Origin: Brachybacterium equifaecis
GTDB lineage: Bacteria > Actinomycetota > Actinomycetes > Actinomycetales > Dermabacteraceae
DNA: 64,000 bases
Assembly (NCBI RefSeq): GCF_023509525.1
Contig: NZ_JAKNCJ010000001.1
Coordinates: 124,001-188,000 of the forward strand
Reading direction: 5' to 3'
Below are positions 1 to 64,000 of this stretch, one piece after another. Numbering within the stretch: position 1 is the stretch's first letter; each line of letters opens with the position of its first letter. The translations under genes and the position numbers were made by a program. The notes under the pieces were generated by a model. It worked only from the letters and a program-made list of their open reading frames with translations, was not told the DNA's origin and ran no database searches.

Positions 1-195
1 TCGATCTTCCTCACCAGCAACGACTCGAAGACGCTCGCGGTCGGGATGTACACCCTGCTCTCGGGCGACCGCTCGAACAACCTCGGTGTCTTCGCCGCGG
101 GCTCGGTGATGATCATGGTCCCCGTGATCATCCTGTACCAGTTCCTGCAGCGCTTCATCGTGGGCGGCTCGACGGCCGGCGCCGTCAAGGGCTGA
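1..195 (+). CDS. C-terminal fragment of a carbohydrate ABC transporter permease (MalG type)
   Basis: The window opens inside this gene; the last 64 codons are present, ending in TGA. They hold one hydrophobic helix (VFAAGSVMIMVPVIILYQFL) followed by FIVGGSTAGAVKG. That ending is typical of MalG-type inner-membrane permeases of carbohydrate ABC importers (CUT1 family), where a final helix precedes a short GLTAGAVKG-like tail. The alpha-glucosidase gene downstream fits a maltose or maltodextrin uptake and breakdown cluster, with the sugar imported by this system and cleaved inside the cell. The start, the EAA loop and the partner genes lie outside the window, so the substrate is inferred from context only. 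Confidence 0.8.
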   Translation, partial: SIFLTSNDSKTLAVGMYTLLSGDRSNNLGVFAAGSVMIMVPVIILYQFLQRFIVGGSTAGAVKG

Positions 196-220
196 CCCCT
201 CAGCGCCTCCTCCGAGTCCC

Positions 221-258
221 AGCGCCCCGCCCTCCGCACCCGCGGACGGCGGGGCGCT
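221..258 (+). terminator. Strong hairpin after the permease gene
   Basis: AGCGCCCCGCC at 221-231 pairs with GGCGGGGCGCT at 248-258, and the inner part TCCGC-ACCC-GCGGA extends the stem after one C-C mismatch. It lies 25 bases after the permease stop, so it probably ends that operon. No U-tract follows, as is common in high-GC actinobacteria. The rest of the 300-base gap 196-495 holds only the promoter candidate described next. Confidence 0.6.
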
Positions 259-367
259 CGCGGCTGCACGGGGCGCCGCCGCGCGCCCGGATCGGGGGCG
301 GGAGCGGGAGCGAGAAGCGTCGGACTCCTCACTCCCTCCGGCCCTGCCGCGCCCGCCGCGCACTCGA

Positions 368-373
368 TAGCCT
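368..373 (+). promoter_or_regulatory. Candidate -10 box for the alpha-glucosidase gene
   Basis: TAGCCT matches the TANNNT pattern of actinobacterial housekeeping promoters. It lies about 120 bases before the start codon at 496, downstream of the hairpin at 221-258, so the gene could be transcribed independently of the permease. No convincing -35 box or repressor palindrome is seen. Confidence 0.3.
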
Positions 374-495
374 GGTGGGACGCATCGGCCTCCCGACCCC
401 CTGCTCAGCGCGCCTGCGCGCGTCCCGGAGACCGAGCACCGAGGCAGGACGCCCCACCGGCACCGCCTCCCGCCGCACATCCCCGAGAGGAACCC

Positions 496-2211
496 ATGAC
501 CCGCACTGCATCGTCCCCCTCCCCCGCTCCCGGCCAGCCTGCGGCCGGCAGCGGCGAGCCCCATGGCCAGGAGTGGTGGCGCGACGCCGTCGTCTACCAG
601 GTCTACCCCCGCTCCTTCGCGGACTCCGACGGCGACGGCATGGGCGACCTGCCCGGCGTCATCGCGCGCCTGCCCTACCTGAAGGACCTCGGCGTGGACG
701 CCGTGTGGCTCTCGCCGTTCTACACCTCGCCGCAGAACGACGGCGGCTACGACGTGGCCGACTACCTCGATGTCGATCCTCGCTTCGGCACCCTCGCCGA
801 CGCCGACGCGCTCATCGCCCGCGCCCATGAGCTCGGCCTGAAGGTGCTGGTGGACATCGTCCCGAACCACTCCTCGAGCGAGCATGTGCTGTTCCAGGAG
901 GCGCTCGCGGCCGGCCCCGGCTCCCCCGAGCGCGACATGTACATCTTCCGCGACGGCAAGGGCGCCGGCGGCGAGCTGCCCCCGAACAACTGGACCTCGA
1001 TCTTCCACGGCAAGGGCTGGACCCGCATCACGGAGGCCGACGGCACCCCGGGGCAGTGGTACCTCCACATCTTCGACACCACCCAGCCCGACTGGAACTG
1101 GGAGAACCCGAAGGTGCAGGAGCTCTTCGACGGCGTGCTGCGCTTCTGGCTGGACCGCGGGGCCGACGGCTTCCGCGTGGACGTCGCGCACGGCATGGCC
1201 AAGCCCGAGGGGCTGCCGGACGCCGAGGTCAACGCCGAGGGTCTGATCGACATCCCCGAGGGCGATACCCCCATCTACTTCGACAACGACGCCGTGCTGG
1301 ACATCTACCGCCGCTGGCGCCCGATCCTCGACTCCTACGAGGGCGATCGCATGATGGTGCTCGAGGCGTGGATCCCTGAGCACCGCCTGCCGCACTACAT
1401 CGGCCGCGACGTCGCCCACCAGTCGTTCAACTTCGGGTTCCTGCAGGCGCGCTGGGGCGTGGACGCCATGCGGGCCGCGATCGAGAAGCCTCTCGCCCTC
1501 GCGGACGCCGTCGACGCGCCGACCACCTGGGTGCTCTCCAACCACGACGTGATCCGCCACGCCACGCGCTACGGCTTCCCGCCGGAGCACCGCTTCGGCG
1601 AGGGCCTCAGACGCGAGGAGGTGCCGGACGTCGAGCTCGGTCTGCGCCGCGCTCGCGCCGCGACCCTGCTGATGCTGGCCCTGCCCGGCTCCGCCTACCT
1701 CTACCAGGGAGAGGAACTGGGCCTGCCCGAGGTGGCGGACATCCCCGACGAGCTGCGCGAGGACCCGTCGTTCCTGCGCGGCGGCGGCCCCGGCCGCGAC
1801 GGCTGCCGTGTGCCTCTGCCCTGGGAGCAGGACGCCCCCGCGTTCGGCTTCTCCCCCTCGGGGAAGAGCTGGCTGCCGCAGCCGGAGGTCTTCGGCGCGC
1901 TCGCGGAGGACGCCCAGCGCGGCGTCGAGGGCTCGACCCTGGAGCTCTACCGGAGCGCTCTGCACCTGCGCCGCGAGCTGGGCCTCGGCCGCCACGCCGA
2001 GGGCATCGAGTTCGTGGAGGACGTCCCCGAGGGGATCCTGGCGCTGCGCCACGCCGGCGTCGTGGTCGTGGTGAACACCACCGATCAGGACGTCCCGCTC
2101 GCCGGGCTCGGCCTGGGTGCAGACCTGCGCGTGCTGGTGGCCTCTGCCGAGGGCGAGGGAGCCGTGCCGGCGGAGTCCACGATCTGGCTCCAGAGCCCCT
2201 CCCGCGCCTGA
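496..2211 (+). CDS. GH13 alpha-glucosidase / oligo-1,6-glucosidase-like enzyme
   Basis: A 571-residue cytoplasmic glycoside hydrolase of family 13, predicted to release glucose from maltose-type oligosaccharides by a retaining mechanism. All conserved regions are visible: VDIVPNH near residues 119-125, GFRVDV with the nucleophile Asp229, VLEAW with the acid/base Glu290, and LSNHD with the transition-state Asp351. The TIM barrel starts at WWRDAVVYQVYPRSF near residue 27, after a low-complexity Ala/Pro/Ser lead. There is no signal peptide. The ATG is preceded by GAGAGG at good spacing. The neighbouring sugar ABC permease fits a transport-plus-hydrolysis cluster. Oligo-1,6-glucosidase, alpha-glucosidase or a trehalose-related activity cannot be told apart from motifs alone. 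Confidence 0.9.
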   Translation: MTRTASSPSPAPGQPAAGSGEPHGQEWWRDAVVYQVYPRSFADSDGDGMGDLPGVIARLPYLKDLGVDAVWLSPFYTSPQNDGGYDVADYLDVDPRFGTLADADALIARAHELGLKVLVDIVPNHSSSEHVLFQEALAAGPGSPERDMYIFRDGKGAGGELPPNNWTSIFHGKGWTRITEADGTPGQWYLHIFDTTQPDWNWENPKVQELFDGVLRFWLDRGADGFRVDVAHGMAKPEGLPDAEVNAEGLIDIPEGDTPIYFDNDAVLDIYRRWRPILDSYEGDRMMVLEAWIPEHRLPHYIGRDVAHQSFNFGFLQARWGVDAMRAAIEKPLALADAVDAPTTWVLSNHDVIRHATRYGFPPEHRFGEGLRREEVPDVELGLRRARAATLLMLALPGSAYLYQGEELGLPEVADIPDELREDPSFLRGGGPGRDGCRVPLPWEQDAPAFGFSPSGKSWLPQPEVFGALAEDAQRGVEGSTLELYRSALHLRRELGLGRHAEGIEFVEDVPEGILALRHAGVVVVVNTTDQDVPLAGLGLGADLRVLVASAEGEGAVPAESTIWLQSPSRA

Positions 2212-2221
2212 GCCCAGCCGA

Positions 2222-2227
2222 TAGAGT
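2222..2227 (+). promoter_or_regulatory. Candidate -10 box for the first ATP-grasp gene
   Basis: TAGAGT lies ten bases after the alpha-glucosidase stop and 39 bases before the ATG at 2267, with a GAAGAGGA ribosome-binding site in between. It suggests that the ligase is not simply the last gene of the sugar operon. No clear -35 box is seen. Confidence 0.35.
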
Positions 2228-2266
2228 GACGCCGCCCTCCGCCCCCTCCGCTTTGAAGAGGACACG

Positions 2267-3514
2267 ATGAACACCACCGAGCACAGTCCCGACTCCCCCT
2301 TCGACGTCGTCATCCTCGGCGCCGGCCTGGGCATCTACGCTCTGACCCGGGCATTTCACGAGGAGTACGGGGTGGTCTCCACGGTCGTCTCCGTGAACCC
2401 TCCGGAGCCGATGCGGCGCTCGATCACCTGCACCCCCCATGTGCTCCCCGAGAGCACCGAGGAGGCCCGGCTCGAGGCGCTGCGCGAGCTCGCCGCCGCC
2501 CGGCCCGCGGACCGGTCGGCCCTGCTGCTGTGCAACAGCGATGGGGACGTCGAGTTCATCGCGCGCAACGTCGAGGAGCTCTCGGCGCTGTACACGTTCC
2601 GGTTCCCGGACCACGCGACCGTCGAGGAGCTCTCGGACAAGGCCGAGTTCGCCCGGATCTGCACCGAGCACGGCATTGCGACCCCCGCCACGGAGATCCT
2701 CGACTTCCGCGGCGGGCAGCGCCCCTCCCTGCCCGAGCTCCCCTTCGACTATCCGGTCGTCGCGAAGCCCGCGCAGTCCCACCCGCACCGCATCATCTCG
2801 ATGCCGGGCAAGCAGAAGATCTACTTCCTCTCCTCCCCTGCCGAGCTCGATGACCTGATCGCCCGCCTGCACGGGGCCGGATTCGAGAACCGCTTCGTCG
2901 TGCAGGAGCTCATCCCCGGCGACGACACCTCGATGCGGTCGATCACCGCCTACCGGGATGGAACGGGCATGGTGACGCTCATGTGCGGCGCGCAGGTGCT
3001 GCTCGAGGAGCACACGCCTGATGCGCTGGGCCGCCCTGCCGCGATGATCACGATGGATCTGCCCGAGCAGTTCGCGCAGGCGCGGGCGATCCTCGAGGCA
3101 TCCGACTACCGCGGCTTCGCGAACTTCGACATCAAGGTGGACCCGCGGGACGGCTCGCAGCGCTTCCTCGAGGTCAACCCGCGCATGGGCCGGAACAACT
3201 ACTACGTCACCGGCGGCGGGGCGAACATCGCCCGCTTCCTCGTCGAGGACGCCCTGCACGGCCGCTCGATCGCGCCGGTCGTCGGCGTGCAGGAGATCCT
3301 GTACTCGATCCTCCCGCTCCCGCTGCTGCTGCGGTACGTGACCGATCCCGAGCGCCGGCGCTGGGTGCGCTCCGTCGCCCGCCGCGGCACCGTGAACCCC
3401 TGGGACTACCCGCGCGAAGGCCTGTGGATGCGCGCCTACGCGCGCGCGGTCGCTCTGAACCATGTGCGCAAGTTCCTCAAGCACTACCCGCGTCCGACCG
3501 AGACGGGGTTCTGA
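2267..3514 (+). CDS. ATP-grasp carboxylate-amine ligase, paralogue 1
   Basis: A 415-residue soluble protein with an N-terminal Rossmann-like segment (VVILGAGLGIYALTRAFHEEYG, residues ~13-34) followed by an ATP-grasp fold. Nucleotide-binding landmarks are KPAQSHPHRI (~165-175), VVQELIPGDD (~212-221) and the metal/ATP motif FLEVNPRMGRNNYYVTG around Glu302. It is clearly paralogous to the minus-strand gene at 4327-5664: the same blocks occur in the same order and both share NPR-GR-NYYVT. ATP-grasp ligases of this size join a carboxylate to an amine, for example D-aspartate to the peptidoglycan stem lysine in enterococci. With the neighbouring Asp/Glu racemase, a role in adding a D-acidic residue to the cell-wall bridge is plausible but not proven. 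It converges on the racemase gene. Confidence 0.8.
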   Translation: MNTTEHSPDSPFDVVILGAGLGIYALTRAFHEEYGVVSTVVSVNPPEPMRRSITCTPHVLPESTEEARLEALRELAAARPADRSALLLCNSDGDVEFIARNVEELSALYTFRFPDHATVEELSDKAEFARICTEHGIATPATEILDFRGGQRPSLPELPFDYPVVAKPAQSHPHRIISMPGKQKIYFLSSPAELDDLIARLHGAGFENRFVVQELIPGDDTSMRSITAYRDGTGMVTLMCGAQVLLEEHTPDALGRPAAMITMDLPEQFAQARAILEASDYRGFANFDIKVDPRDGSQRFLEVNPRMGRNNYYVTGGGANIARFLVEDALHGRSIAPVVGVQEILYSILPLPLLLRYVTDPERRRWVRSVARRGTVNPWDYPREGLWMRAYARAVALNHVRKFLKHYPRPTETGF

Positions 3515-3577
3515 GCACAGAATCTCGCGACCGAGCAGCCGCGCCTGAAGAATCCCGCCAGCCTTGCCGAGGGCTGA

Positions 3578-4330
3578 TCAGGTGAAGAGAGGGCTGAGCT
3601 CGCGCCCGGCGGCGGTGACCGTCGCCCGGGCGAGCTCGGTCAGCGAGTCCACCATGCGGGGGTCGGAGCGGTAGCCGTGCTGGTCGTACACGACCGAGAG
3701 CTCGGTGCACCCGAGCACCACCGTCCCCGCGCCGCGGGCGATCGCGATATCGACGGACTCGTCGAACAGCCGCAGGTCTACAGGCCGGCCGGCCTTGACC
3801 ATGTCGTAGATGATCCGGTTGACGTCGCCCTGGAGCGCCTCATCGGGAACCAATGCCTGGAGACCGGCGGCCTCGAGGGCGTCCTGATAGACACGCGCGC
3901 GGATGTTGCCCTCGGTCGCGAAGATCGCGACCGGGCGGTCGCCCGTGCGGCGGGCCGCCTCGCGGACGGTCGCCTCGACGATGCTGACGAAGGGGACGCT
4001 CGTGGCCGCTTCGACCTGCCGCGCATAGTGGTGAGCCGTGTTGCACGGCAGCACCAGCAGATCGACCCCGGCCCGCTCGAGCATCACCGCATCTCGCGCG
4101 ATGACCGGCCCCGGATCCGGCGCGCCGTGATCGAGGATTCCGCGAGTGCGATCGGGGGTGGAGGAGTGCTGGGAGACCAGCAGATCGAGATGCTCCTGGT
4201 CGCTGCCGGCGAGGGTCGCCCGCACGAGCACGTCGAGGAACACGGCGGTTGCCGCGGGGCCGAGCCCTCCGAGGACTCCGACGACGGGATGCGCCCAGTC
4301 CCCGGGGTGCAGGCGACCGCCCTGGCTCAC
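3578..4330 (-). CDS. Aspartate/glutamate racemase family protein
   Basis: A 250-residue cofactor-independent amino-acid racemase. Both catalytic cysteines are present: Cys96 in LPCNTAHH and Cys208 in VVLGCTELSVV, with GVLGGLGPAAT near residues 18-28. It should interconvert L- and D-aspartate or glutamate in the cytoplasm. I chose the GTG at 4330 because it overlaps the stop codon of the upstream ligase as GTGA (4330-4327), which means translational coupling. An in-frame extension further upstream would run through the ligase gene and is not credible. Coupling of a racemase with an ATP-grasp ligase strongly suggests that its D-product is the ligase substrate. Substrate preference (Asp or Glu) cannot be read from the sequence. 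Confidence 0.88.
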   Translation of the reverse strand: MSQGGRLHPGDWAHPVVGVLGGLGPAATAVFLDVLVRATLAGSDQEHLDLLVSQHSSTPDRTRGILDHGAPDPGPVIARDAVMLERAGVDLLVLPCNTAHHYARQVEAATSVPFVSIVEATVREAARRTGDRPVAIFATEGNIRARVYQDALEAAGLQALVPDEALQGDVNRIIYDMVKAGRPVDLRLFDESVDIAIARGAGTVVLGCTELSVVYDQHGYRSDPRMVDSLTELARATVTAAGRELSPLFT

Positions 4331-5664
4331 GAGGCGGAAGCCCTGCGGGACAGCTTCGCCTCGGCGCGGCAGACGCGGCCGACCGTGCGCGGGCGGTAGT
4401 AGCGCTGGAACTTGCGCACGTAGTTGACCATCGCCGCGACGATATACGCCCAGCGCTTGGGATCCTTCTCCACACCGCGGTAGATCAGCGGGTTCTTCAC
4501 CGCGCCCGCGGCGAGCACCCGGCGCAGCTGCGCCTTCGCATCGGGCAGCGTCGTGTAGCGCCGCACGAGCGCGACGGGCACGACCGTGTAGAGCACCTCG
4601 GGCTGGTCCTGGAGGATGCCGTCCTCGCCGATGCCCGAGCCCGGGCCGGCAGTCGGCAGGGCATCGCGCAGGTGCTCGTCGACGTACCAGGTCACGGGGT
4701 TGTGCCCCGCGGCGGTGACGTAGTAGTTCGAGCGGCCCAGGCGCGGGTTGAGCTCGAAGAACTTCGTGCGCCCGTCCCGGGGATCGAACTTGAGGTCGAA
4801 GTTCGCGTAGCCGGTCCAGCCGAGCGCGCTGCACAGGCGCTGCGCCTGTGCGACCACCTCGGGATCGACGCTCGAGATGATCGCGGCGGGATTGCCGATG
4901 GCCCCGGGTCCGTGCTCCTCCAGCAGAGTGCGGCCGTAGGAGGCGAAGCGCACTGTCGAGTCGCTGTCGCAGTAGCAGGTCAGGATGCGCATGTTCTGGT
5001 CATCGCCAGGAATGCGGTCCTGGACGATGATGCTCTGGCGATAGCCCGCCGATCGCACCGTGCGCAGCAGGCGCAGCAGCGCCGCGCGCGAGGGCACCGT
5101 GTGCACCTTGTTCTTGCCGGTGAAGCTGATGCGCTTCCACTCGGAGACCTCGGCGGGCTTGGCGATGACGGGGAAGGCGAAGGGGATGTCCAGGTCATCG
5201 GGAACCTCCTCGGCCAGATCGACCACGCGCGTGCGGGGATGGTCGATGCCCAGGCGCTCGCACAGCTCGGTGAAGTTCTGCTTCTCGGTCGCGGCGCGGA
5301 AGGTCGGCATGTCCACGTAGGGCACGATCCAGCGGTCGTCGAGCGCCGCGAGCTCGTCGCGCACCCGGATGATCGGCTTGACGGTCGCGTCGGCCGATCC
5401 CAGCAGGAGGAGCCTGCCCTCGGGGACGCGCTCGGCGACTGCGAGCAGCGCCGGGGCGAGCTTCTCGGCATCGAAGGGATCTGCGCACGGGACGTTCTCG
5501 ATGAACGCCGACCGGCTGATGACCCAGCCCTGCAGGCGCGAGACCACCACGGTGGAGATCCCGTAGGCCTCGTGGAAGGCGCGAGCCAGGGAGTAGGCCC
5601 CGATGTCCCCGCCGACGACGACGGGGGTGAACGCTGGCGCAGCGGCGAGGGGAGATCGAACCAT
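4327..5664 (-). CDS. ATP-grasp carboxylate-amine ligase, paralogue 2
   Basis: A 445-residue paralogue of the ligase at 2267. The same order of blocks is seen: VVVGGDIGAYSLARAFHEAYG near the N-terminus, KPAEVSEWKRISFTGKNK, IVQDRIPGDDQNMR and FFELNPRLGRSNYYVT. The start MVRSPLAAAPAF is chosen because an earlier in-frame methionine would need translation through the divergent promoter of the PEBP gene. It is the first gene of a two-gene operon, and its TGA overlaps the GTG of the racemase. The likely reaction is ATP-dependent condensation of an amino acid carboxylate with an amine. Together with the racemase this looks like a module that makes a D-acidic residue and attaches it. The exact acceptor is unknown. 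Confidence 0.8.
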   Translation of the reverse strand: MVRSPLAAAPAFTPVVVGGDIGAYSLARAFHEAYGISTVVVSRLQGWVISRSAFIENVPCADPFDAEKLAPALLAVAERVPEGRLLLLGSADATVKPIIRVRDELAALDDRWIVPYVDMPTFRAATEKQNFTELCERLGIDHPRTRVVDLAEEVPDDLDIPFAFPVIAKPAEVSEWKRISFTGKNKVHTVPSRAALLRLLRTVRSAGYRQSIIVQDRIPGDDQNMRILTCYCDSDSTVRFASYGRTLLEEHGPGAIGNPAAIISSVDPEVVAQAQRLCSALGWTGYANFDLKFDPRDGRTKFFELNPRLGRSNYYVTAAGHNPVTWYVDEHLRDALPTAGPGSGIGEDGILQDQPEVLYTVVPVALVRRYTTLPDAKAQLRRVLAAGAVKNPLIYRGVEKDPKRWAYIVAAMVNYVRKFQRYYRPRTVGRVCRAEAKLSRRASAS

Positions 5665-5724
5665 GCGCGCCAGTGTATCGAGGGTCCTGGGCCGTCCATG
5701 GGAGCGCTCGCCCGGGAGTTCCCC

Positions 5725-5730
5725 TAGCGT
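5725..5730 (+). promoter_or_regulatory. -10 box of a probably leaderless PEBP-family gene
   Basis: TAGCGT ends seven bases before the ATG at 5738, so transcription would start at or next to the start codon. The same arrangement recurs upstream of many genes in this window. The 73-base divergent gap also has to hold the promoter of the ligase-racemase operon. Confidence 0.5.
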
Positions 5731-5737
5731 GGGACGC

Positions 5738-6268
5738 ATGAACCAGAGCGCACCCCAGAACGGACCCTCAGTCCTCGCAGACGCGAGCTCGCCGGCCGTC
5801 TTCGCCCTCAGCTCCGATGCGGCGCCCGACGGCTCGATCCTCGAGCACGCCCAGCTCTCGCCGGAGCAGGGCGGCCCCTCGCTCTCACCCGACCTGCGCT
5901 GGAGCGGTGCCCCGAAGGGCACCCGCAGCTTCGCCGTGACCTGCTACGACCCTGACGCCCCCACGGGCTCCGGCTTCTGGCACTGGATCGCGTGGGACAT
6001 CCCTGCCGACGCCTCGGGCCTGCCACCGGGAGCGGAGCGCGAGGCCTCCGGGATGCTCCAGGCCGTCAACGACTTCGGTCGCCCCGGCTACGACGGTCCG
6101 AACCCGCCGGAGGGTCCCGCGCACCGCTATGTCTTCACGGTCCACGCGCTCCCCGTCGAGACCCTCGGCATCGACCCGAGCGCGCCGCACGTGCAGGCGC
6201 GCTTCGCGATCGTCACCCAGCAGCTTGCGAGCGCCAGCATCACCGCGACGTACCGCGCCCCGGCGTGA
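5738..6268 (+). CDS. YbhB/YbcL family Raf kinase inhibitor-like (PEBP) protein
   Basis: A 176-residue protein of the bacterial PEBP family. Family landmarks are LSPDLRWSGAPKGTRSFAVTCYDPDAPTG (~48-75), the FWHWIAWDIP block, FGRPGYDGPNPPEGPAHRYVFTVHAL and a C-terminal ITATY strand. Members bind small anionic ligands in a pocket built from the DPDAP and GP-HRY motifs, but their bacterial function is largely undefined. There is no signal peptide. The ATG at 5738 is preferred over in-frame upstream codons because a TAGCGT box stands seven bases before it and no ribosome-binding site is seen, so a leaderless mRNA is likely. It is divergent from the ligase-racemase operon; no functional link is evident. 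Confidence 0.9.
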   Translation: MNQSAPQNGPSVLADASSPAVFALSSDAAPDGSILEHAQLSPEQGGPSLSPDLRWSGAPKGTRSFAVTCYDPDAPTGSGFWHWIAWDIPADASGLPPGAEREASGMLQAVNDFGRPGYDGPNPPEGPAHRYVFTVHALPVETLGIDPSAPHVQARFAIVTQQLASASITATYRAPA

Positions 6269-6371
6269 GGGCACCTCGGCCCGCCTGCTCTGCGGGGCGG
6301 CGCCGCACGCCCGCATGCGGTGCAGATCTCGTGCATCTGCGGACCAGGTTGTGAACACTTCGCGTGGTGCG

Positions 6372-6400
6372 TTGTGGGGGCTGGGCGCGCGCCCTACAGT
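6372..6400 (+). promoter_or_regulatory. Candidate promoter of the glycolipid glycosyltransferase operon
   Basis: TTGTGG (6372-6377), a 17-base spacer and TACAGT (6395-6400) form the best promoter match in the 243-base gap between the PEBP gene and the first glycosyltransferase. It leaves a 5' leader of about 105 bases before the ATG at 6512. Confidence 0.45.
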
Positions 6401-6511
6401 CGGGGGCATGACGTCCCGCAGCGCGACCCTGAGTCCGCATCCGACTTCCGGCGGATGCCTCAGCGACCCTGGGCTGATGGCACCCGGCCCCGACGCGGCA
6501 AGGCTGGCCCC

Positions 6512-7756
6512 ATGGACATGATCGACCGCCGCCGCGCCGGTTCCGGCGCCGCTCCCCTCAAGGTTCTCCTGACCACCGACTGGTGGGAGCCGGCCGTCAA
6601 CGGCGTCGTGGCCTCGGTGATGACTCTGCGCCGCCAGCTGGAGCTGCTGGGCTGCGATGTGCGCGTGCTGACACTCAGCGCGGGGATGCGCTCCACCGCG
6701 AGCGGCCGGGTGTACCGCCTGGGCTCGATCTCTGCCTCGATGATCTACGACCATGCCCGCGTGGGCACGATCCTGCAGAAGCGCATCCTCTCCGCGATCC
6801 TGCGCTGGGGCCCCGATGTCATCCACTCGCACTGCGAGTTCACCACACACGTGTGGGCGCGCCGCATCGCCCGCGAGCTCGACATCCCCCTCGTGCATAC
6901 GTACCACACGATCTACGAGGACTACACGCACTACTACTCCCCGAGCCGCACCATGGGGAGGAAGGCGGTGGCGGGCTTCTCACGCCACGTCCTCGAGCGC
7001 ACCGACGCCGTCATCGCGCCCACCGCAAAGGTCGCCTCGCTCCTGCACAGCTATCACGTGCACCGCCCGGTGCACGTGATCCCCACGGGCCTCGAGCTGG
7101 ACCGCTTCCGGCCCGCGATGACGCCGGAGGAGGGCGCAGAGGCCGCCGCGCTGCGGATGTCCCTCGGGATCGCCCCGCAGCAGAAGGTCCTGCTGTCGGT
7201 GTGCCGCCTGGCCAAGGAGAAGAATCTCGAGCGGGTGATCGCGGACGTCGCCGCGGCCCGCCGCGAGGACGCCGTCCTCGTGCTCGTGGGCGACGGTCCG
7301 CATCGCGAGCAGCTCGAAGCGCAGGCGGCGCGGCTCGGCATCGGCGAGCACGTGCGCTTCGTCGGCACGGTCGATCCCCGGGACGTCCCCCGCTGGTATC
7401 GCGCGGGAGATGTCTTCGTCAGCGCCTCGCTCTCCGAGACGCAGGGGCTCACGTTCATCGAGGCGCTCGCGAGCGGACTGCCCCTGCTGTGCTATCGCGA
7501 CCCCTCAATCGCTGCGGTCGTCCTCGAGGGGCGCACCGGTCACATGGTCGAGTCCTCCGCGGAGTTCATCGCGCGGCTGGACCAGATGCTCGGCGACGAC
7601 GCGGCTCTCGAGCAGATGGCCGCGCGCGCCGCCGAGCACGCCCGGGCGACGTGCGGCGCCGAAGCGTTCGGCACGCGCGTGCTGGACGTCTACGACGATG
7701 CGCGGCGCCGACGGCGGATCCCGGATCTGCGCTCCCGCCAGCTCCTCGGGATCTGA
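6512..7756 (+). CDS. GT4 glycosyltransferase, diacylglycerol alpha-glucosyltransferase-like
   Basis: A 414-residue GT-B glycosyltransferase of family 4. The N-terminal acceptor domain starts with VLLTTDWWEPAVNGVVASV and contains VHTYHTIYEDYTHYYS, a stretch highly typical of 1,2-diacylglycerol 3-alpha-glucosyltransferases and related GDP-mannose enzymes. The donor domain has the ETQGLTFIEALASGLPLL motif with the E-X7-E pair. It has no signal peptide and probably works on the inner face of the membrane. ATG 6512 is preceded by AAGG at eight bases. The next gene starts five bases after the stop and encodes the probable second enzyme of the same glycolipid pathway. The donor sugar (glucose or mannose) is not decided by the sequence. 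Confidence 0.82.
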   Translation: MDMIDRRRAGSGAAPLKVLLTTDWWEPAVNGVVASVMTLRRQLELLGCDVRVLTLSAGMRSTASGRVYRLGSISASMIYDHARVGTILQKRILSAILRWGPDVIHSHCEFTTHVWARRIARELDIPLVHTYHTIYEDYTHYYSPSRTMGRKAVAGFSRHVLERTDAVIAPTAKVASLLHSYHVHRPVHVIPTGLELDRFRPAMTPEEGAEAAALRMSLGIAPQQKVLLSVCRLAKEKNLERVIADVAAARREDAVLVLVGDGPHREQLEAQAARLGIGEHVRFVGTVDPRDVPRWYRAGDVFVSASLSETQGLTFIEALASGLPLLCYRDPSIAAVVLEGRTGHMVESSAEFIARLDQMLGDDAALEQMAARAAEHARATCGAEAFGTRVLDVYDDARRRRRIPDLRSRQLLGI

Positions 7757-7761
7757 GCGCG

Positions 7762-8871
7762 ATGGCGACGGCTCCCCCTTCGCCGCGCCCGCTGCGCGTG
7801 CTGATCCCGCGCGGAATGGCGCGACTGGCCACGCAGTCCGGCATCGGCGAGGCGATCCGCCACCAGCAGCGCGCCGTCTCCTCCCTCGGCCATCAGGTCG
7901 TCACCAATCCCTTCGGCCCCTTCGATGCGGTGCACCTGAACACGCCCTTCCCGGATACGCCGCTGCTCGCTGCGCTCGCGCATCTGCGGCGGCGACCGAT
8001 CCTGGTGTGGGCCCACTCCACCGAAGACGATTTCCGCGATTCGTTCACGGGCGCGAACCGCCTGGCTCCGTGGTTCCGCCGCTGGATCGCGGCGATCTAC
8101 CGCCGCGGGGATGCGGTGATCACCCCCACCGAGTACGCGCGCACGCTGATCTCGGATCGCCGCTATGGGATCCGCCAGCCGATCCATGTGCTCTCCAACG
8201 GCGTCGACACCGCGTTCTTCAGCCCCCGTCCCGGGGCGCGCGCCGTGCTGCGCGAGAGGTTCGGACTCCCGCTTCGGACCCCGGTGGTGATGTGCGTGGG
8301 GCTGCTGATGGTCCGCAAGGGCATCCTCGAGTGGGTCGAGACGGCGCGCGCGATGCCGCACGTGACCTTCCTCTGGTACGGCCGCACCGATCCGCGGCTG
8401 ATCACCGCGGAGGTCGCCGCGGAGGTCGCGGCGGCGCCGCCGAACGCCCTGTTCCCCGGCTACGTCTCGCGCGAGGTGCTGCGCGAGGCCTACAGCGGGG
8501 CCGATGCCTTCTGCTTCCTCACGAAGGAGGAGACCGAGGGGATCGTGCTGCTCGAGGCGCTGTCCTGCGGGGCGCCGACCCTGCTCGCAGACATCCCGAT
8601 CTATGGGGACTGGCTGCCCGACGGCGAGGTCGTCCACAAGGTGCCGGTGCCCCGGGCGAAGGACGTCAGCTCCGGTGCACCGTTCGCGCGCGAGCACCTG
8701 CTCGCGGCGGCGTCCGTGATCTCTGCGCGCCTGCAGGCGCTCCTGGACGGGGAGCTCGCCGACCTGCGCAACGCGGGCCGGCGGGCAGCGGAGGAAGTCG
8801 ACATGCGGCCGGTCGCACAGCGCCTGCAGGAGATCTACGACGCCAGCGGCGTCACGGCGCGCTCGCGCTGA
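7762..8871 (+). CDS. GT4 glycosyltransferase, second glycolipid hexosyltransferase (CpoA/alDGS-like)
   Basis: A 369-residue GT4 enzyme. The N-terminus (RVLIPRGMARLATQSGIGEA, then IRHQQRAV) and the motifs DAVHLNTPFPDTP and AHSTEDDFRDSF match the CpoA/alDGS group, which adds a second hexose to monoglycosyl-diacylglycerol. The donor-site motif EETEGIVLLEALSCGAPTLL is present. It follows the first glycosyltransferase by five bases and is clearly in the same operon. The two genes together should make a diglycosyl-diacylglycerol, the usual membrane glycolipid and possible lipoteichoic-acid anchor. The gene ends two bases from the convergent hspR. The identity of the sugar added is inferred from the family only. 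Confidence 0.8.
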   Translation: MATAPPSPRPLRVLIPRGMARLATQSGIGEAIRHQQRAVSSLGHQVVTNPFGPFDAVHLNTPFPDTPLLAALAHLRRRPILVWAHSTEDDFRDSFTGANRLAPWFRRWIAAIYRRGDAVITPTEYARTLISDRRYGIRQPIHVLSNGVDTAFFSPRPGARAVLRERFGLPLRTPVVMCVGLLMVRKGILEWVETARAMPHVTFLWYGRTDPRLITAEVAAEVAAAPPNALFPGYVSREVLREAYSGADAFCFLTKEETEGIVLLEALSCGAPTLLADIPIYGDWLPDGEVVHKVPVPRAKDVSSGAPFAREHLLAAASVISARLQALLDGELADLRNAGRRAAEEVDMRPVAQRLQEIYDASGVTARSR

Positions 8872-8873
8872 GG

Positions 8874-9320
8874 TCAGCTGCGGGCGCTCCGGCCGGGGCG
8901 CCACAGCACGAGAGCGCCCCCCGCGGTGCGAGCGGGGCGCTCCCCGCGTCGCAGGGCGCTGACCTGGCCGTTGCGGTCGGCGGAGAAGACGCGGCCGCGC
9001 TGGCTGCTCGCCTGCGCGAGCGTCTCGTGCACCTCCTGCAACTGGCTGCGCAGGGCGGCGACGTCCTCCTGCAGCTCGAGGATGCGCTTGATGCCCGCGA
9101 GATTGATGCCCTCCTCCTGGGAGAGGCTCTGGACCTCGCGCAGCTTGGCCACGTCGCGCGCGCTGTAGCGGCGCCCCCTGCCTGCTGTCCGCCCGGGCGA
9201 GACCAGTCCGAGCTTGTCGTACTGGCGCAGGGTCTGGGGGTGCATGCCCGCGAGCTCCGCCGCCACGGAGATCACGAACACGGGGGCGCGGTCATCGAAT
9301 CGGGGGGCGGAGGACGGCAT
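8874..9320 (-). CDS. hspR: HspR, MerR-family repressor of the dnaK operon
   Basis: A 148-residue MerR-family regulator. Its winged helix starts with VFVISVAAELAGMHPQTLRQ, then YDKLGLVSP, the HspR signature, followed by RGRRYSARDVAKLREVQ and a dimerisation coiled coil (LELQEDVAALRSQLQEVHETL). HspR binds HAIR repeats upstream of its own operon and represses chaperone genes, with DnaK as co-repressor in Streptomyces. It is the last gene of dnaK-grpE-dnaJ-hspR, the standard actinobacterial order, and two HAIR-like boxes are visible at 13273-13358. The start has GGAGAG upstream. The Arg-rich C-terminus is encoded by DNA that forms a stem (GAGCGCCCC with GGGGCGCTC around 8910-8943), close to the end of the convergent gene, and may double as a terminator. 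Confidence 0.93.
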   Translation of the reverse strand: MPSSAPRFDDRAPVFVISVAAELAGMHPQTLRQYDKLGLVSPGRTAGRGRRYSARDVAKLREVQSLSQEEGINLAGIKRILELQEDVAALRSQLQEVHETLAQASSQRGRVFSADRNGQVSALRRGERPARTAGGALVLWRPGRSARS

Positions 9321-9443
9321 CGGGGTTCTCTCCTCTCGAGCTCGCTCGAGGTCTCACGGGGTCTTCCGAATGCTGCCGGCCGCCCTGGAGGCGGCCGGTG
9401 CGGGTGCGGGCCATGCGGAGGGGATCCGCACGGCCCGTGACGT

Positions 9444-10457
9444 TCAGCGCGAAGCGGCCTCCGCGAGGCCCGCTCGGGGATCCTCGCCGGCGAGAGCCTC
9501 TCGGAGGTCCTCCACGGCCTTCTTCGCATCGCCCTCGACATGACTGGGGACGGCGACCTGGATCTGCACTAGCAGATCACCGGTGCGCTTGGCGGTCTTC
9601 AGGCCCTTGCCCTTGACGCGCAGGCTGCGCCCGGCCGGGGTGCCCGCAGGCACCTTCACGGTCACGGTGCCGCCGTCGAGCAGCGGGACCTGCAGGCGCG
9701 TGCCGAGCACCGCCTCGTCGAAGCTCACGGGCACGGTGATGCGCAGGTCGGCGCCGTCGGCCGTCCACACGGGGTGGGGGGTGACGTCGAGGGTGAGGAG
9801 GAGATCCCCGGCGGGGGCTCCGCCCTGACCGGGGCGGCCCTTGCCGCGCAGGCGGATCTTCTGGCCGTCCTTCACCCCGGCGGGGATGCGGGCGGTGACG
9901 CGTCGGCCGCCCACGTCGAGGGTCACCTCGGTGCCCTGGGCGGCGTCGCGGAATCCGATCCGGGTGCGGGCGGAGATGTCCTCGCCCGGTGCCGCGCCGC
10001 GGAAGCCCGCCTGGCCCCCGGCGCCGCCGGGGAATCCGCCGCCCTGGCCGAACATGCCCATGAGGTCCTCGATGTTCACGCCGGAGGCGCCGGAGCCGCT
10101 GAACCCTCCGCCGCCGAAGCCCCCGCGGGAGCCGCCGCCGCTGAACATCGAGCCGAACAGATCCTCGAACCCGGCTCCCCCGCCGGCGCCGCCGGGACCG
10201 GCAGCGAAGCGGGCGCCTCCCGCGCCCATGGCGCGGATCGCGTCGTACTGCTTGCGCTGCTCGGGGTCGTTGAGCACCGAGTAGGCCTCGCCCACCTGCT
10301 TGAAGCGGTCCTCGGCGGTGGGGTCATCGGGGTGTCGATCCGGATGGAGGTCGCGCGCCTTCTTGCGGTACGCCTTCTTGATCGCCTGCGCGTCCGCGTC
10401 CTTCGAGACGCCGAGAACTGCGTAGAAGTCCTTGTCGAGCCAATCCTGCTGGGACAT
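9444..10457 (-). CDS. dnaJ: DnaJ co-chaperone lacking the zinc-finger domain (CbpA type)
   Basis: A 337-residue J-protein: J-domain at 1-75 with HPD at 38-40, a long Gly/Phe-rich linker (~80-155) and a C-terminal substrate-binding domain of two beta-barrels (IGFRDAAQGTEVTLDVGGRRVTA, later VKVPAGTPAGRSLRVKGKG). No CXXCXGXG repeats occur, so it is of type II (CbpA-like) organisation, although it sits in the classical dnaK operon, where many actinobacteria carry a zinc-finger DnaJ. It delivers clients to DnaK and stimulates its ATPase. A perfect AGGAGG stands just before the ATG. It is separated from grpE by 134 bases holding a hairpin. Confidence 0.93.
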   Translation of the reverse strand: MSQQDWLDKDFYAVLGVSKDADAQAIKKAYRKKARDLHPDRHPDDPTAEDRFKQVGEAYSVLNDPEQRKQYDAIRAMGAGGARFAAGPGGAGGGAGFEDLFGSMFSGGGSRGGFGGGGFSGSGASGVNIEDLMGMFGQGGGFPGGAGGQAGFRGAAPGEDISARTRIGFRDAAQGTEVTLDVGGRRVTARIPAGVKDGQKIRLRGKGRPGQGGAPAGDLLLTLDVTPHPVWTADGADLRITVPVSFDEAVLGTRLQVPLLDGGTVTVKVPAGTPAGRSLRVKGKGLKTAKRTGDLLVQIQVAVPSHVEGDAKKAVEDLREALAGEDPRAGLAEAASR

Positions 10458-10490
10458 CCTGCGCCTCCTTCCGAAGCGTTGATGCGGGGC

Positions 10491-10530
10491 GGCATCGCCG
10501 CCCTATGGGCCGGGCCGGCGCGGCGATGCC
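10491..10530 (-). other. Inter-cistronic hairpin between grpE and dnaJ
   Basis: GGCATCGCCGC (10491-10501) is exactly complementary to GCGGCGATGCC (10520-10530), giving an 11-bp stem with an 18-base loop in the grpE-dnaJ gap; alternative GC-rich pairings overlap it. It could stabilise, attenuate or process the polycistronic mRNA so that DnaK/GrpE and DnaJ levels differ. There is no U-tract. Confidence 0.45.
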
Positions 10531-10591
10531 GCACCGGCCCGGGTCGTTCACCGCGACCGGATCGCTGGCGGGCGATCCGGTGCGGATGCGG

Positions 10592-11299
10592 TCACTGCGG
10601 GCCGTAGGTGGCCACACGCGCCGGCCGCAGCACGCGGTCGTTCAGCATGTAGCCGGGCTGCATGACCATCTTGATCGTGTTCGTCTCGACGTCCTCCGAG
10701 GCCTCGTGCAGGAGCGCCTCGTGGAGATTCGGGTCGAACACATCGCCTGCAGCGCCGTAGCGCGTCAGGCCCTGGGATGCGAGGGTCTCCTCGATCTTCT
10801 GGGCGATCGAGTAGAACGGGGTGCCCTCGGCGATGTCGCCGTGCTGCCGCCCCAGCTCGATGTCGTCCAGCGCCGGGATGAGGCTCGAGAGCACCTTCCC
10901 GATCGCGGCCTGGGTCTGCGCCTGGGCAGAGGCCTCGATCCGTCGGCGGGAGTTGACGTACTCCGCCTGGCTGCGCTTGAGCTCCTCGTTCAGCTCCGCG
11001 ACCTGGCCCTCGAGCTCCGCGACGCGGTCGCTCTGGGAATCCGCGACGCGGTCGCTCTGGGAACCGGCCTCCGTCGTGGCCGCCTGCTCGTAGAGCGCGG
11101 CCGCTTCGGCGTCGATCGGATCCTGCGCGGCGCCGGGGGCGCCGGCGGCGGGCTGCTCGCCCGCCGCCGGGTCGGCCGACTGGCGGGCGGTGCCGTCAGT
11201 CGGATCGACCTTGCGCTTGTCGGTGAACGAGAACCGCGGCTCGCCCTGCTCCTGGCCCTCGCGGTGCTCGGGATCGGGAATGCTCTGGTTCTCGCTCAT
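10592..11299 (-). CDS. grpE: GrpE nucleotide exchange factor
   Basis: A 235-residue GrpE. The disordered acidic N-terminus (~1-85) contains a short perfect duplication (SQSDRVADSQSDRVAEL). It is followed by the long coiled coil (ELEGQVAELNEELKRSQAEY), then VNSRRRIEASAQAQ, IPALDDIELG and a C-terminal beta domain ending EALLHEASEDVETNTIKMVMQPGYMLNDRVLRPARV, the usual GrpE tail. It releases ADP from DnaK. The ATG at 11299 overlaps the dnaK stop as TGATG; a GTG immediately before it (11302) is an equally possible start that adds one residue. Translational coupling should hold GrpE in proportion to DnaK. Confidence 0.95.
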   Translation of the reverse strand: MSENQSIPDPEHREGQEQGEPRFSFTDKRKVDPTDGTARQSADPAAGEQPAAGAPGAAQDPIDAEAAALYEQAATTEAGSQSDRVADSQSDRVAELEGQVAELNEELKRSQAEYVNSRRRIEASAQAQTQAAIGKVLSSLIPALDDIELGRQHGDIAEGTPFYSIAQKIEETLASQGLTRYGAAGDVFDPNLHEALLHEASEDVETNTIKMVMQPGYMLNDRVLRPARVATYGPQ

Positions 11300-13155
11300 C
11301 ACTTGGTCTCCTCGTCCTCGTCGTCCACGATCTCGGCGTCGACGACGTCCTCGTCGGCGCCTGCGGGCTGCTCACCGTCGGCGGGAGCGCCCTCGGCACC
11401 CTCGGCCTGCGAGTAGATCGCGGTGCCGACGGCCTGCAGGGCCTCGTTCAGCGCATCGCGCTTCGACTCGAGCTCGGAGGTCTCGGCGCCCTCGTTCGCG
11501 AGGGTCTCCTTGGCCTCCTTGATCGCGTCCTCGGCCATGGTGCGGTCAGCGTCCTGGACCTTGTCGCCGTTGTCCTTAAGGAGCTTCTCGCCCTGGTAGA
11601 CGAGCTGCTCGAGGGTGTTGCGGGCGTCGGCGTTCTTGCGGCGCTCGGCGTCCTCGGCCGCGTGGGCCTCGGCGTCCTTCACCATGCGGTCGATGTCGTC
11701 CTTCGACAGCGCCGAGCCGCCCGAGATCTGGATGGACTGCTCCGTGCCCGTGCCGCGGTCCTTCGCAGTCACGTGGACGATGCCGTTGGAGTCGATGTCG
11801 AAGGTGACCTCGATCTGCGGCAGGCCGCGCGGGGCGGGAGCGATGCCCGAGAGCTCGAAGGTGCCGAGCAGCTTGTTGTCGCGGGTGAACTCGCGCTCGC
11901 CCTGGAAGACCTGGATCGCGACCGACGGCTGGTTGTCATCGGCCGTGGAGAACACCTCGGACGCACGGGTCGGGATGGCCGCGTTGCGCTCGATGAGCTT
12001 GGTCATCACGCCGCCCTTGGTCTCGATGCCGAGGCTCAGGGGGGTGACGTCCATCAGCAGCACGTCCTTGCGGTCGCCCTGGATGATGGAGGCCTGGAGA
12101 GCGGCGCCGACGGCGACGACCTCATCGGGGTTGACGCCCTTGTTGGGCTCCTTGCCGCTGAGCTCCTTGACGACCTCGGACACCGCGGGCATGCGGGTCG
12201 AGCCGCCCACGAGGATCACGTGGTCGATGTCGGAGACCTTCAGGCCCGAGTCCTTGATGACCTGGTGGAACGGCGCCTTGGTGCGCTCGAGCAGATCCTT
12301 GGTCATCTCCTCGAACGCGGAGCGGGTGAGCTTCTCGTCGAGGTGCAGCGGGCCGTTCTCCGTCATGGAGAGGTACTGCAGGGAGATCGTGGTGCTGGCG
12401 GCGCTGGAGAGCTCCTTCTTGGCCTGCTCCGCAGCCTCCTTGAGGCGCTGCATGGCGATGCGGTCCTTAGAGAGGTCCACGCCGTCCTTGTTCTTGACCT
12501 GCTGGATCAGCCAGTCGACGATCTTCTGATCCCAGTCGTCGCCGCCGAGGCGGTTGTCGCCGGCGGTGGCCTCGACCTGGATGGTCGAGCCCTCCTCGTC
12601 CTTGGAGACGGTCAGCAGGGAGACGTCGAAGGTGCCGCCGCCGAGGTCGAAGACCAGGATCTGCTCGCCGTCCTTGCCCTTCTCCAGCCCGTAGGCGAGA
12701 GCAGCGGCGGTGGGCTCGTTGATGATGCGCAGGACGTCCATGCCGGCGATCTGGCCGGCCTCCTTGGTGGCCTGGCGCTCGGAGTCCGAGAAGTAGGCGG
12801 GGACGGTGATCACGGCGCCGGTGACGGTCTCGCCGAGGTATGCCTCAGCGTCGCGCTTGAGCTTGCCGAGGGTGCGGGCCGAGATCTCCTGCGGGGTGTA
12901 CTTCTTGTCGTCGATCTCCTGCGTCCAGTCGGTGCCCATGTGGCGCTTGACCGAGGCGATGGTGCGATCGACGTTGGTGACGGCCTGGCGCTTGGCGGGC
13001 TCGCCGACCAGGACCTCGCCCTGCTTGGAGAAGGCGACGATCGAGGGGGTGGTGCGCAGACCTTCCGCGTTCGCGATCACGGTGGGCTGGCCGCCCTCCA
13101 TGACGGCGACGCACGAGTTGGTGGTTCCGAGGTCGATTCCGACGACTCGAGACAT
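11299..13155 (-). CDS. dnaK: DnaK, Hsp70 chaperone
   Basis: A 618-residue Hsp70. The ATPase domain starts [22 protein letters not shown] and has the connect and phosphate motifs [16 protein letters not shown] and [12 protein letters not shown]. The linker [20 protein letters not shown] leads to the substrate-binding domain, and the lid ends in a Glu/Asp-rich tail ([18 protein letters not shown]). It is the first gene of the heat-shock operon dnaK-grpE-dnaJ-hspR. The start is fixed by the conserved N-terminus; the longer in-frame opening has no homology. HAIR-like repeats 120-200 bases upstream predict repression by HspR. An IS3 element is inserted 75 bp beyond these repeats. Confidence 0.97.
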
Positions 13156-13272
13156 GGGTGCCTGCCTTTCTGCTGCGGCCGGGCCGCGGTCTGGATACCG
13201 CGGCGGGTGCCGCGCGTGCTTCCGTGGATTCTGAGCCGCTCGCTCGCCCATCCCGCCGGGGCGGGGAGCGAA

Positions 13273-13358
13273 GCTGAGCGGTACAGACTCAAGCCTGCGA
13301 CTGCCGGATCTGGGTTGTCAATCCGGCGGTCATCAAACTTGAGTACACATGGCTCAAC
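13273..13358 (-). promoter_or_regulatory. dnaK operon control region with two HAIR-like boxes
   Basis: HAIR has the consensus CTTGAGT-N7-ACTCAAG. Box 1 (13273-13293) reads GCTGAGC-N7-ACTCAAG, with one perfect and one degenerate arm. Box 2 (13338-13358) reads CTTGAGT-N7-GCTCAAC, with a perfect left arm and five of seven matches on the right. A perfect TTGACA, read on the minus strand, lies between them at 13321-13316 and is the likely -35 element; the -10 box is unclear. HspR from 8874-9320 is the expected ligand. The remaining bases of the 277-base gap 13156-13432 carry nothing else I recognise. Confidence 0.75.
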
Positions 13359-13459
13359 TATGGATCGGGCGGTTCTGTTCCCGGGGCACGACGTCTGTGC
13401 GCGGCGTCACATGTGTAGGTTCCGGGGCAAGTTGAAGCGCCCTGGGTTTCGTTCCGTGG

Positions 13460-14374
13460 TTAGACGGTCGCGGGCGCGATCATCGTGGTGCGAGTGTAGG
13501 CCGCTTCGACGGCTGCGGGGGTGCGGTAGGCGAGAGCCTCGTGCAGGCGAGCGGTGTTCCACCAGTGGACCCAGCCCATCGTGGCGACCTCGACTGCCGC
13601 AACGGACTCCCACAGTCGCTTGGAATGGATGAGCTCGGCCTTGTAGAGCCCGTTCACCGTCTCCGCGAGGGCGTTATCGTAGCTGTCTCCGACGGTGCCG
13701 ACCGACGCTTTCACGCCAGCAACGATGAGAGCATCGGAATATGCCAGCGAAACATATTGGCTTCCTCGGTCCGAGTGGTGGACCAGGCCGTCTGATTTCC
13801 GCTGTGCGCCTGTGGAATGCAGAGCGTGCTCGAGTGCGAGCAGTGGCAGGCCTTCGGTGTGGAGGCTTGGTGCCACGGCCCAGCCCACGATCTTGCGGGT
13901 GAAGACATCGGTGATGAAAGCGGTGTAGCAGAATCCCGCTACCGTCCGGACATACGTGATGTCGGCGACCCACAGCTCATGCGGGCACTGGGCAGTGAAC
14001 TTGCGTTCCACCAGGTCAGGCCTGTGATCCGGCGCACTGCTCGGGCGGGTCGTGACTGGTTTCCGGCCTCGGCGCACGCCCTGCAGGCCGGCGTTCTTCA
14101 TGAGCCTGGCGACCTGATCGCGACCGATCGTCCAGCCGGCATGACGCATTGCGTGCCACATTTTGCGGACACCGTAGACACTGTAGTTCTCGCGATGGAT
14201 CCTCACAATTTCGGGGGTGAGGATGGAATCTTTCAGCTTCCGGGCGGACATGGCTCGATTTTTCGCGGCGCGGTAGCCGCGGGAGGTGATGAACCCACTT
14301 TCTGTCGCAGTGAGGGTGCGGCAGATGGCCTCGACCCCGAATTGATCGCGATGCTTGTCGATGAACGCGATCAT
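13460..14374 (-). CDS. IS3-family transposase OrfB (integrase catalytic domain)
   Basis: A 304-residue DDE transposase of IS3 type. It has an N-terminal HTH_21-like region (YSVYGVRKMWHAMRHAGW), then the rve catalytic core with the three acidic residues in ELWVADITYV, LVHHSDRGSQY and YDNALAETVNGLYKAELIH. It ends with the WNTARLHEALAYRTPAAVE block. Its ATG overlaps the stop of orfA as ATGA and lies in the -1 frame relative to orfA. The active transposase may therefore be an OrfAB fusion made by -1 frameshifting at the CGAAATGA overlap, or OrfB may be translated by coupling. All catalytic residues are intact. Confidence 0.93.
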   Translation of the reverse strand: MIAFIDKHRDQFGVEAICRTLTATESGFITSRGYRAAKNRAMSARKLKDSILTPEIVRIHRENYSVYGVRKMWHAMRHAGWTIGRDQVARLMKNAGLQGVRRGRKPVTTRPSSAPDHRPDLVERKFTAQCPHELWVADITYVRTVAGFCYTAFITDVFTRKIVGWAVAPSLHTEGLPLLALEHALHSTGAQRKSDGLVHHSDRGSQYVSLAYSDALIVAGVKASVGTVGDSYDNALAETVNGLYKAELIHSKRLWESVAAVEVATMGWVHWWNTARLHEALAYRTPAAVEAAYTRTTMIAPATV

Positions 14375-14685
14375 TTCGTCGTGGGGCGGCCTGGTTCCTT
14401 GGCGAAAAACACTGATGCGGCTTTGAGGATCTCATTGGCTCGCTGGGATTCGGCGAGCTCTCTGCGCAGGCGTCGGTTCTCAGCCTCGAGAGACTCAGCT
14501 GGCGCGACGTCTCTCGAGGCCGGGCCATGCCTGTTGCACCAGACGCGGAGGGTCTCCGGGCCGATGCTCAGCTGCGCCGAGATCGCGCGGATCGATTGCG
14601 AGCGGGGGCCACCCTCGCGGGCCTGTCGTTCGTGGACCAGGCGCACTGCGCGCTCGCGCAGCTCGGGACTGAACTTCTTGGGCAT
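14371..14685 (-). CDS. IS3-family transposase OrfA (DNA-binding helix-turn-helix)
   Basis: A 104-residue protein. It starts MPKKFSPELRERAVRLVHER and has a helix-turn-helix (IRAISAQLSIGPETLRVWCNR), then a leucine-rich coiled coil (LEAENRRLRRELAESQRANEILKAASVFFA), the standard layout of IS3 OrfA proteins, which bind the terminal repeats and regulate or join with OrfB. The start lies 25 bases inside the right inverted repeat, and an AAGGAGAAT ribosome-binding site precedes it. Same element and orientation as orfB. Confidence 0.93.
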   Translation of the reverse strand: MPKKFSPELRERAVRLVHERQAREGGPRSQSIRAISAQLSIGPETLRVWCNRHGPASRDVAPAESLEAENRRLRRELAESQRANEILKAASVFFAKEPGRPTTK

Positions 14686-14733
14686 GCTCCGATTCTCCTT
14701 GCTGAGACTCGGAACGAAACCCAGGGCGCTTCA

Positions 14734-15032
14734 GTCACCTATCCGTGCAGCAGACCCAACGCTAGAGCGAACCTTTTGAAACAGGGTGTTCGCTGCCATG
14801 ACGGGTGTCTCGTTTGGGTATACCCCAACGAAGCAACTGCCATGAGCCGAGTCCTGGCATGCGGTCGACCCTCGATACACTCTGTGGCTTCGTTCGCTTG
14901 GTGGCGGGGTTTTTGCAGCGCTCCGTGGCGGTCTTGTTGCCGCGATCACGCAGGACTGGCTGCAGGTAGGTGTCGAGGTCTGAACCGAGAGGGGTGCGCC
15001 CGGTCGGGGCCGTTTGGATCGCTGCCGCTACG
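14734..15032. other. 299-base gap with a TATACC-centred palindrome
   Basis: No gene is visible between the IS3 right end and cadD. The notable feature is a near-perfect palindrome at 14811-14830, CGTTTGGGTATACCCCAACG, with nine of ten positions in each arm complementary. Its GGGTA/TACCC halves resemble the copper operators elsewhere in the island but in the opposite order. It could be a repressor site left from a lost gene. The rest looks like remnant DNA with no recognisable coding content. Confidence 0.4.
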
Positions 15033-15635
15033 TCAGAGTCCGAAGGCTCCGCCGCTGACGAGGATCACGATGCCGAGGCCGATGAGAACGATGGGGAAGA
15101 GGATGTGCTCCCAGCGTTCGAGCGCTTCGGCGATCGGGGGGCGGGTGGCGACGAACTTTGCCAGAGCCACCAGGACCGCGACGAGCGCGAGGAAGACGAT
15201 GCAGTAGGCGACTACTGCGAGAGGTTCCACGCTGAGGAAGACAGGGGTGTAGACGCCGATGTTGTCGCCGCCGTTGGCAAGGGTGACGCCTGCGACGGTC
15301 CACACGCCGACCTTCTTGCCGGCAACCTTGGCCTCGTCGTCATCGTCGTCATCGTCTCCGCGCCAGGCCTGCCATGCGGCCCAGAGGCCGAGGCCCAGAG
15401 GGATGAGACCGAAGTACGGGATGGCTGCCGAGGGCAGGAATGCTCCGGCACCGATGGTCACCAGGACCGCGGCACCGAGGATGCCGGCGAATCCGAGGTA
15501 CTGGCCGGCCAGAATGCGGGCGGTAGTGCCGCGCTGGCCTGCCCCTCGCGCGAAGAAGAGGGAGAGCACGATGATGTCGTCGATGTTGGTCGCTGCGAAC
15601 AGGCCCATCGCCTGCAAGACCGAGGTGAGGATCAT
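15033..15635 (-). CDS. cadD: CadD-like cadmium resistance transporter
   Basis: A 200-residue integral membrane protein with about five or six hydrophobic segments. It starts MILTSVLQAMGLFAATNIDD, then IIVLSLFFARG, the CadD/LysE-related signature. A cytoplasmic loop of consecutive aspartates (RGDDDDDDDEAKVAGK, ~103-118) separates the two halves, and the NIDD motif recurs as NGGDNIGVYTPVF. CadD-type exporters confer cadmium resistance in Gram-positive bacteria. The ATG overlaps the stop of the upstream cmtR as ATGA, so sensor and exporter are co-translated. Alternative upstream methionines lie inside cmtR and are unlikely. Metal specificity is inferred from the CmtR partner. Confidence 0.82.
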   Translation of the reverse strand: MILTSVLQAMGLFAATNIDDIIVLSLFFARGAGQRGTTARILAGQYLGFAGILGAAVLVTIGAGAFLPSAAIPYFGLIPLGLGLWAAWQAWRGDDDDDDDEAKVAGKKVGVWTVAGVTLANGGDNIGVYTPVFLSVEPLAVVAYCIVFLALVAVLVALAKFVATRPPIAEALERWEHILFPIVLIGLGIVILVSGGAFGL

Positions 15636-15961
15636 GCGCCCTCCCCAGCTGCGTCGCATCCGGGAAGCGAGCAGGCGGGATCGATGCACGGGGCGTCTTC
15701 GTCCACTGCCAGGGTGGCATCGACCAGTGCCGTCAGCGCCTGCGCCAGGTGCGAATCGGCGATCTCATATCGTGTCCGACGACCCTCGGGCTCGGAGACG
15801 ACGATCCCGCAATCGCGCAGGCATGCCAGGTGGTTGGACACGTTCGGGCATGTCAGGTCCAGATCTCGGGCCAGTTCCGCCGGGTAAGCGGGATGGTCGA
15901 GCAGGGTCAAGATGATCCGGGATCGAGTGGGGTCGGCCAGTGCACGACCCAGGCGGTTCAT
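15632..15961 (-). CDS. cmtR: CmtR-type ArsR/SmtB Cd(II)/Pb(II) sensor
   Basis: A 109-residue winged-helix repressor (if the ATG at 15961 is used) starting MNRLGRALADPTRSRIILTL. It strongly resembles mycobacterial CmtR as I remember it. The metal ligands of that protein appear conserved: two cysteines in the recognition helix, Cys47 and Cys51 of HLACLRDC, and Cys92 in EDAPC. Extra C-terminal cysteines (97, 102) could adjust affinity. It should release DNA upon binding Cd or Pb and derepress cadD, with which it overlaps by four bases. In-frame codons upstream (to 16081) would translate through the predicted promoter, so I reject them. Confidence 0.85.
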   Translation of the reverse strand: MNRLGRALADPTRSRIILTLLDHPAYPAELARDLDLTCPNVSNHLACLRDCGIVVSEPEGRRTRYEIADSHLAQALTALVDATLAVDEDAPCIDPACSLPGCDAAGEGA

Positions 15962-15998
15962 CACGTCGAGACGCGAAGCAATAGTCAGAATGGACTGA

Positions 15999-16004
15999 AC
16001 TATA
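15999..16004 (-). promoter_or_regulatory. -10 box of the cmtR-cadD operon
   Basis: Read on the minus strand, TATAGT (16004-15999) is a near-consensus -10 element about 37 bases before the cmtR start. It lies in an unusually AT-rich patch with repeated ACTGAAC motifs (around 15994 and 16012) that may belong to the CmtR operator. The gap 15962-16193 shows nothing else apart from the likely transposon end region described with the resolvase. Confidence 0.5.
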
Positions 16005-16193
16005 CAGCGCGCACTGAACACTCGGTCACAGGCGTCAGCCCAGATCGTATGCCCGCAAGGGGAACCCTCACCGGACACCACCGCTACTTATCGAGAGGAA
16101 CGACGGCACGCCTGGCGGGCTGTCCCGTAAGACCCGTCCGGTGAACTGTCCGGTGAAGGGAGGCTATATGACACACTGGGGAGCACGTCCCCC

Positions 16194-16781
16194 TTGAAGG
16201 TCGGCTATGCCCGAGTCTCCACCGACGAGCAGGACCTGACCGCGCAGCGTGACGGACTCGCGGCGTTCGGCGTCGATCCCAAGCGCATCTACGTCGATCA
16301 CGGGCTCACGGGCCGCAACGCCGACCGTGAGGGCCTGCGGCAGGCGCTGGCTGCCTGTCGGGACGGCGATACGTTCGTGGTCACCAAGCTCGATCGGCTG
16401 GCGCGTTCAGTCCGTGATGCCCACCAGATCGCCGACGACCTCGCGGCGCGGGAAGTGAAGCTGAGCATCGCCGGATCGGTGTACGACCCGACCGACCCGA
16501 TGGGGAAACTGTTGTTCAACGTGCTGGCGATGGTCGCCGAGTTCGAAGCCGACCTCATCCGTGCCCGCACCCGCGAGGGGATGAAGGTCGCCAAGGCCAA
16601 GGGCCGGCTGCGCGGGAAGTCACCGAAACTCACCCCCCGGCAAGAAGCTCACCTCGTCCAGCTACATGCTGCCGACGAGCACACCGTGGGCGAGCTGGCC
16701 GAGCTGTTCAGCGTGGGCCGCTCCACGGTCTACCGCGCCCTTCAGCGCGCCGAGCGCGGGCGCGAGAACGCCTTGCAGTAG
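16194..16781 (+). CDS. Serine-family site-specific resolvase/invertase
   Basis: A 195-residue small serine recombinase. The catalytic serine lies in GYARVSTDEQDL, followed by DHGLTGRNADREGLRQAL, LDRLARSVRD, the GKLLFNVLAMVAEFEADLIRART helix and a C-terminal Hin-type helix-turn-helix (TVGELAELFSVGRSTVYRAL). It would resolve cointegrates of the adjacent replicative transposon. The start is TTG at 16194, the only reasonable initiator before the conserved GYARVS. It overlaps the stop of a nine-codon reading frame (ATG 16168) as TTGA, with GGAG upstream, so it may be translationally coupled to that mini-ORF. tniA follows seven bases after the stop. Confidence 0.9.
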   Translation: MKVGYARVSTDEQDLTAQRDGLAAFGVDPKRIYVDHGLTGRNADREGLRQALAACRDGDTFVVTKLDRLARSVRDAHQIADDLAAREVKLSIAGSVYDPTDPMGKLLFNVLAMVAEFEADLIRARTREGMKVAKAKGRLRGKSPKLTPRQEAHLVQLHAADEHTVGELAELFSVGRSTVYRALQRAERGRENALQ

Positions 16782-16788
16782 GTGCGTC

Positions 16789-18186
16789 GTGGACGCTCGA
16801 GCGCGGTGGCGAATCCTCAGGCTCCACGTCGAGGACCAGGTGCCCCTCGCGCGCTTAGCTCGCGAGACCGATGTAGGGCTGCGGACCCTGGAGCGCTGGC
16901 ACGCCCGCTACCGCGCCGACGGCTACGCCGGACTGGAGACAGCCTCACGGGCGGACGCCGGCTCCCGCCGCCTTCCGCCCGACCTCGTCGACCTGATCGA
17001 GGGCCTGGCACTGAGCAAGCCGCGGCCGGCCATCGCCACGATCCATCGCAAAGTCACGGGCATCTGCGCCGCCCGGAGGTGGCCGGTCCCCTCCTACTCG
17101 GTGGTGTGGGACATCGTGCGGACCCTGGATCCCGGCATGGTCCCCCTCGCCCTGGAGGGCGCAGCGTCCTACCGCGACAAGCACGAGCTGGTGCTACGCC
17201 GGCAAGCAGAGCTGCCCAACGCGATGTGGCAATCTGATCACACCATGCTCGACATCCTGGTGGTGGGCACCGACGGCAAGCCCGCACGGCCATGGCTAAC
17301 AACGATCCTCGACGACTGCTCCCGGGCGGTCTGCGGCTACACAGTCTTCCTGGGCGCACCGTCGGCGATGAACACCGCCCTGGCGCTGCGCCAAGCGATC
17401 TGGCACAAGACCGACCCGGCCTGGCCGATGTGCGGCCTGCCCGACGTGCTCTACGTCGACCACGGCAGCGACTTCACCAGTGACCAGCTCGCCCACACCG
17501 CCGTCGACCTCCACATCCGACTGATCCACTCCACCGTCGCCCGACCCCAGGGACGGGGCAGGATCGAGCGGTTCTTCGGCACCATCAACACCGAGCTACT
17601 CGCCACCCTGCCCGGACTCATCACCGAAGGGCACCCCTGGCCGACACCGAAACTGTCCCTGGCCGCCCTCGATAGCGCCCTGGAGGCGTTCGTGGCCACC
17701 TACAACGACCGCACGCACAGCGAGCTCGCAACCTCCCCGCGCAGCGCGTGGATCGCCGATGGCTGGCTGCCCCGAATGCCCGAGAGCCTGGAAGACCTCG
17801 ACAGACTGCTGTTAACCGTCGCCAAGACCCGCGTCGTGCGCCGCGATGGCATCCGCTTCCAGGGCCTGCGCTACGTCTCGCCAACTCTGGCCGGCTACGT
17901 CGGACGCTCGGTCGTGATCCGCTACGACCCCCGCGACATCACCGAGATCCGCGTCTTCGATCACGACGAATTCGTCTGCAAGGCCGTCAACCAAGAGCAC
18001 CACGACCAGAAGGTCAGCCTCAAGAAGATCCAGGCCGCGCGCAACGCCCGCCGCCGGGCGCTGCGAGCCGGCATCAACGAACGCATCGCCCTTGTGGCCG
18101 CACCTACCGAGACGCAACGGATCACCGAAGCACCGGCTCCGGCGCCGAGGTCGGCGTTGAAGATCTACAAGGAGGACCTCAGGTGA
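16789..18186 (+). CDS. tniA: TniA-like DDE transposase (Mu/IS481-type integrase core)
   Basis: A 465-residue transposase. N-terminal helix-turn-helix domains (VPLARLARETDVGLRTLERW) are followed by an rve core with Asp150 (AMWQSDHTML), Asp224 (LYVDHGSDF) and Glu260 (GRGRIERFF). The last two are separated by exactly 35 residues, a DD35E triad. A C-terminal Mu-type beta-barrel follows (RFQGLRYVSPTLAGYVGRSVVIRYDP). Start GTG 16789 lies eight bases after the resolvase stop; upstream in-frame sequence overlaps the resolvase out of frame. Its TGA overlaps the tniB GTG. It is expected to act with the ATPase TniB. The gene is intact. Confidence 0.9.
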   Translation: MDARARWRILRLHVEDQVPLARLARETDVGLRTLERWHARYRADGYAGLETASRADAGSRRLPPDLVDLIEGLALSKPRPAIATIHRKVTGICAARRWPVPSYSVVWDIVRTLDPGMVPLALEGAASYRDKHELVLRRQAELPNAMWQSDHTMLDILVVGTDGKPARPWLTTILDDCSRAVCGYTVFLGAPSAMNTALALRQAIWHKTDPAWPMCGLPDVLYVDHGSDFTSDQLAHTAVDLHIRLIHSTVARPQGRGRIERFFGTINTELLATLPGLITEGHPWPTPKLSLAALDSALEAFVATYNDRTHSELATSPRSAWIADGWLPRMPESLEDLDRLLLTVAKTRVVRRDGIRFQGLRYVSPTLAGYVGRSVVIRYDPRDITEIRVFDHDEFVCKAVNQEHHDQKVSLKKIQAARNARRRALRAGINERIALVAAPTETQRITEAPAPAPRSALKIYKEDLR

Positions 18187-19001
18187 GCCAGCGCTTCATC
18201 GTCACCAAGGAGCACCGCCGCTTCACCGAGTTCGCCGACGCCGTGCGCCGCGGGCACACCATCGGTTTGTGCTTCGGATCAGCCGGCGTAGGAAAGACAC
18301 TCTCCGCACGCCGCTACGCACACTACGAGAAGGCTCATGACCTGCTGACCTACTGGGGGCCGCGCTCCGACAACGACGCCAAGATCTACGCCGCCTTGAA
18401 CCGGAGCCGCACCGTGCTCTACACCCCCAGCGTGCTGACCACCCCGCGGACCCTGAAGGACGAGCTGACCCAAGCCATCACCCGCACCAACATGTGCATC
18501 GAGCAGCACCTCGTACCTCCCGGCACGGCCACTCCCGAGGCCTGGGGATGGCGACACGGCAGGAACTACGTGGAGCTGATCATCGTCGACGAGGCCGAAC
18601 GACTGCGTCCCGCCGCGCTGGAACTGCTGCGCGATCGCTACGACCGCGACGGCATCGCCCTGATCCTGATCGGCATGCCCGGCCTGGAGAAGCAGTTCAG
18701 CCACTACCCCCAGTTCTACAGCCGAGTCGGCTTCGCCCACCAGTACCGGCCCCTGGGACAAGACGAACTGCTGTTCGTCCTCGAGCGACACTGGCGATCC
18801 CTCGGCAAGACCCTCGACCCCGACGACTTCACCGACGCCCAAGCCATCGCAGCCATCGCACGGATCACCCGCGGCAACTTCCGGCTCCTCGAACGCCTCT
18901 TCCCCCAGATCCAGCGGGTCCTGAAGATCAACGAACTCGACACCATCACCAACGACGTCATCGAAGCCGCACAGAGCACCCTGGTCATCGGTGTCTCCTG
19001 A
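18183..19001 (+). CDS. tniB: TniB-like AAA+ ATPase of the transposon
   Basis: A 272-residue AAA+ ATPase. Walker A is GSAGVGKT at 32-39 and Walker B is VELIIVDEAERL; a sensor segment (ALILIGMPGLEKQFSHYPQFYSRVGFAHQY) and a C-terminal helical domain (FRLLERLFPQIQRVLKIN) follow. TniB/MuB-type ATPases choose the target and activate the transposase. The GTG at 18183 overlaps the tniA stop as GTGA. No tniQ gene follows. The element may be a simplified form or may have lost its right portion, since the next 600 bases contain no gene. Confidence 0.88.
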   Translation: MSQRFIVTKEHRRFTEFADAVRRGHTIGLCFGSAGVGKTLSARRYAHYEKAHDLLTYWGPRSDNDAKIYAALNRSRTVLYTPSVLTTPRTLKDELTQAITRTNMCIEQHLVPPGTATPEAWGWRHGRNYVELIIVDEAERLRPAALELLRDRYDRDGIALILIGMPGLEKQFSHYPQFYSRVGFAHQYRPLGQDELLFVLERHWRSLGKTLDPDDFTDAQAIAAIARITRGNFRLLERLFPQIQRVLKINELDTITNDVIEAAQSTLVIGVS

Positions 19002-19606
19002 CCCCGCCACGAAGCGACCGAAGAACCCCGCCATTCAGCAGACGAAGTCACAACACTCGCCCTTACCCGCCGCGGCCGCCGGCCGCCGGAGCATGATCTG
19101 AAACACCGCCGTGGCGCTCGCGATTCTCATCGCGCTGCTTCCTCGCGTGCTCTTCGATGTCTGGACCTAGTCGGCCCGGTCCTCGCCGCCGAAGTCGCCG
19201 AAGTCGCCGAGGGCAGCGCGCCGCTCCCTACAGGGGTGAGGGCCAGCACGAGACGCCCGTGCCGGTGATCTCCGCAGCCCGCCAGGAGGAAAGCTGCGCC
19301 TCGGCGCGCTGACGTCGGGATCGCCGACCCGTGAGGCGTCGTGCTCCACTTAAGCCACAGTCTGCCCAACGAAGGTAAAGGCGAGCCCTACCCCGCAGGG
19401 GTATGCACGGCTGTGGAGTCAAGGATCGGCTAAATCCTTCGGTGGACCCTCCCATCGTTGTTCTGTGGGGCTGATCAGGGCCGTACGTTGATGTCGCCGC
19501 CCACGACATGAGCCGTCGCCTCGTTGCTCGCTCCGCTGTCGCTGTGGCACTGACGAAGTCATCGACTCCCTCCCGTCTCGAGGAGGGGAACTTACGGAGT
19601 AGAACC
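19002..19606. other. 605-base gap with repeats, a stem-loop and an orphan copper operator
   Basis: No gene is supported here. The region holds a short tandem repeat (CGAAGTCGC repeated near 19186-19206), the CsoR-type palindrome at 19389-19403 and, 18 bases beyond it, a stem (AAGGAT-N7-ATCCTT, 19421-19439). It is probably the junction between the transposition module and the copper genes; a right transposon end should lie in it but I could not define one. Confidence 0.5.
19389..19403. promoter_or_regulatory. CsoR-type operator without an obvious copper gene
   Basis: TACCCCGCAGGGGTA is a perfect palindrome around a 3-base centre. It matches the operators before copZ (30153-30169) and copB (35233-35249) in arms and spacing. 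The next gene is the NlpC/P60 hydrolase, more than 200 bases away. The site may serve that gene or be a relic of a deleted copper gene. Confidence 0.6.
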
Positions 19607-20437
19607 ATGTCCCAGAACAACACCCATCGGGCCGTCGGCCGAGCAGTCACGCCTGTCGGGACCGCCGGCCGCGCACTGCGGGGCACCGGTGGTGCCGCTG
19701 TGCTCGGCACGGTCGTCATCGGCTCCGCACTGCTCGCGGGCCCCGCGCAGGCCGCCCCCGCCGGCTCGCCCGCCGCACCTGCCGTTGCTGCGCAGGCTTC
19801 AGCCCCCACGGCACCGGCTCCTGCACATGCGACGTCCGCGCTTGCGGCCGAGAAGCTGCGGTGGGGATCGCAGGGCTCGTCGGTCGAGCAGCTCCAGACG
19901 GCACTGAACGAACACGGTGCCTCGCTGTCGGTCGATGGCAAGTTCGGCAAGCTCACCCATGGGGCCGTGAAGGACTTCCAGCGCTCGCATGGCCTGAAGA
20001 TCGACGGCATCGTGGGCCCCGAGACGCGCGGCGCACTGAACGGCGGCGCATCGACCTCGGGCGGTGGAACCTCTGCTCCCGCCCCCTCGAATTCCGCGAC
20101 GAACTCGCAGCAGGCGATCGTCGACGCCGCGCGCAGCCAGATCGGGGCCCCCTACTCGTGGGGCACCTCCAAGCCGGGCGTCAGCTTCGACTGCTCGGGC
20201 CTGAGCTCCTACGCGTACGCGCAGGCCGGCATCGCCCTGCCTCGCACCTCGTCGCAGCAGGTCGCGGCCGGCACCACGATCTCGAAGTCCGAGGCTAAGC
20301 CGGGCGACCTCGTGGTGTGGCCGGGCCACCTCGGGATCTACGCGGGCGGCAACACGGTGATCGACGCCGGCAACAGCAAGGGCTCCGTCAGCGAGCGCAC
20401 CATCTGGGGTTCGCCGACCTTCGTCACCTTCCGCTGA
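19607..20437 (+). CDS. Secreted NlpC/P60 peptidoglycan endopeptidase with a peptidoglycan-binding domain
   Basis: A 276-residue exported cell-wall hydrolase. A signal sequence (~20-48, GGAAVLGTVVIGSALLAGPA, cleaved near AQA-AP) and an Ala/Pro linker lead to a PG_binding_1 domain (LRWGSQGSSVEQLQTALNEH to VDGIVGPETRGAL equivalents, ~80-145). After a Gly/Ser linker comes an NlpC/P60 domain with the catalytic Cys in FDCSGLSSYAYAQAG and the His in WPGHLGIYAG. It should cut D-Glu-DAP-type peptide bonds in peptidoglycan. ATG 19607 has GGAG eight bases upstream; an in-frame ATG at 19508 lacks one. A 17-bp terminator follows. Its presence between a transposon and copper genes is odd; whether it belongs to the copper regulon is open. 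Confidence 0.9.
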   Translation: MSQNNTHRAVGRAVTPVGTAGRALRGTGGAAVLGTVVIGSALLAGPAQAAPAGSPAAPAVAAQASAPTAPAPAHATSALAAEKLRWGSQGSSVEQLQTALNEHGASLSVDGKFGKLTHGAVKDFQRSHGLKIDGIVGPETRGALNGGASTSGGGTSAPAPSNSATNSQQAIVDAARSQIGAPYSWGTSKPGVSFDCSGLSSYAYAQAGIALPRTSSQQVAAGTTISKSEAKPGDLVVWPGHLGIYAGGNTVIDAGNSKGSVSERTIWGSPTFVTFR

Positions 20438-20458
20438 CAGAACGCCACGACGCCAGCG

Positions 20459-20495
20459 TAGAGGGAGCCCCGACCACCGGTCGGGGCTCCCTCTA
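20459..20495. terminator. Bidirectional terminator between nlpC/P60 and the copper-storage gene
   Basis: TAGAGGGAGCCCCGACC (20459-20475) and its exact complement (20479-20495) form a 17-bp perfect stem with an ACC loop between two convergent genes. This is among the strongest hairpins in the window. It should stop transcription from both sides. Confidence 0.85.
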
Positions 20496-20513
20496 CGTGC
20501 AGAGGCAGCGGTA

Positions 20514-20924
20514 TCAGCCGATCGAGGCCAACAGCTCTGCACAGGCCTGCTCGCAGCGGCGACAGGCGTCCGCGCAGACCTTGCAGTGCTCGTGCATTTC
20601 AGCGTGCTTCTCGCACTCCTCGGCGCAGGACCGGCACGCCGCCTGACACGCCTCGAGCAGGGCACGGTTGAGGGCGACGTTCTTCCCGGTCTGGCGGGAT
20701 AGGACCCGGCCGGTGACCTCGCAGACGTCGGCGCAGTCCTGGTTCAGGCGAATGCATTGGGTCAGCTCCGCCACCATGTCTTCGGCCAGGCAGGCGTCCG
20801 CGCAGGCGGCGCAGGTATGAGCGCACTCGAAGCAGGCCTCGATGCATTCGGCGAGCTTCTGCTGGTCGATGGTGCCGAGGTCCTTCGGGTAGGTCTGAAG
20901 CATTGATGCGACGTGATGGGTCAT
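20514..20924 (-). CDS. csp: Four-helix-bundle copper-storage protein (Csp family, DUF326)
   Basis: A 136-residue all-helical protein with 18 cysteines, mostly as CXXXC or CXXC pairs along the helices (AECIEACFECAHTCAACADAC, then TQC, QDC, DVC, EACQAACRSCAEEC, EHCKVCADACRRCEQAC). This is the signature of Csp proteins, whose bundle core holds many Cu(I) ions through cysteine thiolates. No signal peptide is present, so it resembles the cytosolic Csp3 type. It is transcribed alone, with AGGAGC upstream of the ATG and a shared terminator at its end. Within the copper island it would buffer or store cytoplasmic Cu(I). No CsoR palindrome is seen directly upstream. Confidence 0.88.
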   Translation of the reverse strand: MTHHVASMLQTYPKDLGTIDQQKLAECIEACFECAHTCAACADACLAEDMVAELTQCIRLNQDCADVCEVTGRVLSRQTGKNVALNRALLEACQAACRSCAEECEKHAEMHEHCKVCADACRRCEQACAELLASIG

Positions 20925-21079
20925 GATCCTGCTCCTTCTCGTTCCGGACGGACCGGCGGATGCCGGCCCATCCTGACGACGCTAGCCATCGCCCCCCGAA
21001 GGACGGAAGCGGATAGACCACTCGTTTGGAGGCAATGCGGAATGACTGGCCAACGTTGTGCTCAAGAAGTCAAGATCTA

Positions 21080-21114
21080 ACCTTGAGGAGACCTTGATCT
21101 AGGGGTCATAGGCT
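21080..21114 (+). promoter_or_regulatory. Promoter with direct repeats, candidate response-regulator site
   Basis: ACCTTGA-GGAG-ACCTTGA (21080-21097) is an exact direct repeat with an 11-bp period, the geometry typical of OmpR/PhoB-type binding sites. It covers the -35 area of a TAGGCT -10 box at 21109-21114. The gene start is at 21146. Activation by the two-component regulator encoded at 24969-25679 is the simplest reading. Confidence 0.5.
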
Positions 21115-21145
21115 GGTTCAAATCGTCCTCTGACTAGGAGAAATC

Positions 21146-21730
21146 ATGCGTTCTCGTCGCTCTCTCGGCCGTCTCGCAGCCGTCGTCGTCACCGGTGCGA
21201 TTGTGTTTGCCGGCTGCACCGACAGCGGGTCTGAGGAGGGTCAGACGCCGGGCGAGTCAGAAGCGTCGGAGGCGTCCGATGGAGGCAGCCACGGCGGCAT
21301 GGAGCACCCGATGGATGGCGGCCCTGCGCCCGAAGGTATGGCGTCTGCGGAGGATCCCGAGTTCCCGGTCGGCACGGAGGTGACGCTCACGGCGGACCAC
21401 ATGGAGGGCATGGAGGGGGCGACGGCGACGATCTCGGGCGCCTTCGACACCACGACCTACTCGGTCAGCTTCACCCCGACCGATGGCGGTGAGCCGGTCA
21501 CTGACCACAAGTGGGTCGTTCACGAGGAGCTCGAGAACCCGGGCGAGGCACCGCTGGCAGAGGGCACCGAAGTGGTCATCACCGCCGACCACATGACGGG
21601 CATGGAGGGTGCTGAGGCCACCATCGACAGTGCCACCGAGGAGACCGTGTACATGGTCGATTACGAAGCCGACGGGATGATGATGACGAACCACAAGTGG
21701 GTCGTCGAGAGCGAGATCGAGCCTGCGTGA
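21146..21730 (+). CDS. YdhK-like lipoprotein with two DUF1541 repeats
   Basis: A 194-residue predicted lipoprotein. The lipobox VFAGC at ~18-22 is followed by an acidic, His/Met-rich linker (GGSHGGMEHPMDGGPAPEGM) and two tandem DUF1541 units of about 60 residues (FPVGTEVTLTADHMEGMEGA... TDHKWVVHEEL and EGTEVVITADHMTGMEGA... TNHKWVVESEI). Each unit has DHM-GMEGA and HKWVV. The family (B. subtilis YdhK) is common in copper loci and its His/Met content suggests metal binding at the outer membrane surface. It is the first gene of a four-gene operon, overlapping the next start as TGATG. GGAG precedes the ATG. Confidence 0.85.
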   Translation: MRSRRSLGRLAAVVVTGAIVFAGCTDSGSEEGQTPGESEASEASDGGSHGGMEHPMDGGPAPEGMASAEDPEFPVGTEVTLTADHMEGMEGATATISGAFDTTTYSVSFTPTDGGEPVTDHKWVVHEELENPGEAPLAEGTEVVITADHMTGMEGAEATIDSATEETVYMVDYEADGMMMTNHKWVVESEIEPA

Positions 21731-22383
21731 TGACCACCCCGTCGTACCTTCGAGGCCCGCGCGCCTCCTCCGGGGGTAGGCCCCGTCGTCGCACCGGCCG
21801 GTTGCCGCGCCGATCGCTCGTGCTCGGCGCTGGCCTGTTCCCGCTCGTGGTCGCCGGCTGCGGGACCGGCGGGTCCGAGCCCGCATCCATCACGGGTGAT
21901 CAGGAGCTGCTTCAGGAACATGGCTTCGCCGACGCGGACGCGCACGAGATCATCGACCGGCTCGAGGCGCTCCCGGTGGCTGAGCGACCGCAGGACCTGA
22001 TCGCCAGCGTCACCGCGACGTCTCTGCAGCTCCAAGACGATGCAGGGCGCGAGGCCGAGCTGCCCCTTCCCGAGGACCAGTTCTACTTGTCGGTGGCCCC
22101 GTTCGTCGAGACCACCCACGAGTGCGCCTTCCACAGCCTGACCACGTGCCGCGGAGAACTGCGCAGCCGCGAGCTCACCGTGAGCGTGGTCGACAGCAGC
22201 TCGGGCGAGGTCCTTGAGGAGGGCCCTCGCACCACGCATGACAACGGGTTCCTCGGTCTCTGGCTGCCGCGCGGGATCACCGCGGAGCTCACGTGCACCC
22301 TCGAGGACTACACGGGGACCGCGTCCATCTCGACCCAGGCGGAGGATGATCTGACCTGTCTGACCAGTCTCCAGCTGACGTGA
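21730..22383 (+). CDS. cueP: CueP-family periplasmic/extracytoplasmic copper-binding lipoprotein
   Basis: A 217-residue lipoprotein (lipobox VVAGC after a twin-Arg-like RRRTGRLPRRS stretch). Its body follows the CueP family closely: LLQEHGFADADAHEIIDRLEALPVAERP, then LPEDQFYLSVAPFVETTHEC with AFHSLTTCRGEL, and LWLPRGITAEL. It ends DDLTCLTSLQLT. The C-X3-H-X4-C cluster (HECAFHSLTTC) plus the C-terminal cysteine are the expected copper/redox residues. CueP sequesters copper outside the cytoplasm in Salmonella. The ATG overlaps the upstream stop (TGATG) and its own stop overlaps the next GTG. It is placed before a TlpA/CcdA pair, suggesting redox maintenance of its cysteines. Confidence 0.87.
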   Translation: MTTPSYLRGPRASSGGRPRRRTGRLPRRSLVLGAGLFPLVVAGCGTGGSEPASITGDQELLQEHGFADADAHEIIDRLEALPVAERPQDLIASVTATSLQLQDDAGREAELPLPEDQFYLSVAPFVETTHECAFHSLTTCRGELRSRELTVSVVDSSSGEVLEEGPRTTHDNGFLGLWLPRGITAELTCTLEDYTGTASISTQAEDDLTCLTSLQLT

Positions 22384-23039
22384 GCAGGCGAAGCACCCGG
22401 TCCGCCTTCTGGCATTCGGTGGTCGGCCCAACTGGGCGGAGCGTGACACCACGCCTGAGTCGGCGGACCACGCTGCGGCGGGGCGGGAGCCTGCTCGTCC
22501 TCGCGCCCCTTCTTGCGGCGTGCAGCGGTTCTTCGGATGCGGCGAGTGAGGCGAACGCCGGGTACGTCTCCGGTGATGGGGTTGTCGTCGAGATCCCCCC
22601 GGAGGGACGCGCCGATCCTCTGGAGATTCGGGGAACCACCTATGACGGCGACGACTTCGACTCCACGGCGCTGCGCGGTGCACCCTTGCTGATCAACGTC
22701 TGGTATGCGTCGTGTCCGCCGTGCCGGGTCGAAGCACCGGCGCTGAAGGCCGTGCACTCCGAGTACAGCGCCCTGGGAGTGGAATTCGTGGGCGTGAACA
22801 CGCGCGACAAGACCGGGCCGGCCGCCGCGTTCGAGGAGACCTTCGGCATCACCTACCCCTCGATTCCGGACACCGACGGCGCGGTGATCGCGTCGATGGA
22901 CGGCAGCGTCTCGCCCAACGCCGTCCCCACGACTTTGATCCTCGATGCTGAAGGACGAGTAGCCGCCCGGATCGCGGGCGCAGCCGATCAGAGCACCCTA
23001 GAGAGCCTCTTGGATGCCGTGCTAGCGGAGGCCGCCTGA
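22380..23039 (+). CDS. TlpA-like extracytoplasmic thiol-disulfide oxidoreductase (lipoprotein)
   Basis: A 219-residue thioredoxin-fold lipoprotein. The lipobox is APLLAAC (~43-49). The AhpC/TSA-type fold holds the active site WYASCPPCRVEAP, then VEFVGVNTRDK and cis-Pro in NAVPTTLIL. CPPC is typical of reducing, TlpA/ResA-like proteins. The GTG start overlaps the cueP stop as GTGA, and its TGA overlaps the ccdA ATG. It would receive electrons from CcdA and probably keeps CueP or other copper-site cysteines reduced. A direct role in cytochrome c assembly is possible, but no cytochrome genes are near. Confidence 0.87.
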   Translation: MSRRSTRSAFWHSVVGPTGRSVTPRLSRRTTLRRGGSLLVLAPLLAACSGSSDAASEANAGYVSGDGVVVEIPPEGRADPLEIRGTTYDGDDFDSTALRGAPLLINVWYASCPPCRVEAPALKAVHSEYSALGVEFVGVNTRDKTGPAAAFEETFGITYPSIPDTDGAVIASMDGSVSPNAVPTTLILDAEGRVAARIAGAADQSTLESLLDAVLAEAA

Positions 23040-23806
23040 TGGGTGAACTGTTCGCCACCACCGTGCTGAGCGGACCCCTGGCCGCAGCCCTGCTGCTGTC
23101 GATGGTGGCCGGTCTGGTCGCGTTCCTCTCGCCGTGCGTGCTTCCGGTGGTCCCCGGCTACCTCGGATACATCACCGGGCTCACCGGAGGAAGCGCCGGG
23201 CCGCCCCGCACCGGCGATCCCGGGGAACGGCCATGGCGCCTGGTCACCGGCGCTGTACTGTTCGTCGCGGGCTTCACGGCGGTGTTCCTGGTCATCGGCG
23301 GTTTCGTCGGTGCACTCGGGTCATTGGTGATCCAGTACACCAGCGCGATCAATCGGATCTCCGGGGTGCTGGTCATCCTCATGGGCCTGGTGTTCGTGGG
23401 AATCTTCCCCCGCCTCTCCGGTGAGAAACGGATCCGGAAGCGCCCCGATGCCGGACTCGCAGGCGCCCCGCTGCTCGGGATAACGTTCGGCTTCTCCTGG
23501 ACCCCGTGCATCGGGCCGACGTTCGCCGCAGTCGCGGCGCTCAGCCTCGGGGAGGCCTCCGCGAGCCGCGGCGCTCTCCTGGCTTTCGGCTATGCGATCG
23601 GGCTCGGGATCCCGTTCATCCTATTCGCCCTCGTGTTCCGGCGCGCCCTAGGAATCTCCAAGATGCTGTCCCGGCATCGCCGCACGCTCCAGATCGTCGG
23701 CGGGTCCGTCCTGATCACCATCGGGCTGCTGCTGATCTCCGGGGTGTGGGAGCAGTGGATGGCGCTCCTGCAGGTCCAGATCGGCACCTTCACCACGATC
23801 GTCTAA
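23039..23806 (+). CDS. ccdA: CcdA, membrane thiol-disulfide electron carrier
   Basis: A 255-residue polytopic protein with six hydrophobic segments. The two redox cysteines are in conserved places: FLSPCVLPVVPGYLGYITG in helix 1 and FSWTPCIGPTFAAV in helix 4. CcdA passes electrons from cytoplasmic thioredoxin across the membrane to extracytoplasmic proteins, here presumably the TlpA-like neighbour. The ATG overlaps the upstream stop (TGATG), and this is the last gene of the operon. It converges on the sensor-kinase gene with only 18 bases between stops, so read-through antisense effects are possible. Confidence 0.92.
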   Translation: MGELFATTVLSGPLAAALLLSMVAGLVAFLSPCVLPVVPGYLGYITGLTGGSAGPPRTGDPGERPWRLVTGAVLFVAGFTAVFLVIGGFVGALGSLVIQYTSAINRISGVLVILMGLVFVGIFPRLSGEKRIRKRPDAGLAGAPLLGITFGFSWTPCIGPTFAAVAALSLGEASASRGALLAFGYAIGLGIPFILFALVFRRALGISKMLSRHRRTLQIVGGSVLITIGLLLISGVWEQWMALLQVQIGTFTTIV

Positions 23807-23824
23807 GGGTGCTGCTCTCGAGGA

Positions 23825-24964
23825 TCAGCGTTCAACGGTCGCTCGAGGAAGCCGGATGGTGAAGACGGCTCCGCGCCCGGGCCCCTCACTGGCGGCAGCC
23901 ATGGTCCCGCCGTGCGCATCGACCAGGGCTCGACTGATCGTCAGGCCGATGCCTGAGCCGGAGTTCTCACGGGTGCGGGAGCTGTCGGCGCGGAAGAAGC
24001 GTTCGAACAGGCGAGACCGGTCCTCAGCGGTGAACCCTTCGCCGTCATCCGCTACCGCGATCTCCACCGTGCTGCCGTGGGTGGCTGCCGAGACCGTGAC
24101 GGTGCCTCCGGGGGAAGTGTGCCGCAGAGCATTGCTCAGCAAGTTCCCAAGTACTTGGGCGAGGCGGTCCGGGTCCGCGTGGATCGTCACGGAGTGGGGC
24201 AGGGCGACTTCTCGTCGTAATGCCACACCCGCTGTCTCAAACCGTTCCTCCCATTCCTGGAGTGCTGATGCCAGCAAGTCATCGACGGCGAGGGGGTGCA
24301 GCTGTACCGGGAGCTGGCCCTCCTCGGCCCGGGACACCTCACTGATGTCGTCGGCCAACCGCGACAGTCGCACGGTCTGGCCGGCGAGGATGGGCATGGC
24401 CGCACCGGCTTCGATGACGCCGTCGGCCATGGCCTCGTGATGCGCGGAGAGGGTGGCGATGGGGGTGCGCAGCTCATGGGCGAGGTCGGAGAGCAGTTGG
24501 CGTCGGGTCTCTTCGACGGCATCCAGGCGTGCAGCCATGTCGTTGAGCGTGGCCGCCAGCGAATCCAGCTCGGTCCCGGCTCCGACGGAGGGAACGCGTG
24601 TGGAGTAGTGGCCCCGGGACAGTTCATCGACAGCCGAGGTGAGACCGTGCAGCGTCTGGCGGAGTCGTCGCGCCAGATTCCAGGTGACGAGGCCTGCAGC
24701 TAACAGAGAGACGACCAGGCCGACGCCCAGCGCAAGGGCAAGAGCGTCGCGGTAGGCGCGCTCGATGTGGACGAGCTCGTCGCTGCCCACGGGGAGGTCG
24801 GTCTGGAGCAGGTGGTAATGGAAGACGGCAGGTCCGATGATCACTGTCAGGACCGTGATGGTGAGCGCGCCGGCGAGCAGCACGATGAGCTGGCCGATCA
24901 TCAGGCGCGAGGCCAAGCTGGTGCCAGGCCGGACCGTTCGAACAGAGGTACTGGGGGCGGTCAC
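23825..24964 (-). CDS. Sensor histidine kinase of the copper island
   Basis: A 379-residue membrane kinase: TM1 (~24-45), a short extracytoplasmic loop of about 30 residues, TM2 (~73-93) and HAMP. The dimerisation domain has the phospho-acceptor His163 in SDLAHELRTPIATLSAHHEAM. The ATPase domain has the N box (NLLSNALRHT), G1 (VADDGEGF), F box and G2 (SGSGIGLTISRALVDAHGG). The start GTG 24964 lies four bases after the regulator stop, with GGGAAGGG upstream; longer readings run through the regulator gene. The small sensor loop with few ligands (FHYHLLQTDLPVGSDELVHIE) contains three histidines that might bind copper. Similar to CopS/CutS kinases by context. Confidence 0.88.
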   Translation of the reverse strand: MTAPSTSVRTVRPGTSLASRLMIGQLIVLLAGALTITVLTVIIGPAVFHYHLLQTDLPVGSDELVHIERAYRDALALALGVGLVVSLLAAGLVTWNLARRLRQTLHGLTSAVDELSRGHYSTRVPSVGAGTELDSLAATLNDMAARLDAVEETRRQLLSDLAHELRTPIATLSAHHEAMADGVIEAGAAMPILAGQTVRLSRLADDISEVSRAEEGQLPVQLHPLAVDDLLASALQEWEERFETAGVALRREVALPHSVTIHADPDRLAQVLGNLLSNALRHTSPGGTVTVSAATHGSTVEIAVADDGEGFTAEDRSRLFERFFRADSSRTRENSGSGIGLTISRALVDAHGGTMAAASEGPGRGAVFTIRLPRATVER

Positions 24965-24968
24965 GAGC

Positions 24969-25679
24969 TCAGCCCTTCCCCATCCGGTATCCGATACCGC
25001 GCACCGTGGTGACGAACCGTGCAGACTCAGCCGTCTCGTCGAGCTTCCGTCGGAGGTTGGCGATGTGCACATCAACGAGATGGTCATCTCCGATCCAGCT
25101 GTCGCCCCAGACGGCTTCCATCAGCTGTCTGCGGCTGAAGGCCTGGCCCGGCCGGTGCGCCAGGGTCATCAGGAGCCCCCTCTCGGTGGGGGTCAGCGGG
25201 ACCATCCGGCCAGCGAGTCGTACTTCCTGGGCAGCAGTGTCGATCTCAAGCTCGCCGAACGTACACACCATGCCTGAAGCATTCCCTGACTCGGCGCGGG
25301 GCCTACGCAGCACGGCCTGGACCCGGGCGACAAGCTCACGCACGCTGAACGGCTTGGTGAGGTAGTCATCCGCCCCCACCGAGAGCCCCACCAGGCGGTC
25401 CACCTCCTCGGATCGCGCCGTCGTGATCAGCACGTAGCAGTCCGAGAAAGTGCGGATCCTGCGCATCACCTCCAAGCCATCTAAACCAGGCAGGCCGAGA
25501 TCGAGGACGATCACGTCCGGCGCCAGGGCACGGGCCATCTCCACCGCCTTTGGACCGCTCCGCGCGCTCGCAGTCGCGTAGCCGGCCTTCGCGAGATACG
25601 CCTGGACGACGTCCGACAGCGCCGCTTCGTCCTCGACGACGAGAACCATCGCTGCGGCTCGAGCCGATTCACTCCTCAT
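24969..25679 (-). CDS. OmpR-family response regulator of the copper island
   Basis: A 236-residue regulator. The receiver domain has phospho-acceptor Asp60 (VIVLDLGLPG), switch Thr (ITTARS) and Lys (YLTKPF). The C-terminal winged helix has LTPTERGLLMTLAHRPGQAFSRRQLMEAVWGD and VDVHIANLRRKLDE. It is first in a two-gene operon with the kinase. Direct repeats with 11-bp spacing, expected for OmpR-type dimers, lie just upstream (25751-25780), and again before the lipoprotein-cueP operon. It therefore probably controls both and itself. ATG 25679 is preceded by GGAG; ATG 25649 is an internal alternative. Confidence 0.9.
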   Translation of the reverse strand: MRSESARAAAMVLVVEDEAALSDVVQAYLAKAGYATASARSGPKAVEMARALAPDVIVLDLGLPGLDGLEVMRRIRTFSDCYVLITTARSEEVDRLVGLSVGADDYLTKPFSVRELVARVQAVLRRPRAESGNASGMVCTFGELEIDTAAQEVRLAGRMVPLTPTERGLLMTLAHRPGQAFSRRQLMEAVWGDSWIGDDHLVDVHIANLRRKLDETAESARFVTTVRGIGYRMGKG

Positions 25680-25750
25680 GAGCTCCAGTCTGGTCTCCGT
25701 TCCTGGACACCGCGCGTCTATGGAGGTGCAGGCGGACTATCTGGACCGGA

Positions 25751-25780
25751 TCTTGAGGAATTCTCGACGAGAACTTCGAC
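25751..25780. promoter_or_regulatory. Three half-sites with 11-bp spacing in the divergent promoter region
   Basis: TCTTGA (25751), TCTCGA (25762) and ACTTCG (25773) are related hexamers spaced exactly 11 bp apart, one helical turn, between the response-regulator gene (leftward) and the SHOCT-oxidase genes (rightward). The pattern resembles OmpR-type binding arrays and shares CTTGAGGA with the site at 21082-21089. Control by the adjacent regulator is inferred. Confidence 0.45.
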
Positions 25781-25840
25781 CGTCCCGGGGAACCTGGTGG
25801 GGACCGTGTCGCGTACGTACTCGACCAAGGGAGCCCCTCG

Positions 25841-26077
25841 ATGATGCCGACCGATGCGATGTCGTGGCTGATGTGGGCGATGGTCGCCGGTCTCCTCGTT
25901 CTCCTCTGGGCCTCGGCGCTGCTGCTGGCACGCACCGTGTTGCCCGGGCGCCCCCGACGCGCTCGGGACGAGAACGAGGCGATCGGGGAACTCTCGCTGC
26001 GCCTGGCTCGAGGAGAGATCACGGCCGATGAGTTCGAGCAACGACGACGACTGGTCTTGGACGCCTTTCGGCCATGA
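25841..26077 (+). CDS. Small membrane-anchored SHOCT-domain protein
   Basis: A 78-residue protein with one N-terminal transmembrane helix (LMWAMVAGLLVLLWASALLLARTV, ~10-33), a basic linker and a C-terminal SHOCT domain (ELSLRLARGEITADEFEQRRRLVLDAFR). SHOCT segments are short C-terminal oligomerisation modules. Such small TM-SHOCT proteins frequently neighbour copper genes in Gram-positive bacteria, but their role is unknown. AAGGGAG precedes the ATG; a second in-frame ATG follows immediately. It is in the same transcription unit as the multicopper oxidase, 31 bases downstream. Confidence 0.85.
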   Translation: MMPTDAMSWLMWAMVAGLLVLLWASALLLARTVLPGRPRRARDENEAIGELSLRLARGEITADEFEQRRRLVLDAFRP

Positions 26078-26108
26078 CACCACCCCTCGCTCTAGAAGGA
26101 CTGCACCT

Positions 26109-27611
26109 GTGAAGACTTTTTCCCGCCGCACCGTGTTCTCCGGAGGCCTCGGCGCGGCAGCACTGACGCTCGCGGCATGTGGCGACCGAGCCGCTCCGAC
26201 CGAAGTTGGAGGCTTCGCACCGCCTCCTGCCCTGACGCCGAAAGCCGGTCAGAACGTCGTCACCCAGACCCTCGCCGCGGCGCCGACGACGGTGGACCTC
26301 GGAGGGAAGACGGTCTCGACCTGGGCATACGGCGAGTCCCTCCCCGGGCCGCTGATCCGCGCCACGGCCGGGGATCTGCTGCGCATCACGCTCGAGAACC
26401 GCCTGCCCGAGGCCTCCACGATCCACTGGCACGGCATCCGACTGCACAATGCAGCCGACGGGGTTCCGGGGATGACGCAGGACCCGGTCAAGCCGGACAC
26501 CTCCTTCACCTACGAGTTCGTCGCCCCCGACCCCGGCACCTACTTCCTCCACTCCCACGTCGGCCTGCAGCTGGACCGCGGGCTCTACGCGCCGCTGATC
26601 ATCGACGATCCCGACGAACCCGGTGACTACGATGCGGAATGGATCGTGACTCTCGATGACTGGATCGATGGGACCGGGCAGACCCCCGACGAGGTCCTGG
26701 CCGCGCTGACCGGCGCCCGGCCTTCGGATGGCGGCGGCATGGACCACGGCGACATGCCCATGGGCGACGACGGACCTGGCGGCATGGACCACGGCGGCAT
26801 GCCGATGGGGGACGAGCCCTGGGGCGACGCCGGTGACGTGGCCTACCCCCACTTCCTGGTCAACGGCCGGGTTCCCGAAGCACCGGAGATCTTCGAGGCG
26901 AAGCCCGGCCAGCGCGTGCGCATCCGTCTGATCAACGCCTCCGCCGACACCATCTTCGCCCTCGCGCTCGGCGACCACGACCTCTCCGTCACCCAATCGG
27001 ACGGGTTCGCCGTCGAGCCGGTCACCGTCAAGGCGCTGTACCTCGGCATGGGTGAGCGGTATGACGTGGTGGTCACGGTGAAGAACGGCATGTTCCCTCT
27101 GGTGGCGCGTCCCGTCGGGAAGTCCAGCGGCGGTCAAGGGCTCGCCGTGCTGAGGACCGGTGCCGGGGAAGTGCCCGCTCCGGACGTTCAGGTCCGGGAG
27201 CTCGACGAGGACGTCCTCATCGGGTCCACCCTGGAACCGGCCGAGACCGCACGGCTCGAGGACCGCGCCGTCGACACCGAGCTGGAGCTCGCATTCCAGG
27301 GGTCAATGCAGCCGTATCAGTGGGCCATTAACGGCGCTCCCTACGGTCAGAACACTCCACTCAGCATCCGCGAGGGGCAGCGGGTGCGGATCACCGCGAC
27401 CAACGAGACGATGATGAGCCACCCCCTCCACATCCACGGGCATACGTTCGCCCTGCCGTCGGGGCTCCGAAAGGACACGGTGATGCTCGCGCCCATGGAA
27501 TCGTTCGCCCTCGACTTCGATGCGGACAATCCGGGCCGGTGGGCAGCGCACTGCCACAACGCGTACCACCAGGAAGCCGGCATGATGACAGGGATCGACT
27601 ACGCGTCCTGA
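26109..27611 (+). CDS. Tat-exported multicopper oxidase (copper/cuprous oxidase)
   Basis: A 500-residue three-cupredoxin oxidase. A twin-arginine signal (FSRRTVFSGGLGAAALTLAAC) ends in a possible lipobox. All four copper motifs are present: IHWHGIRLHN, YFLHSHVGLQ, HPLHIHGHTF and WAAHCHNAYHQEAGM, i.e. the type 1, 2 and 3 sites. A Met/His-rich insert near residues 210-240 (GGGMDHGDMPMGDD, GGMDHGGMPMGDE) resembles the methionine-rich segment of CueO that binds Cu(I). It should oxidise Cu(I) to the less toxic Cu(II) outside the membrane. GTG 26109 has AGAAGGA upstream. Probably co-transcribed with the SHOCT gene; a hairpin terminator follows. Confidence 0.93.
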   Translation: MKTFSRRTVFSGGLGAAALTLAACGDRAAPTEVGGFAPPPALTPKAGQNVVTQTLAAAPTTVDLGGKTVSTWAYGESLPGPLIRATAGDLLRITLENRLPEASTIHWHGIRLHNAADGVPGMTQDPVKPDTSFTYEFVAPDPGTYFLHSHVGLQLDRGLYAPLIIDDPDEPGDYDAEWIVTLDDWIDGTGQTPDEVLAALTGARPSDGGGMDHGDMPMGDDGPGGMDHGGMPMGDEPWGDAGDVAYPHFLVNGRVPEAPEIFEAKPGQRVRIRLINASADTIFALALGDHDLSVTQSDGFAVEPVTVKALYLGMGERYDVVVTVKNGMFPLVARPVGKSSGGQGLAVLRTGAGEVPAPDVQVRELDEDVLIGSTLEPAETARLEDRAVDTELELAFQGSMQPYQWAINGAPYGQNTPLSIREGQRVRITATNETMMSHPLHIHGHTFALPSGLRKDTVMLAPMESFALDFDADNPGRWAAHCHNAYHQEAGMMTGIDYAS

Positions 27612-27623
27612 CGTCGTACGTGC

Positions 27624-27661
27624 AGGTCCCCGACGTCGAGGGAGGCAGACGTCGGGGGCCT
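27624..27661 (+). terminator. Terminator after the multicopper oxidase
   Basis: AGGTCCCCGACGTC (27624-27637) pairs with GACGTCGGGGGCCT (27648-27661) with one G-T pair, giving a 14-bp stem and a 10-base loop. It lies 12 bases after the oxidase stop and may also end the convergent tetR transcript. Confidence 0.75.
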
Positions 27662-27706
27662 ATGGCTTGGCAGGAGCGAGAACTGACTGCTACCCCAGTG
27701 TGGCCG

Positions 27707-28333
27707 TCAGCGTCCTTCGGAGGCGGTGAAGGCTGGGAGCAGGGTTCCGATGATGAGGTCGGCCGCGTCCCTGCGCTCGATCCGTCCAGCGGTCACCTCT
27801 TCGGCGGCGGCGTTCATGGCCAGATGGGTGACGGCGAGAAGCCAGCTGACCGGAAGCTCTGCGCGGAACACCCCTTCACGCTGTCCGCGTTCGAAGAGAC
27901 CCTGCATGCGCCCCTCGGCCACCTCATGCATCTCACGGATACGCGCTGACGGCAATTCGCGCTGTGCCACCACGAGCACAGAGCGGACACGTTCCAGGAG
28001 AGACCAGCTCGACGCGATGAGGGCTTCGAGCGCTGCCGCTGGGTCCCCGTCGAGGGGTACGTTCCCGAGGACGTCCTCGGCCTGCTCGAGGCTGTCCGCG
28101 AGGGTCGCATCGATCAGTGCCGCGCGGTTGGCGAAGTGCCCGTACAGGGTCATGCGGCCCACGCCGGCTTCGGCGGCGATGTCGGCGACAGAAGCGTCCG
28201 GGTTCTTGCGCAGCGCGACCGGCGCGGCGGCGAGGATCTTCGCCCGGTTGCGCTGTGCGTCGACTCGCTGATTGACCGCCAGACCGCTCTTGCCGCGTTC
28301 ACCTGCTGCGGTCGTGCCCTTGACGTTCGGCAT
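27707..28333 (-). CDS. TetR-family repressor of the adjacent efflux pump
   Basis: A 208-residue TetR-type regulator. The helix-turn-helix is VADIAAEAGVGRMTLYGHF (~49-67), preceded by an Arg/Lys-rich N-terminus, and the remaining helices form the ligand-binding domain. It is divergent from the DHA2 exporter at 28502 and separated by a palindromic region (28350-28391), the standard layout for a local repressor of a drug exporter. The ligand is unknown; nothing in the protein suggests metal binding (no Cys). Confidence 0.88.
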   Translation of the reverse strand: MPNVKGTTAAGERGKSGLAVNQRVDAQRNRAKILAAAPVALRKNPDASVADIAAEAGVGRMTLYGHFANRAALIDATLADSLEQAEDVLGNVPLDGDPAAALEALIASSWSLLERVRSVLVVAQRELPSARIREMHEVAEGRMQGLFERGQREGVFRAELPVSWLLAVTHLAMNAAAEEVTAGRIERRDAADLIIGTLLPAFTASEGR

Positions 28334-28349
28334 CTTACACCTCTAACTC

Positions 28350-28391
28350 GTACGGGAATGTATGGGTTACTCTATCGGTTGTAACCCGTAC
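28350..28391. promoter_or_regulatory. Nested inverted repeats, candidate TetR operator
   Basis: GTACGGG (28350-28356) pairs with CCCGTAC (28385-28391), and inside it GGGTTAC (28364-28370) pairs with GTAACCC (28381-28387). The AT-rich centre contains TAGAGT on the minus strand, a possible -10 box for the tetR gene. The position between divergent tetR and MFS genes fits repression of both. Confidence 0.65.
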
Positions 28392-28501
28392 ACCGATGTT
28401 CGAGTTCGGTGTTGTGGGGTCCCACCCCACGGAAACGCAGTCAAGGACGGAAGGGCCAGAGGCCATGAGAATGAAGAAGCATGAGACGAACGAGGTGCGC
28501 C

Positions 28502-30067
28502 ATGTCTGAAGCGGATGCACCTGTACCCCGGACGGGGGCGAAGCAGTGGTGGGGTCTTGCGGTACTCGTGATCCCCTCCACGCTGCTGTTCATGATGTTG
28601 ACGATCCTGTTCCTCGCGGCCCCGAACATGGCCGCGGACCTGATCCCGACGAGCGCACAGCTGCTATGGATTCTCGACATCTACGGGTTCGTGATGGCCG
28701 GGTTCCTCGTCGCGATGGGCGTCCTCGGCGACCGCGTCGGCAAGCGCCGACTCATGGTTCTCGGCGCCATCGTGTTCGGGATCGTCTCGATCGCCGCGGC
28801 GCTGACGACGAGCCCGGAGCTGATGATCCTCTGGCGAGCCGTTCTCGGGCTCGGAGGAGCCATGATGCTTCCCTCCACCCTCGGGCTGATCTTCGTGCTG
28901 TTCGCCGACCCGAAGGCCCGCGGAATCGCGATCGGGGTGTGGGCCGGCGGCATCTCCGCAGGTGTCGCGCTCGGCCCCCTGCTCAGCGGGCTCCTGCTCG
29001 AGGCGTTCGGCTGGCAGTCGACCTTCCTAGTCGCCGTCCCGGTGATGGCGCTGGTCGCGATCGGTGCCCCGCTGCTCCTACCTGAGCACAAGGATCGTAC
29101 TGCGAAGATCGACCTGTTCAGCGCCCTACTTCTCGTCGCCTCGCTACTCGGGATCATCTACAGCATCAAGCGCTTCGCTACCCAGGAGCCGGTCGGGCCA
29201 TCGATCGGACTGCTGGTCGCCGGAGCGCTGATCGGTCTATGGTTCGTGATCCGGCAGCTGCGCGCCACACACCCTCTACTGGATGTGCGACTGTTCGCCA
29301 ACCGCACCGTCAGTGGAGCGCTCACCGTTTTCCTCCTGTCGGCTGCGGCATTGGGAGGGGTGTACTCCCTGTTCACCCAGTACCTGCAACAGGTTCAGGG
29401 GCTCTCGCCGATGCAGGCGGGGCTATCGATCATCCCCGCCGCGGCGGTCCTCATCGTCGTCTCCACCCTCTCCCCGATGCTGGCCCGGAAATTCCGTCCT
29501 GGCAACGTGATCGCGCTCGGCCTGCTCACGCAGATCGTCGGGTACATCTTGTTCACGCAGCTGGACGCCGGCACGGGCCTCGCACTCGTGATCGCGAGCT
29601 TCGTGGTCACATACCCGGGGGTTGCACCATCGATGGCGCTGACGACGGAACTGGTCGTCAGCTCGGTCCCGCCGGAGAAGGCCGGCGGCGCCTCCGGTTT
29701 GGCGACCACCGTGAACGACTTGGGCATCTCCCTGGGGGTGGCGGTCATCGGCAGCATTGGCATTGCCACCTACCGCGGCCAGATCGCCGACACCATGCCC
29801 GACGGCGTGCCAGCAGAAGCAGCGGTCGCCGCGGAGTCCGGCATCGATGGAGCCCTCGCCACCGCGGGACAGCTGCCCGACGCGGTCGGCGCAGCCCTGA
29901 CCACCGCGGCGCAACAGGCGTTCACCAGCGGGCTGAACACCGCCGGCATGGTCTCCGCTGTCATCGCCGCTCTCGCCGCACTCATTGCCGCTACGCGGTT
30001 GCGCCATATCCGACCCACCGGTGAGTCCGCGTCCGAATCGAGGCCCGCCGAGGAATCCGTGCGGTGA
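28502..30067 (+). CDS. DHA2-family MFS multidrug exporter (14 transmembrane segments)
   Basis: A 521-residue membrane transporter with about 14 hydrophobic helices. Landmarks are motif A in loop 2-3 (GVLGDRVGKRRLMVLG), motif B/C of the drug:H+ antiporters (GIAIGVWAGGISAGVALGPLLSGLLLEAFGWQSTFLV) and LDVRLFANRT. It resembles QacA/SmvA-type pumps for cationic drugs and antiseptics. It is probably repressed by the divergent TetR protein. ATG 28502 has GAGG five bases upstream; an in-frame ATG at 28481 is possible. Its presence inside a copper island suggests biocide co-resistance but no metal motif is seen. Confidence 0.88.
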   Translation: MSEADAPVPRTGAKQWWGLAVLVIPSTLLFMMLTILFLAAPNMAADLIPTSAQLLWILDIYGFVMAGFLVAMGVLGDRVGKRRLMVLGAIVFGIVSIAAALTTSPELMILWRAVLGLGGAMMLPSTLGLIFVLFADPKARGIAIGVWAGGISAGVALGPLLSGLLLEAFGWQSTFLVAVPVMALVAIGAPLLLPEHKDRTAKIDLFSALLLVASLLGIIYSIKRFATQEPVGPSIGLLVAGALIGLWFVIRQLRATHPLLDVRLFANRTVSGALTVFLLSAAALGGVYSLFTQYLQQVQGLSPMQAGLSIIPAAAVLIVVSTLSPMLARKFRPGNVIALGLLTQIVGYILFTQLDAGTGLALVIASFVVTYPGVAPSMALTTELVVSSVPPEKAGGASGLATTVNDLGISLGVAVIGSIGIATYRGQIADTMPDGVPAEAAVAAESGIDGALATAGQLPDAVGAALTTAAQQAFTSGLNTAGMVSAVIAALAALIAATRLRHIRPTGESASESRPAEESVR

Positions 30068-30110
30068 GTGGAGCCGGCGAGCCGCTGCCCGGCACTCGTA
30101 GCCACAGGCC

Positions 30111-30169
30111 TTGCGTGGTACCGGGAGGGGGTATAGCCTCAACCCTGGAAAGATACCCCGTGGGGGTAT
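30111..30169 (+). promoter_or_regulatory. copZ promoter with CsoR operator
   Basis: TTGCGT (30111-30116), 17 bases, then TAGCCT (30134-30139) form a plausible promoter. The operator ATACCCCGTGGGGGTAT (30153-30169) lies just after the expected start site, and an extra half-site, GGGGGTAT, overlaps the -10 region at 30127-30134. This is the arrangement expected for a Cu(I)-responsive CsoR repressor, encoded at 37465-37806. Confidence 0.75.
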
Positions 30170-30191
30170 ACAAATTGAGAGGAGCACGACC

Positions 30192-30407
30192 ATGACGACG
30201 ACGAACGAGTATCAGGTGACCGGAATGACCTGTGGGCACTGCGAGATGTCCGTCCGCGAGGAGGTCGGCGAGCTGTCCGGGGTGACTGACATTCAGGTCA
30301 GCGCCCAGACGGGCCGCCTCGTCGTCACCTCCGAGGAGCCCCTCGACGACGCACAGGTCCTCACCGCGGTCGAGGAGGCCGGCTACTCGGCGGTCAAGAC
30401 CCGATGA
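30192..30407 (+). CDS. copZ: CopZ-type copper chaperone (HMA domain)
   Basis: A 71-residue ferredoxin-fold metallochaperone. The Cu(I) motif is GMTCGHC (~13-19), followed by EMSVREEVGELSGVTDIQVSAQTGRLVV and a C-terminal EEAGYSAV with the loop-5 tyrosine typical of bacterial CopZ. It should pass Cu(I) to the HMA domain of the P-type ATPase encoded by the third gene of the operon. GAGAGGAG precedes the ATG; an upstream in-frame opening would include the operator and is rejected. The stop overlaps the next gene's start (ATGA). Repression by CsoR is likely from the operator just upstream. Confidence 0.93.
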   Translation: MTTTNEYQVTGMTCGHCEMSVREEVGELSGVTDIQVSAQTGRLVVTSEEPLDDAQVLTAVEEAGYSAVKTR

Positions 30408-31354
30408 ATGCCGCGGGACGACTGATCGCCTACGGCGCTGCGATCGCAGTGACCTTCGGCGGCGCATTCGTCGCAGCCGGCGCCGTCGTCCCGGACCGGG
30501 TCGTCGAGCGATGGTCGGCGCAGGCAGCCGACACATCGTACGACGATCCCGACCACGGTGGAGGCGCGGATACGCAGCCCGAGGCCGCACCGCAGAAGGG
30601 AGTATCGATGTCATCGCAGGGATACGTGCTGTCCGAGGTTTCCGCTCCGCAGTCCGCTGAGCAGGCCGGAGAGCTCGCCTACACGATCACCGGGCCCGAC
30701 GGGAGCCCCGTCACGGAGTATCAGGAGGCTCATGAGAAGGAGATGCACCTGATCGTTGTCCGCACCGACGGCACCCAGTACCGCCATGTGCACCCGGAGC
30801 TGGACCCATCCACCGGCAGCTGGTCCCTGCCCTGGAAGTGGGAGGAAGCCGGTACGTACAAGATCTACGCCGACTTCGCCCCCACCGGCGACGGCGAGGA
30901 CACCCTGACGCTGTCGCGAACCGTTGACGTTGCCGGCGAACTCACGCCGGTCACCGACCGTCCCCTCTCCGCGAAGGACGAGGTCGACGGGTTCGAGGTG
31001 ACTCTGGACGGAGAGCTGACTGCCGGGACATCCAGCGACCTCACGCTGAGCGTCACCCAGGACGGCGCTCCGGTGACCACCTTGGAGCCCTACCTCGGCG
31101 CCTTCGGCCATCTCGTCGCCCTGCGCGAGGGCGATATGGAGTACCTCCACGTCCACGCCGAGGGCGAGGACCCGGCTGCCGGGGAGACCTCCGGCCCGGA
31201 GATCTCCTTCATGGCGGAGGCCCCTACGGCCGGCCGCTACTACCTCTATCTGGACTTCCAGATCGATGGCGAGGTGCACACCGCGCAGTTCATCGTCGAG
31301 GCGGAGCAGGGCACCGAGAACGAGAGCGCCGATGCGCACCCGGACGGTCACTGA
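30404..31354 (+). CDS. Membrane-anchored secreted protein of the copper operon, function unknown
   Basis: A 316-residue protein with one N-terminal hydrophobic helix (IAYGAAIAVTFGGAFVAAGAVV, ~8-29) acting as an uncleaved anchor or signal. Outside lie two beta-rich, immunoglobulin-like halves, each with a His/Met/Glu signature: AHEKEMHLIVVRTDGTQYRHVHPEL and GAFGHLVALREGDMEYLHVHAE. The paired HLIVVR/HLVALR and HVHPE/HVHAE motifs indicate an internal duplication and a likely extracytoplasmic metal site. I know such proteins from actinobacterial copA loci, but no function is established. It is coupled to copZ by an ATGA overlap and lies before copA. A role as extracellular copper acceptor or donor for CopA is inference. 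The C-terminus is acidic and ends DAHPDGH. Confidence 0.8.
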   Translation: MNAAGRLIAYGAAIAVTFGGAFVAAGAVVPDRVVERWSAQAADTSYDDPDHGGGADTQPEAAPQKGVSMSSQGYVLSEVSAPQSAEQAGELAYTITGPDGSPVTEYQEAHEKEMHLIVVRTDGTQYRHVHPELDPSTGSWSLPWKWEEAGTYKIYADFAPTGDGEDTLTLSRTVDVAGELTPVTDRPLSAKDEVDGFEVTLDGELTAGTSSDLTLSVTQDGAPVTTLEPYLGAFGHLVALREGDMEYLHVHAEGEDPAAGETSGPEISFMAEAPTAGRYYLYLDFQIDGEVHTAQFIVEAEQGTENESADAHPDGH

Positions 31355-31402
31355 CCCCTCCGGGCCGGATCGACCGTCGCAACAGATCGGAAAGGACCTG
31401 GA

Positions 31403-33676
31403 GTGAACACCGAAGCACCGCTCATCGCGGAGGCCGGCATCGAGCTGGAAATCGGCGGCATGACATGCGCATCCTGCGCGAACCGGATCGAGCGGAAACT
31501 CAACAAGCTCGACGGCATCACCGCGACCGTCAACTACGCCACCGAGAAAGCCAAGGTGACGGCCCCAGAGGGCTACGATCCGCAGCTGCTCGTCAGTGAA
31601 GTCGAAAAGACCGGCTACACCGCCGCGCTACCCAAGCCCACCACCGGCAAGGACTCAGCGAACACGCCTGGGGACGATCAGGAGGACTCCGACCCGGAGC
31701 TGACCTCGCTACGCCACCGGCTGATCGGTGCGGTCGCGCTGACCGTCCCGGTCATCGCGATGGCGATGATCCCCGCCATTCAGTTCCCCTACTGGCAGTG
31801 GCTCTCCCTCGCGCTCGCGGCCCCGGTCATCGTGTGGGGCGCCTGGCCGTTCCACAAGGCGGCCTGGACGAACCTCAAGCACGGCGCAGCCACGATGGAC
31901 ACGCTCATCTCGATGGGCACCTCCGCCGCCCTGCTGTGGTCCCTGTACGCACTGTTCTTCGGAACCGCCGGCACCCCAGGCATGACTCACCCCTTCGAGC
32001 TGACGATCGCGCCCTCCGACGGTGCGGCGAACATCTACCTCGAGGTCGGCGCGGGCGTCACGATGTTCATCCTGGCCGGCCGCTACTTCGAGAAGCGCTC
32101 CAAGCGCCAGGCCGGCGCCGCACTGCGCGCCCTGCTCGAGCTCGGCGCGAAAGAAGTCTCCGTGCTGCGCGGAGGCCAGGAGCAGAAGATCGCCATCGAC
32201 GATCTCGTAGAGGGTGACGATTTCATCGTCCGCCCCGGCGAGAAGATCGCCACCGACGGCACCGTCGTCTCCGGCACCTCCGCGGTCGACGCCTCCATGC
32301 TCACCGGGGAGTCGGTTCCCGTCGAGGTGAGTGAGGGGGACGCCGTCACCGGCGCCACCGTCAACGCCGGCGGACGCCTCGTGGTCCGCGCCACGCGCAT
32401 CGGCTCCGACACCCAGCTGGCTCAGATGGCGAAGCTCGTCGAGGACGCCCAGACCGGCAAGGCCGAGGTCCAACGCCTGGCCGACCGCATCTCCGGGATC
32501 TTCGTGCCGATCGTCATCCTGGTCGCCGCGCTGACCCTCGGGGCGTGGCTCGGCGCCGGGTTCCCCGTCACCGCGGCCTTCACTGCAGCCGTCGCCGTGC
32601 TCGTGATCGCCTGCCCCTGCGCGCTGGGTCTGGCGACCCCGACCGCGCTGCTGGTGGGCACCGGCCGCGGAGCCCAGATGGGTGTGCTCATCAAGGGACC
32701 CGAGGTGCTCGAATCCACCCGCAAGGTCGACACCGTGGTGCTGGACAAGACCGGCACCGTCACCACCGGCAAGATGACCCTCACCGATGTCGTCACCGAT
32801 GAAGGCACCGATCGCGCCGAGCTGCTGCGACTGGCCGGCGCCGTTGAGGACTCCTCCGAGCACCCGATCGCCCAGGCGATCGCCAAGGGCGCCACCCAGG
32901 AGGTCGGCGAACTCCCGACACTCTCGGACTTCACCAACGTCGAGGGCAAGGGTGTACGCGGCACCGTCGAAGGACGGGCTGTCGTCGTCGGCCGAGAGAG
33001 CCTCCTCGCCGAGACGCAGATGGCCCTGAGCCCCGCGGTCGCCGCCGCCAAGGCGGAGGCCGAGGAACAGGGCAAGACCGTCGTCGCCATCGGCTGGGAC
33101 GGAATCGCCCGGGGAATCCTGGTGGTCGCCGACACGGTCAAGCCCACCAGCGCTGAGGCCGTCACCGCGATGAAGGCGCTGGGTCTGACCCCGGTCCTGC
33201 TGACCGGCGATAACGAGGCCGTGGCCCGCCAGATCGCCGCTGAGGTCGGCATCGACGAGGTCATCGCCGAAGTCCTACCGTCGGAGAAGGTCGATGTGGT
33301 CTCCCGCCTCCAGCGCGAGGGCCGCACCGTCGCAATGGTCGGCGACGGCGTCAATGACGCACCTGCCCTCGCCCAGGCCGACCTGGGACTGGCGATGGGC
33401 ACCGGCACCGACGTCGCGATCGAGGCCAGCGACATCACCCTGGTACGAGGCGACCTCCGCAGCGCCGTCGATGCCATCCGCCTGTCCCGCAAGACCCTCT
33501 CGACCATCAAAACCAACCTGTTCTGGGCCTTCGCCTACAACACGGCCGCGATCCCCATCGCCGCGCTCGGCATGCTCAACCCCATGCTCGCCGGCGCCGC
33601 GATGGCCTTCTCCAGCGTCTTCGTCGTGGGCAACAGCCTGCGCCTGCGCGGCTTCACCTCCATCGCGAAGAACTGA
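31403..33676 (+). CDS. copA: CopA, Cu(I)-exporting P1B-1-type ATPase
   Basis: A 757-residue P-type ATPase: one N-terminal HMA domain ([12 protein letters not shown], ~14-25), eight transmembrane helices, and the actuator motif [11 protein letters not shown]. The membrane site is CPC ([12 protein letters not shown]), phosphorylation occurs at [13 protein letters not shown], and [10 protein letters not shown] and [16 protein letters not shown] are present. CPC plus the HMA domain define the Cu(I) exporter class. It pumps Cu(I) out of the cytoplasm after receiving it from CopZ. GTG 31403 has AAAGGA upstream. It is the third gene of the CsoR-controlled operon. A second, CPH-type pump is encoded at 35262, so the island carries two copper ATPases of different class. 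Confidence 0.95.
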
Positions 33677-33712
33677 CCCCTCCCCGCACGAAACCACTAT
33701 GGAAGGAACCCC

Positions 33713-33976
33713 ATGAACGACACGACCGACCAGACCTCCAGCTGCTGCGGCCACACCTCCCACTCCTCCGTGGAGTCCGAGGGGCGCCCGAACCTGATGG
33801 GCGCCGCGGAGGACGACATGGCCACCTGTCCGGTGATGGAAGGCCGGCCCGTCGTCAAGAGCATCGCCGAGGCCGCGGGCTTGTACCGCGACTACGAGGG
33901 CACCCGCTACTGGCTGTGCTGCGCCGGGTGCGGTCCCCTGTTCGATGCCGACCCGCAGAAGTACGTCGCCGCCTGA
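33713..33976 (+). CDS. Small Cys-rich YHS-domain protein
   Basis: An 87-residue soluble protein. A Cys/His-rich N-terminus (SSCCGHTSHSS) is followed by a YHS-like domain, with CPVMEGRPVVKSIA, the aromatic core YRDYEGTRYWLCCAGCGPLF and DADPQKYVA. YHS domains accompany heavy-metal ATPases and often bind copper or other soft metals; CPVM and CCAGC provide candidate thiol ligands. It follows copA by 36 bases with AAGGAA upstream of its ATG and precedes a strong terminator, so it is the last gene of the copZ operon. A metal-handling role is likely but not proven. Confidence 0.83.
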   Translation: MNDTTDQTSSCCGHTSHSSVESEGRPNLMGAAEDDMATCPVMEGRPVVKSIAEAAGLYRDYEGTRYWLCCAGCGPLFDADPQKYVAA

Positions 33977-33991
33977 GGACCACCGCTCAGC

Positions 33992-34027
33992 GGGAGGGGG
34001 CCACTGTCAGGCAGTGCGCCCCCTCCC
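33992..34027 (+). terminator. Terminator of the copZ-copA-YHS operon
   Basis: GGGAGGGGGC (from 33992) pairs with the complementary run ending at 34027, topped by CACTG-TCAGG-CAGTG with a single bulge. The stem is about 15 bp with a C-rich tail. It separates the copper operon from the flavoprotein gene. Confidence 0.8.
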
Positions 34028-34049
34028 CCATATAGATCGGAGCTCGGCA

Positions 34050-35243
34050 ATGCCCGACACGACACACGTTCTCGTCATCGGTGCAGGAGCTGCGGGGGCG
34101 GCCGCCGTTCGGGAACTCGCCCAGCACGAAGAGATCACTACAACCGCAATCATCGATACGGAAACCACCCCGTATAACCGCACTCTGGTCAACAAGGCTG
34201 TCGCCACCGGCCTCCTCGAACCCCATCACGCACATCTGCCAGTACTGTCCGCTCCGCCAGTCCGGGATCGCGTCCAGGCGGTGGACCCCCAAGAGCAGAC
34301 CGTTCACCTGCGCTCTGGAGCCCGCGTGGACTATGACGCGCTGATCGTCGCTACGGGAAGCGTGCCACGCGCCCTGCCTCCGGGTATCACCAGCCCTGCC
34401 GCCCTGGAGAGCGGACGGGTGACGCATCTGCATTCCCTGGACGATGCGCTCCGTGTGCGCGGCGTCCTCGACCGCACGCCCTCCCCGCGGGTCCTGATCT
34501 ACGGGGCAGGGTTCATCGGAGCCGAGACCGCGGGAATCCTCCGCGACGCTGGATGCAGGGTCACGCTCGCTGCCTCGTCGCCCATCCCCGGGGCCACCGC
34601 CTTCGGCGCCCAGGTCGCAGGACAGCTTTCCCAGGCACATCGGGACACTGTCGACACGCACTTCGGTCACGCGCTGACGCGCCTTGAGCTCGTCGAGAGC
34701 GAGCTGCACGCCGAGTTCACCGACGGCCGCGTCATTGCCGCGGACCTGGCCATCACCGCCCTTGGAACGCGCCCGCACTCCCCCTCCCCATGGGGAGGAG
34801 CGATCGCTGTCGATTCTCGGCTGCGCAGCCGTGACCACGAGAACGTCTACGCCGCAGGAGGCGTCGCGGTCCACGAGACTGACGGCACAACCTGGCGCAT
34901 CGATCATTGGAGCGACGCCGAGGCACAGGGCGCGCACGCCGCACGCAGCGTCCTGGCCTCGCTCGGGCGCGCGGACGCCCCCGGGCCCTACCGACCCCGC
35001 GCCCTCTACAGCGCACAGATCCACCAGCACCTCTATCTCGCTGCTGGACACACAGGCCGATTCGGGAATTCGCGCGCCTTCTCTACCAGCCCCCTCGTTC
35101 TCACCCACGACCGAGCGGGTCGGCTCGTCGGAGTCAGCGGCTTGGACTCCGGCCCCGACGTGATGGCTCTCGTGCCGCGCCTCCACACCTCGATCACGCC
35201 GATGTTGACAGCAGAATCCGACCCCTCGACACATACCCCCTAG
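34050..35243 (+). CDS. FAD/NAD(P)-dependent oxidoreductase (pyridine nucleotide-disulfide reductase family)
   Basis: A 397-residue two-dinucleotide-fold flavoprotein. The FAD-binding motif is VLVIGAGAAGAAAVRELA (~7-24), then YDALIVATGSVPRALP, and the NAD(P) motif is VLIYGAGFIGAETAGILRDAGCRV. The second FAD motif is NVYAAGGVAV, where the usual GD is GG. It resembles ferredoxin, rubredoxin or nitrite-type reductases of the Pyr_redox_2 group; no redox-active CXXC is seen. Similar flavoproteins are found in copper islands and could reduce Cu(II) or recycle an electron carrier, but this is speculation. It has its own likely promoter (TATAGA near 34031) after the terminator and GGAG before the ATG. 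The copB operator begins ten bases before its stop codon. Confidence 0.8.
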   Translation: MPDTTHVLVIGAGAAGAAAVRELAQHEEITTTAIIDTETTPYNRTLVNKAVATGLLEPHHAHLPVLSAPPVRDRVQAVDPQEQTVHLRSGARVDYDALIVATGSVPRALPPGITSPAALESGRVTHLHSLDDALRVRGVLDRTPSPRVLIYGAGFIGAETAGILRDAGCRVTLAASSPIPGATAFGAQVAGQLSQAHRDTVDTHFGHALTRLELVESELHAEFTDGRVIAADLAITALGTRPHSPSPWGGAIAVDSRLRSRDHENVYAAGGVAVHETDGTTWRIDHWSDAEAQGAHAARSVLASLGRADAPGPYRPRALYSAQIHQHLYLAAGHTGRFGNSRAFSTSPLVLTHDRAGRLVGVSGLDSGPDVMALVPRLHTSITPMLTAESDPSTHTP

Positions 35244-35254
35244 GGGTATATGGT
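35233..35254 (+). promoter_or_regulatory. copB promoter with CsoR operator
   Basis: ATACCCCCTAGGGGTAT (35233-35249) is a perfect 17-bp CsoR-type palindrome. It runs into TATGGT (35249-35254), a -10 box seven bases before ATG 35262, so CopB is probably translated from a leaderless mRNA and blocked directly by the repressor. Confidence 0.75.
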
Positions 35255-35261
35255 GGGGTGC

Positions 35262-37439
35262 ATGAACGCTGGCAACCACCCACACCGTCACGACCACGGA
35301 GAACCCGGCATGCAGCACTCTCATCCTTCCCCCACGCCTCATGGCGCCCACACCGGTATTGCTGAGCACGACGCACCCGAGGCGCATCACGACCACGGAA
35401 CTCACGGAGACCACTCGGGACACGAGGGTCACTCAGGGCACGGGGGCCACGCCGGGCACGGGGACCACGTCGGGCAGTTCCGGCGGCTGTTCTGGATCAA
35501 CCTGATCATCGCGGTCCCAGTTGTCGTGTTCTCGCCGATGTTCGCGATGCTGCTCGGGTACAGCGTTCCCGAGTTCCCCGGCGCTCTATGGATCGCCCCG
35601 GTTCTCGGCACAGTCATGTACATCTGGGGCGGCCGCCCGTTCCTCACCGGCGCCGTTTCCGAGATCCGTTCCCGTCAGCCCGGGATGATGCTCCTGATCG
35701 GGCTCGCGATCACGGTCGCGTTCATCGCCTCTTGGGGTGCGACTCTCGGGATCCTCGACCACCAGCTCGATTTCTGGTGGGAGCTCGCCCTGCTGATCGT
35801 GATCATGCTGCTGGGCCACTGGGTCGAGATGCGCTCCCTCGCCCAGACCACCTCCGCGCTCGACTCTCTGGCCGCACTGCTGCCGGACATGGCAGAACGC
35901 ATCGACGGCGACGAGCTCGTGAGCGTCTCGCCCAACGAGCTGCAGCGAGGCGACCTCGTCCTCGTCCGCCCCGGGGCGAGCGTCCCGGCCGACGGCACGA
36001 TCCGGGAAGGCCGCGCCGACGTGGACGAGTCCATGGTCACCGGCGAGTCTCGCCCAGTGACGCGCTCCACCGGAGACTCCGTCGTGGCGGGCACCGTCGC
36101 CACCGACTCCAGTCTCCGCATCGAAGTCACCGCCACGGGCGACGACACCGCCCTCGCCGGTATCCAGCGCCTGGTCACCGAGGCGCAGAACTCCTCGTCC
36201 CGGGCCCAGCGCATCGCGGATACCGCTGCGGCGTGGCTTTTCTGGTTCGCTCTCGGCGCTGCCGTGATCACCGCGGTCACATGGTCTCTGCTCGGGATGC
36301 CAGATGAGGCCGTCGTTCGCACGGTGACGGTCCTGGTCATCGCTTGCCCCCATGCGCTGGGGCTCGCGATCCCGCTGGTCGTCTCCATCGCCACCGAGCG
36401 GGCCGCCCGCGGCGGAGTCCTGGTAAAGGACCGTCTGGCTCTGGAGGCCATGCGCACGGTGGACGCGGTCCTGTTTGACAAGACCGGCACCCTCACCAAG
36501 GGCGAGCCCGTGCTCGCCGAGGTCATCCCTCGCCACGCGGAGGCCGCGGAGGTGTTGGCACTGGCGGCTGCGGCTGAGGCAGAGAGCGAGCACCCTCTGG
36601 CGCGTGCCATCGTCAGCAAGGCACAGGCCGACGGCGTGCGGGTCCCCACCGGCACTGACATCAGTTCCACCCCGGCTCTGGGCGTGAGCGCCCAGGTCGA
36701 TGGCCATCAGATCCGCGTGGGCGGGCCCCGCCTGCTCGAGGAGACCGGCGCAGGCGAGATCGAGGAAGCCGTGTCCTGGCGCGAGGAGGGCGCGATCATC
36801 CTCCACGTGCTGCGGGACGGCGAGGTCATCGGCGGCCTCAAGCTCTCCGACGAGGTGCGCCCCGAATCCCGAGAGGCCGTCGACGCACTGCACAGCCTGG
36901 GCGTCGAAGTCGTGATGATTACCGGTGACGCCGAGGCCGTGGCGAACAGCGTCGGTCGCGAGCTCGGCATCGACCGCGTCTTCGCCGGGGTGCGACCCGA
37001 GGACAAGTCGTCAAAGGTCGCCCAGCTCCAGAAGGAGGGCAAGAAGGTCGCGATGGTCGGCGACGGCGTCAACGACGCTCCCGCCCTCGCCCAGGCCGAT
37101 GTCGGCATCGCGATCGGTGCCGGCACCGACGTGGCGATCGCCTCCGCCGGCGTGGTGCTTGCCAGCTCCGATCCTCGCTCGGTGCTCTCGGTGATCGAGC
37201 TCTCCCGCGCCGCGTATCGGAAGATGAAGCAGAATCTCTGGTGGGCAGCCGGCTACAACCTGATCTCAGTGCCGCTCGCGGCCGGGATCCTCGCCCCGAT
37301 CGGGTTCGTGCTGCCGATGTCCGTCGGCGCGGTCCTCATGTCCCTGTCCACCATCGTCGTCGCGCTCAACGCCCAGCTCCTGCGACGCCTCGACCTGCGC
37401 CCGGAAGCAACTGTCGCCGCCCTGCGTGACCGACGCTGA
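35262..37439 (+). CDS. copB: CopB-like P1B-3-type copper ATPase with His-rich N-terminus
   Basis: A 725-residue P-type ATPase lacking an HMA domain. It has a histidine-rich leader instead (HPHRHDHGEPGMQHSHPS, then HGTHGDHSGHEGHSGHGGHAGHGDH, residues ~5-75). The membrane metal motif is CPH (IACPHALGLAIP), the mark of the P1B-3 class, which is linked to Cu(II) or Cu(I) export. TGES, FDKTGTLTKGE, SEHPLARA and [14 protein letters not shown] are intact. Start ATG 35262 fits a leaderless promoter; ATG 35250 is four codons earlier and overlaps the -10 box. csoR follows 25 bases downstream. The His-rich tail may sense or collect metal. Confidence 0.92.
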   Translation: MNAGNHPHRHDHGEPGMQHSHPSPTPHGAHTGIAEHDAPEAHHDHGTHGDHSGHEGHSGHGGHAGHGDHVGQFRRLFWINLIIAVPVVVFSPMFAMLLGYSVPEFPGALWIAPVLGTVMYIWGGRPFLTGAVSEIRSRQPGMMLLIGLAITVAFIASWGATLGILDHQLDFWWELALLIVIMLLGHWVEMRSLAQTTSALDSLAALLPDMAERIDGDELVSVSPNELQRGDLVLVRPGASVPADGTIREGRADVDESMVTGESRPVTRSTGDSVVAGTVATDSSLRIEVTATGDDTALAGIQRLVTEAQNSSSRAQRIADTAAAWLFWFALGAAVITAVTWSLLGMPDEAVVRTVTVLVIACPHALGLAIPLVVSIATERAARGGVLVKDRLALEAMRTVDAVLFDKTGTLTKGEPVLAEVIPRHAEAAEVLALAAAAEAESEHPLARAIVSKAQADGVRVPTGTDISSTPALGVSAQVDGHQIRVGGPRLLEETGAGEIEEAVSWREEGAIILHVLRDGEVIGGLKLSDEVRPESREAVDALHSLGVEVVMITGDAEAVANSVGRELGIDRVFAGVRPEDKSSKVAQLQKEGKKVAMVGDGVNDAPALAQADVGIAIGAGTDVAIASAGVVLASSDPRSVLSVIELSRAAYRKMKQNLWWAAGYNLISVPLAAGILAPIGFVLPMSVGAVLMSLSTIVVALNAQLLRRLDLRPEATVAALRDRR

Positions 37440-37464
37440 TCCCGCTCACAGAACGGAAACACTC

Positions 37465-37806
37465 ATGACCACCACCCCTGATATCAGTATCAGCTCCGCC
37501 GAGGGCCAGGCCTGCCACAGCGGCCCTCATGGCTACATCCAGGACAAGCCCCGCTACCTCAATCGACTCAAGCGGATCGAGGGTCAAGCCCGCGGAATCT
37601 CACGAATGGTCGAAGAGGACGTTTACTGCATCGACATCCTTACCCAGATCTCTGCCCTGAGCAGCGCTCTCGAGAATGTTGCGTTGGGCCTACTCGACGA
37701 CCACCTCCGTCACTGCGTCCTCGATGCAGCCCGCGAAGGTGGGGACGAGGCCGAGGCCAAGCTCAAGGAAGCCTTCGAGGCGATCAAGCGCCTCGTCAAG
37801 TCCTGA
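37465..37806 (+). CDS. csoR: CsoR, Cu(I)-responsive repressor
   Basis: A 113-residue all-helical CsoR/RcnR-family repressor. A family-typical core (YLNRLKRIEGQARGISRMVEEDVYCIDILTQ) contains the first copper ligand in the YCIDI motif, and LDDHLRHCVLDA supplies the His and second Cys, the C-H-C triad of Cu(I) sensors. It should bind the three TACCCC-N3-GGGGTA sites of this island and release DNA when loaded with Cu(I). ATG 37465 follows ACGGAAAC; an in-frame ATG at 37426 lies within copB. It is the last gene of the copper island, downstream of copB and probably autoregulated through the copB operator. Confidence 0.93.
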   Translation: MTTTPDISISSAEGQACHSGPHGYIQDKPRYLNRLKRIEGQARGISRMVEEDVYCIDILTQISALSSALENVALGLLDDHLRHCVLDAAREGGDEAEAKLKEAFEAIKRLVKS

Positions 37807-37896
37807 ATCATTCCTCCGCCAGCGACAATCCAGTCGATCAACTGCACAGCTTCGGAGCCAGCAAGATTTCCTGCGGTCCTCACTCACCACCTCGAA

Positions 37897-37992
37897 GAAT
37901 CTGACAACTTCACGAGAATTCGTGCAGATGTCCTCCTTGCCGCGCCGCAGGTCATAGCGCCACACCCCTGTCAGATCGCGCGAGAACCTACA
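37897..37992. repeat. Degenerate direct repeat, copy 1
   Basis: This 96-base segment is similar to 38114-38210: both contain GACAACTT, GAGAAT, CGCAGGTCA-AGCGC and end in the identical run CAGATCGCGCGAGAACCTACA, except for a single base. It ends six bases before the MITE-like element at 37998 and looks like the right end of a second, broken copy. No gene is present in the 399-base gap 37807-38205. Confidence 0.65.
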
Positions 37993-37997
37993 GCCCT

Positions 37998-38210
37998 TGT
38001 AGGTTCTCGCCCAACTTGGCCAGTTCTCACTTTCGTGTCACCCAGGGACCGACACGGAGGCGCTTCGACACATTCCCGCAGGTCGCGGCAGCGCTACAGC
38101 GCAGGCAAGCTGAGGATTTGGACAACTTAGTGAGAATCCGGGCACGTGCCCCACTTGTCGCACCGCAGGTCACAGCGCTGCACCTCTGACAGATCGCGCG
38201 AGAACCTACA
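37998..38210. mobile_element. MITE-like element with 13-bp terminal inverted repeats (213 bp)
   Basis: TGTAGGTTCTCGC at 37998-38010 is the exact complement of GCGAGAACCTACA at 38198-38210. No coding sequence lies between. A preceding end-copy (37980-37992), five bases away, forms a 13-bp stem with the left repeat, which may also act as terminator for csoR. The right end supplies the stop codon of the DUF3626 gene, so the element abuts that gene and marks the right edge of the copper island. No target duplication is evident. Confidence 0.55.
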
Positions 38211-38600
38211 ACATGCGTGACCGGAGGACTTCGAAAGGTCGGGGGTCTCCCCACTGCGCGGTCAGGTGCCACAGCTGCTTGAGGGACTGCGGGTCGATCT
38301 CGCCGCTGCGGGCGGCGCGACCGATGACCGCGGCGTCGATCGTCTCGAGGCCGAAGCGCTCGACGATGCGATGGCCGAGCTGCACAGGCGCAGGGCCGCG
38401 ATAGTCCTGGTGGGCGTCGAGTGCAGGCACGTCGAGAACACGGCCCTCGTGCCACTCGACAGGCACCGCGAGCCGGAGGGCCTGCTCTTCGATCGGCGTG
38501 CCTCGATAGCAGGGATCCAGGACGAGGGCCTCGACGTCGTCGGTCACGGTGATGGGACCGTGGATCTGCGCCTCGACGTACCCGTCGAGAGGGTCATAGC

Positions 38601-40045
38601 GGCTCTTCGCAGTTGAGGGTGTAGCGCCGGGGGCGAGTCAGGGACGGGGTTGGGGCGCGTCGTTGCGGGGGTAGACGTCGAGGTCTCCCCATGATGGAAG
38701 TTCTGACGCTCGCCATCGGGAAGACCTCGACATGCCCCACGCTACCTTCAACTGTCCTGACCTGACGACCTTCGCGGCCCTGGACGGGCTCGGACTGGTG
38801 TGCACGGGCCAGCTCCTCGAGCAGGGCGGGGCAGTCCTGGAATGCCGCCTCACGGACACGGATCCGTGGTGCCGGGCTTGTGGTGCTCGCGCGTCTTCGC
38901 GGGGCACGATCGCCAGGCGCCTCGCCCATGTGCCGTTCGGACACCGCCCGACCATGCTGCTGCTGAGGATTCGTCGCTACCGCTGCCAGCACTGCGGTCG
39001 CCGATGGCGGGAGGACACTCGGGGCGTTGCGGAGCCGCGGGCGAAGCTCACCCGCACCGCGCTGGCCTGGGTGCTGGCGGGCCTGGTCATCGACCACTTG
39101 AGCGTCTCTCGGATCGCTGCGGGTCTCGGCGTGGCCTGGCACACCGCGAACACCGCGGTCCTCGCCGAAGGCAAGCGGCTTCTGATCGGGGATCCCTCCC
39201 GCTTCGAGGGGGTGAGCGCGATCGGGGTGGATGAGCACGTCTGGAGGCATACGCGCCGCGGGGACAGGTATGTCACCGTCATCGTGGACCTCACCGCGAA
39301 CAGGGCCGGCACGGGCCCGGCGCGCCTGCTCGACATGATCGAGGGCCGCTCCAAAGAGGTGTTCAAGTCCTGGCTGGGAGCGCGCCCGGCCGCCTGGCGC
39401 GATGGGATCGAGATCGTCGCGATGGACGGGTTCACCGGCTTCAAGACCGCTGCCGCGGAGGTCCTCCCGGGCGCGGTCGCGGTCATGGATCCGTTCCATG
39501 TCGTCCAGCTCGCCGGCGATGGCCTGGACCGGTGCCGCCAGCGGATCCAGCAGGCCACCTGCGGGCACCGCGGGCGCGCGGGCGACCCTCTCTTCCAGGC
39601 CCGCAGGGTCCTCCACACCGGCGTGAACCTGCTGACCGCGAAGCAGGACGCCCGGATCACCGGCCTGTTCGCCGATGACCGTCATGCCGCGGTGGAGATC
39701 GTCTGGGACTTCTACCAGAAGATCGTCGCCTCGTATCGTCAGTCGGACCCTGGCCGAGGCAGACACATGATGCGGGAGGTCATCGAGAAACTCGCCCACC
39801 AGGTCCCCGCCGAGCTGCCCGAGCTCGCGCGCCTGGGACGGACCCTCCACCGCCGCCGCGAGGACATCCTGGCCTACTTCGAGAACCCCCGCACCAGCAA
39901 CGGCCCCACAGAAGCGATCAACGGCCGCCTCGAACACCTCAGAGGCTCCGCCCTCGGCTTCCGCAACCTCACCCACTACATCACCCGCAGCCTCCTCGAG
40001 ACCGGGGGCTTCAGACCACGACTACACCCTCAAATGCGATGAGCC
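38601..40045 (+). mobile_element. ISL3-family insertion sequence (1445 bp) with 8-bp target duplication
   Basis: Imperfect 24-bp inverted repeats (22 of 24 identical) lie at 38601-38624, starting GGCTCTTCGCAGTTGAGGG, and at 40022-40045. The target GTCATAGC is duplicated at 38593-38600 and 40046-40053; 8-bp duplications are characteristic of ISL3. It contains a single intact transposase gene, so it may be active. Confidence 0.97.
38732..40042 (+). CDS. ISL3-family transposase
   Basis: A 436-residue transposase. An N-terminal zinc-finger domain (CRACGARASSRG and YRCQHCGRRW) and a helix-turn-helix (HLSVSRIAAGLGVAWHTAN) precede the DDE_Tnp_ISL3 catalytic domain. That domain has acidic residues in AIGVDEHVWRH, IVAMDGFTGFK, VAVMDPFHVVQLA and the final SNGPTEAINGRLEHLRGSALGFRN. 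The stop lies within the right inverted repeat, as is usual for compact IS elements. Codon use matches the host GC content. The gene is complete. Confidence 0.95.
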   Translation: MPHATFNCPDLTTFAALDGLGLVCTGQLLEQGGAVLECRLTDTDPWCRACGARASSRGTIARRLAHVPFGHRPTMLLLRIRRYRCQHCGRRWREDTRGVAEPRAKLTRTALAWVLAGLVIDHLSVSRIAAGLGVAWHTANTAVLAEGKRLLIGDPSRFEGVSAIGVDEHVWRHTRRGDRYVTVIVDLTANRAGTGPARLLDMIEGRSKEVFKSWLGARPAAWRDGIEIVAMDGFTGFKTAAAEVLPGAVAVMDPFHVVQLAGDGLDRCRQRIQQATCGHRGRAGDPLFQARRVLHTGVNLLTAKQDARITGLFADDRHAAVEIVWDFYQKIVASYRQSDPGRGRHMMREVIEKLAHQVPAELPELARLGRTLHRRREDILAYFENPRTSNGPTEAINGRLEHLRGSALGFRNLTHYITRSLLETGGFRPRLHPQMR

Positions 40046-40652
40046 GTCATAGCGCTCGTCGACAGGGTCGAGCTCCAGGGCCGCGTCGTGCGCATCCGCG
40101 AGAGGGAGCAGGTCGAAGTGCTGCGCGGTGGCGAAGCGCGTCGGGCTGAACGCCGAGTCGGGGAAGCAGAATGTCGCCCGGTCGAGCATGTGCTCACGCA
40201 GCCGCACATGCGCGGAGCCGAATCGCGGTGCGCCGCCGAGGGGCCGCCTGCGGTGGTCGAGCGCGCCGTACTTGGGCCGCTCCACGGCGGGGGCATCGTC
40301 GTAGGCGCCCTCGAACAGTGCTCGCTCCCACAGCCACCTGTCTCCGCCGGGTTGAGCGGTCAGGCCGCCGCTGCTGGTGCCGGTCTCGAACTGGGAGCGG
40401 TACACGCCATCGTCGTGGAGGCCTTCCAGGACGTTCGAGCGGGCGCGCCCATCGCCGGCGGCTCGGTCCGGGTGGAAGTTGAGAGTGATCCGCAGCGACC
40501 GGTCCACGGGGCGGCCGCCGCACCGCCTCTCGACAGCGGCGATGGCTCGCCGTGCCCACACGCTCGCGTCGCTCACAGGCCCAACCTACCGATCCGACCC
40601 CTCCCATCGCCTCCCGGGGCAGGTGCCGGGGCTCGAGGTCTACGATCCTGAC

Positions 40653-40964
40653 ATGCCGGAGCAGACAGACACTCCCACCCCTATGACCACGCAGGTGCTG
40701 CTCGACGAGCTCGACGTCTACGGCCTCGAACCGGGCAGGCCCGGCGGCTTCCCCGCGGACGAGTACACCCCGGAGGCGCAGTCCCTGGCTGATCACCTGC
40801 TCGCAGACGGCAGGATCGACCTGGCTGCGGTGGACGAGATCTGGCTCCGATGGTTCTCGGAGACCCTGACCGATGTCGCCGGACCCGAGCGCGCGGCGGA
40901 GTTCGTCGAGAAGCTCAGCGCTCTTGCCCCGGGGAACGACGCTGCGGACCCCTCAGCGTCCTAG
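40653..40964 (+). CDS. Conserved hypothetical small protein, probably leaderless
   Basis: A 103-residue soluble acidic protein starting MPEQTDTPTPMTTQVLLDEL. The core (TPEAQSLADHLLADGRIDLAAVDEIWLRWFSETLTDVAGPERAAEFVEKLSAL) is predicted helical. I do not recognise the family. A TACGAT box (40641-40646) ends six bases before the ATG, which supports both the start and a leaderless transcript. It converges on the methyltransferase gene with a 4-base overlap of the ends and is divergent from the DUF3626 gene; no function can be given. Confidence 0.7.
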   Translation: MPEQTDTPTPMTTQVLLDELDVYGLEPGRPGGFPADEYTPEAQSLADHLLADGRIDLAAVDEIWLRWFSETLTDVAGPERAAEFVEKLSALAPGNDAADPSAS

Positions 40965-41575
40965 TCCGCAGAGCGGCGGGCGATCACGGTGAAGGCATGC
41001 CAGTGCTTGGGACCGGAGAAGGCTCGACCGTCCTCATCGCGCTCCTCGAGCTCGACGATCTCCAGACCGGTCCGCAGCGCCCGGACCTCCTCTTCGGAGA
41101 GATAGGTGCCCTCTGCCGACGCCCAAGTGTCCCGATCCCCGAAGAGGTCGACTGCCAGGATCCCGCCGGGCCGCAGCGCCTCCCGGATCCGCGACCACAC
41201 GAGCGGGAACGCCTCGCGAGGGACGAACGGCAGGGACGCGCACGCGAGGACGAGATCGGCCGGGGGCAGAGGGTCCCACTCCTCGATCGGCATGGTCCGA
41301 TGGGTGTGCGTGCCGAGCTCGGACAGCCGGGACAGCTCCGAAACCACCGTCGGATCGATGTCCTGGGTGTCTGCGCTCAGACCCTCCTCCAGCAGGTATC
41401 TCGTCTCGCGTCCGGCACTGCATCCGAGCTCGACGGCATGCAGTCCCGCGATGCCATCACGGCCCGCGGCCAGCGCATCCAGCGCCTTGAGGGCGAGCGG
41501 CCGCACGCCCCCGGTCCGGGCGCGCGCGGAGTTGAAGGACTGCCAGTCGCTGTCCCTGGTCGGGGTGGTGCCCAT
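40961..41575 (-). CDS. Class I SAM-dependent methyltransferase, paralogue A
   Basis: A 204-residue Rossmann-fold methyltransferase. Motif I is AVELGCSAGRETRYLLEEG (~48-66), the acidic loop is DTQDIDPTVV, motif IV is DLVLACASLPFVP, and RPGGILAVDLFGDRDTWA is followed by a tail with DEDGRAFSGPKHWHAFTVIARR. It is a clear paralogue of the gene at 51904-52506, which ends in the same FSG-KHWH block. The substrate is unknown; small-molecule methylation such as tellurite/thiol type is typical for this size. ATG 41575 is preferred because TAACAT (41587-41582) lies six bases upstream, a leaderless arrangement. Two exact copies of TTAACCCCCTGCG stand upstream. Confidence 0.82.
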   Translation of the reverse strand: MGTTPTRDSDWQSFNSARARTGGVRPLALKALDALAAGRDGIAGLHAVELGCSAGRETRYLLEEGLSADTQDIDPTVVSELSRLSELGTHTHRTMPIEEWDPLPPADLVLACASLPFVPREAFPLVWSRIREALRPGGILAVDLFGDRDTWASAEGTYLSEEEVRALRTGLEIVELEERDEDGRAFSGPKHWHAFTVIARRSAD

Positions 41576-41584
41576 CACGCGATG

Positions 41585-41610
41585 TTAACCCCCTGCGTTA
41601 ACCCCCTGCG
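41585..41610. repeat. 13-bp tandem duplication TTAACCCCCTGCG
   Basis: TTAACCCCCTGCG occurs twice head to tail directly upstream of the methyltransferase and contains its TAACAT-type -10 region at one edge. It may be a simple slippage duplication or a pair of regulatory half-sites. Confidence 0.6.
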
Positions 41611-41637
41611 TCGTGCCGACCCGGGCCGTCGCGAGGC

Positions 41638-42138
41638 TCACGGCAGCCGCAGACCCATCGCCGTCCGGGGCGCGCTGAATGGGCGCCGCTCCTCGCCGAT
41701 CTCGGCCGTGAGCTCCGGGCCGAGCTCGGCATCCGGAAGGGGCCGGAAGCCCAGTCGGGAGTAGTAGGGAGCGTTCCACGGGACATCCGTGAAGGTGGTC
41801 AGCCTGAGCTGCTCGTCCCTGCGCTCGAGGGTCCAGGTCCGCACGGCCCCGATGAGCTGCGCGCCGACGCGCGTGCGCGCATGGTCCGGGTGCACGCTGA
41901 CCTGCTCGAGGTGGGCCTGCCCGTCGCGCAGCACCGCGAGCGCGTATCCGGCCACCTCCCCAGCCGTCTCTGCGACCCAGATGCGGCCCTCCCCCACATG
42001 TCGGGCGAGGTCGTCGGTATCGGGGAGCGGGTCATCGGCGACGTCCGCCATCCCGATCTCGCGGAAGGCCTCTCCCGCAGCGGCTTCGATGGCGGGCAGG
42101 GCCTGGACATCGCCCATCTCGGCGAGCCGGATGTTCAC
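41638..42138 (-). CDS. GNAT-family N-acetyltransferase
   Basis: A 166-residue acetyltransferase. Strands [18 protein letters not shown] and [25 protein letters not shown] contain motif A with the acetyl-CoA loop (R-T-R-V-G-A, a variant of Q/RXXGXG/A), followed by [21 protein letters not shown], which is typical of small-molecule N-acetyltransferases. The start is GTG 42138, overlapping the stop of the upstream methyltransferase as GTGA, so the two are translated together. The acceptor is unknown. Confidence 0.87.
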
Positions 42139-42908
42139 AGTGGCCGCCGCGCCTCGAGCAGGTGCCGGGTCGAGTGCGCGAGGAACGGCTCCCCCGCCCG
42201 CATCTGCGCATCCAGGGCCCGCAGCTGGGGCTCGTACGCCGGGACGCTGAAATCCGGCACCCACCACACGCACTTGCGCAGGATCCACACCACCGCGCCG
42301 ATGTCGAAGAACTCCATTCGCAGACGGGCAGTCCGCAGATCCATCACCTCCAGGCCCGCCTCGCGTGCGGCCTGCGCCTCGCGCTGCGCGTCCCGGCCGA
42401 GGTAGTGCTCGGGGCTCAGCGGCCCGAGGATCGCCTCGATCAGCTCGAAGGCCGAGGCCGCGCCGACGTGCTGGGCGAGATACGTCCCGCCGGGCGCGAC
42501 CACGCGGTGGATCTCGGCGAAGTCCGGGGCGACGGGGTGGCGGGCGGTCACCAGGTCGAAGGAGGCGTCCGGCAGGGGCAGCGCCGAGGATCCGAGCGCG
42601 GTGCGCACCACGTCGACGCCCCAGGGCGCGAGGCGCCGCTGAGCCTGGGCGGCGTTCGGCGGCCAGGCCTCGGTTACGACCATGCGAGGAGGACTGCTCG
42701 CCGCCATCCCGAGCGCTTCTGCGAGGACCTCCCCGCCGCCGGTGTCGAGGTCCAGTGCGCAGTTCGCCGCCCCGAGCTGCTCTGCGAGCAGGCGAACGTA
42801 CCGCCACGACGGGCGCTCCTCCGTGGCGCGACCCTCCAGGAAGCCGAACCCCCAGCCGTCGACGTCCGCCTGCTCAGCTTCCAGCACCAGTTCCTCGAAG
42901 CTCCTCAT
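42135..42908 (-). CDS. Class I SAM-dependent methyltransferase
   Basis: A 257-residue protein with a methyltransferase type 11 core: [17 protein letters not shown] (motif I), [21 protein letters not shown] (motif II), [16 protein letters not shown] (motif IV) and [15 protein letters not shown], then a C-terminal domain with [23 protein letters not shown]. The latter resembles enzymes of the rRNA- or small-molecule type annotated as SAM methyltransferases in actinobacteria. GTGA overlap with the downstream GNAT gene indicates an operon. It is divergent from the DUF2200 gene; 42 bases separate the starts. Substrate unknown. Confidence 0.83.
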
Positions 42909-42937
42909 GGCCTCGACCCTCCCACATGCCCGGCCCC

Positions 42938-42943
42938 TACACT
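42938..42943 (+). promoter_or_regulatory. -10 box of a leaderless DUF2200 gene
   Basis: TACACT ends seven bases before the ATG at 42951 and no ribosome-binding site is present. It is one of the clearest leaderless promoters in the window. Confidence 0.5.
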
Positions 42944-42950
42944 CGCCGCC

Positions 42951-43295
42951 ATGGCCCACCGCATCTTCACCATGCCCGTCGCCGAGGTGTACCCGCACTA
43001 CGTCACCAAGGTCGAGAAGAAGGGGCGCACGGTCGCGGAGCTGCGCGAGGTGATGCGCTGGCTGACCGGTTACACCGACGCCCAGATCGATCAGCACCTC
43101 GAGGATCGCACCACCTTTGAAGACTTCTTCGCCGCTGCCGACCTGAACCCCGCCTCCTCCCTCATCACGGGCTCCGTGTGCGGGGTGAAGGTGCAGGAGG
43201 TCGAGGATCCGCTCATGCGGAAGATCCGTTACCTCGACAAGCTCGTCGACGAGCTCGCGAAGGGCCACCCGATGGAGAAGGTCCTGCGCGGCTGA
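42951..43295 (+). CDS. DUF2200-family protein
   Basis: A 114-residue soluble protein. It starts [35 protein letters not shown] and continues [15 protein letters not shown] and [56 protein letters not shown]. These blocks are characteristic of DUF2200 proteins, for which no function is known to me. It stands alone between a divergent methyltransferase and a Nudix gene and is probably transcribed from a leaderless promoter at 42938. Confidence 0.88.
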
Positions 43296-43389
43296 CGCCG
43301 AGATCTGGCTGCGCGCCCGCCCCGCACGGCCCGCCCCGCGCGCCGCCGGTCGGAGCGGCCTCGGCCGCCGCCTCGGCTACCGTGACCCC

Positions 43390-44016
43390 GTGATCCTCCC
43401 CGACCTCCGCGAGCGCCTGCTCGCTCTCCCCTCCTCTCCGGAGCGAAGCGCCTATCTCGGCTTCCTCGAGACCCGCGGGGAGGACGCGGTGCGCCGCGAC
43501 GGCGGTCCGGAGCACATCACCGCCTCCACGTTCGTGCTCTCCCCCGGCCTCGACCAGGTGCTGCTGTGCTTCCACCGCAAGGGGCAGTTCTGGGTCCAGT
43601 TCGGCGGGCACATCGAGCCCGGCGATGCCACGATCGCGGGCGCCGCTCTGCGGGAGGCGCGCGAAGAATCCGGCGTCCGGGATCTCGCTCTCGCCAGCAC
43701 CGCGATCACCGACCTCGACCGCCACGAACTGCACGGGGGCTTCCGCTGCGCGGCGCACTGGGACGTCGGCTTCACCGCGATCCTGGACCGGTCGGCCGCC
43801 ATCGCCGTCAGCGAGGAGAGCGAAGCCGTGCGCTGGTTCGCACTGGACGCGCTCCCGCGCGCGATCCCCGCCGCTCTCGAGACGCGCCTCGCGGCGGCCG
43901 TGCGCGCGGCGTCGAGAAGCGCGACAGCGGGCAGCACGACTGCTGGCAGCGCGGCGACGGGGAGCGCAGCCCCAGTGCGTCCGCCCCTGCCGCCCGACGC
44001 GCCCTCCCGCTCGTGA
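43390..44016 (+). CDS. Nudix hydrolase
   Basis: A 208-residue protein with a Nudix fold. The 23-residue Nudix box starts at GHIEPGDATIAGAALREARE and ends ESGV, with the catalytic REXXEE helix intact (REAREES). An N-terminal helix (LPDLRERLLALPSSPERSAYLGF) and a low-complexity Ala/Ser/Thr C-terminal tail flank it. It hydrolyses a nucleoside diphosphate linked to some moiety; the substrate is unknown. GTG 43390 follows TACCGT (43378-43383) by six bases, so the mRNA is probably leaderless. The GTGA overlap with the next gene means coupled translation with an MFS transporter. Confidence 0.87.
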   Translation: MILPDLRERLLALPSSPERSAYLGFLETRGEDAVRRDGGPEHITASTFVLSPGLDQVLLCFHRKGQFWVQFGGHIEPGDATIAGAALREAREESGVRDLALASTAITDLDRHELHGGFRCAAHWDVGFTAILDRSAAIAVSEESEAVRWFALDALPRAIPAALETRLAAAVRAASRSATAGSTTAGSAATGSAAPVRPPLPPDAPSRS

Positions 44017-45275
44017 GCAGCCCCGAACCCCTGCACCGCGCGGCGCCGCGCCCCTCTCCGTGGACGCCGCCGTTCACCCGCTTCTTCGCCGCGCAGACCC
44101 TCTCCTTCTTCGGCAGCGCGATGACGCCAGTCGCGGTGAGCTTCGGGATCCTGCGCGTCACCGGGCGCATCGAGGACCTCTCGCTGGTCCTCGCCGCGAA
44201 CATCGTCCCCATGCTCGCGCTGCTGCTCTTCGGCGGGGTGATCGGCGACCGGCTCCCCCGCGGCCGGGTCCTCGTGCTCACCCACCTCGCGGCCGCCCTC
44301 ACCCAGGCCCTGACCGCGCTGTGGTTCTTCGCCGCCGCAGCCGGTATCGCCGACCGGCGCCACCTCGTGCTCCTGATGGCGGTCACCGCCGCGAACGGCG
44401 CGGCCGCCGCGTTCACGGCCCCCGCTCTGCGCGGCATCATCGCGGAGCTGGTCCCTGCCGCTGCGATCGGTGCGGCGAACGCGGCGCGCACCACTACCCG
44501 CAGCGCCTCCCGTCTGCTGGGGCCGACGATCGGCGGTCTGCTCGTCGCGACCGCCGGCGCCGGCTGGGCGCTCGCGATCGATGCCGCCTGCCTCGCGCTC
44601 GCGGCAGCGCTCCTGACTCGGCTGCGCACCGAGGGCCGCCCGGAGCGCACCGCGAGCATGCTCGCGGATCTGCGGGAAGGCTGGGCCGAGTTCGTCTCGC
44701 GCCGCTGGCTGTGGATCGTCTCCGCGTCGTTCTTCGCGGTGAACCTGCTGATCGGCGGGATCTGGCTGGTGCTCGGCCCGGTCGTGGCCGAGGGCTCGAT
44801 CGGGGCCTCGGGCTGGGGCCTGGTGCTGGGCGCCCGCGCCGCCGGCCTCCTGCTCGCCGGGCCGATCGCCTACCGCTGGACGCCCTCGCGCCCCCTCATC
44901 TGGGCGCAGCTGCTCGCCCTGCCCTACGGCGGAGCCTTCCTCGCGCTCGCGCTCGCCCCGCGGCTCGAGCTCCTGCTGCCCCTGGCACTGCTCGCGGGCG
45001 TCGGCTCGGCGCTGGAGGCGATCCTGTGGGAGACGGCGCTGCAGCACCAGATCCCGGCCTCTGCGCTCTCCCGCGTGGCCTCGATCGACATGCTCGCCTC
45101 CTTCGCCTCCGTCCCGGTCGGCCAGCTGCTCGCCCCGGCCATCGCCGCTGCGGCGGGGGTGCAGGCCGCGATCATCGTGGGAACCGGCGTGCTCGTGATC
45201 GCTCTGCTGCTGCCGCTCCTGTCCCGCTCCGTGCGGCAGCTGCCCGGCGGACCGGCGGCGCATCCCGTCCCCTGA
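44013..45275 (+). CDS. MFS transporter (12 transmembrane segments)
   Basis: A 420-residue permease. About twelve hydrophobic helices begin at PFTRFFAAQTLSFFGSAMTPVAV, with the loop 2-3 motif GGVIGDRLPRGRVLVLTHL. It belongs to the group of drug/enterobactin-like exporters (MFS_3 type). The GTG start overlaps the Nudix stop as GTGA, so the two proteins are coupled, though why a transporter should be tied to a Nudix hydrolase is unclear. Substrate unknown. A bulged GC stem just after the stop (45277-45293) may terminate the transcript. Confidence 0.87.
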   Translation: MSSPEPLHRAAPRPSPWTPPFTRFFAAQTLSFFGSAMTPVAVSFGILRVTGRIEDLSLVLAANIVPMLALLLFGGVIGDRLPRGRVLVLTHLAAALTQALTALWFFAAAAGIADRRHLVLLMAVTAANGAAAAFTAPALRGIIAELVPAAAIGAANAARTTTRSASRLLGPTIGGLLVATAGAGWALAIDAACLALAAALLTRLRTEGRPERTASMLADLREGWAEFVSRRWLWIVSASFFAVNLLIGGIWLVLGPVVAEGSIGASGWGLVLGARAAGLLLAGPIAYRWTPSRPLIWAQLLALPYGGAFLALALAPRLELLLPLALLAGVGSALEAILWETALQHQIPASALSRVASIDMLASFASVPVGQLLAPAIAAAAGVQAAIIVGTGVLVIALLLPLLSRSVRQLPGGPAAHPVP

Positions 45276-45384
45276 CCCGGGGCCGAGGCCCGGGCGCAGC
45301 CCTGGGGATCCTCAGGCACGCGTCGTAGCCTGCCGACCACCACCGCTGCGCAGCCCTGAGGCTGCCCTGTCCGAAAGGCCCCTC

Positions 45385-46437
45385 ATGCGAATCGCCGTCA
45401 TCGGAGCGACCGGCAACGTCGGCACCGCCCTCCTGCGCAGGCTGCACAGCGCCGAGGAGGTCACCTCGATCCTCGGCATCTCCCGGCGCGGCCCCGACCG
45501 CACCGGGGAGCCCTATGACGGCGTCGAGTGGCAGCGCGCCGACATCTCCAAGCCCGCCTCCGCCGGCCGGCTCACGGAGCTGCTCCGCGGCGCCGACGCC
45601 GTGGTCCACCTCGCCTGGGCGATCCGCCCGAACCGCGACGAGGCCTTCCTGCGCGCCACCAACGTCGACGGTGCGCGCCGGGTGTTCGAGGCCGCAGCCG
45701 CCGCGGGCGTCCCGCACCTCGTGGTCGCCTCGAGCGTCGGCGCCTACGGCCGGGCCGACGGCGCGCCGGGCCCCGCGAGCCCGCAGAGCGAGGACTACCC
45801 GGTCTTCGGCACCCCCAGCTCGCACTACGGGCGGCAGAAGGCGGAGGTGGAGCGCGTCCTGGACGCCGTCGGCGCGGCGCATCCCCAGATACGCATCGCG
45901 CGCCTGCGCCCGGGACTGATCTTCCAGGCGGACGCCGGCCCGGAGATCCGCGACTACTTCCTGGGCTCCCTCGCCCCGCGCCCCCTGCTGCGCGCTCTCG
46001 CCGGCGGCCGCCTCCCTATGCTCCCCTGGCCCGCAGGCCTGCTCACCCAGACGGTCCACGCCGACGACATCGCCGAGGCCTACTGGCAGGTGGTCCGCCA
46101 GGGCGCGAGCGGCGCGTTCAACATCGCGACGGACCCCGTCGTCGGCCCCGATGCGATGGGCACCGCGCTGGGCGCCCGGCGCTGGCTGCCGGTGCCCGTG
46201 CCGCTCATGCGCGCGGCCCTCAGCGCCGCGTACGCGCTGCGCCTGGTGCCGACGGATCCGGGCTGGATCGACATGGCGATGGCCACGCCGGTGATGTCCA
46301 CCGAGCGCGCGCGCAGCGAGCTGGGCTGGATGCCGCGCCATGACGCCGTCACCGCCCTCGGCTCCGTCATCGCGCACCTCGCCGACGACGGGGGCCTCGG
46401 CAACGCGCTCCATCGCTCGCGGGATCCCTGGGAATGA
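45385..46437 (+). CDS. NAD-dependent epimerase/dehydratase family protein (extended SDR)
   Basis: A 350-residue Rossmann protein. The nucleotide motif is MRIAVIGATGNVGTALLRRL, then DAVVHLAWAIRPNRDEAFLRATNVDGARRVFEAA, the catalytic region VASSVGAYG... SSHYGRQKAEVERV with the YXXXK-type pair, and RPGLIFQ. It probably acts on a nucleotide sugar or other small carbonyl; the substrate is unknown. GAAAGG precedes the ATG. It ends one base before a potential overlapping ATG, but the downstream NYN gene has its own leaderless promoter. Confidence 0.87.
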   Translation: MRIAVIGATGNVGTALLRRLHSAEEVTSILGISRRGPDRTGEPYDGVEWQRADISKPASAGRLTELLRGADAVVHLAWAIRPNRDEAFLRATNVDGARRVFEAAAAAGVPHLVVASSVGAYGRADGAPGPASPQSEDYPVFGTPSSHYGRQKAEVERVLDAVGAAHPQIRIARLRPGLIFQADAGPEIRDYFLGSLAPRPLLRALAGGRLPMLPWPAGLLTQTVHADDIAEAYWQVVRQGASGAFNIATDPVVGPDAMGTALGARRWLPVPVPLMRAALSAAYALRLVPTDPGWIDMAMATPVMSTERARSELGWMPRHDAVTALGSVIAHLADDGGLGNALHRSRDPWE

Positions 46438-46592
46438 GCCGCCGCGCCGGCCGTTCCGTCGGACCTCCTGCCGCGTGGGAGCCGCCGACGGCGATCGCAT
46501 CAGGGAAGGCAGCCGCGGCCCCATCGGCCGCCGGAGCATCGCCACCCGAGCCGGTTCCGGCACCCGCAGGCGAGGGGGCTACCCTCGAGGCC

Positions 46593-47141
46593 ATGAGTGA
46601 TCGCTCCACGTACCTGCTCGTCGACGGCGAGAACATCGACGCCACCATCGGCATGTCGATCCTGCGCCGCCGCCCCCAGCCGGAGGAGCGACCGCGCTGG
46701 AACACGCTGCTCTCCTTCATGGGCCGGCAGTGGGACCAGCCCGTCAAGGGCCTGTTCTTCCTCGCGGTGGACGGCGACATGCCTGCCCCGTTCGTGCAGG
46801 CGCTCGTTACCATCGGCTACCAGCCGATCATGCTGCGCGGCGAGGGCAAGGTCGTCGACATCGGCATCCAGCGCACCGCGGAGGCGCTCCAGGCGCGCGA
46901 GGCCGACGTGGCGCTGGTCAGCCACGACTCCGACTTCGCCCCGCAGATGGCCGCGCTCGCCGCGACCCCGGGCCGCCGCACGGCGCTGATCGGCTTCAGC
47001 GAGTTCCTCTCCTCCGAGCTGCGGAAGATCCCCGACGTCGAGTTCTTCGATCTCGAGCACACCGTCGGCGCGTTCACCACGCCGCTGCCGCGCATGCGCG
47101 TCATCGAGATCGACGAGTTCGATCCGCTCGAGTTCATCTGA
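46593..47141 (+). CDS. NYN-domain (PIN-like) putative RNase
   Basis: A 182-residue protein with the NYN/LabA fold: LLVDGENIDATIG (first catalytic Asp cluster), FFLAVDGDMPAPFVQAL, KVVDIGIQRTAEALQAREADVALVSHDSDFAPQM and RTALIGFSEFLSSELR. These proteins are Mg-dependent ribonucleases or relatives of PIN nucleases acting on RNA. I take ATG 46593, six or seven bases after a TACCCT box (46580-46585), because the in-frame ATG at 46434 would add 53 low-complexity Ala/Pro residues. In the latter case the gene would overlap the epimerase stop as ATGA. Confidence 0.83.
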   Translation: MSDRSTYLLVDGENIDATIGMSILRRRPQPEERPRWNTLLSFMGRQWDQPVKGLFFLAVDGDMPAPFVQALVTIGYQPIMLRGEGKVVDIGIQRTAEALQAREADVALVSHDSDFAPQMAALAATPGRRTALIGFSEFLSSELRKIPDVEFFDLEHTVGAFTTPLPRMRVIEIDEFDPLEFI

Positions 47142-47192
47142 GGCGAGAGCCCCGCTTCGGGTGCGGGCGCGCGCGGATGCGACGATAGGGGC

Positions 47193-48332
47193 ATGACCGA
47201 CGCTCCCGCCGCACCGCTGCCCGGCCGCTCCCCGATCCCCGTGGTCGACGGCCACAACGATCTCCCCTGGGAGTTGCGGGAGGTCGGGTACGACCTCGAG
47301 CGCTGCGACATCTCCGTTGCGCAGCCGCAGCTGCACACGGATATCGCGCGCCTGCGGCAGGGCGGAGTGCGCGGGCAGTTCTGGTCGGTGTTCGTGCCGT
47401 CTGACATCCCCGATCCCGTCACCGCGACCCTCGAGCAGATCGATGCGGTGCGCGCTCTCGCCCGCCGCTGGCCGGAGCACTTCGCGATCGCCACGGAGCC
47501 GGACCATCTCGCCGCCGCTCTCGCCGCTGGACCGGACGCTCCCATCGCCTCGATGCTCGGCGCGGAGGGCGGCCACAGCATCGCCGGCTCCCTCGCCGTG
47601 CTGCGCAGCCTGCACCGCCTCGGCGTGCGGTACATGACCCTCACGCACAACTCCTCGACGCCCTGGGCCGACTCCGCCACCGGCGAGGCGCTCAGCGGCG
47701 GGCTGTCGGGCTTCGGCCGTGAGGTGGTGCGCGAGATGAACCGGATCGGGATGCTCGTGGATCTCTCGCACGTCGCCGAGAGCACGATGCGCGACGCCCT
47801 CGTGGTGAGCGAGGCGCCGGTGATCTTCTCCCACTCCTCCTGCCGCGCCGTGGGCGACTCCGTGCGCAACGTCCCCGACGACGTCCTCGCGCTGATGGCG
47901 CAGCGCGGCGGCACCTGCATGCTCGCCTTCGTCCCCCGCTTCGTCGCGCCGGAGACCATCGCGTGGGCCGCGCAGCTGGACGCCGACGCCCGCGCGGCCG
48001 GAGTGGACCCCGCCGATCTCGACGCCCGCCGCGCCTTCGAGGCCGCCTATCCCGAGACCGCTCCCCCGGCGACGCTCGCGCACGTCGTGGCGCACATCGA
48101 GCACGCCCGCGAGGTCGCCGGCGTCGATCACATCGGCCTCGGCGGGGACTACGACGGCACTCCCGTCATGCCCGTCGGCCTCGAGGACGTCGCCTCCTAC
48201 CCGCGCCTCATGGATGCGCTGCGGGAGCGCTCCTGGAGCGAGGAGGATCTGGTCCGGCTCGGCGGGCAGAACATCCTCGCCACCTGGCGCGAAGCCGACG
48301 CCGTCGCCCGCGACCTCCGCAGCCGCGGATGA
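47193..48332 (+). CDS. Membrane-dipeptidase-like (M19 renal dipeptidase family) hydrolase
   Basis: A 379-residue amidohydrolase-type peptidase. Metal-binding motifs are PVVDGHNDLPWE (HXD), the bridging Glu in MLGAEGGHSI, a His in VIFSHSSCRAVGDSVRN and an Asp in DHIGLGGDYDGTP. The family cleaves dipeptides, D-amino-acid dipeptides included. There is no signal peptide, so it is cytoplasmic here. A GATAGGGGC element lies directly before the ATG, suggesting another near-leaderless transcript. The benE start overlaps its stop (ATGA), so the two were once one unit. Confidence 0.92.
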   Translation: MTDAPAAPLPGRSPIPVVDGHNDLPWELREVGYDLERCDISVAQPQLHTDIARLRQGGVRGQFWSVFVPSDIPDPVTATLEQIDAVRALARRWPEHFAIATEPDHLAAALAAGPDAPIASMLGAEGGHSIAGSLAVLRSLHRLGVRYMTLTHNSSTPWADSATGEALSGGLSGFGREVVREMNRIGMLVDLSHVAESTMRDALVVSEAPVIFSHSSCRAVGDSVRNVPDDVLALMAQRGGTCMLAFVPRFVAPETIAWAAQLDADARAAGVDPADLDARRAFEAAYPETAPPATLAHVVAHIEHAREVAGVDHIGLGGDYDGTPVMPVGLEDVASYPRLMDALRERSWSEEDLVRLGGQNILATWREADAVARDLRSRG

Positions 48333-49552
48333 GCCCGGTCCGCTCCGCCGCGCCCGCTGTGCTCGCCGGGATCGTCTGCGGGATCGTCGGGTTCACGAGC
48401 TCCTTCGCGGTCGTCCTCGCCGGGCTGCAGGCCGTCGGCGCGAGCGCCGACCAGGCCGCCTCGGGACTGCTCGTGCTGTGCCTGACGATGGGGGCGGGCT
48501 GCATCGCGTTCTCGCTGCGGCTGCGCATGCCGATCACCATGGCGTGGTCCACCCCGGGCGCGGCCCTGCTCGCGACCGCCGCCGTGCCCGCAGCAGGCTT
48601 CGCCGGCGCTGTCGGGGCGTTCGTCCTGAGCGGGATCCTGCTGGCGCTGTGCGGCCTCGTGAAGCCGCTGGGCCGGCTCGTGCAGTAGATCCCCGCGCCG
48701 CTCGCCTCCGCGATGCTGGCCGGAGTGCTGCTGCACCTGGTCATCGCGCCGTTCACGGCGCTCGCCGCCGACCCTGCCGCCATCGCGGGCCCGCTGCTGG
48801 TGTGGCTCGCCCTCAGCCGGCTCGCCCCGCGCTGGGCCGTGCCGGGAGCGCTCGGCGCGGCGATCGCGGTGATGGTGCTGCGCGGATCCTTCGCGCACCT
48901 CGATGCGGCAGCGGCGGCGCCCCGGGTGATCCCGGTGCTCCCCGCCTGGGACCCCGGGGCGCTCCTCGCGATCGCCATCCCCCTGTTCATCGTCACCATG
49001 ACCAGCCAGAACGTTCCCGGGATCGCGGTCCTCGCGAGCTTCGGGTACCGGCCCGGCACGCGCGGGCCGCTCCTCTACACGGGAGCCGCCTCCGCGGCGG
49101 GGGCGCTCGGCGGCGGCCATGCGATCAACCTCGCCGCGATCTCGGCGGCGCTCGCGGCGGGGCCGGAGGCGGGCCCCGATCCGTCGCGCCGATGGATCGC
49201 CGGCGTCTCCTGCGGCCTGACATACCTGGCGTTCGGGCCGCTCGCCGGTCTCGTCACCGCGCTCGCGCACGCCGCTCCGCACGGTCTCATCGAGGCGATC
49301 GCCGGGCTCGCGCTGGTGGCCACGTTCGCCGCCTCCGCGACCGCTGCGCTCGAGGCGCCCCGCACCCGCATCGCCGGAGCGATCACGCTGATCGTCGGCG
49401 CCTCGGGATTCGCGATCGCCGGGATCGGCGCGGCGTTCTGGTCCCTGCTGGCCGGGCTCCTGATCCACTTGGTCCTCACCCCTCGCGCGGCTCCTCCCGC
49501 GGTGGGGCCGACGCCAGGAACCCCGGGAGCCACACCCGCTCCCAGTCCGTGA
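48329..49552 (+). pseudogene. benE: BenE-family transporter gene with one in-frame TAG
   Basis: The reading frame encodes a full-length BenE (benzoate/H+ symporter-type) membrane protein of about 407 codons. It begins with SAAPAVLAGIVCGIVGFTSSFAVVLAGLQA, later has AMLAGVLLHLVIAPFTALA and TMTSQNVPGIAVLASFGY, and ends in hydrophobic helices. It is interrupted by TAG at 48686-48688, between PLGRLVQ and IPAPLASAMLAG, where the family reads continuously. Both halves are otherwise well preserved with normal codon use, so the mutation is recent, a sequencing error, or subject to read-through. The upstream part alone (119 codons) could not make a transporter. ATGA overlap with the dipeptidase gene. 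BenE substrates beyond benzoate are uncertain. Confidence 0.85.
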
Positions 49553-50042
49553 CCTCCTGCACCATGGGACCCTCCCGCAGGGGGAGTCTGCGAGCGACCC
49601 AGTAGGTCCCCGGCGCTTCGCGCTCCAGCAGTCCGTAGTCCACCAGCTCACGGCGCAGGAAGGCGACGTCCTCGTGCAGCGGGCGCAGGATCTCGTTCAC
49701 CTCGCTCTCCGGCAGGGTGCGCCCCAGGGGGAAGCGGGCGAGCAGCTCGAGCATCAGCGCGAAGCGCGCACGCCGGCGGCTGGGGATGCTGAGGATGCGC
49801 CCGTCCCGCAGGAACGGCCGCAGCAGTCGCTCGTGCTCGGTGCGCGCGGCTTCCGGGTCGATGGGCGCTCTCGCCGGTTCTGCGCGGGCCGGGTCCGGCG
49901 CCTCGCGCGGGGCCGCAGGGCCGACGCGCCGAGGGTCCGTGGCGCGCTCGGCCCGGATGGCGGCGAGCGCCGCGGTGTAGTTCTCGCCCGTGCTGCGCAT
50001 GCGCGCGCGGACGATCGCCTTGAGATCTGCGTGGAGGGTCAT
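49476..50042 (-). CDS. DUF2087-domain protein
   Basis: A 188-residue protein. An N-terminal segment, MTLHADLKAIVRARMRSTGENYTAALAAIRAE, resembles the short helical module found in many actinobacterial proteins. After a Pro/Ala-rich linker comes a DUF2087 domain (RILSIPSRRRARFALMLELLARFPLGRTLPESEVNEILRPLHEDVAFLRRELVDYGLLEREAPGTYWV), likely a winged-helix nucleic-acid-binding fold. Function unknown; possibly regulatory. ATG 50042 is chosen for the conserved N-terminus and a GAGGCGAC upstream. Its 3' end overlaps the convergent benE by 77 bases. Confidence 0.8.
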   Translation of the reverse strand: MTLHADLKAIVRARMRSTGENYTAALAAIRAERATDPRRVGPAAPREAPDPARAEPARAPIDPEAARTEHERLLRPFLRDGRILSIPSRRRARFALMLELLARFPLGRTLPESEVNEILRPLHEDVAFLRRELVDYGLLEREAPGTYWVARRLPLREGPMVQEVTDWERVWLPGFLASAPPREEPREG

Positions 50043-50234
50043 GTCGTCGCCTCTCGCCGCGGGCACCCCCAGCCTGCAGCGCGGCCGAGATCGACCTGGA
50101 CATGATCACCGGCCCGAGGATCCGCTCCCCTTCGCCTCTGCGTCCGGGCTGGGGCCGTGACGCGGGCTGGGCGATGAGCCATCGCCGAGGCCGAGCGTGC
50201 CATCCGGCGGCGGCGCCGTCAAGGCGCCGCCGGT

Positions 50235-50684
50235 TCAGCGGGTCCGCGAGGAGAGCACGCAGAACTCGTTGCCCTCGGGGTCCGCGAGCACGGTCCAGGT
50301 GACGGAGTCGCCCTGGCCGACGTCCGCCCGCGTCGCGCCCGCGTCCAGGAGGCGCTGGATCTGCGCGTCGCGATCGTCGTCGGCATGGGGCGCGAGATCG
50401 ATGTGCAGGCGGTTCTTGACCGTCTTGCCCTCGGCGACCGGGACGAACACGAGCCCGGGACCGGTGCGGTGCCAGCGCTCAGCGGGGATCTCGCCCTCGT
50501 CGGCGAGGTCGGAGGGGATCACGGCGACCTCCTCGTCGTTCTCGAAGATGATCTGCCAGTCGAGCACTCCGGCCCACCAGCGGGCCTGCGCGTGGATGTC
50601 ATGGGCATCGATCACCACGGTGTACCACCGCAGGGAGAGGCCGGTCGAGGAGGGGCGGGGGGCGTTCGGGCTCTGTTCCATCAT
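50235..50684 (-). CDS. VOC-superfamily (glyoxalase/bleomycin resistance-like) protein
   Basis: A 149-residue protein with one paired beta-alpha-beta-beta-beta module: LRWYTVVIDAHDIHAQARWWAGVLDWQIIF, then NRLHIDLAPHADDDRDAQIQRLLDAGAT and a final WTVLADPEGNEFCVLSSR. Metal/ligand positions (His in LHIDL, Glu in GNEFCVL) are kept. The family covers isomerases, dioxygenases and drug-binding proteins; no substrate can be assigned. Two consecutive ATGs (50684, 50681) are possible starts. It stands alone and is divergent from the GNAT gene. Confidence 0.85.
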   Translation of the reverse strand: MMEQSPNAPRPSSTGLSLRWYTVVIDAHDIHAQARWWAGVLDWQIIFENDEEVAVIPSDLADEGEIPAERWHRTGPGLVFVPVAEGKTVKNRLHIDLAPHADDDRDAQIQRLLDAGATRADVGQGDSVTWTVLADPEGNEFCVLSSRTR

Positions 50685-50802
50685 CCGAATATGCCACGGC
50701 CGCGGACGGTTCTCCCGGAACGCCCCGTTCCCCGCGCCGAGCCCGCCGCGGATAGCCGCCGAACCCGGCCGATCGCGCGGACCCTGCGGTTACCATGAGG
50801 CA

Positions 50803-51822
50803 ATGAGGACCCCCACCCCCGCCGACCCTGCGCCGGCCGCGCAGACCCCTGCCGCGGAGCCGACTGCCGCAGGGCGGATCATCGAGCTCGAGCCGAAGGA
50901 CGCTCCCGTGCTGCGCTCGGTGATGCAGGAGGCGTTCGCCGAGTACACCACGGACGGCTTCTCCTACGGGACGGAGCACGAGACCGACGAGTCGATCCGC
51001 GCCGAGCTCGAGGGGAGCGGCAGGGCGGCCGCACTGGTCGTCGACGGAGCCGTCGCCGCCGTGGTGAAGTTCCATGTGGAGCCCGAGACGGGACTGCTGT
51101 ACTTCTGGCGCCTCAGCGTGCGGCCTCAGCACCGCGGGAAGGGCCTCGCGACGCAGATCGTGCGCTGGCTGTTCGACGTCGCCGCGGCAGAGGCGCTGGG
51201 CGGGATCGCCTGCAACGTCGTGCCGCGCCACGCGCAGCTCGCCCGGCTCTACGAGCACAGCTCGATGCACATCGTCGGGGAGGTCGAGCACGTCACCCCG
51301 CGGGGTCAGACCCTGACCCTCCTCCGGCTGGAGGGAGCGCTCCCTCCCACCCGCGCGATCATCGAGCTGCGCGAGCAGGACGCCCCGCTCCTGCGGGCGG
51401 CCCTGCACGAGAGCTAGGCCCAGTACCAGACGCAGGGAATGCCCTCGGACGCGATGCTGGAGACCGACGAGACCCTTCGGGCCAAGCTCGGCTCGGGGTC
51501 GAGGGCGGCGGCGGTGCGCTGCAGCGGGAAGATCGCCGCAGTGATGAAGTTCCGCCCCCTCGACGGGGCCGACCTGGTGATCGCGCGCCTCGGCGTCCTG
51601 CCCGAGCACCGGGGCCGGGGCCTCGCGAAGATGCTCCTGCACTGGCTGGAGGATCAGGCTCGGCGCGAGGGCGCTGACGGCATCGCCGTGGTGGTCCCCA
51701 GCTCCGACGCCTCGCTCATCGAGCTATTCGGGCACCTCGGCCTCGATCTCGCCGACCGGGGCAAGCAGCTCACCCTCAGCGGAGAGCTGCTGGACGTCTC
51801 CTACCTGCGCAGAGCCATCTGA
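50803..51822 (+). pseudogene. Tandem two-domain GNAT acetyltransferase with one in-frame TAG
   Basis: One reading frame encodes two related GNAT domains. Domain 1 (VMQEAFAEYTTDGFSYGTEHETDESIRAELEGSGRAA... VRPQHRGKGLATQIVRWLFD) is complete. It is followed by a linker and domain 2 (MPSDAMLETDETLRAKLGSGSRAA... VLPEHRGRGLAKMLLHWLED). The frame is broken only by TAG at 51415-51417 (ALHES-stop-AQYQTQG), which aligns with Phe of EAFAEY in domain 1. The rest of domain 2 is intact, including the acetyl-CoA loop. The first domain alone (204 residues) might still be functional. TACCAT (50791-50796), six bases before ATG 50803, indicates a leaderless gene. Acceptor unknown. Confidence 0.82.
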
Positions 51823-51903
51823 GCTCTCGGCGCCGCGACGGGGGCCGCTCCCGTCGCGGCGGGCTCCGCTGCGGCGACGCCCCGCGGCGCCGACCGGATC
51901 CGC

Positions 51904-52506
51904 TCAGGCCAGGCGCCGCGCGAGGGTCGAGACGACGTGCCAGTGCTTCCGGTCCCCGGAGAAGGTGCGGCCGTCTTCGTCGCGGATGCTGCGATCGAGG
52001 ATCTGGAATCCCCGGAACATCTCGCCGATCCGCTGCGCCGAGAGGGTCGCGATATCGGGCCGATCGCTCCACGAGTCGTTCTCCCCGAACAGGTCCACCG
52101 CCAGCACTCCGCGGCGCTCCAGCGCCGCCAGCAGGCGGGGCCAGATGCGTTCGAGCCCGTCGGGACCGAGAATCGGCAGCGAGTAGGCCGAGTAGATGAC
52201 CGCGGCCTGCGGGAACTCCTCCACCGTGCTCGCATCGACGTGGTGCAGCACGACCTCCCCGGGCAGGCGCTCGTTCTCCACCAGCCGGCTCGCCAGGGTG
52301 TCGTCGATGTCGTAGGCGTGGACCGACCAGCCGCGGCGGGCGAACTCGAGCGCGTCGGAACCGCCGCCCGCACCGATCTCGATGGCCACACGACCGGGGC
52401 CCTCCCCGGGCGCGGCCGCGATCGCCTGCGCCACCAGCCGGCGCGCCGGTCGCGCCGAGGCCGCCCGATTGTAGGGATGCCAGTCCACGGGCGCGTCGGA
52501 ATCCAT
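51904..52506 (-). CDS. Class I SAM-dependent methyltransferase, paralogue B
   Basis: A 200-residue methyltransferase related to the protein at 40961-41575. Motif I is AIEIGAGGGSDALEFARRGW, the acidic loop VHAYDIDDTLASRL, motif IV AVIYSAYSLPILG, and RRGVLAVDLFGENDSWSD and the tail DEDGRTFSGDRKHWHVVSTLARR follow. Shared tail and motif spacing show that the two genes are duplicates. The substrate is unknown. TAGGCT (52518-52513) lies six bases before the ATG on the minus strand, a leaderless start. It is divergent from the glycosyltransferase-deacetylase fusion gene with a large palindrome between them. Confidence 0.85.
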   Translation of the reverse strand: MDSDAPVDWHPYNRAASARPARRLVAQAIAAAPGEGPGRVAIEIGAGGGSDALEFARRGWSVHAYDIDDTLASRLVENERLPGEVVLHHVDASTVEEFPQAAVIYSAYSLPILGPDGLERIWPRLLAALERRGVLAVDLFGENDSWSDRPDIATLSAQRIGEMFRGFQILDRSIRDEDGRTFSGDRKHWHVVSTLARRLA

Positions 52507-52569
52507 CGAGCCAGCCTACCGATGACCCGCGCGGGCGCGACTCCGCCGCCCCTGCGCCCCCGGGCTCCA

Positions 52570-52597
52570 GGCCCAGGGGCCCCGGGGCCCCTGGGCC
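52570..52597. promoter_or_regulatory. 28-bp perfect palindrome in a divergent promoter region
   Basis: GGCCCAGGGGCCCC (52570-52583) is followed at once by its exact reverse complement (52584-52597). It covers the -35 area of the promoter whose -10 box TACGAT (52611-52616) precedes ATG 52624 by seven bases. It may be an operator or a cruciform-forming site. Confidence 0.5.
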
Positions 52598-52623
52598 CCC
52601 AGGCCCCCACTACGATGATCAAC

Positions 52624-54666
52624 ATGTCAACCACCTCGTGGAGGATCGCCTCCGTCTCCCTCCACACCTCCCCCGTCTCCACCCCCGGGAGCGCGGACGC
52701 GGGAGGGATGAACGTGGTCGTGCTGGAGCAGGGGCGCGCGCTCGCCGCGGCTGGTCACCGCGTGGACATCCTGACCCGGCGCACCGATCCGGACCAGAGC
52801 GCGATCACGCAGATCGCTCCGGGGCTGCGCCTGCTGCGGCTCGACGGCGGTCCGGCCACCCCGCTCGCGAAGAGCGCGATGGAGCGCGCCATCGCGCCCT
52901 TCTCCGCGCACCTCGAGCAGCTGGTCCATGAGGCCGAGGCTGCAGGAGATCCCTACGACCTCCTCCACTCCCATCACTGGTTCAGCGGCGCTGCCGCGCT
53001 CCCGGTCGCGCAGCGCCATGGCCTCCCCCACCTCCAGTCCTTCCACTCGGTGGCCGCGCCCGCGGATGCGGCCGGGTTCGATGCCGGGGAGCCCTCGGAG
53101 TCGGCCGGACGCATCGCGGGCGAGCGCGCGGCGGCCCGCGGCTCCGACGCGGTGGTGGCCGTCTCGCTGGCCGAGGCGCGCACGATCTCCGCGCGGTACG
53201 GGGTGGCTCCCGAACGCATCGCGGTGATCCCGCCGGGTGTGGACGCGGCGCTGTTCCATCCCTCCCCCGCCCCTGCGAGCGACCGCCTGCGCGCTCCGCA
53301 CCTGCTGTTCGCCGCCCGCCTGCAGCCGCTCAAAGGCCCGGACCTCGCCCTCGAGACGCTCGCACTACTGGAGCCCGACCTCGGCGCGCGGCTCGACCTC
53401 GCCGGTTCTGCCTCCGAGGATTTCGCCCCCTACCGCGAGGAGCTCGCGGCGCACGCGCAGTCCCTGGGCGTGCGCGATCGCGTCCGCACCCTCGGGGCTC
53501 TCGAGCGCCCCGAGCTGGCCGCGCGCATGCGGGAGGCGGCGGCGCTGCTGCTGCCGAGCTGGTCGGAGACCTTCGGGCTCGTGGCGCTGGAGGCGCAGGC
53601 GAGCGGCACTCCCGTGATCGCCTGGGCAGGGGCGGGCGGAGTGCGCGAGGCCCTCGGGGCTGGGAGCATGCTGCTCGAGAGCCGGGAACCGGCGGCGTGG
53701 GCCGACGCTCTCGCGCAGCTCCTGGGCGATGCCGCCGCCTACACGGCAGCCTCGCAGTCCGCCCGGGACTTCGCCGCCTCCCGCAGCTGGGAGGCGAGCG
53801 CGCAGCAGCTCGCGCACCTGTACGCGGACGTGCTCGCCGCTCCCGCGCGCCGGGCGGATCCGTGGGCCCTGCTCGAAGGCGCCGCGCGCGTCCTCGCCGT
53901 CCATGCGCACCCGGACGACGAGACGCTCTCCACCGGAGCGCTGCTCGCGGAGCTCTCCGCCAGCGGGACAGAGGTGGCCCTCGTGACCGCCACCCGGGGA
54001 GAAGCCGGCGAGGTCGTCCCCGGCGCCCTGGCCGACGGCGACCCCCGGCCCCTGAGCGCCGTGCGCGCGGCGGAGGCCGACCTGGCGGCCCGCGCGCTCG
54101 GGATCGACCGCCGGTTCCTGCTGGGCGAGGCGCCCGCTCTCGCCCCGGGCGCAGGCCCCCGCCGCTACCGCGACTCGGGGATGGAGTGGGTGCGCGAGGG
54201 CCTCGCGGGCCCGTCGGCGGATGCCGGGCCCGAGTCCTTCACCCGCCGCAGCGAGGAGGAGGCCGTCGCCGATCTCGCCGCTCTCATCGCGCACGTGCGC
54301 CCCGACGCGGTCATCGGCTACGACGACGAGGGCACCTACGGCCACCCCGACCACGTGCGCGCCCACCGCGTCACCGCTCAGGCCTGCGCGCTGACGGCCG
54401 TGCCCTTCGTGGAGGTCGCGAGCGCCCCGGAGGCAGAGGGCTTCCACTGGCGCGCGCACACGGGAACCGGGACCCTCGCGCGCGTCCGAGAGGCGCTGCA
54501 GGGCTACCGCACGCAGCTCACCGTGATCGACGCTCGCGAGGCGAGCGCGGCGGATCCGTCGGCCATCCACTCCGTGCGCGTCCGCCACGTGGGCGGGCAG
54601 GAGCAGGATGTCGTGCTGCGCACGGGACTGCGCATGCACGCGAGCGAGCGCCGCGCCGAGGGCTGA
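52624..54666 (+). CDS. Fusion: MshA-like GT4 glycosyltransferase + MshB-like PIG-L deacetylase
   Basis: A 680-residue bifunctional protein. Residues ~1-410 form a GT4 glycosyltransferase that begins with WRIASVSLHTSPVSTPGSAD and continues AGGMNVVVLEQG, close to the MshA signature HTSP-PG-DAGGMNV. It also has LLHSHHWFSG, ERIAVIPPGVD and SWSETFGLVALEAQASGTPV. Residues ~418-680 are a PIG-L deacetylase with zinc motif AHPDDE (His429, Asp431/432) and YGHPDH (His574, His577), plus RYRDSGMEW as in MshB. In mycothiol synthesis MshA makes GlcNAc-inositol-phosphate and MshB later removes the acetyl group, so this one chain could hold two near-consecutive steps. The alternative is an unrelated aminosugar-conjugate pathway. 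The start fits a leaderless promoter (TACGAT 52611-52616). Confidence 0.85.
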   Translation: MSTTSWRIASVSLHTSPVSTPGSADAGGMNVVVLEQGRALAAAGHRVDILTRRTDPDQSAITQIAPGLRLLRLDGGPATPLAKSAMERAIAPFSAHLEQLVHEAEAAGDPYDLLHSHHWFSGAAALPVAQRHGLPHLQSFHSVAAPADAAGFDAGEPSESAGRIAGERAAARGSDAVVAVSLAEARTISARYGVAPERIAVIPPGVDAALFHPSPAPASDRLRAPHLLFAARLQPLKGPDLALETLALLEPDLGARLDLAGSASEDFAPYREELAAHAQSLGVRDRVRTLGALERPELAARMREAAALLLPSWSETFGLVALEAQASGTPVIAWAGAGGVREALGAGSMLLESREPAAWADALAQLLGDAAAYTAASQSARDFAASRSWEASAQQLAHLYADVLAAPARRADPWALLEGAARVLAVHAHPDDETLSTGALLAELSASGTEVALVTATRGEAGEVVPGALADGDPRPLSAVRAAEADLAARALGIDRRFLLGEAPALAPGAGPRRYRDSGMEWVREGLAGPSADAGPESFTRRSEEEAVADLAALIAHVRPDAVIGYDDEGTYGHPDHVRAHRVTAQACALTAVPFVEVASAPEAEGFHWRAHTGTGTLARVREALQGYRTQLTVIDAREASAADPSAIHSVRVRHVGGQEQDVVLRTGLRMHASERRAEG

Positions 54667-54691
54667 GCGGACCCCGGCGCTGCGCTGGACC

Positions 54692-54793
54692 TCGGCGTCG
54701 GCGGCGATCCGCTCGCCTTCGGTGTCGGCGGCGATCCGCTCGCCTTCGGTGTCGGCGGCGATCCGCTCGCCTTCGGTGTCGGCGGCGCTCCGC
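54692..54793. repeat. 27-bp tandem repeat, about 3.7 copies, between convergent genes
   Basis: The unit TCGGTGTCGGCGGCGATCCG plus CTCGCCT is repeated at 54692, 54719, 54746 and, partially, 54773, nearly without variation. Each unit carries a mini hairpin, GGCGA-TCCGC-TCGCC. It lies between the stops of the fusion gene and the nuclease-family gene, so serial hairpins may act as a bidirectional terminator. Read as protein it would be a Pro/Ser repeat, but neither neighbour includes it. Confidence 0.85.
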
Positions 54794-54799
54794 AGGGCC

Positions 54800-55540
54800 T
54801 CAAACCCGCGGGACCCTCACGTCCAGCACCACCGGCAGGTGGTCCGACGCCTCCGCGAAGCGCTCGGCGCTGACGCGTGCGCTCTGCCGCGGCGAGAACG
54901 CCGCGCGCACGCGCACGTCGGGAGTCGTCAGGAGCGCATCGATGCGGCTGCGGGGGCTCGCAGCCGGGAACGTCGGCTGATCCCAGGCGGGGTCGCTCGC
55001 GGCGGGGTCCTCGAGCACCCCGGAGAGCAGGGTGCGAGCGGGCCCGTCGGCGCCCTCGTTGAGATCCCCGCCGACGATCACCGGCGCCCCCGCGCCCTGC
55101 ACGAGCTGGAGGACATGCCGGGCGTGGCGCTCGCGATTGGGGACCTGCAGCGCGAAGTGGATGTCGGAGACCACCACCGCGCCGCCGCCCGGAACCGCGA
55201 GCCGCACGGCGGCGACGCCTCGCGGATAGGTCGAGTTCGCGTCGCTGAGCTGCTGCGCCACCGGGTGCATCCCGCGCCGGATCACCTGCCCGGCGATCTC
55301 CTCGCGCGCGAGGATCGCCAGTCCCCTCCCGCCGCGTCCGCCCACCAGGATCCGCCGGTCCACCCGGCTCGCGAACCATGACAGCCGGGCCTGCGGGAGC
55401 ACGAAGCGCGGGGCCTCCTGGAGGAGGAGCACATCAGCGTCGAGGTCGCGCACGCCGTCGATCAGCGCGGGCAGATCCCCGCGCAGCTCGCAGATGTTCC
55501 AGCTGAGGATCCGCAGATCCCAGCCGCCGCGCGCGCTCAC
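54800..55540 (-). CDS. Endonuclease/exonuclease/phosphatase family protein
   Basis: A 246-residue protein of the DNase I-like fold: LRILSWNICELRGDLPALIDG, DADVLLLQEAPRF (catalytic Glu), VVVSDIHFALQVPNRERHARHVLQLV, PVIVGGDLNEGADG (Asp-Leu-Asn) and EASDHLPVVLDVRV (Ser-Asp-His). All catalytic residues are present. Members cleave nucleic acids, inositol phosphates or sphingomyelin; no signal peptide is seen. GTG 55540 overlaps the stop of the upstream ADP-ribosylglycohydrolase as GTGA, so the two are co-translated. The pairing could indicate nucleic-acid or nucleotide salvage after ADP-ribosylation, but that is speculation. Confidence 0.88.
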   Translation of the reverse strand: MSARGGWDLRILSWNICELRGDLPALIDGVRDLDADVLLLQEAPRFVLPQARLSWFASRVDRRILVGGRGGRGLAILAREEIAGQVIRRGMHPVAQQLSDANSTYPRGVAAVRLAVPGGGAVVVSDIHFALQVPNRERHARHVLQLVQGAGAPVIVGGDLNEGADGPARTLLSGVLEDPAASDPAWDQPTFPAASPRSRIDALLTTPDVRVRAAFSPRQSARVSAERFAEASDHLPVVLDVRVPRV

Positions 55541-56601
55541 GCCAGACCCTCGGCGGGCACCGGCACCAGGCTCTCCACCAGCGCCACCAGCTCCTTCACT
55601 CCATATCCGGGCCAGCCGAACATCTCGCGCCGCCATTCCGGCGGCACCGCCTTGAAGCCGAGCGCACCGCCCATCAGGGAGCCGGCGATGCATGCCACCG
55701 TGTCGGTGTCGTTGCCGGCGCGGACTGCCGACTCGAGCGCCTGCACGAGGGCGGCCCGCTGGGCGAACTTCCCCGCGGGGATCGCGCCGACGCCGTGCAC
55801 CGCCGCGAGAGCGGCCTGGAAGGCGTGCACCACCCAGCCGTTGCGGGGGAAGGATGCGGGTTCGGAGGCCTCGGCCTCCTCGATCCGGCGCTCCCAGAGG
55901 CCGCGCCTCTCGGCGCCGAGCCGCGGGAGCGCGCGGCGCACGTCGATCTCCCCGGTGAGCACGGCGTGGCGCACCGCGAAGCCCCACAGCAAGCAGGCCT
56001 CGGAGGCGTCGGGGTGGGCGTGGGTGAGCCCGCACACCGCCTCGATGGTCTCCTGGGCGACGTCGTCGCTCTGGAGCAGCGCGGCGATGGCCGCGGCATG
56101 CGTGCGCATGAGCGCGCCGTTGCCGGAGACGCGCGGCAGGTCCCGGTGCACCTCGCTCGCGGCGCGCTGGAAATCGGAGGCGCGCGGCACGGATCGGCCG
56201 TCGGCGCGGGCGGACTCCGCCGCCCGGCGGATCACGTGGGAGGTGAGGGCGCCGATGTCCGGGGTGCCCATCGACCAGGAGTACCACTCGCGCGCGATCT
56301 GATCCAGTGCCGAGCAGGCGCGCAGATCGTGGTTCTCGGGCGCGGCGGCGGCGGCCTCGAGCACCACGATGGCCATCGCCGTGTCGTCGGTCCACTCGGC
56401 CTCTGCCCAGCCGAGGACCCCGCCACCGATCATGCCGATCTCCTCGCTGCCGGAGATCGGGGCCTGGAACTCGTAGGGCGCGCCGAGCGCATCCCCAGCG
56501 GCCGCGGCGACCACGGATCCCGCAGCGCGGGCGCGCACAGCCAGCGTCGCCGAGGCGTTCATGCTGGTCTGGTCGTCGTCCACCTCGCCATCGTGGCACA
56601 T
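55537..56601 (-). CDS. ADP-ribosylglycohydrolase family protein (ARH fold)
   Basis: A 354-residue all-helical protein. It has the two metal motifs of ADP-ribosylglycohydrolases, EWTDDTAMAIVVLEAAA and GNDTDTVACIAGSLMGGALGF, together with AAAGDALGAPYEF near the N-terminus and SGNGALMRTHAAA. The dinuclear Mg site should bind ADP-ribose; DraG-like or ADP-ribosylarginine hydrolase activity is likely. Start ATG 56601 is chosen for the GGAGGG five bases upstream; ATG 56562 lacks a binding site. It is coupled to the endonuclease-family gene and divergent from the membrane protein at 56747. Confidence 0.88.
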   Translation of the reverse strand: MCHDGEVDDDQTSMNASATLAVRARAAGSVVAAAAGDALGAPYEFQAPISGSEEIGMIGGGVLGWAEAEWTDDTAMAIVVLEAAAAAPENHDLRACSALDQIAREWYSWSMGTPDIGALTSHVIRRAAESARADGRSVPRASDFQRAASEVHRDLPRVSGNGALMRTHAAAIAALLQSDDVAQETIEAVCGLTHAHPDASEACLLWGFAVRHAVLTGEIDVRRALPRLGAERRGLWERRIEEAEASEPASFPRNGWVVHAFQAALAAVHGVGAIPAGKFAQRAALVQALESAVRAGNDTDTVACIAGSLMGGALGFKAVPPEWRREMFGWPGYGVKELVALVESLVPVPAEGLA

Positions 56602-56746
56602 CGCAGCCCTCCAGCAGAATGCCTGGTCAAAACCGGGTCCGTGGGATGCCGAACACAGGCAACCGACGGCAACCGCGGCACTGTCCCGGGCCCTGGGAGG
56701 TGCGGGTCCGTGCGCCGATAGAGTTGGCGGACACCGAAGGAGATCC

Positions 56747-57607
56747 ATGACCCCCTCCACGCCCGCACCCGCGACCTCGCACCCCGCCCCGGAGAGCGGC
56801 GCTCCCCAGCAGCCCGCCTCCGAGCCGCAGGGCTGCGGAAGCTCCTGCACGGACGCCCACGACCACACCGGCCACGACCACGGCCCCACCGGAGCGGACA
56901 TCGTCCGCAGCTTCGGCTCAGGACTGGCCATCGTGACCATGGTGATCCCGGCCCTCGCCGTGGTGATGCTGCTGAGCGCGCTGGTCCTCGCTCCCGCGAC
57001 GCCCCTCCCCCTTCTGCTCGGCATCGGCCTCGGCGGCGCGCACCTGCTGGTGCTGGTGCTCACGAGCCTGTATGTCTCGCGCACGGAGCGCCGCCTCGCG
57101 GTCAGCCCCGGGCTGCTCGCCGTGCGCAGCACCGTCGAGGAGCTGCTGCGCCTGGCCGCGGTGCTAGTCGGCGCGCTGCTGTGGCCCTTCGAGCACCCGG
57201 GCGCGCTCGGCGTGTGGGTGGGCGCGGGCGCCGCCCTGGTGTGGATGGCGCTCGCGACCGCGCAGACCGTGAGCGCGCGCCGCCGCATGGCGAGCCCCTC
57301 GAACTGGTCCAAGAACGCGGTCGCCACCTTCCTCGCCGAGAAGGTGTCCGTCCGCCGGTCCCTCGTGCTGCGCGTCCTCGACGTCATCGGCTCCGCCGCG
57401 TTCCAGATCGGCGCGACCGTGCTCATCTTCCTGAACCCCCTGATGACCGTCGGCACGATCGTGCTGTCCATCGCGACCGGACTCTCCACGCTCGTGCTGC
57501 ATCGCCGCAGCTCGGCCGAGCGCGCGCGCACCCCCTGGGCCTACGCGCCCTTCGCCGTCGGCGCCCTCACCCTCGCCCTCGCGATCCTCGGCATCTCGAC
57601 CCTCTGA
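56747..57607 (+). CDS. Polytopic membrane protein with His/Cys-rich N-terminus, unknown function
   Basis: A 286-residue protein. The disordered N-terminus (~1-50) contains GCGSSCTDAHDHTGHDHGP, a possible metal-binding patch. It is followed by about six to seven transmembrane helices (IVTMVIPALAVVMLLSALVL, LPLLLGIGLGGAHLLVLVLTSL, LLRLAAVLVGALLWPF, GVWVGAGAALVWMALATA, then IGSAAFQIGATVLIFL, MTVGTIVLSIATGLSTLVL, AVGALTLALAIL). I do not recognise the family. AAGGAGA stands before the ATG and TAGAGT (56719-56724) is a likely -10 box. It precedes the M13 peptidase gene by 54 bases containing the repeated word CCCTCTGG. Confidence 0.75.
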   Translation: MTPSTPAPATSHPAPESGAPQQPASEPQGCGSSCTDAHDHTGHDHGPTGADIVRSFGSGLAIVTMVIPALAVVMLLSALVLAPATPLPLLLGIGLGGAHLLVLVLTSLYVSRTERRLAVSPGLLAVRSTVEELLRLAAVLVGALLWPFEHPGALGVWVGAGAALVWMALATAQTVSARRRMASPSNWSKNAVATFLAEKVSVRRSLVLRVLDVIGSAAFQIGATVLIFLNPLMTVGTIVLSIATGLSTLVLHRRSSAERARTPWAYAPFAVGALTLALAILGISTL

Positions 57608-57661
57608 CCCCGGACCCTCTGGCTCCGGCCCTCTGGCCCAGGCCCTCTGAACAGGAGACCC

Positions 57662-59659
57662 ATGACCTCCCCTCAGCACACGCCCGCCCGCTCCGGCCTC
57701 GACCTCAGCCAGGTCGATCCCGCGATCCACCTCCAGGACGATCTGTTCGGCCATGTGAACGGCCGCTGGCTCGCCGAGCACGTGATGCCGGCCGACCGCT
57801 CCTCCGACGGCGAGTTCCGCCGCCTGCGCGACGAGTCCGAGGCGCACGTGCGGGAGATCATCGAGGAGGCCGCCGCCGCGGGCGCGGATCCCACGAGCGA
57901 CACCGGCCGCATCGGCACGCTGTACCGCCTGTTCATGGACGAGGAGACCATCGAGGCCAAGGGCGCCGCGCCGCTGGAGCCGCTGCTCGCGGAGATCACC
58001 GCCGCGCAGTCCCTCGACCAGATCGCCGCTCTCATGGCCGCCCCGGTCGCGGGCACGAGCGCAGTCCACGCATACGTCTGGACCGATGACGACGACTCCT
58101 CGCGCTACCAGGTGAAGCTCTACCAGGGCGGGCTCGGCCTGCCCGACGAGTCCTACTACCGCGAGGATTCCTACGCCGAGATCCGCGAGGCCTACGCCCG
58201 CCATCTCGCGCGCCTCGCCGCGCTCGCCTCCCTGCCGGGCCGCGAGGGCCTCGTCGGCGGGGATGCCGCCGCGCAGGCCGCGGCCGTGGTGGACTTCGAG
58301 ACGCGCCTCGCCTCCTGCCATGTGGATGTGGTGCGCCTGCGCGACTCCGAGGCCTCCCACAACCCGATGACCGCGGGCGCACTGGCCGAGCTCGCTCCCG
58401 ACTTCCCCTGGGGCCCGTTCTTCGAGGGCACCGGCGCACCGGAGGGCTCCTTCGACACCCTCAGCGTCAGCCAGCCGGAGTTCATCACCGCCGCCGCTCC
58501 CCTGCTCGCGGAGACCCCCCTGGATGTGCTGCGCACCTGGCTCGCGCTCCACACCGTGAGCTCCTACGCTCCCTACCTCTCCGCCGCCTTCGTGGAGGAG
58601 GACTTCGACTTCTCCGGCCGCACCCTCTCGGGCGCGGAGGAGCTGCGCGAGCGCTGGAAGCGGGGCGTCGCACTGGTCGAGGGAGCGGTCGGCTTCGCCG
58701 TCGGCAAGGAGTACGTGCAGCGCCACTTCCCGCCCTCCCACAAGGAGACGATGGAGGAGCTGGTCGCCGCACTGCTGCGCGCCTACCGCACCTCGATCAG
58801 CACGCTGGAGTGGATGACACCCGCGACCCGCAAGAAGGCCCTCGAGAAGCTCGAGCAGTTCACCCCGAAGATCGGCTACCCCGAGCGCTGGCGCGAGTAC
58901 GACTCCCTGACCCTGGATCCCAGCGACCTCGTCGCCTCGGTGCGCGCGGCGCGCGAGCATGAGACGGCCCACGAGTTCGCGAAGCTCCAGGGCCCTGTGG
59001 ATCCGTACGAATGGCACATGACCCCGCAGACGGTCAACGCCTACTACAACCCCGGCGCGAACGAGATCGTCTTCCCCGCCGCGATCCTCCAGCCCCCGTT
59101 CTTCGACGCGGATGCCGAGGCCGCCGTGAACTTCGGCGGCATCGGCGCGGTGATCGGCCACGAGATCGGCCACGGCTTCGACGACCAGGGCTCGAAGTAC
59201 GACGGCGCCGGCAACCTGCGCTCCTGGTGGACCGACGAGGACCGCGCCGCTTTCGAGGAGCGCACCGCGCGCCTCATCACGCAGTACGAGGCGCTCTCCC
59301 CCCGCGAGCTGGACGCCGAGCACCACGTCAACGGCGCGCTCACGATCGGCGAGAACATCGGCGACCTCGGCGGGCTCTCCATCGCCCTGCAGGCCTACCT
59401 CGACTCGGTCGAGGGCTCCGGACCCGAGATCGACGGCTTCACCGGCGTGCAGCGGGTGTTCCTGTCCTGGGCGACCGTGTGGCGCGGTCGCAACCGCCCG
59501 CAGGAGTCGATCCGTCGCCTCGCGATCGATCCGCACTCCCCCGCCGAGTTCCGCTGCAACACGATCGCCGGGCACCTCGACGCGTTCTACGAGGCGTTCG
59601 ACGTCGCCGAGGGCGACGCCATGCACATCGCCCCCGAGCAGCGCGTGAGCATCTGGTGA
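57662..59659 (+). CDS. M13-family zinc metallopeptidase (PepO/neprilysin-like)
   Basis: A 665-residue gluzincin. The family hallmarks are all present: LQDDLFGHVNGRWL at the N-terminus, the substrate-binding NAYYNPGANEIVFPAAILQPPFF, the zinc motif HEIGH at 500-504, and ENIGDLGGLSIAL with the third zinc ligand. CNTIAGHLDAFYEAFDV and the final MHIAPEQRVSIW follow. It has no signal peptide and should act in the cytoplasm as an oligopeptidase, as for other actinobacterial members. CAGGAG precedes the ATG. Its stop overlaps the next GTG as GTGA. Confidence 0.95.
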   Translation: MTSPQHTPARSGLDLSQVDPAIHLQDDLFGHVNGRWLAEHVMPADRSSDGEFRRLRDESEAHVREIIEEAAAAGADPTSDTGRIGTLYRLFMDEETIEAKGAAPLEPLLAEITAAQSLDQIAALMAAPVAGTSAVHAYVWTDDDDSSRYQVKLYQGGLGLPDESYYREDSYAEIREAYARHLARLAALASLPGREGLVGGDAAAQAAAVVDFETRLASCHVDVVRLRDSEASHNPMTAGALAELAPDFPWGPFFEGTGAPEGSFDTLSVSQPEFITAAAPLLAETPLDVLRTWLALHTVSSYAPYLSAAFVEEDFDFSGRTLSGAEELRERWKRGVALVEGAVGFAVGKEYVQRHFPPSHKETMEELVAALLRAYRTSISTLEWMTPATRKKALEKLEQFTPKIGYPERWREYDSLTLDPSDLVASVRAAREHETAHEFAKLQGPVDPYEWHMTPQTVNAYYNPGANEIVFPAAILQPPFFDADAEAAVNFGGIGAVIGHEIGHGFDDQGSKYDGAGNLRSWWTDEDRAAFEERTARLITQYEALSPRELDAEHHVNGALTIGENIGDLGGLSIALQAYLDSVEGSGPEIDGFTGVQRVFLSWATVWRGRNRPQESIRRLAIDPHSPAEFRCNTIAGHLDAFYEAFDVAEGDAMHIAPEQRVSIW

Positions 59660-60243
59660 GCACGGCGCAGCGGGGGCGCCCCGATGCGCCCTCCTACACC
59701 GGCCGCACCCTGATCGGCGCGGTCGGCTGGACGCGCATCGGGATCGCCGCGGTGCTCGCCTTCGCGGCCGCGGTGTGCGGCGCCCTGCAGCTGATCCAGA
59801 TGCCGTTCGTGATCGCGGTGATCGTGTTCACCGTCGGCTTCGCAGTCGCCGCGTGGATGCGCATGAGCACGCGCTTCGTCGTGGACGAGCGCGGGCTGAC
59901 GGTACTGCTCGGCGGGTTCTGGAAGCGGCCCACGTGGCCGGTGGAGGACTTCCGCACCGTGCAGCTGCGAACGATCCCCGCAGAGCTCGTCGGCGTGAGC
60001 ACCGGCGGGTACGGCTGGCGCGCCGGGAAGGCGATGTCCGCGGCCGACGGGACGATCGAGCCCCTCCCCGGGCGGAAGCCCTTCACCACGACGTCGGCCC
60101 AGGAGCTCTACCGCCTGCTCGTCACGCGGCCCGGGACGATGGTCGAGATCATCGGCCGCGAGGGCTGGAACTACCTGATCTCCCCCGAAGATCCCCGGGA
60201 GACGGCCGCGGCGGTCGACCAGGCGATCCGCGCCCGCCGCTGA
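59656..60243 (+). CDS. Membrane protein with a PH-like domain
   Basis: A 195-residue protein with two transmembrane helices in a hairpin (IGIAAVLAFAAAVCGALQLI and PFVIAVIVFTVGFAVAAWMRM, ~28-70), followed by a small beta-rich domain (RFVVDERGLTVLLGGFWKRPTWPVEDFRTVQLRTIPAELVG... GRKPFTTTSAQELYRLLVTRPGTMVEIIG), which resembles bacterial PH/DUF304-type domains. Function unknown. The GTG 59656 overlaps the peptidase stop as GTGA, so the two proteins are made together. Confidence 0.78.
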   Translation: MSTAQRGRPDAPSYTGRTLIGAVGWTRIGIAAVLAFAAAVCGALQLIQMPFVIAVIVFTVGFAVAAWMRMSTRFVVDERGLTVLLGGFWKRPTWPVEDFRTVQLRTIPAELVGVSTGGYGWRAGKAMSAADGTIEPLPGRKPFTTTSAQELYRLLVTRPGTMVEIIGREGWNYLISPEDPRETAAAVDQAIRARR

Positions 60244-60267
60244 GCAGGCCTCCCGCCGCCGCAGGGG

Positions 60268-60273
60268 TAGACT
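60268..60273 (+). promoter_or_regulatory. -10 box of the thiamine transport operon
   Basis: TAGACT lies about 20 bases before the start of the TPP riboswitch aptamer, the expected place for the promoter of a riboswitch-led operon. Confidence 0.5.
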
Positions 60274-60290
60274 CCCATCCGACATCCACA

Positions 60291-60420
60291 GACAGGGGAG
60301 CACCGCTTCGGTGCTGAGAGTGCGCAGCTGCGCAGACCCTCGAACCTGATCCGGTTCATACCGGCGTAGGGAGTCGGGATTTCTTCCGCGCGCGGGCCGT
60401 CCCGGTCCCGTGCGCGGCCC
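60291..60420 (+). promoter_or_regulatory. TPP riboswitch (THI element) with expression platform
   Basis: The aptamer runs from GGGGAGCACC (60295) through CTGAGAGTG, GACCCTCGAACCTGATC, CGGTTCATACCGGCGTAGGGA to about 60375. These are the conserved elements of the thiamine pyrophosphate riboswitch in order. After it, GGGCCG (60394-60399) can pair with CGGCCC (60415-60420) followed by CTTCC, a possible terminator or masking helix. The ykoE start codon is 25 bases further on. TPP binding should switch off the transport genes. Confidence 0.95.
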
Positions 60421-60444
60421 CTTCCATCACGGAAGGAGATCACG

Positions 60445-61092
60445 ATGTCGACTGCACCCACCACCACCTCCACGGGCGGCACCTCCGAGGGCTCCGCGCT
60501 CGCGCGGCGGCCCCTGCTGGCCTACCGCACCGTGGACCTCGTCCTCACCGTCGCGATCGGCGTCGTCTTCGGCGTCGTGTTCGTCGGCTGGGGCCAGGTC
60601 TACAACCTCATCACGCCGCTGCAGGCGGCGTTCCCGCCCGCCGTCGGCCTGCTGACCGGCGTGTTCTTCCTGCCGGCGCTGCTCGCGGCGCTCATCGTGC
60701 GCCGCCCCGGCGCCGCGCTGCTGGCCGAGGTGATCGCCGCATTCCTGTCGATCGGTCTCGGGGGCCAGTGGGGCTTCGGCGCGATCCTCAGCGGCCTGAT
60801 CCAGGGCGCCGGCGTCGAGCTCGCCTTCGCGCTCACCGCCTACCGCCGCTTCACCCTGCCGGTCGCGATCCTGGGCTCCGTGCTCTCGGGGCTGTTCGAG
60901 TGGGTCTTCGAGCGCTTCGTCTACTACGCCGAGTGGTCCTGGACCTTCGCGTTCGCGCACCTCGGATTCTTCCTCGTCTCCTCGGTGCTGCTGTGCGGTG
61001 TGCTGGGCTGGGCGCTCGTGAAGCTGCTCGTCGGCACGGGTGCGCTGAGCGCCTTCCCGGCCGGGCAGCGGATGCGGACCGCCCGCGCGTGA
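60445..61092 (+). CDS. ykoE: YkoE, ECF transporter S component for thiamine or its precursor
   Basis: A 215-residue membrane protein with about six helices: YRTVDLVLTVAIGVVFGVVFVGWGQVYNLI, FPPAVGLLTGVFFLPALLAALIV, RPGAALLAEVIAAFLSIGLGGQWG, GAILSGLIQGAGVELAFALTAY and later FVYYAEWSWTFAFAHLGFFLVSS. The conserved regions RPGAALLAEVIAA and QGAGVELAFA are typical of YkoE, the substrate-binding subunit of the YkoEDC energy-coupling-factor importer. GGAAGGAG precedes the ATG and the TPP riboswitch precedes that. The following gene encodes the energising subunits and overlaps by GTGA. Ligand: thiamine or hydroxymethylpyrimidine. Confidence 0.92.
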   Translation: MSTAPTTTSTGGTSEGSALARRPLLAYRTVDLVLTVAIGVVFGVVFVGWGQVYNLITPLQAAFPPAVGLLTGVFFLPALLAALIVRRPGAALLAEVIAAFLSIGLGGQWGFGAILSGLIQGAGVELAFALTAYRRFTLPVAILGSVLSGLFEWVFERFVYYAEWSWTFAFAHLGFFLVSSVLLCGVLGWALVKLLVGTGALSAFPAGQRMRTARA

Positions 61093-63458
61093 GCACCCCT
61101 TCCGCTGCCGACGGCGCAGCGACTGATGCCGATTCCGGCACGGTCGCCCGCGCCGCGTCGGCGACCGCGCCGGCCGCGACTGCTCTGACGATCACCGACC
61201 TCACGTGGGTGCCGTCCGGGCGGTCACGGCCGACGCTGGACGCGCTGAGCCTGCAGATCCCTGCGGGCCAGCGCGTCCTTCTCGTCGGCCGCAGCGGCAG
61301 CGGGAAGTCCACCCTTCTCCGGGCCCTCGCCGGACTGCTCGATGAGAGCACCGGGGAGCTCTCCGGTTCCATGCCTCTCGCGGGGCGTCCCGGGGAGCGC
61401 GCACTGCTCCTCCAGCAGCCGCTGCACGCGATCGTCGGCGCGAGCGTGGGCCGCGATACCGCATTCGGGCCAGAGAACGCCCGCTGCTCGCGCCCGGAGA
61501 TCCAGGAGCGGGTCTCGCGAGCGCTGCAGGAAGCCCGCGTGGTCGGCGCGGAGGATCCGCGCACGAGCGCCGATTCGATCCCCTGGGAGCTGAGCGGCGG
61601 GCAGCAGCAGCGCCTCGCCCTCGCGGGCTCGCTGGCACTGGAGCCCGGCGCGCTCCTGCTCGATGAGCCCCTCAGCATGCTCGATGGGCCGACGGCGCAG
61701 TCCGTCCGCTCCGCGATCCTCGAGGCCGCGCGCGGCCGCACCCTGGTCGTCGCCGACCACCGCATCGAGGACTGGCTGCCGCACATGGACCGGGTGATCG
61801 TGCTCGGAGACGGCGCCCGGATCCTCGCCGACGGCACCCCGGCGCAGGTGCGGGCACAGGGGATGCTCGGCGGATCGGCGGCAGCGGACCCCGGGCGCGC
61901 CGACGTTTCCGGTGCCGGGAACGCCGATGCGCGCGAGGCCGCAGCTCGGGAGGCCATCTCTGGGGAGCCCGCAGCCGAAGAAGCCTCCGCCGAATCGACC
62001 CCCGCGCCACTGCTGCGCGCTCGCGATCTAACGATTCGCCCCCGCCGCCGCGAGGGGGTCTCCGCCCGCGCTCATCGCGCGCTCCCGCCCCTGCTCACCG
62101 GGATCGATCTCGATCTGACCCCGGGCTCGCTCACGGCGATCATCGGGCCGAGCGGATCGGGGAAGACCACCCTGCTGCGCGTCCTGCTCGGGCTGGACTC
62201 CCCCGCCGCCGGTTCCCTCGAGGCCCCGCGCGGCGCGGACCTCGCCTTCGTCCCCCAGGAGCCCGAGCACTCCTTCCTCGCGCTCACCGTGCGGGAGGAG
62301 GTGACCGCCTCCCCCTGGGTCCCCGATGCGACCGACGTCGATGCGCTGCTGCGCACCGCAGGGCTCGAGGATCTCGCCGACGCGAGCCCGTACACCCTCT
62401 CGGGCGGGCAGAAGCGCCGCCTCGCGGTGATCTCCGCTCTCGCCCAGCGCCCGCGGCTGCTGGTGCTCGACGAGCCGACCGTGGGCCTCGACGCCGAGAG
62501 CTGGGCGCAGCAGCAGGCCCTCCTGGATTCGGCCCGGGCCGAAGGCGCCGCGGTGCTCGTGGCGACCCACGATCCGCGGCTGATCGCACGCGCGGATGCC
62601 GTGCTCGACCTCGCCGCGCACCGCCAGGATCGCGCGCTCGCGACGGGACCGGGGCCGAATCCGGGCACGAGCGGCGAGACTGCCGCGCGCACGCTCCTGC
62701 GCCCGATCCGGCGCCGGCCGCGTGCACTCACCGATGCGCTGAACCCCCTGTCGCTGCTGCTCATCGCTGCGGCCGCGGTGGCCGGATCCTTCGGCATTGC
62801 CACCTGGCAGACGGGCCTCGCATCCCTCGCGCTGGTCGCGGTGCTTGCGCCGCTGAGCATCCGCACCGTGCGCGGGACGCTTCTGCGGCTCGTGCCCGTG
62901 GGGCTCGCGGCGGCGGGCCTGTGGTGGTCCACGATGCTCGCCTCCGAGCTGCCCGCCTTCACGGCAGGATCCGCCCTGCTCGGGCTGAAGGAGGCGCTGC
63001 GCATCGCCTACTTCGTCGCGCCCGGCGTGCTCGCCTTCACCTCCCTGGATCCGACGGCCCTCGGCGATGCGCTCGGCGGGCGGCTGCGATTGCCGGGCAG
63101 ACCGGTCGCGGCGAGCGTCGCGGGTCTCGTGCGCGCGGGCCTCACTGCGGATGTCTGGTCGCGGGTCCTCGAGATCCGCCGCCTGCGGGGGCTCGATGCG
63201 CGCTTCTCCTGGCGGCATCCCCTGCGCTCGAGCGTGCAGCTCGTGCGCACTCTCTCCTCGACCACCCTCGCGGTGCTGCTGGACGCGATCCGCTCCGCCG
63301 AGCAGCAGGCCCTCGCCATGGACGCTCGCGGCTTCCAGCAGGCCCAGCGCCGCACGTGGGCGCTGCCGAGCCGGTTCAGTGTCGCCGATGCGACTGGAGC
63401 AGGGGTTGCATTCGGGCTCGCTGCCGCTCCGTGGGTGATCAGAGGACTGACCGGCTGA
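61089..63458 (+). CDS. YkoD-YkoC fusion: two ECF ATPase domains joined to the T component
   Basis: A 789-residue single chain. ATPase domain 1 (~30-260) has Walker A GRSGSGKST, signature LSGGQQQR and Walker B GALLLDEPL. After an Ala/Glu-rich linker, ATPase domain 2 (~310-530) has Walker A GPSGSGKTT, signature LSGGQKRR and Walker B LLVLDEPTVGLD. The C-terminal ~230 residues form a membrane domain with about five helices and the ECF-T motif region (LEIRRLRGLDARF, LAMDARGFQQAQR). In Bacillus the tandem ATPase YkoD and T component YkoC are separate proteins. Here A-A-T is one polypeptide, coupled to ykoE by a GTGA overlap. It energises thiamine-type uptake. Confidence 0.9.
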   Translation: MSTPSAADGAATDADSGTVARAASATAPAATALTITDLTWVPSGRSRPTLDALSLQIPAGQRVLLVGRSGSGKSTLLRALAGLLDESTGELSGSMPLAGRPGERALLLQQPLHAIVGASVGRDTAFGPENARCSRPEIQERVSRALQEARVVGAEDPRTSADSIPWELSGGQQQRLALAGSLALEPGALLLDEPLSMLDGPTAQSVRSAILEAARGRTLVVADHRIEDWLPHMDRVIVLGDGARILADGTPAQVRAQGMLGGSAAADPGRADVSGAGNADAREAAAREAISGEPAAEEASAESTPAPLLRARDLTIRPRRREGVSARAHRALPPLLTGIDLDLTPGSLTAIIGPSGSGKTTLLRVLLGLDSPAAGSLEAPRGADLAFVPQEPEHSFLALTVREEVTASPWVPDATDVDALLRTAGLEDLADASPYTLSGGQKRRLAVISALAQRPRLLVLDEPTVGLDAESWAQQQALLDSARAEGAAVLVATHDPRLIARADAVLDLAAHRQDRALATGPGPNPGTSGETAARTLLRPIRRRPRALTDALNPLSLLLIAAAAVAGSFGIATWQTGLASLALVAVLAPLSIRTVRGTLLRLVPVGLAAAGLWWSTMLASELPAFTAGSALLGLKEALRIAYFVAPGVLAFTSLDPTALGDALGGRLRLPGRPVAASVAGLVRAGLTADVWSRVLEIRRLRGLDARFSWRHPLRSSVQLVRTLSSTTLAVLLDAIRSAEQQALAMDARGFQQAQRRTWALPSRFSVADATGAGVAFGLAAAPWVIRGLTG

Positions 63459-63883
63459 CAGGCTCATCTAGCCATGGATCCGCTAGGCTACAGTCCAGGC
63501 ACACCGCCGAACCCCACGATCCACGGATTGCGACGATCCGGTCCCCGTAGCGAGTGCTCCAAGTCAACTTCCCAACTGGCGGACGACGCGCCGGCTGACC
63601 GCAGCTTCACCTTTTCGCATACAGGGCCGCGGACTGCCGAGGTGCGGAAACCAGGCTCGCCCACACTCGAGAATCAGCACCCACGCTCGCCTTAGTCGCT
63701 CATTGAGTTGCCCTCCTGGCACAGCCATATCTGCGTATCCACGCTCCGGAGTACGGCCCTACGACGTTGCCGCCCGGACCGAGGCACGCCTCTCAACGCC
63801 GACATGCCGGGCCCCCTCGTCCAGTCCCGTACGATGGACACAAACGATGACTGGGCTGTCCCGCCTACGCAGAGAGGAAGACC
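63459..63883. other. 425-base region without a recognisable gene
   Basis: No supported coding sequence. Short open frames on both strands lack ribosome-binding sites and family resemblance. Base composition is less GC-rich than in neighbouring genes. The only assignable element is a TACGAT -10 box at 63830-63835, about 50 bases before the last gene. No tRNA or riboswitch motif was found. Confidence 0.5.
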
Positions 63884-64000
63884 ATGGCTGCGCTCGGAGA
63901 GCACATCACCGCCATGGTGCGTAGCCATGCAGCCGGTGATGACGCGGCGTTCTACTCCGTGGCGTTACAGGTCGCCGCCCGGGAAGCCCGAAGCGGGCAT
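63884..64000 (+). CDS. N-terminal fragment of an AAA-family ATPase (tentative)
   Basis: The first 39 codons run to the window end: MAALGEHITAMVRSHAAGDD, then AAFYSVALQVAAREARSGH. The pattern of LVRSHAxGDDxxFYSVALQVAAxEAxxGH is one I associate with actinobacterial AAA ATPases (spastin/FtsH-like central domain, often beside a subtilisin-like protease). The helix would be an N-terminal domain preceding the ATPase core, which is beyond the window. GAGAGGAAG precedes the ATG and a TACGAT promoter lies upstream. Confidence 0.55.
   Translation, partial: MAALGEHITAMVRSHAAGDDAAFYSVALQVAAREARSGH

What the first reader, a model, noticed from the sequence alone, without database searches (positions are those of the whole stretch)
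2267..5664. Two paralogous ATP-grasp ligases and a coupled Asp/Glu racemase: candidate D-acidic peptidoglycan cross-bridge locus
Seen: two related ATP-grasp ligases face each other across a racemase with both catalytic cysteines (Cys96, Cys208), and the racemase GTG overlaps one ligase's stop. Known: in Enterococcus faecium an ATP-grasp D-aspartate ligase (Aslfm), encoded with an aspartate racemase, adds D-Asp to peptidoglycan precursors. Brachybacterium-type actinobacteria have A4-gamma walls with a two-residue bridge of D-Glu or D-Asp and D-Glu. Inference: two ligases plus one racemase would fit a two-residue D-acidic bridge, one ligase per residue. I know of no described enzyme set for that bridge.
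Basis: partly seen in the sequence, partly recalled or inferred. Interest (0 to 1): 0.78.

Follow-up and report, generated by a model that had tools for sequence, protein, structure and literature searches.

The report
Swappable cassette for wall cross-bridges
Three neighbouring genes in a Brachybacterium probably build the short acidic link that ties its cell-wall strands together, and related species carry a different version of the same gene set at the same place, so the make-up of this link may be readable from DNA.

Summary
In detail: two paralogous ATP-grasp ligases (37% identical) converge on a two-cysteine racemase whose start overlaps the stop of one ligase (GTGA). The window is from Brachybacterium equifaecis JHP9.

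Best explanation: a cassette for the D-acidic interpeptide bridge of A4gamma peptidoglycan. lig2 and the racemase form an AslA/RacD-like D-Asp arm; lig1 belongs to the sister clade, without linked racemase, and probably adds D-Glu.

Of 36 Brachybacterium genomes, 14 carry lig2 and the racemase; 20 carry a tandem lig1-type pair at the same site without it; two are fragmentary. B. avium (Asp in wall) has the racemase type, B. vulturis (no Asp, same paper) the tandem type. Over 14 strains with wall data read here, genotype and bridge agree in 11, among them C. flavigena and X. cellulosilytica (D-Asp), S. keddieii, J. denitrificans and K. sedentarius (Glu).

Misses: A. carbonis, B. nesterenkovii and the window's own strain, whose thin-layer analysis lists no Asp. 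'One ligase per residue' is unsettled: K. sedentarius (Glu2) has one ligase, X. cellulosilytica (D-Asp) two. At least five tandem-type genomes hold another aspartate-type racemase elsewhere. Nothing was assayed; no structure could be predicted. New variant of a known kind.

The parts
2267..3514 (+). lig1: ATP-grasp ligase of the clade without a linked racemase; predicted D-Glu cross-bridge ligase (415 aa)
4327..5664 (-). lig2: ATP-grasp ligase of the racemase-linked clade; predicted D-Asp cross-bridge ligase, AslA-like (445 aa)
3578..4330 (-). Asp/Glu-superfamily racemase with Cys96 and Cys208; predicted aspartate racemase supplying D-Asp (250 aa, GTG start)
4327..4330 (-). GTGA overlap of the lig2 stop and the racemase start (suggests translational coupling)
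496..2211 (+). left flank: alpha-amylase-family gene, matched beside the cassette in 29 of 34 Brachybacterium loci
5738..6268 (+). right flank: phosphatidylethanolamine-binding-protein family gene, matched in 30 of 34 Brachybacterium loci; the glycosyltransferase gene after it in 34 of 34

Best explanation
The three genes make the interpeptide bridge of A4gamma peptidoglycan. The racemase turns L-Asp into D-Asp. lig2, a relative of the Lactobacillales D-aspartate ligases (AslA/Aslfm), activates D-Asp with ATP (as an acyl phosphate) and joins it to an amino group on the cytoplasmic wall precursor. lig1, from the sister clade, does the same with D-Glu, which MurI already supplies. Together they would build a two-residue bridge of D-Asp and D-Glu on meso-diaminopimelate. 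In sister species the racemase-lig2 pair is replaced at the same chromosomal site by a second lig1-type gene, predicted to give a D-Glu-D-Glu bridge. lig1 and the first tandem copy (lig1a) group together, so they probably add the constant D-Glu, while lig2 or lig1b adds the variable residue. Shown: gene anatomy, phylogeny, cassette swap, match with published walls in 11 of 14 strains. Inferred: substrates, order of addition, one residue per enzyme.
For: Genus survey: the close racemase (E below 1e-90) occurs in exactly the 14 of 36 genomes that have the lig2 type (at least 73% identical); 20 of the other 22 were fetched and all 20 carry two lig1-type genes in tandem. Same flanks in both types. 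Tree of 97 ligases: 24 of 25 racemase-linked ligases fall in one group with one unlinked row, 3 changes against a shuffled mean of 22.3. Rooted on lactobacillus and Subdoligranulum ligases, lig2 and lig1 sides separate (support 84 and 98). Latilactobacillus curvatus has aspS - racemase - homologous ligase in a row. Wall data: B. avium against B. vulturis, B. faecium, C. flavigena, X. cellulosilytica, S. keddieii, J. denitrificans, K. sedentarius, three Actinotalea. The window genome has a MurI (TIGR00067, 225 bits, cut-off 147) and no FemAB match.
Against: JHP9 itself is reported with meso-DAP, Ala and Glu as major amino acids and no Asp. B. nesterenkovii, of the tandem type, is listed with Asp. 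A. carbonis T26 is listed as L-Orn-D-Glu but its best-fitting genome has lig2 and racemase. A. solisilvae (L-Orn-D-Ser-L-Asp) has a lig1-type gene and no racemase at its locus. K. sedentarius (Glu2) has one ligase; X. cellulosilytica (D-Asp) has two. No biochemistry, no structure model.
Confidence: 0.75

Rival explanations
1. The bridge role is right but not one ligase per residue: one ligase makes the bridge (possibly adding two residues) and the other decorates another carboxyl or is redundant.
For: K. sedentarius (Lys-Glu2) has a single family ligase; X. cellulosilytica (L-Lys-D-Asp) has two ligases and a racemase.
Against: Both tandem copies are retained as separate supported groups in Brachybacterium and Helcobacillus; C. 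flavigena, S. keddieii and J. denitrificans, with one acidic bridge residue, have one ligase each.
Confidence: 0.14
2. The racemase feeds D-Glu (or acts on cysteate) and both ligases add D-Glu, so the window strain truly lacks Asp in its wall.
For: JHP9 wall listed without Asp; A. carbonis listed as L-Orn-D-Glu with lig2 and racemase; NCBIfam cysteate-racemase model passed at 204 against 190 bits.
Against: A separate MurI exists; the racemase-lig2 pair goes with Asp in B. avium, C. flavigena, X. cellulosilytica and A. bogoriensis; on the cysteate model the racemase beside the L. curvatus ligase scores 185, that of B. avium 189 and that of C. flavigena 246, so that label does not discriminate.
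Confidence: 0.12
3. The ligases act outside the wall, on a peptide, cofactor or capsule polymer.
For: No assay; the flanking genes looked at are not known wall-precursor genes.
Against: Family present in 210 of 219 genomes of the family that holds Cellulomonas and 200 of 396 genomes of the order; genotype follows bridge chemistry in 11 of 14 strains; homologues in lactobacilli next to aspS-racemase or asnB (not in L. fermentum).
Confidence: 0.04

Closest known systems
Aslfm / AslA D-aspartate ligase with RacD (Enterococcus faecium, Lactococcus lactis)
   Same: ATP-grasp carboxylate-amine ligase next to an aspartate-type racemase; lig2 is homologous over about 95% of its length (30%) to lactobacillus ligases, one of them beside a racemase; D-Asp bridge in several species that carry it
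   Different: Two paralogous ligases; meso-DAP rather than Lys acceptor; racemase downstream and overlapping; actinobacterial clade; the E. faecium and L. lactis sequences themselves were not compared
Lactobacillus ligases annotated carboxylate--amine ligase or hypothetical protein (L. curvatus, L. fermentum, L. crispatus)
   Same: Full-length homology; share the lig2 residues G244, I262 and S312, and have Lys where lig2 has Arg239
   Different: 27-31% identity; single ligase per locus; share Asp328 with lig1; their function is inferred from neighbours and from recalled wall types, not from an assay
Glutamate racemase MurI
   Same: Same superfamily, two catalytic cysteines
   Different: Separate gene in this genome; the locus racemase matches the aspartate-type model TIGR00035 (171 against cut-off 93) and stays far under the MurI cut-offs
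Fem-type (tRNA-dependent) cross-bridge transferases
   Same: Build interpeptide bridges
   Different: No FemAB (PF02388) match in this genome; ligases here are ATP-grasp

Membership tests
AslA/Aslfm D-aspartate ligases (for lig2) | ATP-grasp carboxylate-amine ligase fold | tested here: met
   Sequence level only: profiles match the carbamoyl-phosphate synthase ATP-grasp domain in the PDB, E 4e-6 for A2 (lig2 first) and 4e-7 for A3 (lig1 first); only sub-threshold Pfam ATP-grasp hits; single-sequence PDB search with lig1 found nothing; structure prediction not available
AslA/Aslfm D-aspartate ligases (for lig2) | full-length homology to Lactobacillales ligases | tested here: met
   About 30% over 94-97% of lig2 in L. 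curvatus, L. fermentum and L. crispatus, E 1e-54 or better; Aslfm itself was not compared
AslA/Aslfm D-aspartate ligases (for lig2) | encoded with an aspartate racemase | tested here: met
   48 of 48 best lig2-type ligases of one family adjoin a racemase; in Brachybacterium the 14 lig2-type genomes are the 14 with the racemase
AslA/Aslfm D-aspartate ligases (for lig2) | adds D-Asp to the diamino acid of the wall precursor | not testable with these tools
   only correlation with published wall types
AslA/Aslfm D-aspartate ligases (for lig1) | encoded with an aspartate racemase | tested here: not met
   0 of the 69 ligases on the lig1 side of the tree have a racemase directly downstream on their strand. 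In one search, 29 of 42 chosen genomes (6 of the 42 being of the racemase type) have no match to the cassette racemase at E 1e-8; 7 more have only weak ones (E 7e-19 to 5e-9)
RacD-type aspartate racemase | two catalytic cysteines | tested here: met
   Cys96 and Cys208; 54 of 54 homologues
RacD-type aspartate racemase | aspartate as substrate | tested here: inconclusive
   TIGR00035 passed (171 against 93) but the cysteate-racemase model also passed (204 against 190); PDB best match 1jfl aspartate racemase

The most novel reading that the evidence does not exclude
The lig1 clade is an undescribed family of D-glutamate cross-bridge ligases, sister to the D-aspartate ligases, and the two kinds are swapped as cassettes at a fixed site, so that the A4 bridge type (D-Asp, D-Glu, D-Asp/D-Glu or D-Glu-D-Glu) can be read from the genome across Dermabacteraceae, Cellulomonadaceae and relatives, with a handful of residues (lig1 N90/S225/T237/A242/M260/N310 against lig2 S90/I227/R239/G244/I262/S312) setting the substrate.
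Probability: 0.63. Interest if true: 0.8.

Novelty: new variant of a known kind. Interest (0 to 1): 0.7.

Why it matters
Peptidoglycan A4 types have been used in actinobacterial taxonomy for decades (recalled). In ten searches of the held paper library I saw no described enzyme for a D-Glu interpeptide bridge and none for the Brachybacterium bridge; for only the top 15 of 61 and 51 papers were listed, and most subscription journals are not held. If right, bridge chemistry becomes predictable from sequence and testable with two purified enzymes, misreported wall types could be found, and closely related ligases whose substrates differ by one methylene group give a clean system for ATP-grasp specificity.

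Tried and rejected
Cysteate racemase: the NCBIfam label was passed, but other members of the set, one beside a lactobacillus ligase, score around or above the same cut-off, so it was not used. Defence role: no PADLOC match for the three proteins. A hairpin between the convergent genes: folding no better than shuffles, z -0.29. Sigma-70 promoters: none found in 2150-5900; one terminator-like site, inside lig2. A simple 'two ligases = two residues' rule was weakened by K. sedentarius and X. cellulosilytica. A racemase/D-Asp rule without exception was dropped because of three misses. One-sided Fisher tests on the counted strains gave 0.051 for all 14 and 0.008 if the two bare amino-acid lists from PMC10581053 are left out; that exclusion is after the fact, and the strains are not independent. 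A 1996 paper on B. alimentarium and B. tyrofermentans is not held.

Rows dropped: A. solisilvae and A. fermentans (L-Asp) and Beutenbergia (L-Glu) were not counted in the 14; nor B. huguangmaarense (Asp listed, genome not identified) and Pengzhenrongella (L-Orn-D-Glu in a paper on other species of the genus; P. frigida has a lig1-type gene at its locus, racemase not searched). The first tree holds ligases of 73 of the 155 loci then classified, thinned by hand; there racemase linkage means same strand and within 300 bases, so the third clade, with divergent racemases, was scored as unlinked. In the second tree I left out 28 of those loci, among them long-branch ligases, and added others.
Full report
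Observation. The three reading frames are at the stated places. lig1 spans 2267-3514 (+), the racemase 3578-4330 (-) and lig2 4327-5664 (-). The lig2 stop and racemase start share GTGA. lig1 and lig2 are 37% identical over 428 columns. The racemase has two cysteines, 96 and 208. No Pfam family is reached by the ligases at E 0.001. With a loose limit they touch ATP-grasp families below cut-off, and alignment profiles match the ATP-grasp domain of carbamoyl-phosphate synthase in the PDB at E 4e-7 (lig1 first) and 4e-6 (lig2 first). The racemase passes PF01177, TIGR00035 (171 bits, cut-off 93) and the cysteate racemase model NF052483 (204, cut-off 190); its best PDB match is aspartate racemase 1jfl.

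Organism. The genome has 3,082,019 bases in 23 contigs, and one contig is 754,379 long, which equals the N50 printed for Brachybacterium equifaecis JHP9, whose size is given as 3.08 Mbp (passages of PMC10581053). The only other PF01177 match in the genome is a MurI: TIGR00067 225 bits, cut-off 147. There is no FemAB match.

Two cassettes at one site. In 58 relatives 36 of 36 genomes of the genus have ligase matches. A close racemase (E below 1e-90) is in 14 of 36, exactly those whose best lig2 match is at least 73% identical. I fetched the loci of 33 of the other 35 genomes of the genus (13 with that racemase, 20 without); the two left out are fragmentary assemblies. 20 of 20 without it carry two tandem genes, both closer to lig1 (46-53%) than to lig2. 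One lig1 (G023) is broken in its assembly. With B. ginsengisoli there are 34 loci besides the window: the glycosyltransferase of the right flank is matched in 34, the PEBP gene in 30 and the alpha-amylase gene in 29 (names). So two alternative gene sets sit at one chromosomal place. Devriesea agamarum and Dermabacter vaginalis have lig1, lig2 and racemase (in D. vaginalis lig1 at a separate site); Helcobacillus has the tandem type.

A caution on 'no racemase'. Several tandem-type genomes gave weaker racemase matches elsewhere (E 1e-11 to 2e-19). I tested six of these places in five genomes: five are a distant aspartate-type racemase (G010, G017, G026, G030, G033; TIGR00035 198-254 bits, cut-off 93; nearest NCBIfam name aspartate/glutamate racemase PRK10200, under its cut-off), one (G033) is a MurI. 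D-Asp may therefore be available in some tandem-type species; what they lack is lig2 and its partner racemase.

Phylogeny. A scan of named genomes found 567 relatives and kept the best 80, in Dermabacteraceae, Cellulomonas, Actinotalea, Isoptericola, Sanguibacter, Kytococcus, Ornithinimicrobium, Actinomyces, Trueperella and others. A tree of 97 ligases, a hand-thinned selection, puts 24 of 25 racemase-linked ligases with one unlinked long branch in one group (support 92, under the starred level) and 69 unlinked ones in another (89); three rows are more distant. The label needs 3 changes, shuffles 22.3 on average, 0 of 500 as low. Rooted on three lactobacillus ligases and one from Subdoligranulum, the lig2 side has support 84 and the lig1 side 98. 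In both trees lig1 of the racemase type and the first tandem gene (lig1a) are together (starred), and the second (lig1b) is apart. In L. curvatus the homologue follows aspS and a racemase; in L. crispatus it follows asnB; in L. fermentum no racemase is annotated beside it. A review (passages of PMC4155827) describes AslA and racD in one operon in L. lactis and D-Asp bridges in most lactobacilli. Nine columns separate the clades; lactobacilli share three with lig2 (G, I, S), one with lig1 (D328), have Lys where lig2 has Arg239, and differ from both or are mixed at the other four. Over all collected ligases (some genomes fetched twice), 47 of 51 racemase-linked ones read SIRGIS and 171 of 190 unlinked ones NSTAMN; C. 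flavigena itself reads SIVGIS.

Family scale. In 219 genomes drawn from the family that holds Cellulomonas, 210 have a ligase (E 1e-35) and 92 a racemase (E 1e-30); the 48 best lig2-type ligases (E 1.7e-108 or lower) adjoin a racemase in 48 of 48. At order level 200 of 396 genomes and 60 of 107 genera have a ligase; in another family 83 of 186 genomes.

Match with published walls (passages read, and one table section for Actinotalea; genomes matched by exact length unless said). Agree: B. avium VR2415, Asp in wall, racemase type (sum 3,568,502); B. vulturis VM2412, Ala, Glu, Gly and meso-DAP without Asp, tandem (3,796,663); B. faecium, meso-DAP, Ala and Glu, tandem (3,614,992); C. flavigena, D-Asp, lig2 with racemase; X. 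cellulosilytica, L-Lys-D-Asp, lig1, lig2 and racemase; S. keddieii, Lys-Ser-D-Glu, one ligase, no racemase; J. denitrificans, Lys-Ser-D-Glu, one, none; K. sedentarius, Lys-Glu2, one, none; A. subterranea, D-Ser-D-Glu though its hydrolysate held some Asp, one, none; by rounded size A. bogoriensis, L-Orn-D-Asp, lig2 with racemase, and A. ferrariae, L-Orn-D-Ser-D-Asp, racemase with a third-clade ligase rather than lig2. Disagree: A. carbonis (by rounded size; L-Orn-D-Glu but lig2 with racemase), B. nesterenkovii (Asp listed, tandem type) and JHP9 itself (no Asp listed). That is 11 of 14. Not counted: A. solisilvae (L-Asp; lig1 type and no racemase at its locus), Beutenbergia (L-Lys-L-Glu, divergent ligase) and others named under Tried and rejected. 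Intrasporangium calvum, A3gamma with glycine bridge, has no ligase match at E 1e-25.

Reading. The racemase-lig2 pair works like RacD-AslA. lig1 fails the racemase-linkage feature and goes with D-Glu bridges. The family role is well supported; the assignment of one residue to one enzyme and the order are inference. The wall lists of PMC10581053 are bare amino-acid lists (JHP9's from thin-layer chromatography, B. nesterenkovii's taken there from earlier papers), which may explain two misses, but that is my judgement. Structure comparison could not be run.

Noticed in passing
window 60284-60389 (+): TPP riboswitch (RF00059, 76.2 bits, gathering 54.3).
   Followed up: no
L219, L220, L289, L295: A third, divergent ligase clade (30-34% identical to lig1 and lig2) lies near a similar racemase but in divergent orientation; A. 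ferrariae (by rounded size) with a D-Ser-D-Asp bridge has such a ligase.
   Followed up: partly
L296-L300: Five tandem-type Brachybacterium genomes carry a distant aspartate-type racemase outside the cassette.
   Followed up: partly
L255, L256: Two genomes of another family carry tandem lig1-like and lig2-like ligases without a racemase in the 8.5 kb fetched.
   Followed up: no
L111 4631-7227, L114 4634-7227: Isoptericola cucumis and Xylanimonas oleitrophica have two overlapping lig1-type genes and no racemase match, unlike X. cellulosilytica with lig1, lig2 and racemase: possibly a second case of the swap.
   Followed up: partly
L249, L250: Dermabacter vaginalis has lig1 and the lig2-racemase pair at two distant places of one chromosome.
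   Followed up: partly
L143 6001-7254: A lig1-type ligase in a Pseudoclavibacter genome, a genus I recall as having a B-type wall.
   Followed up: no
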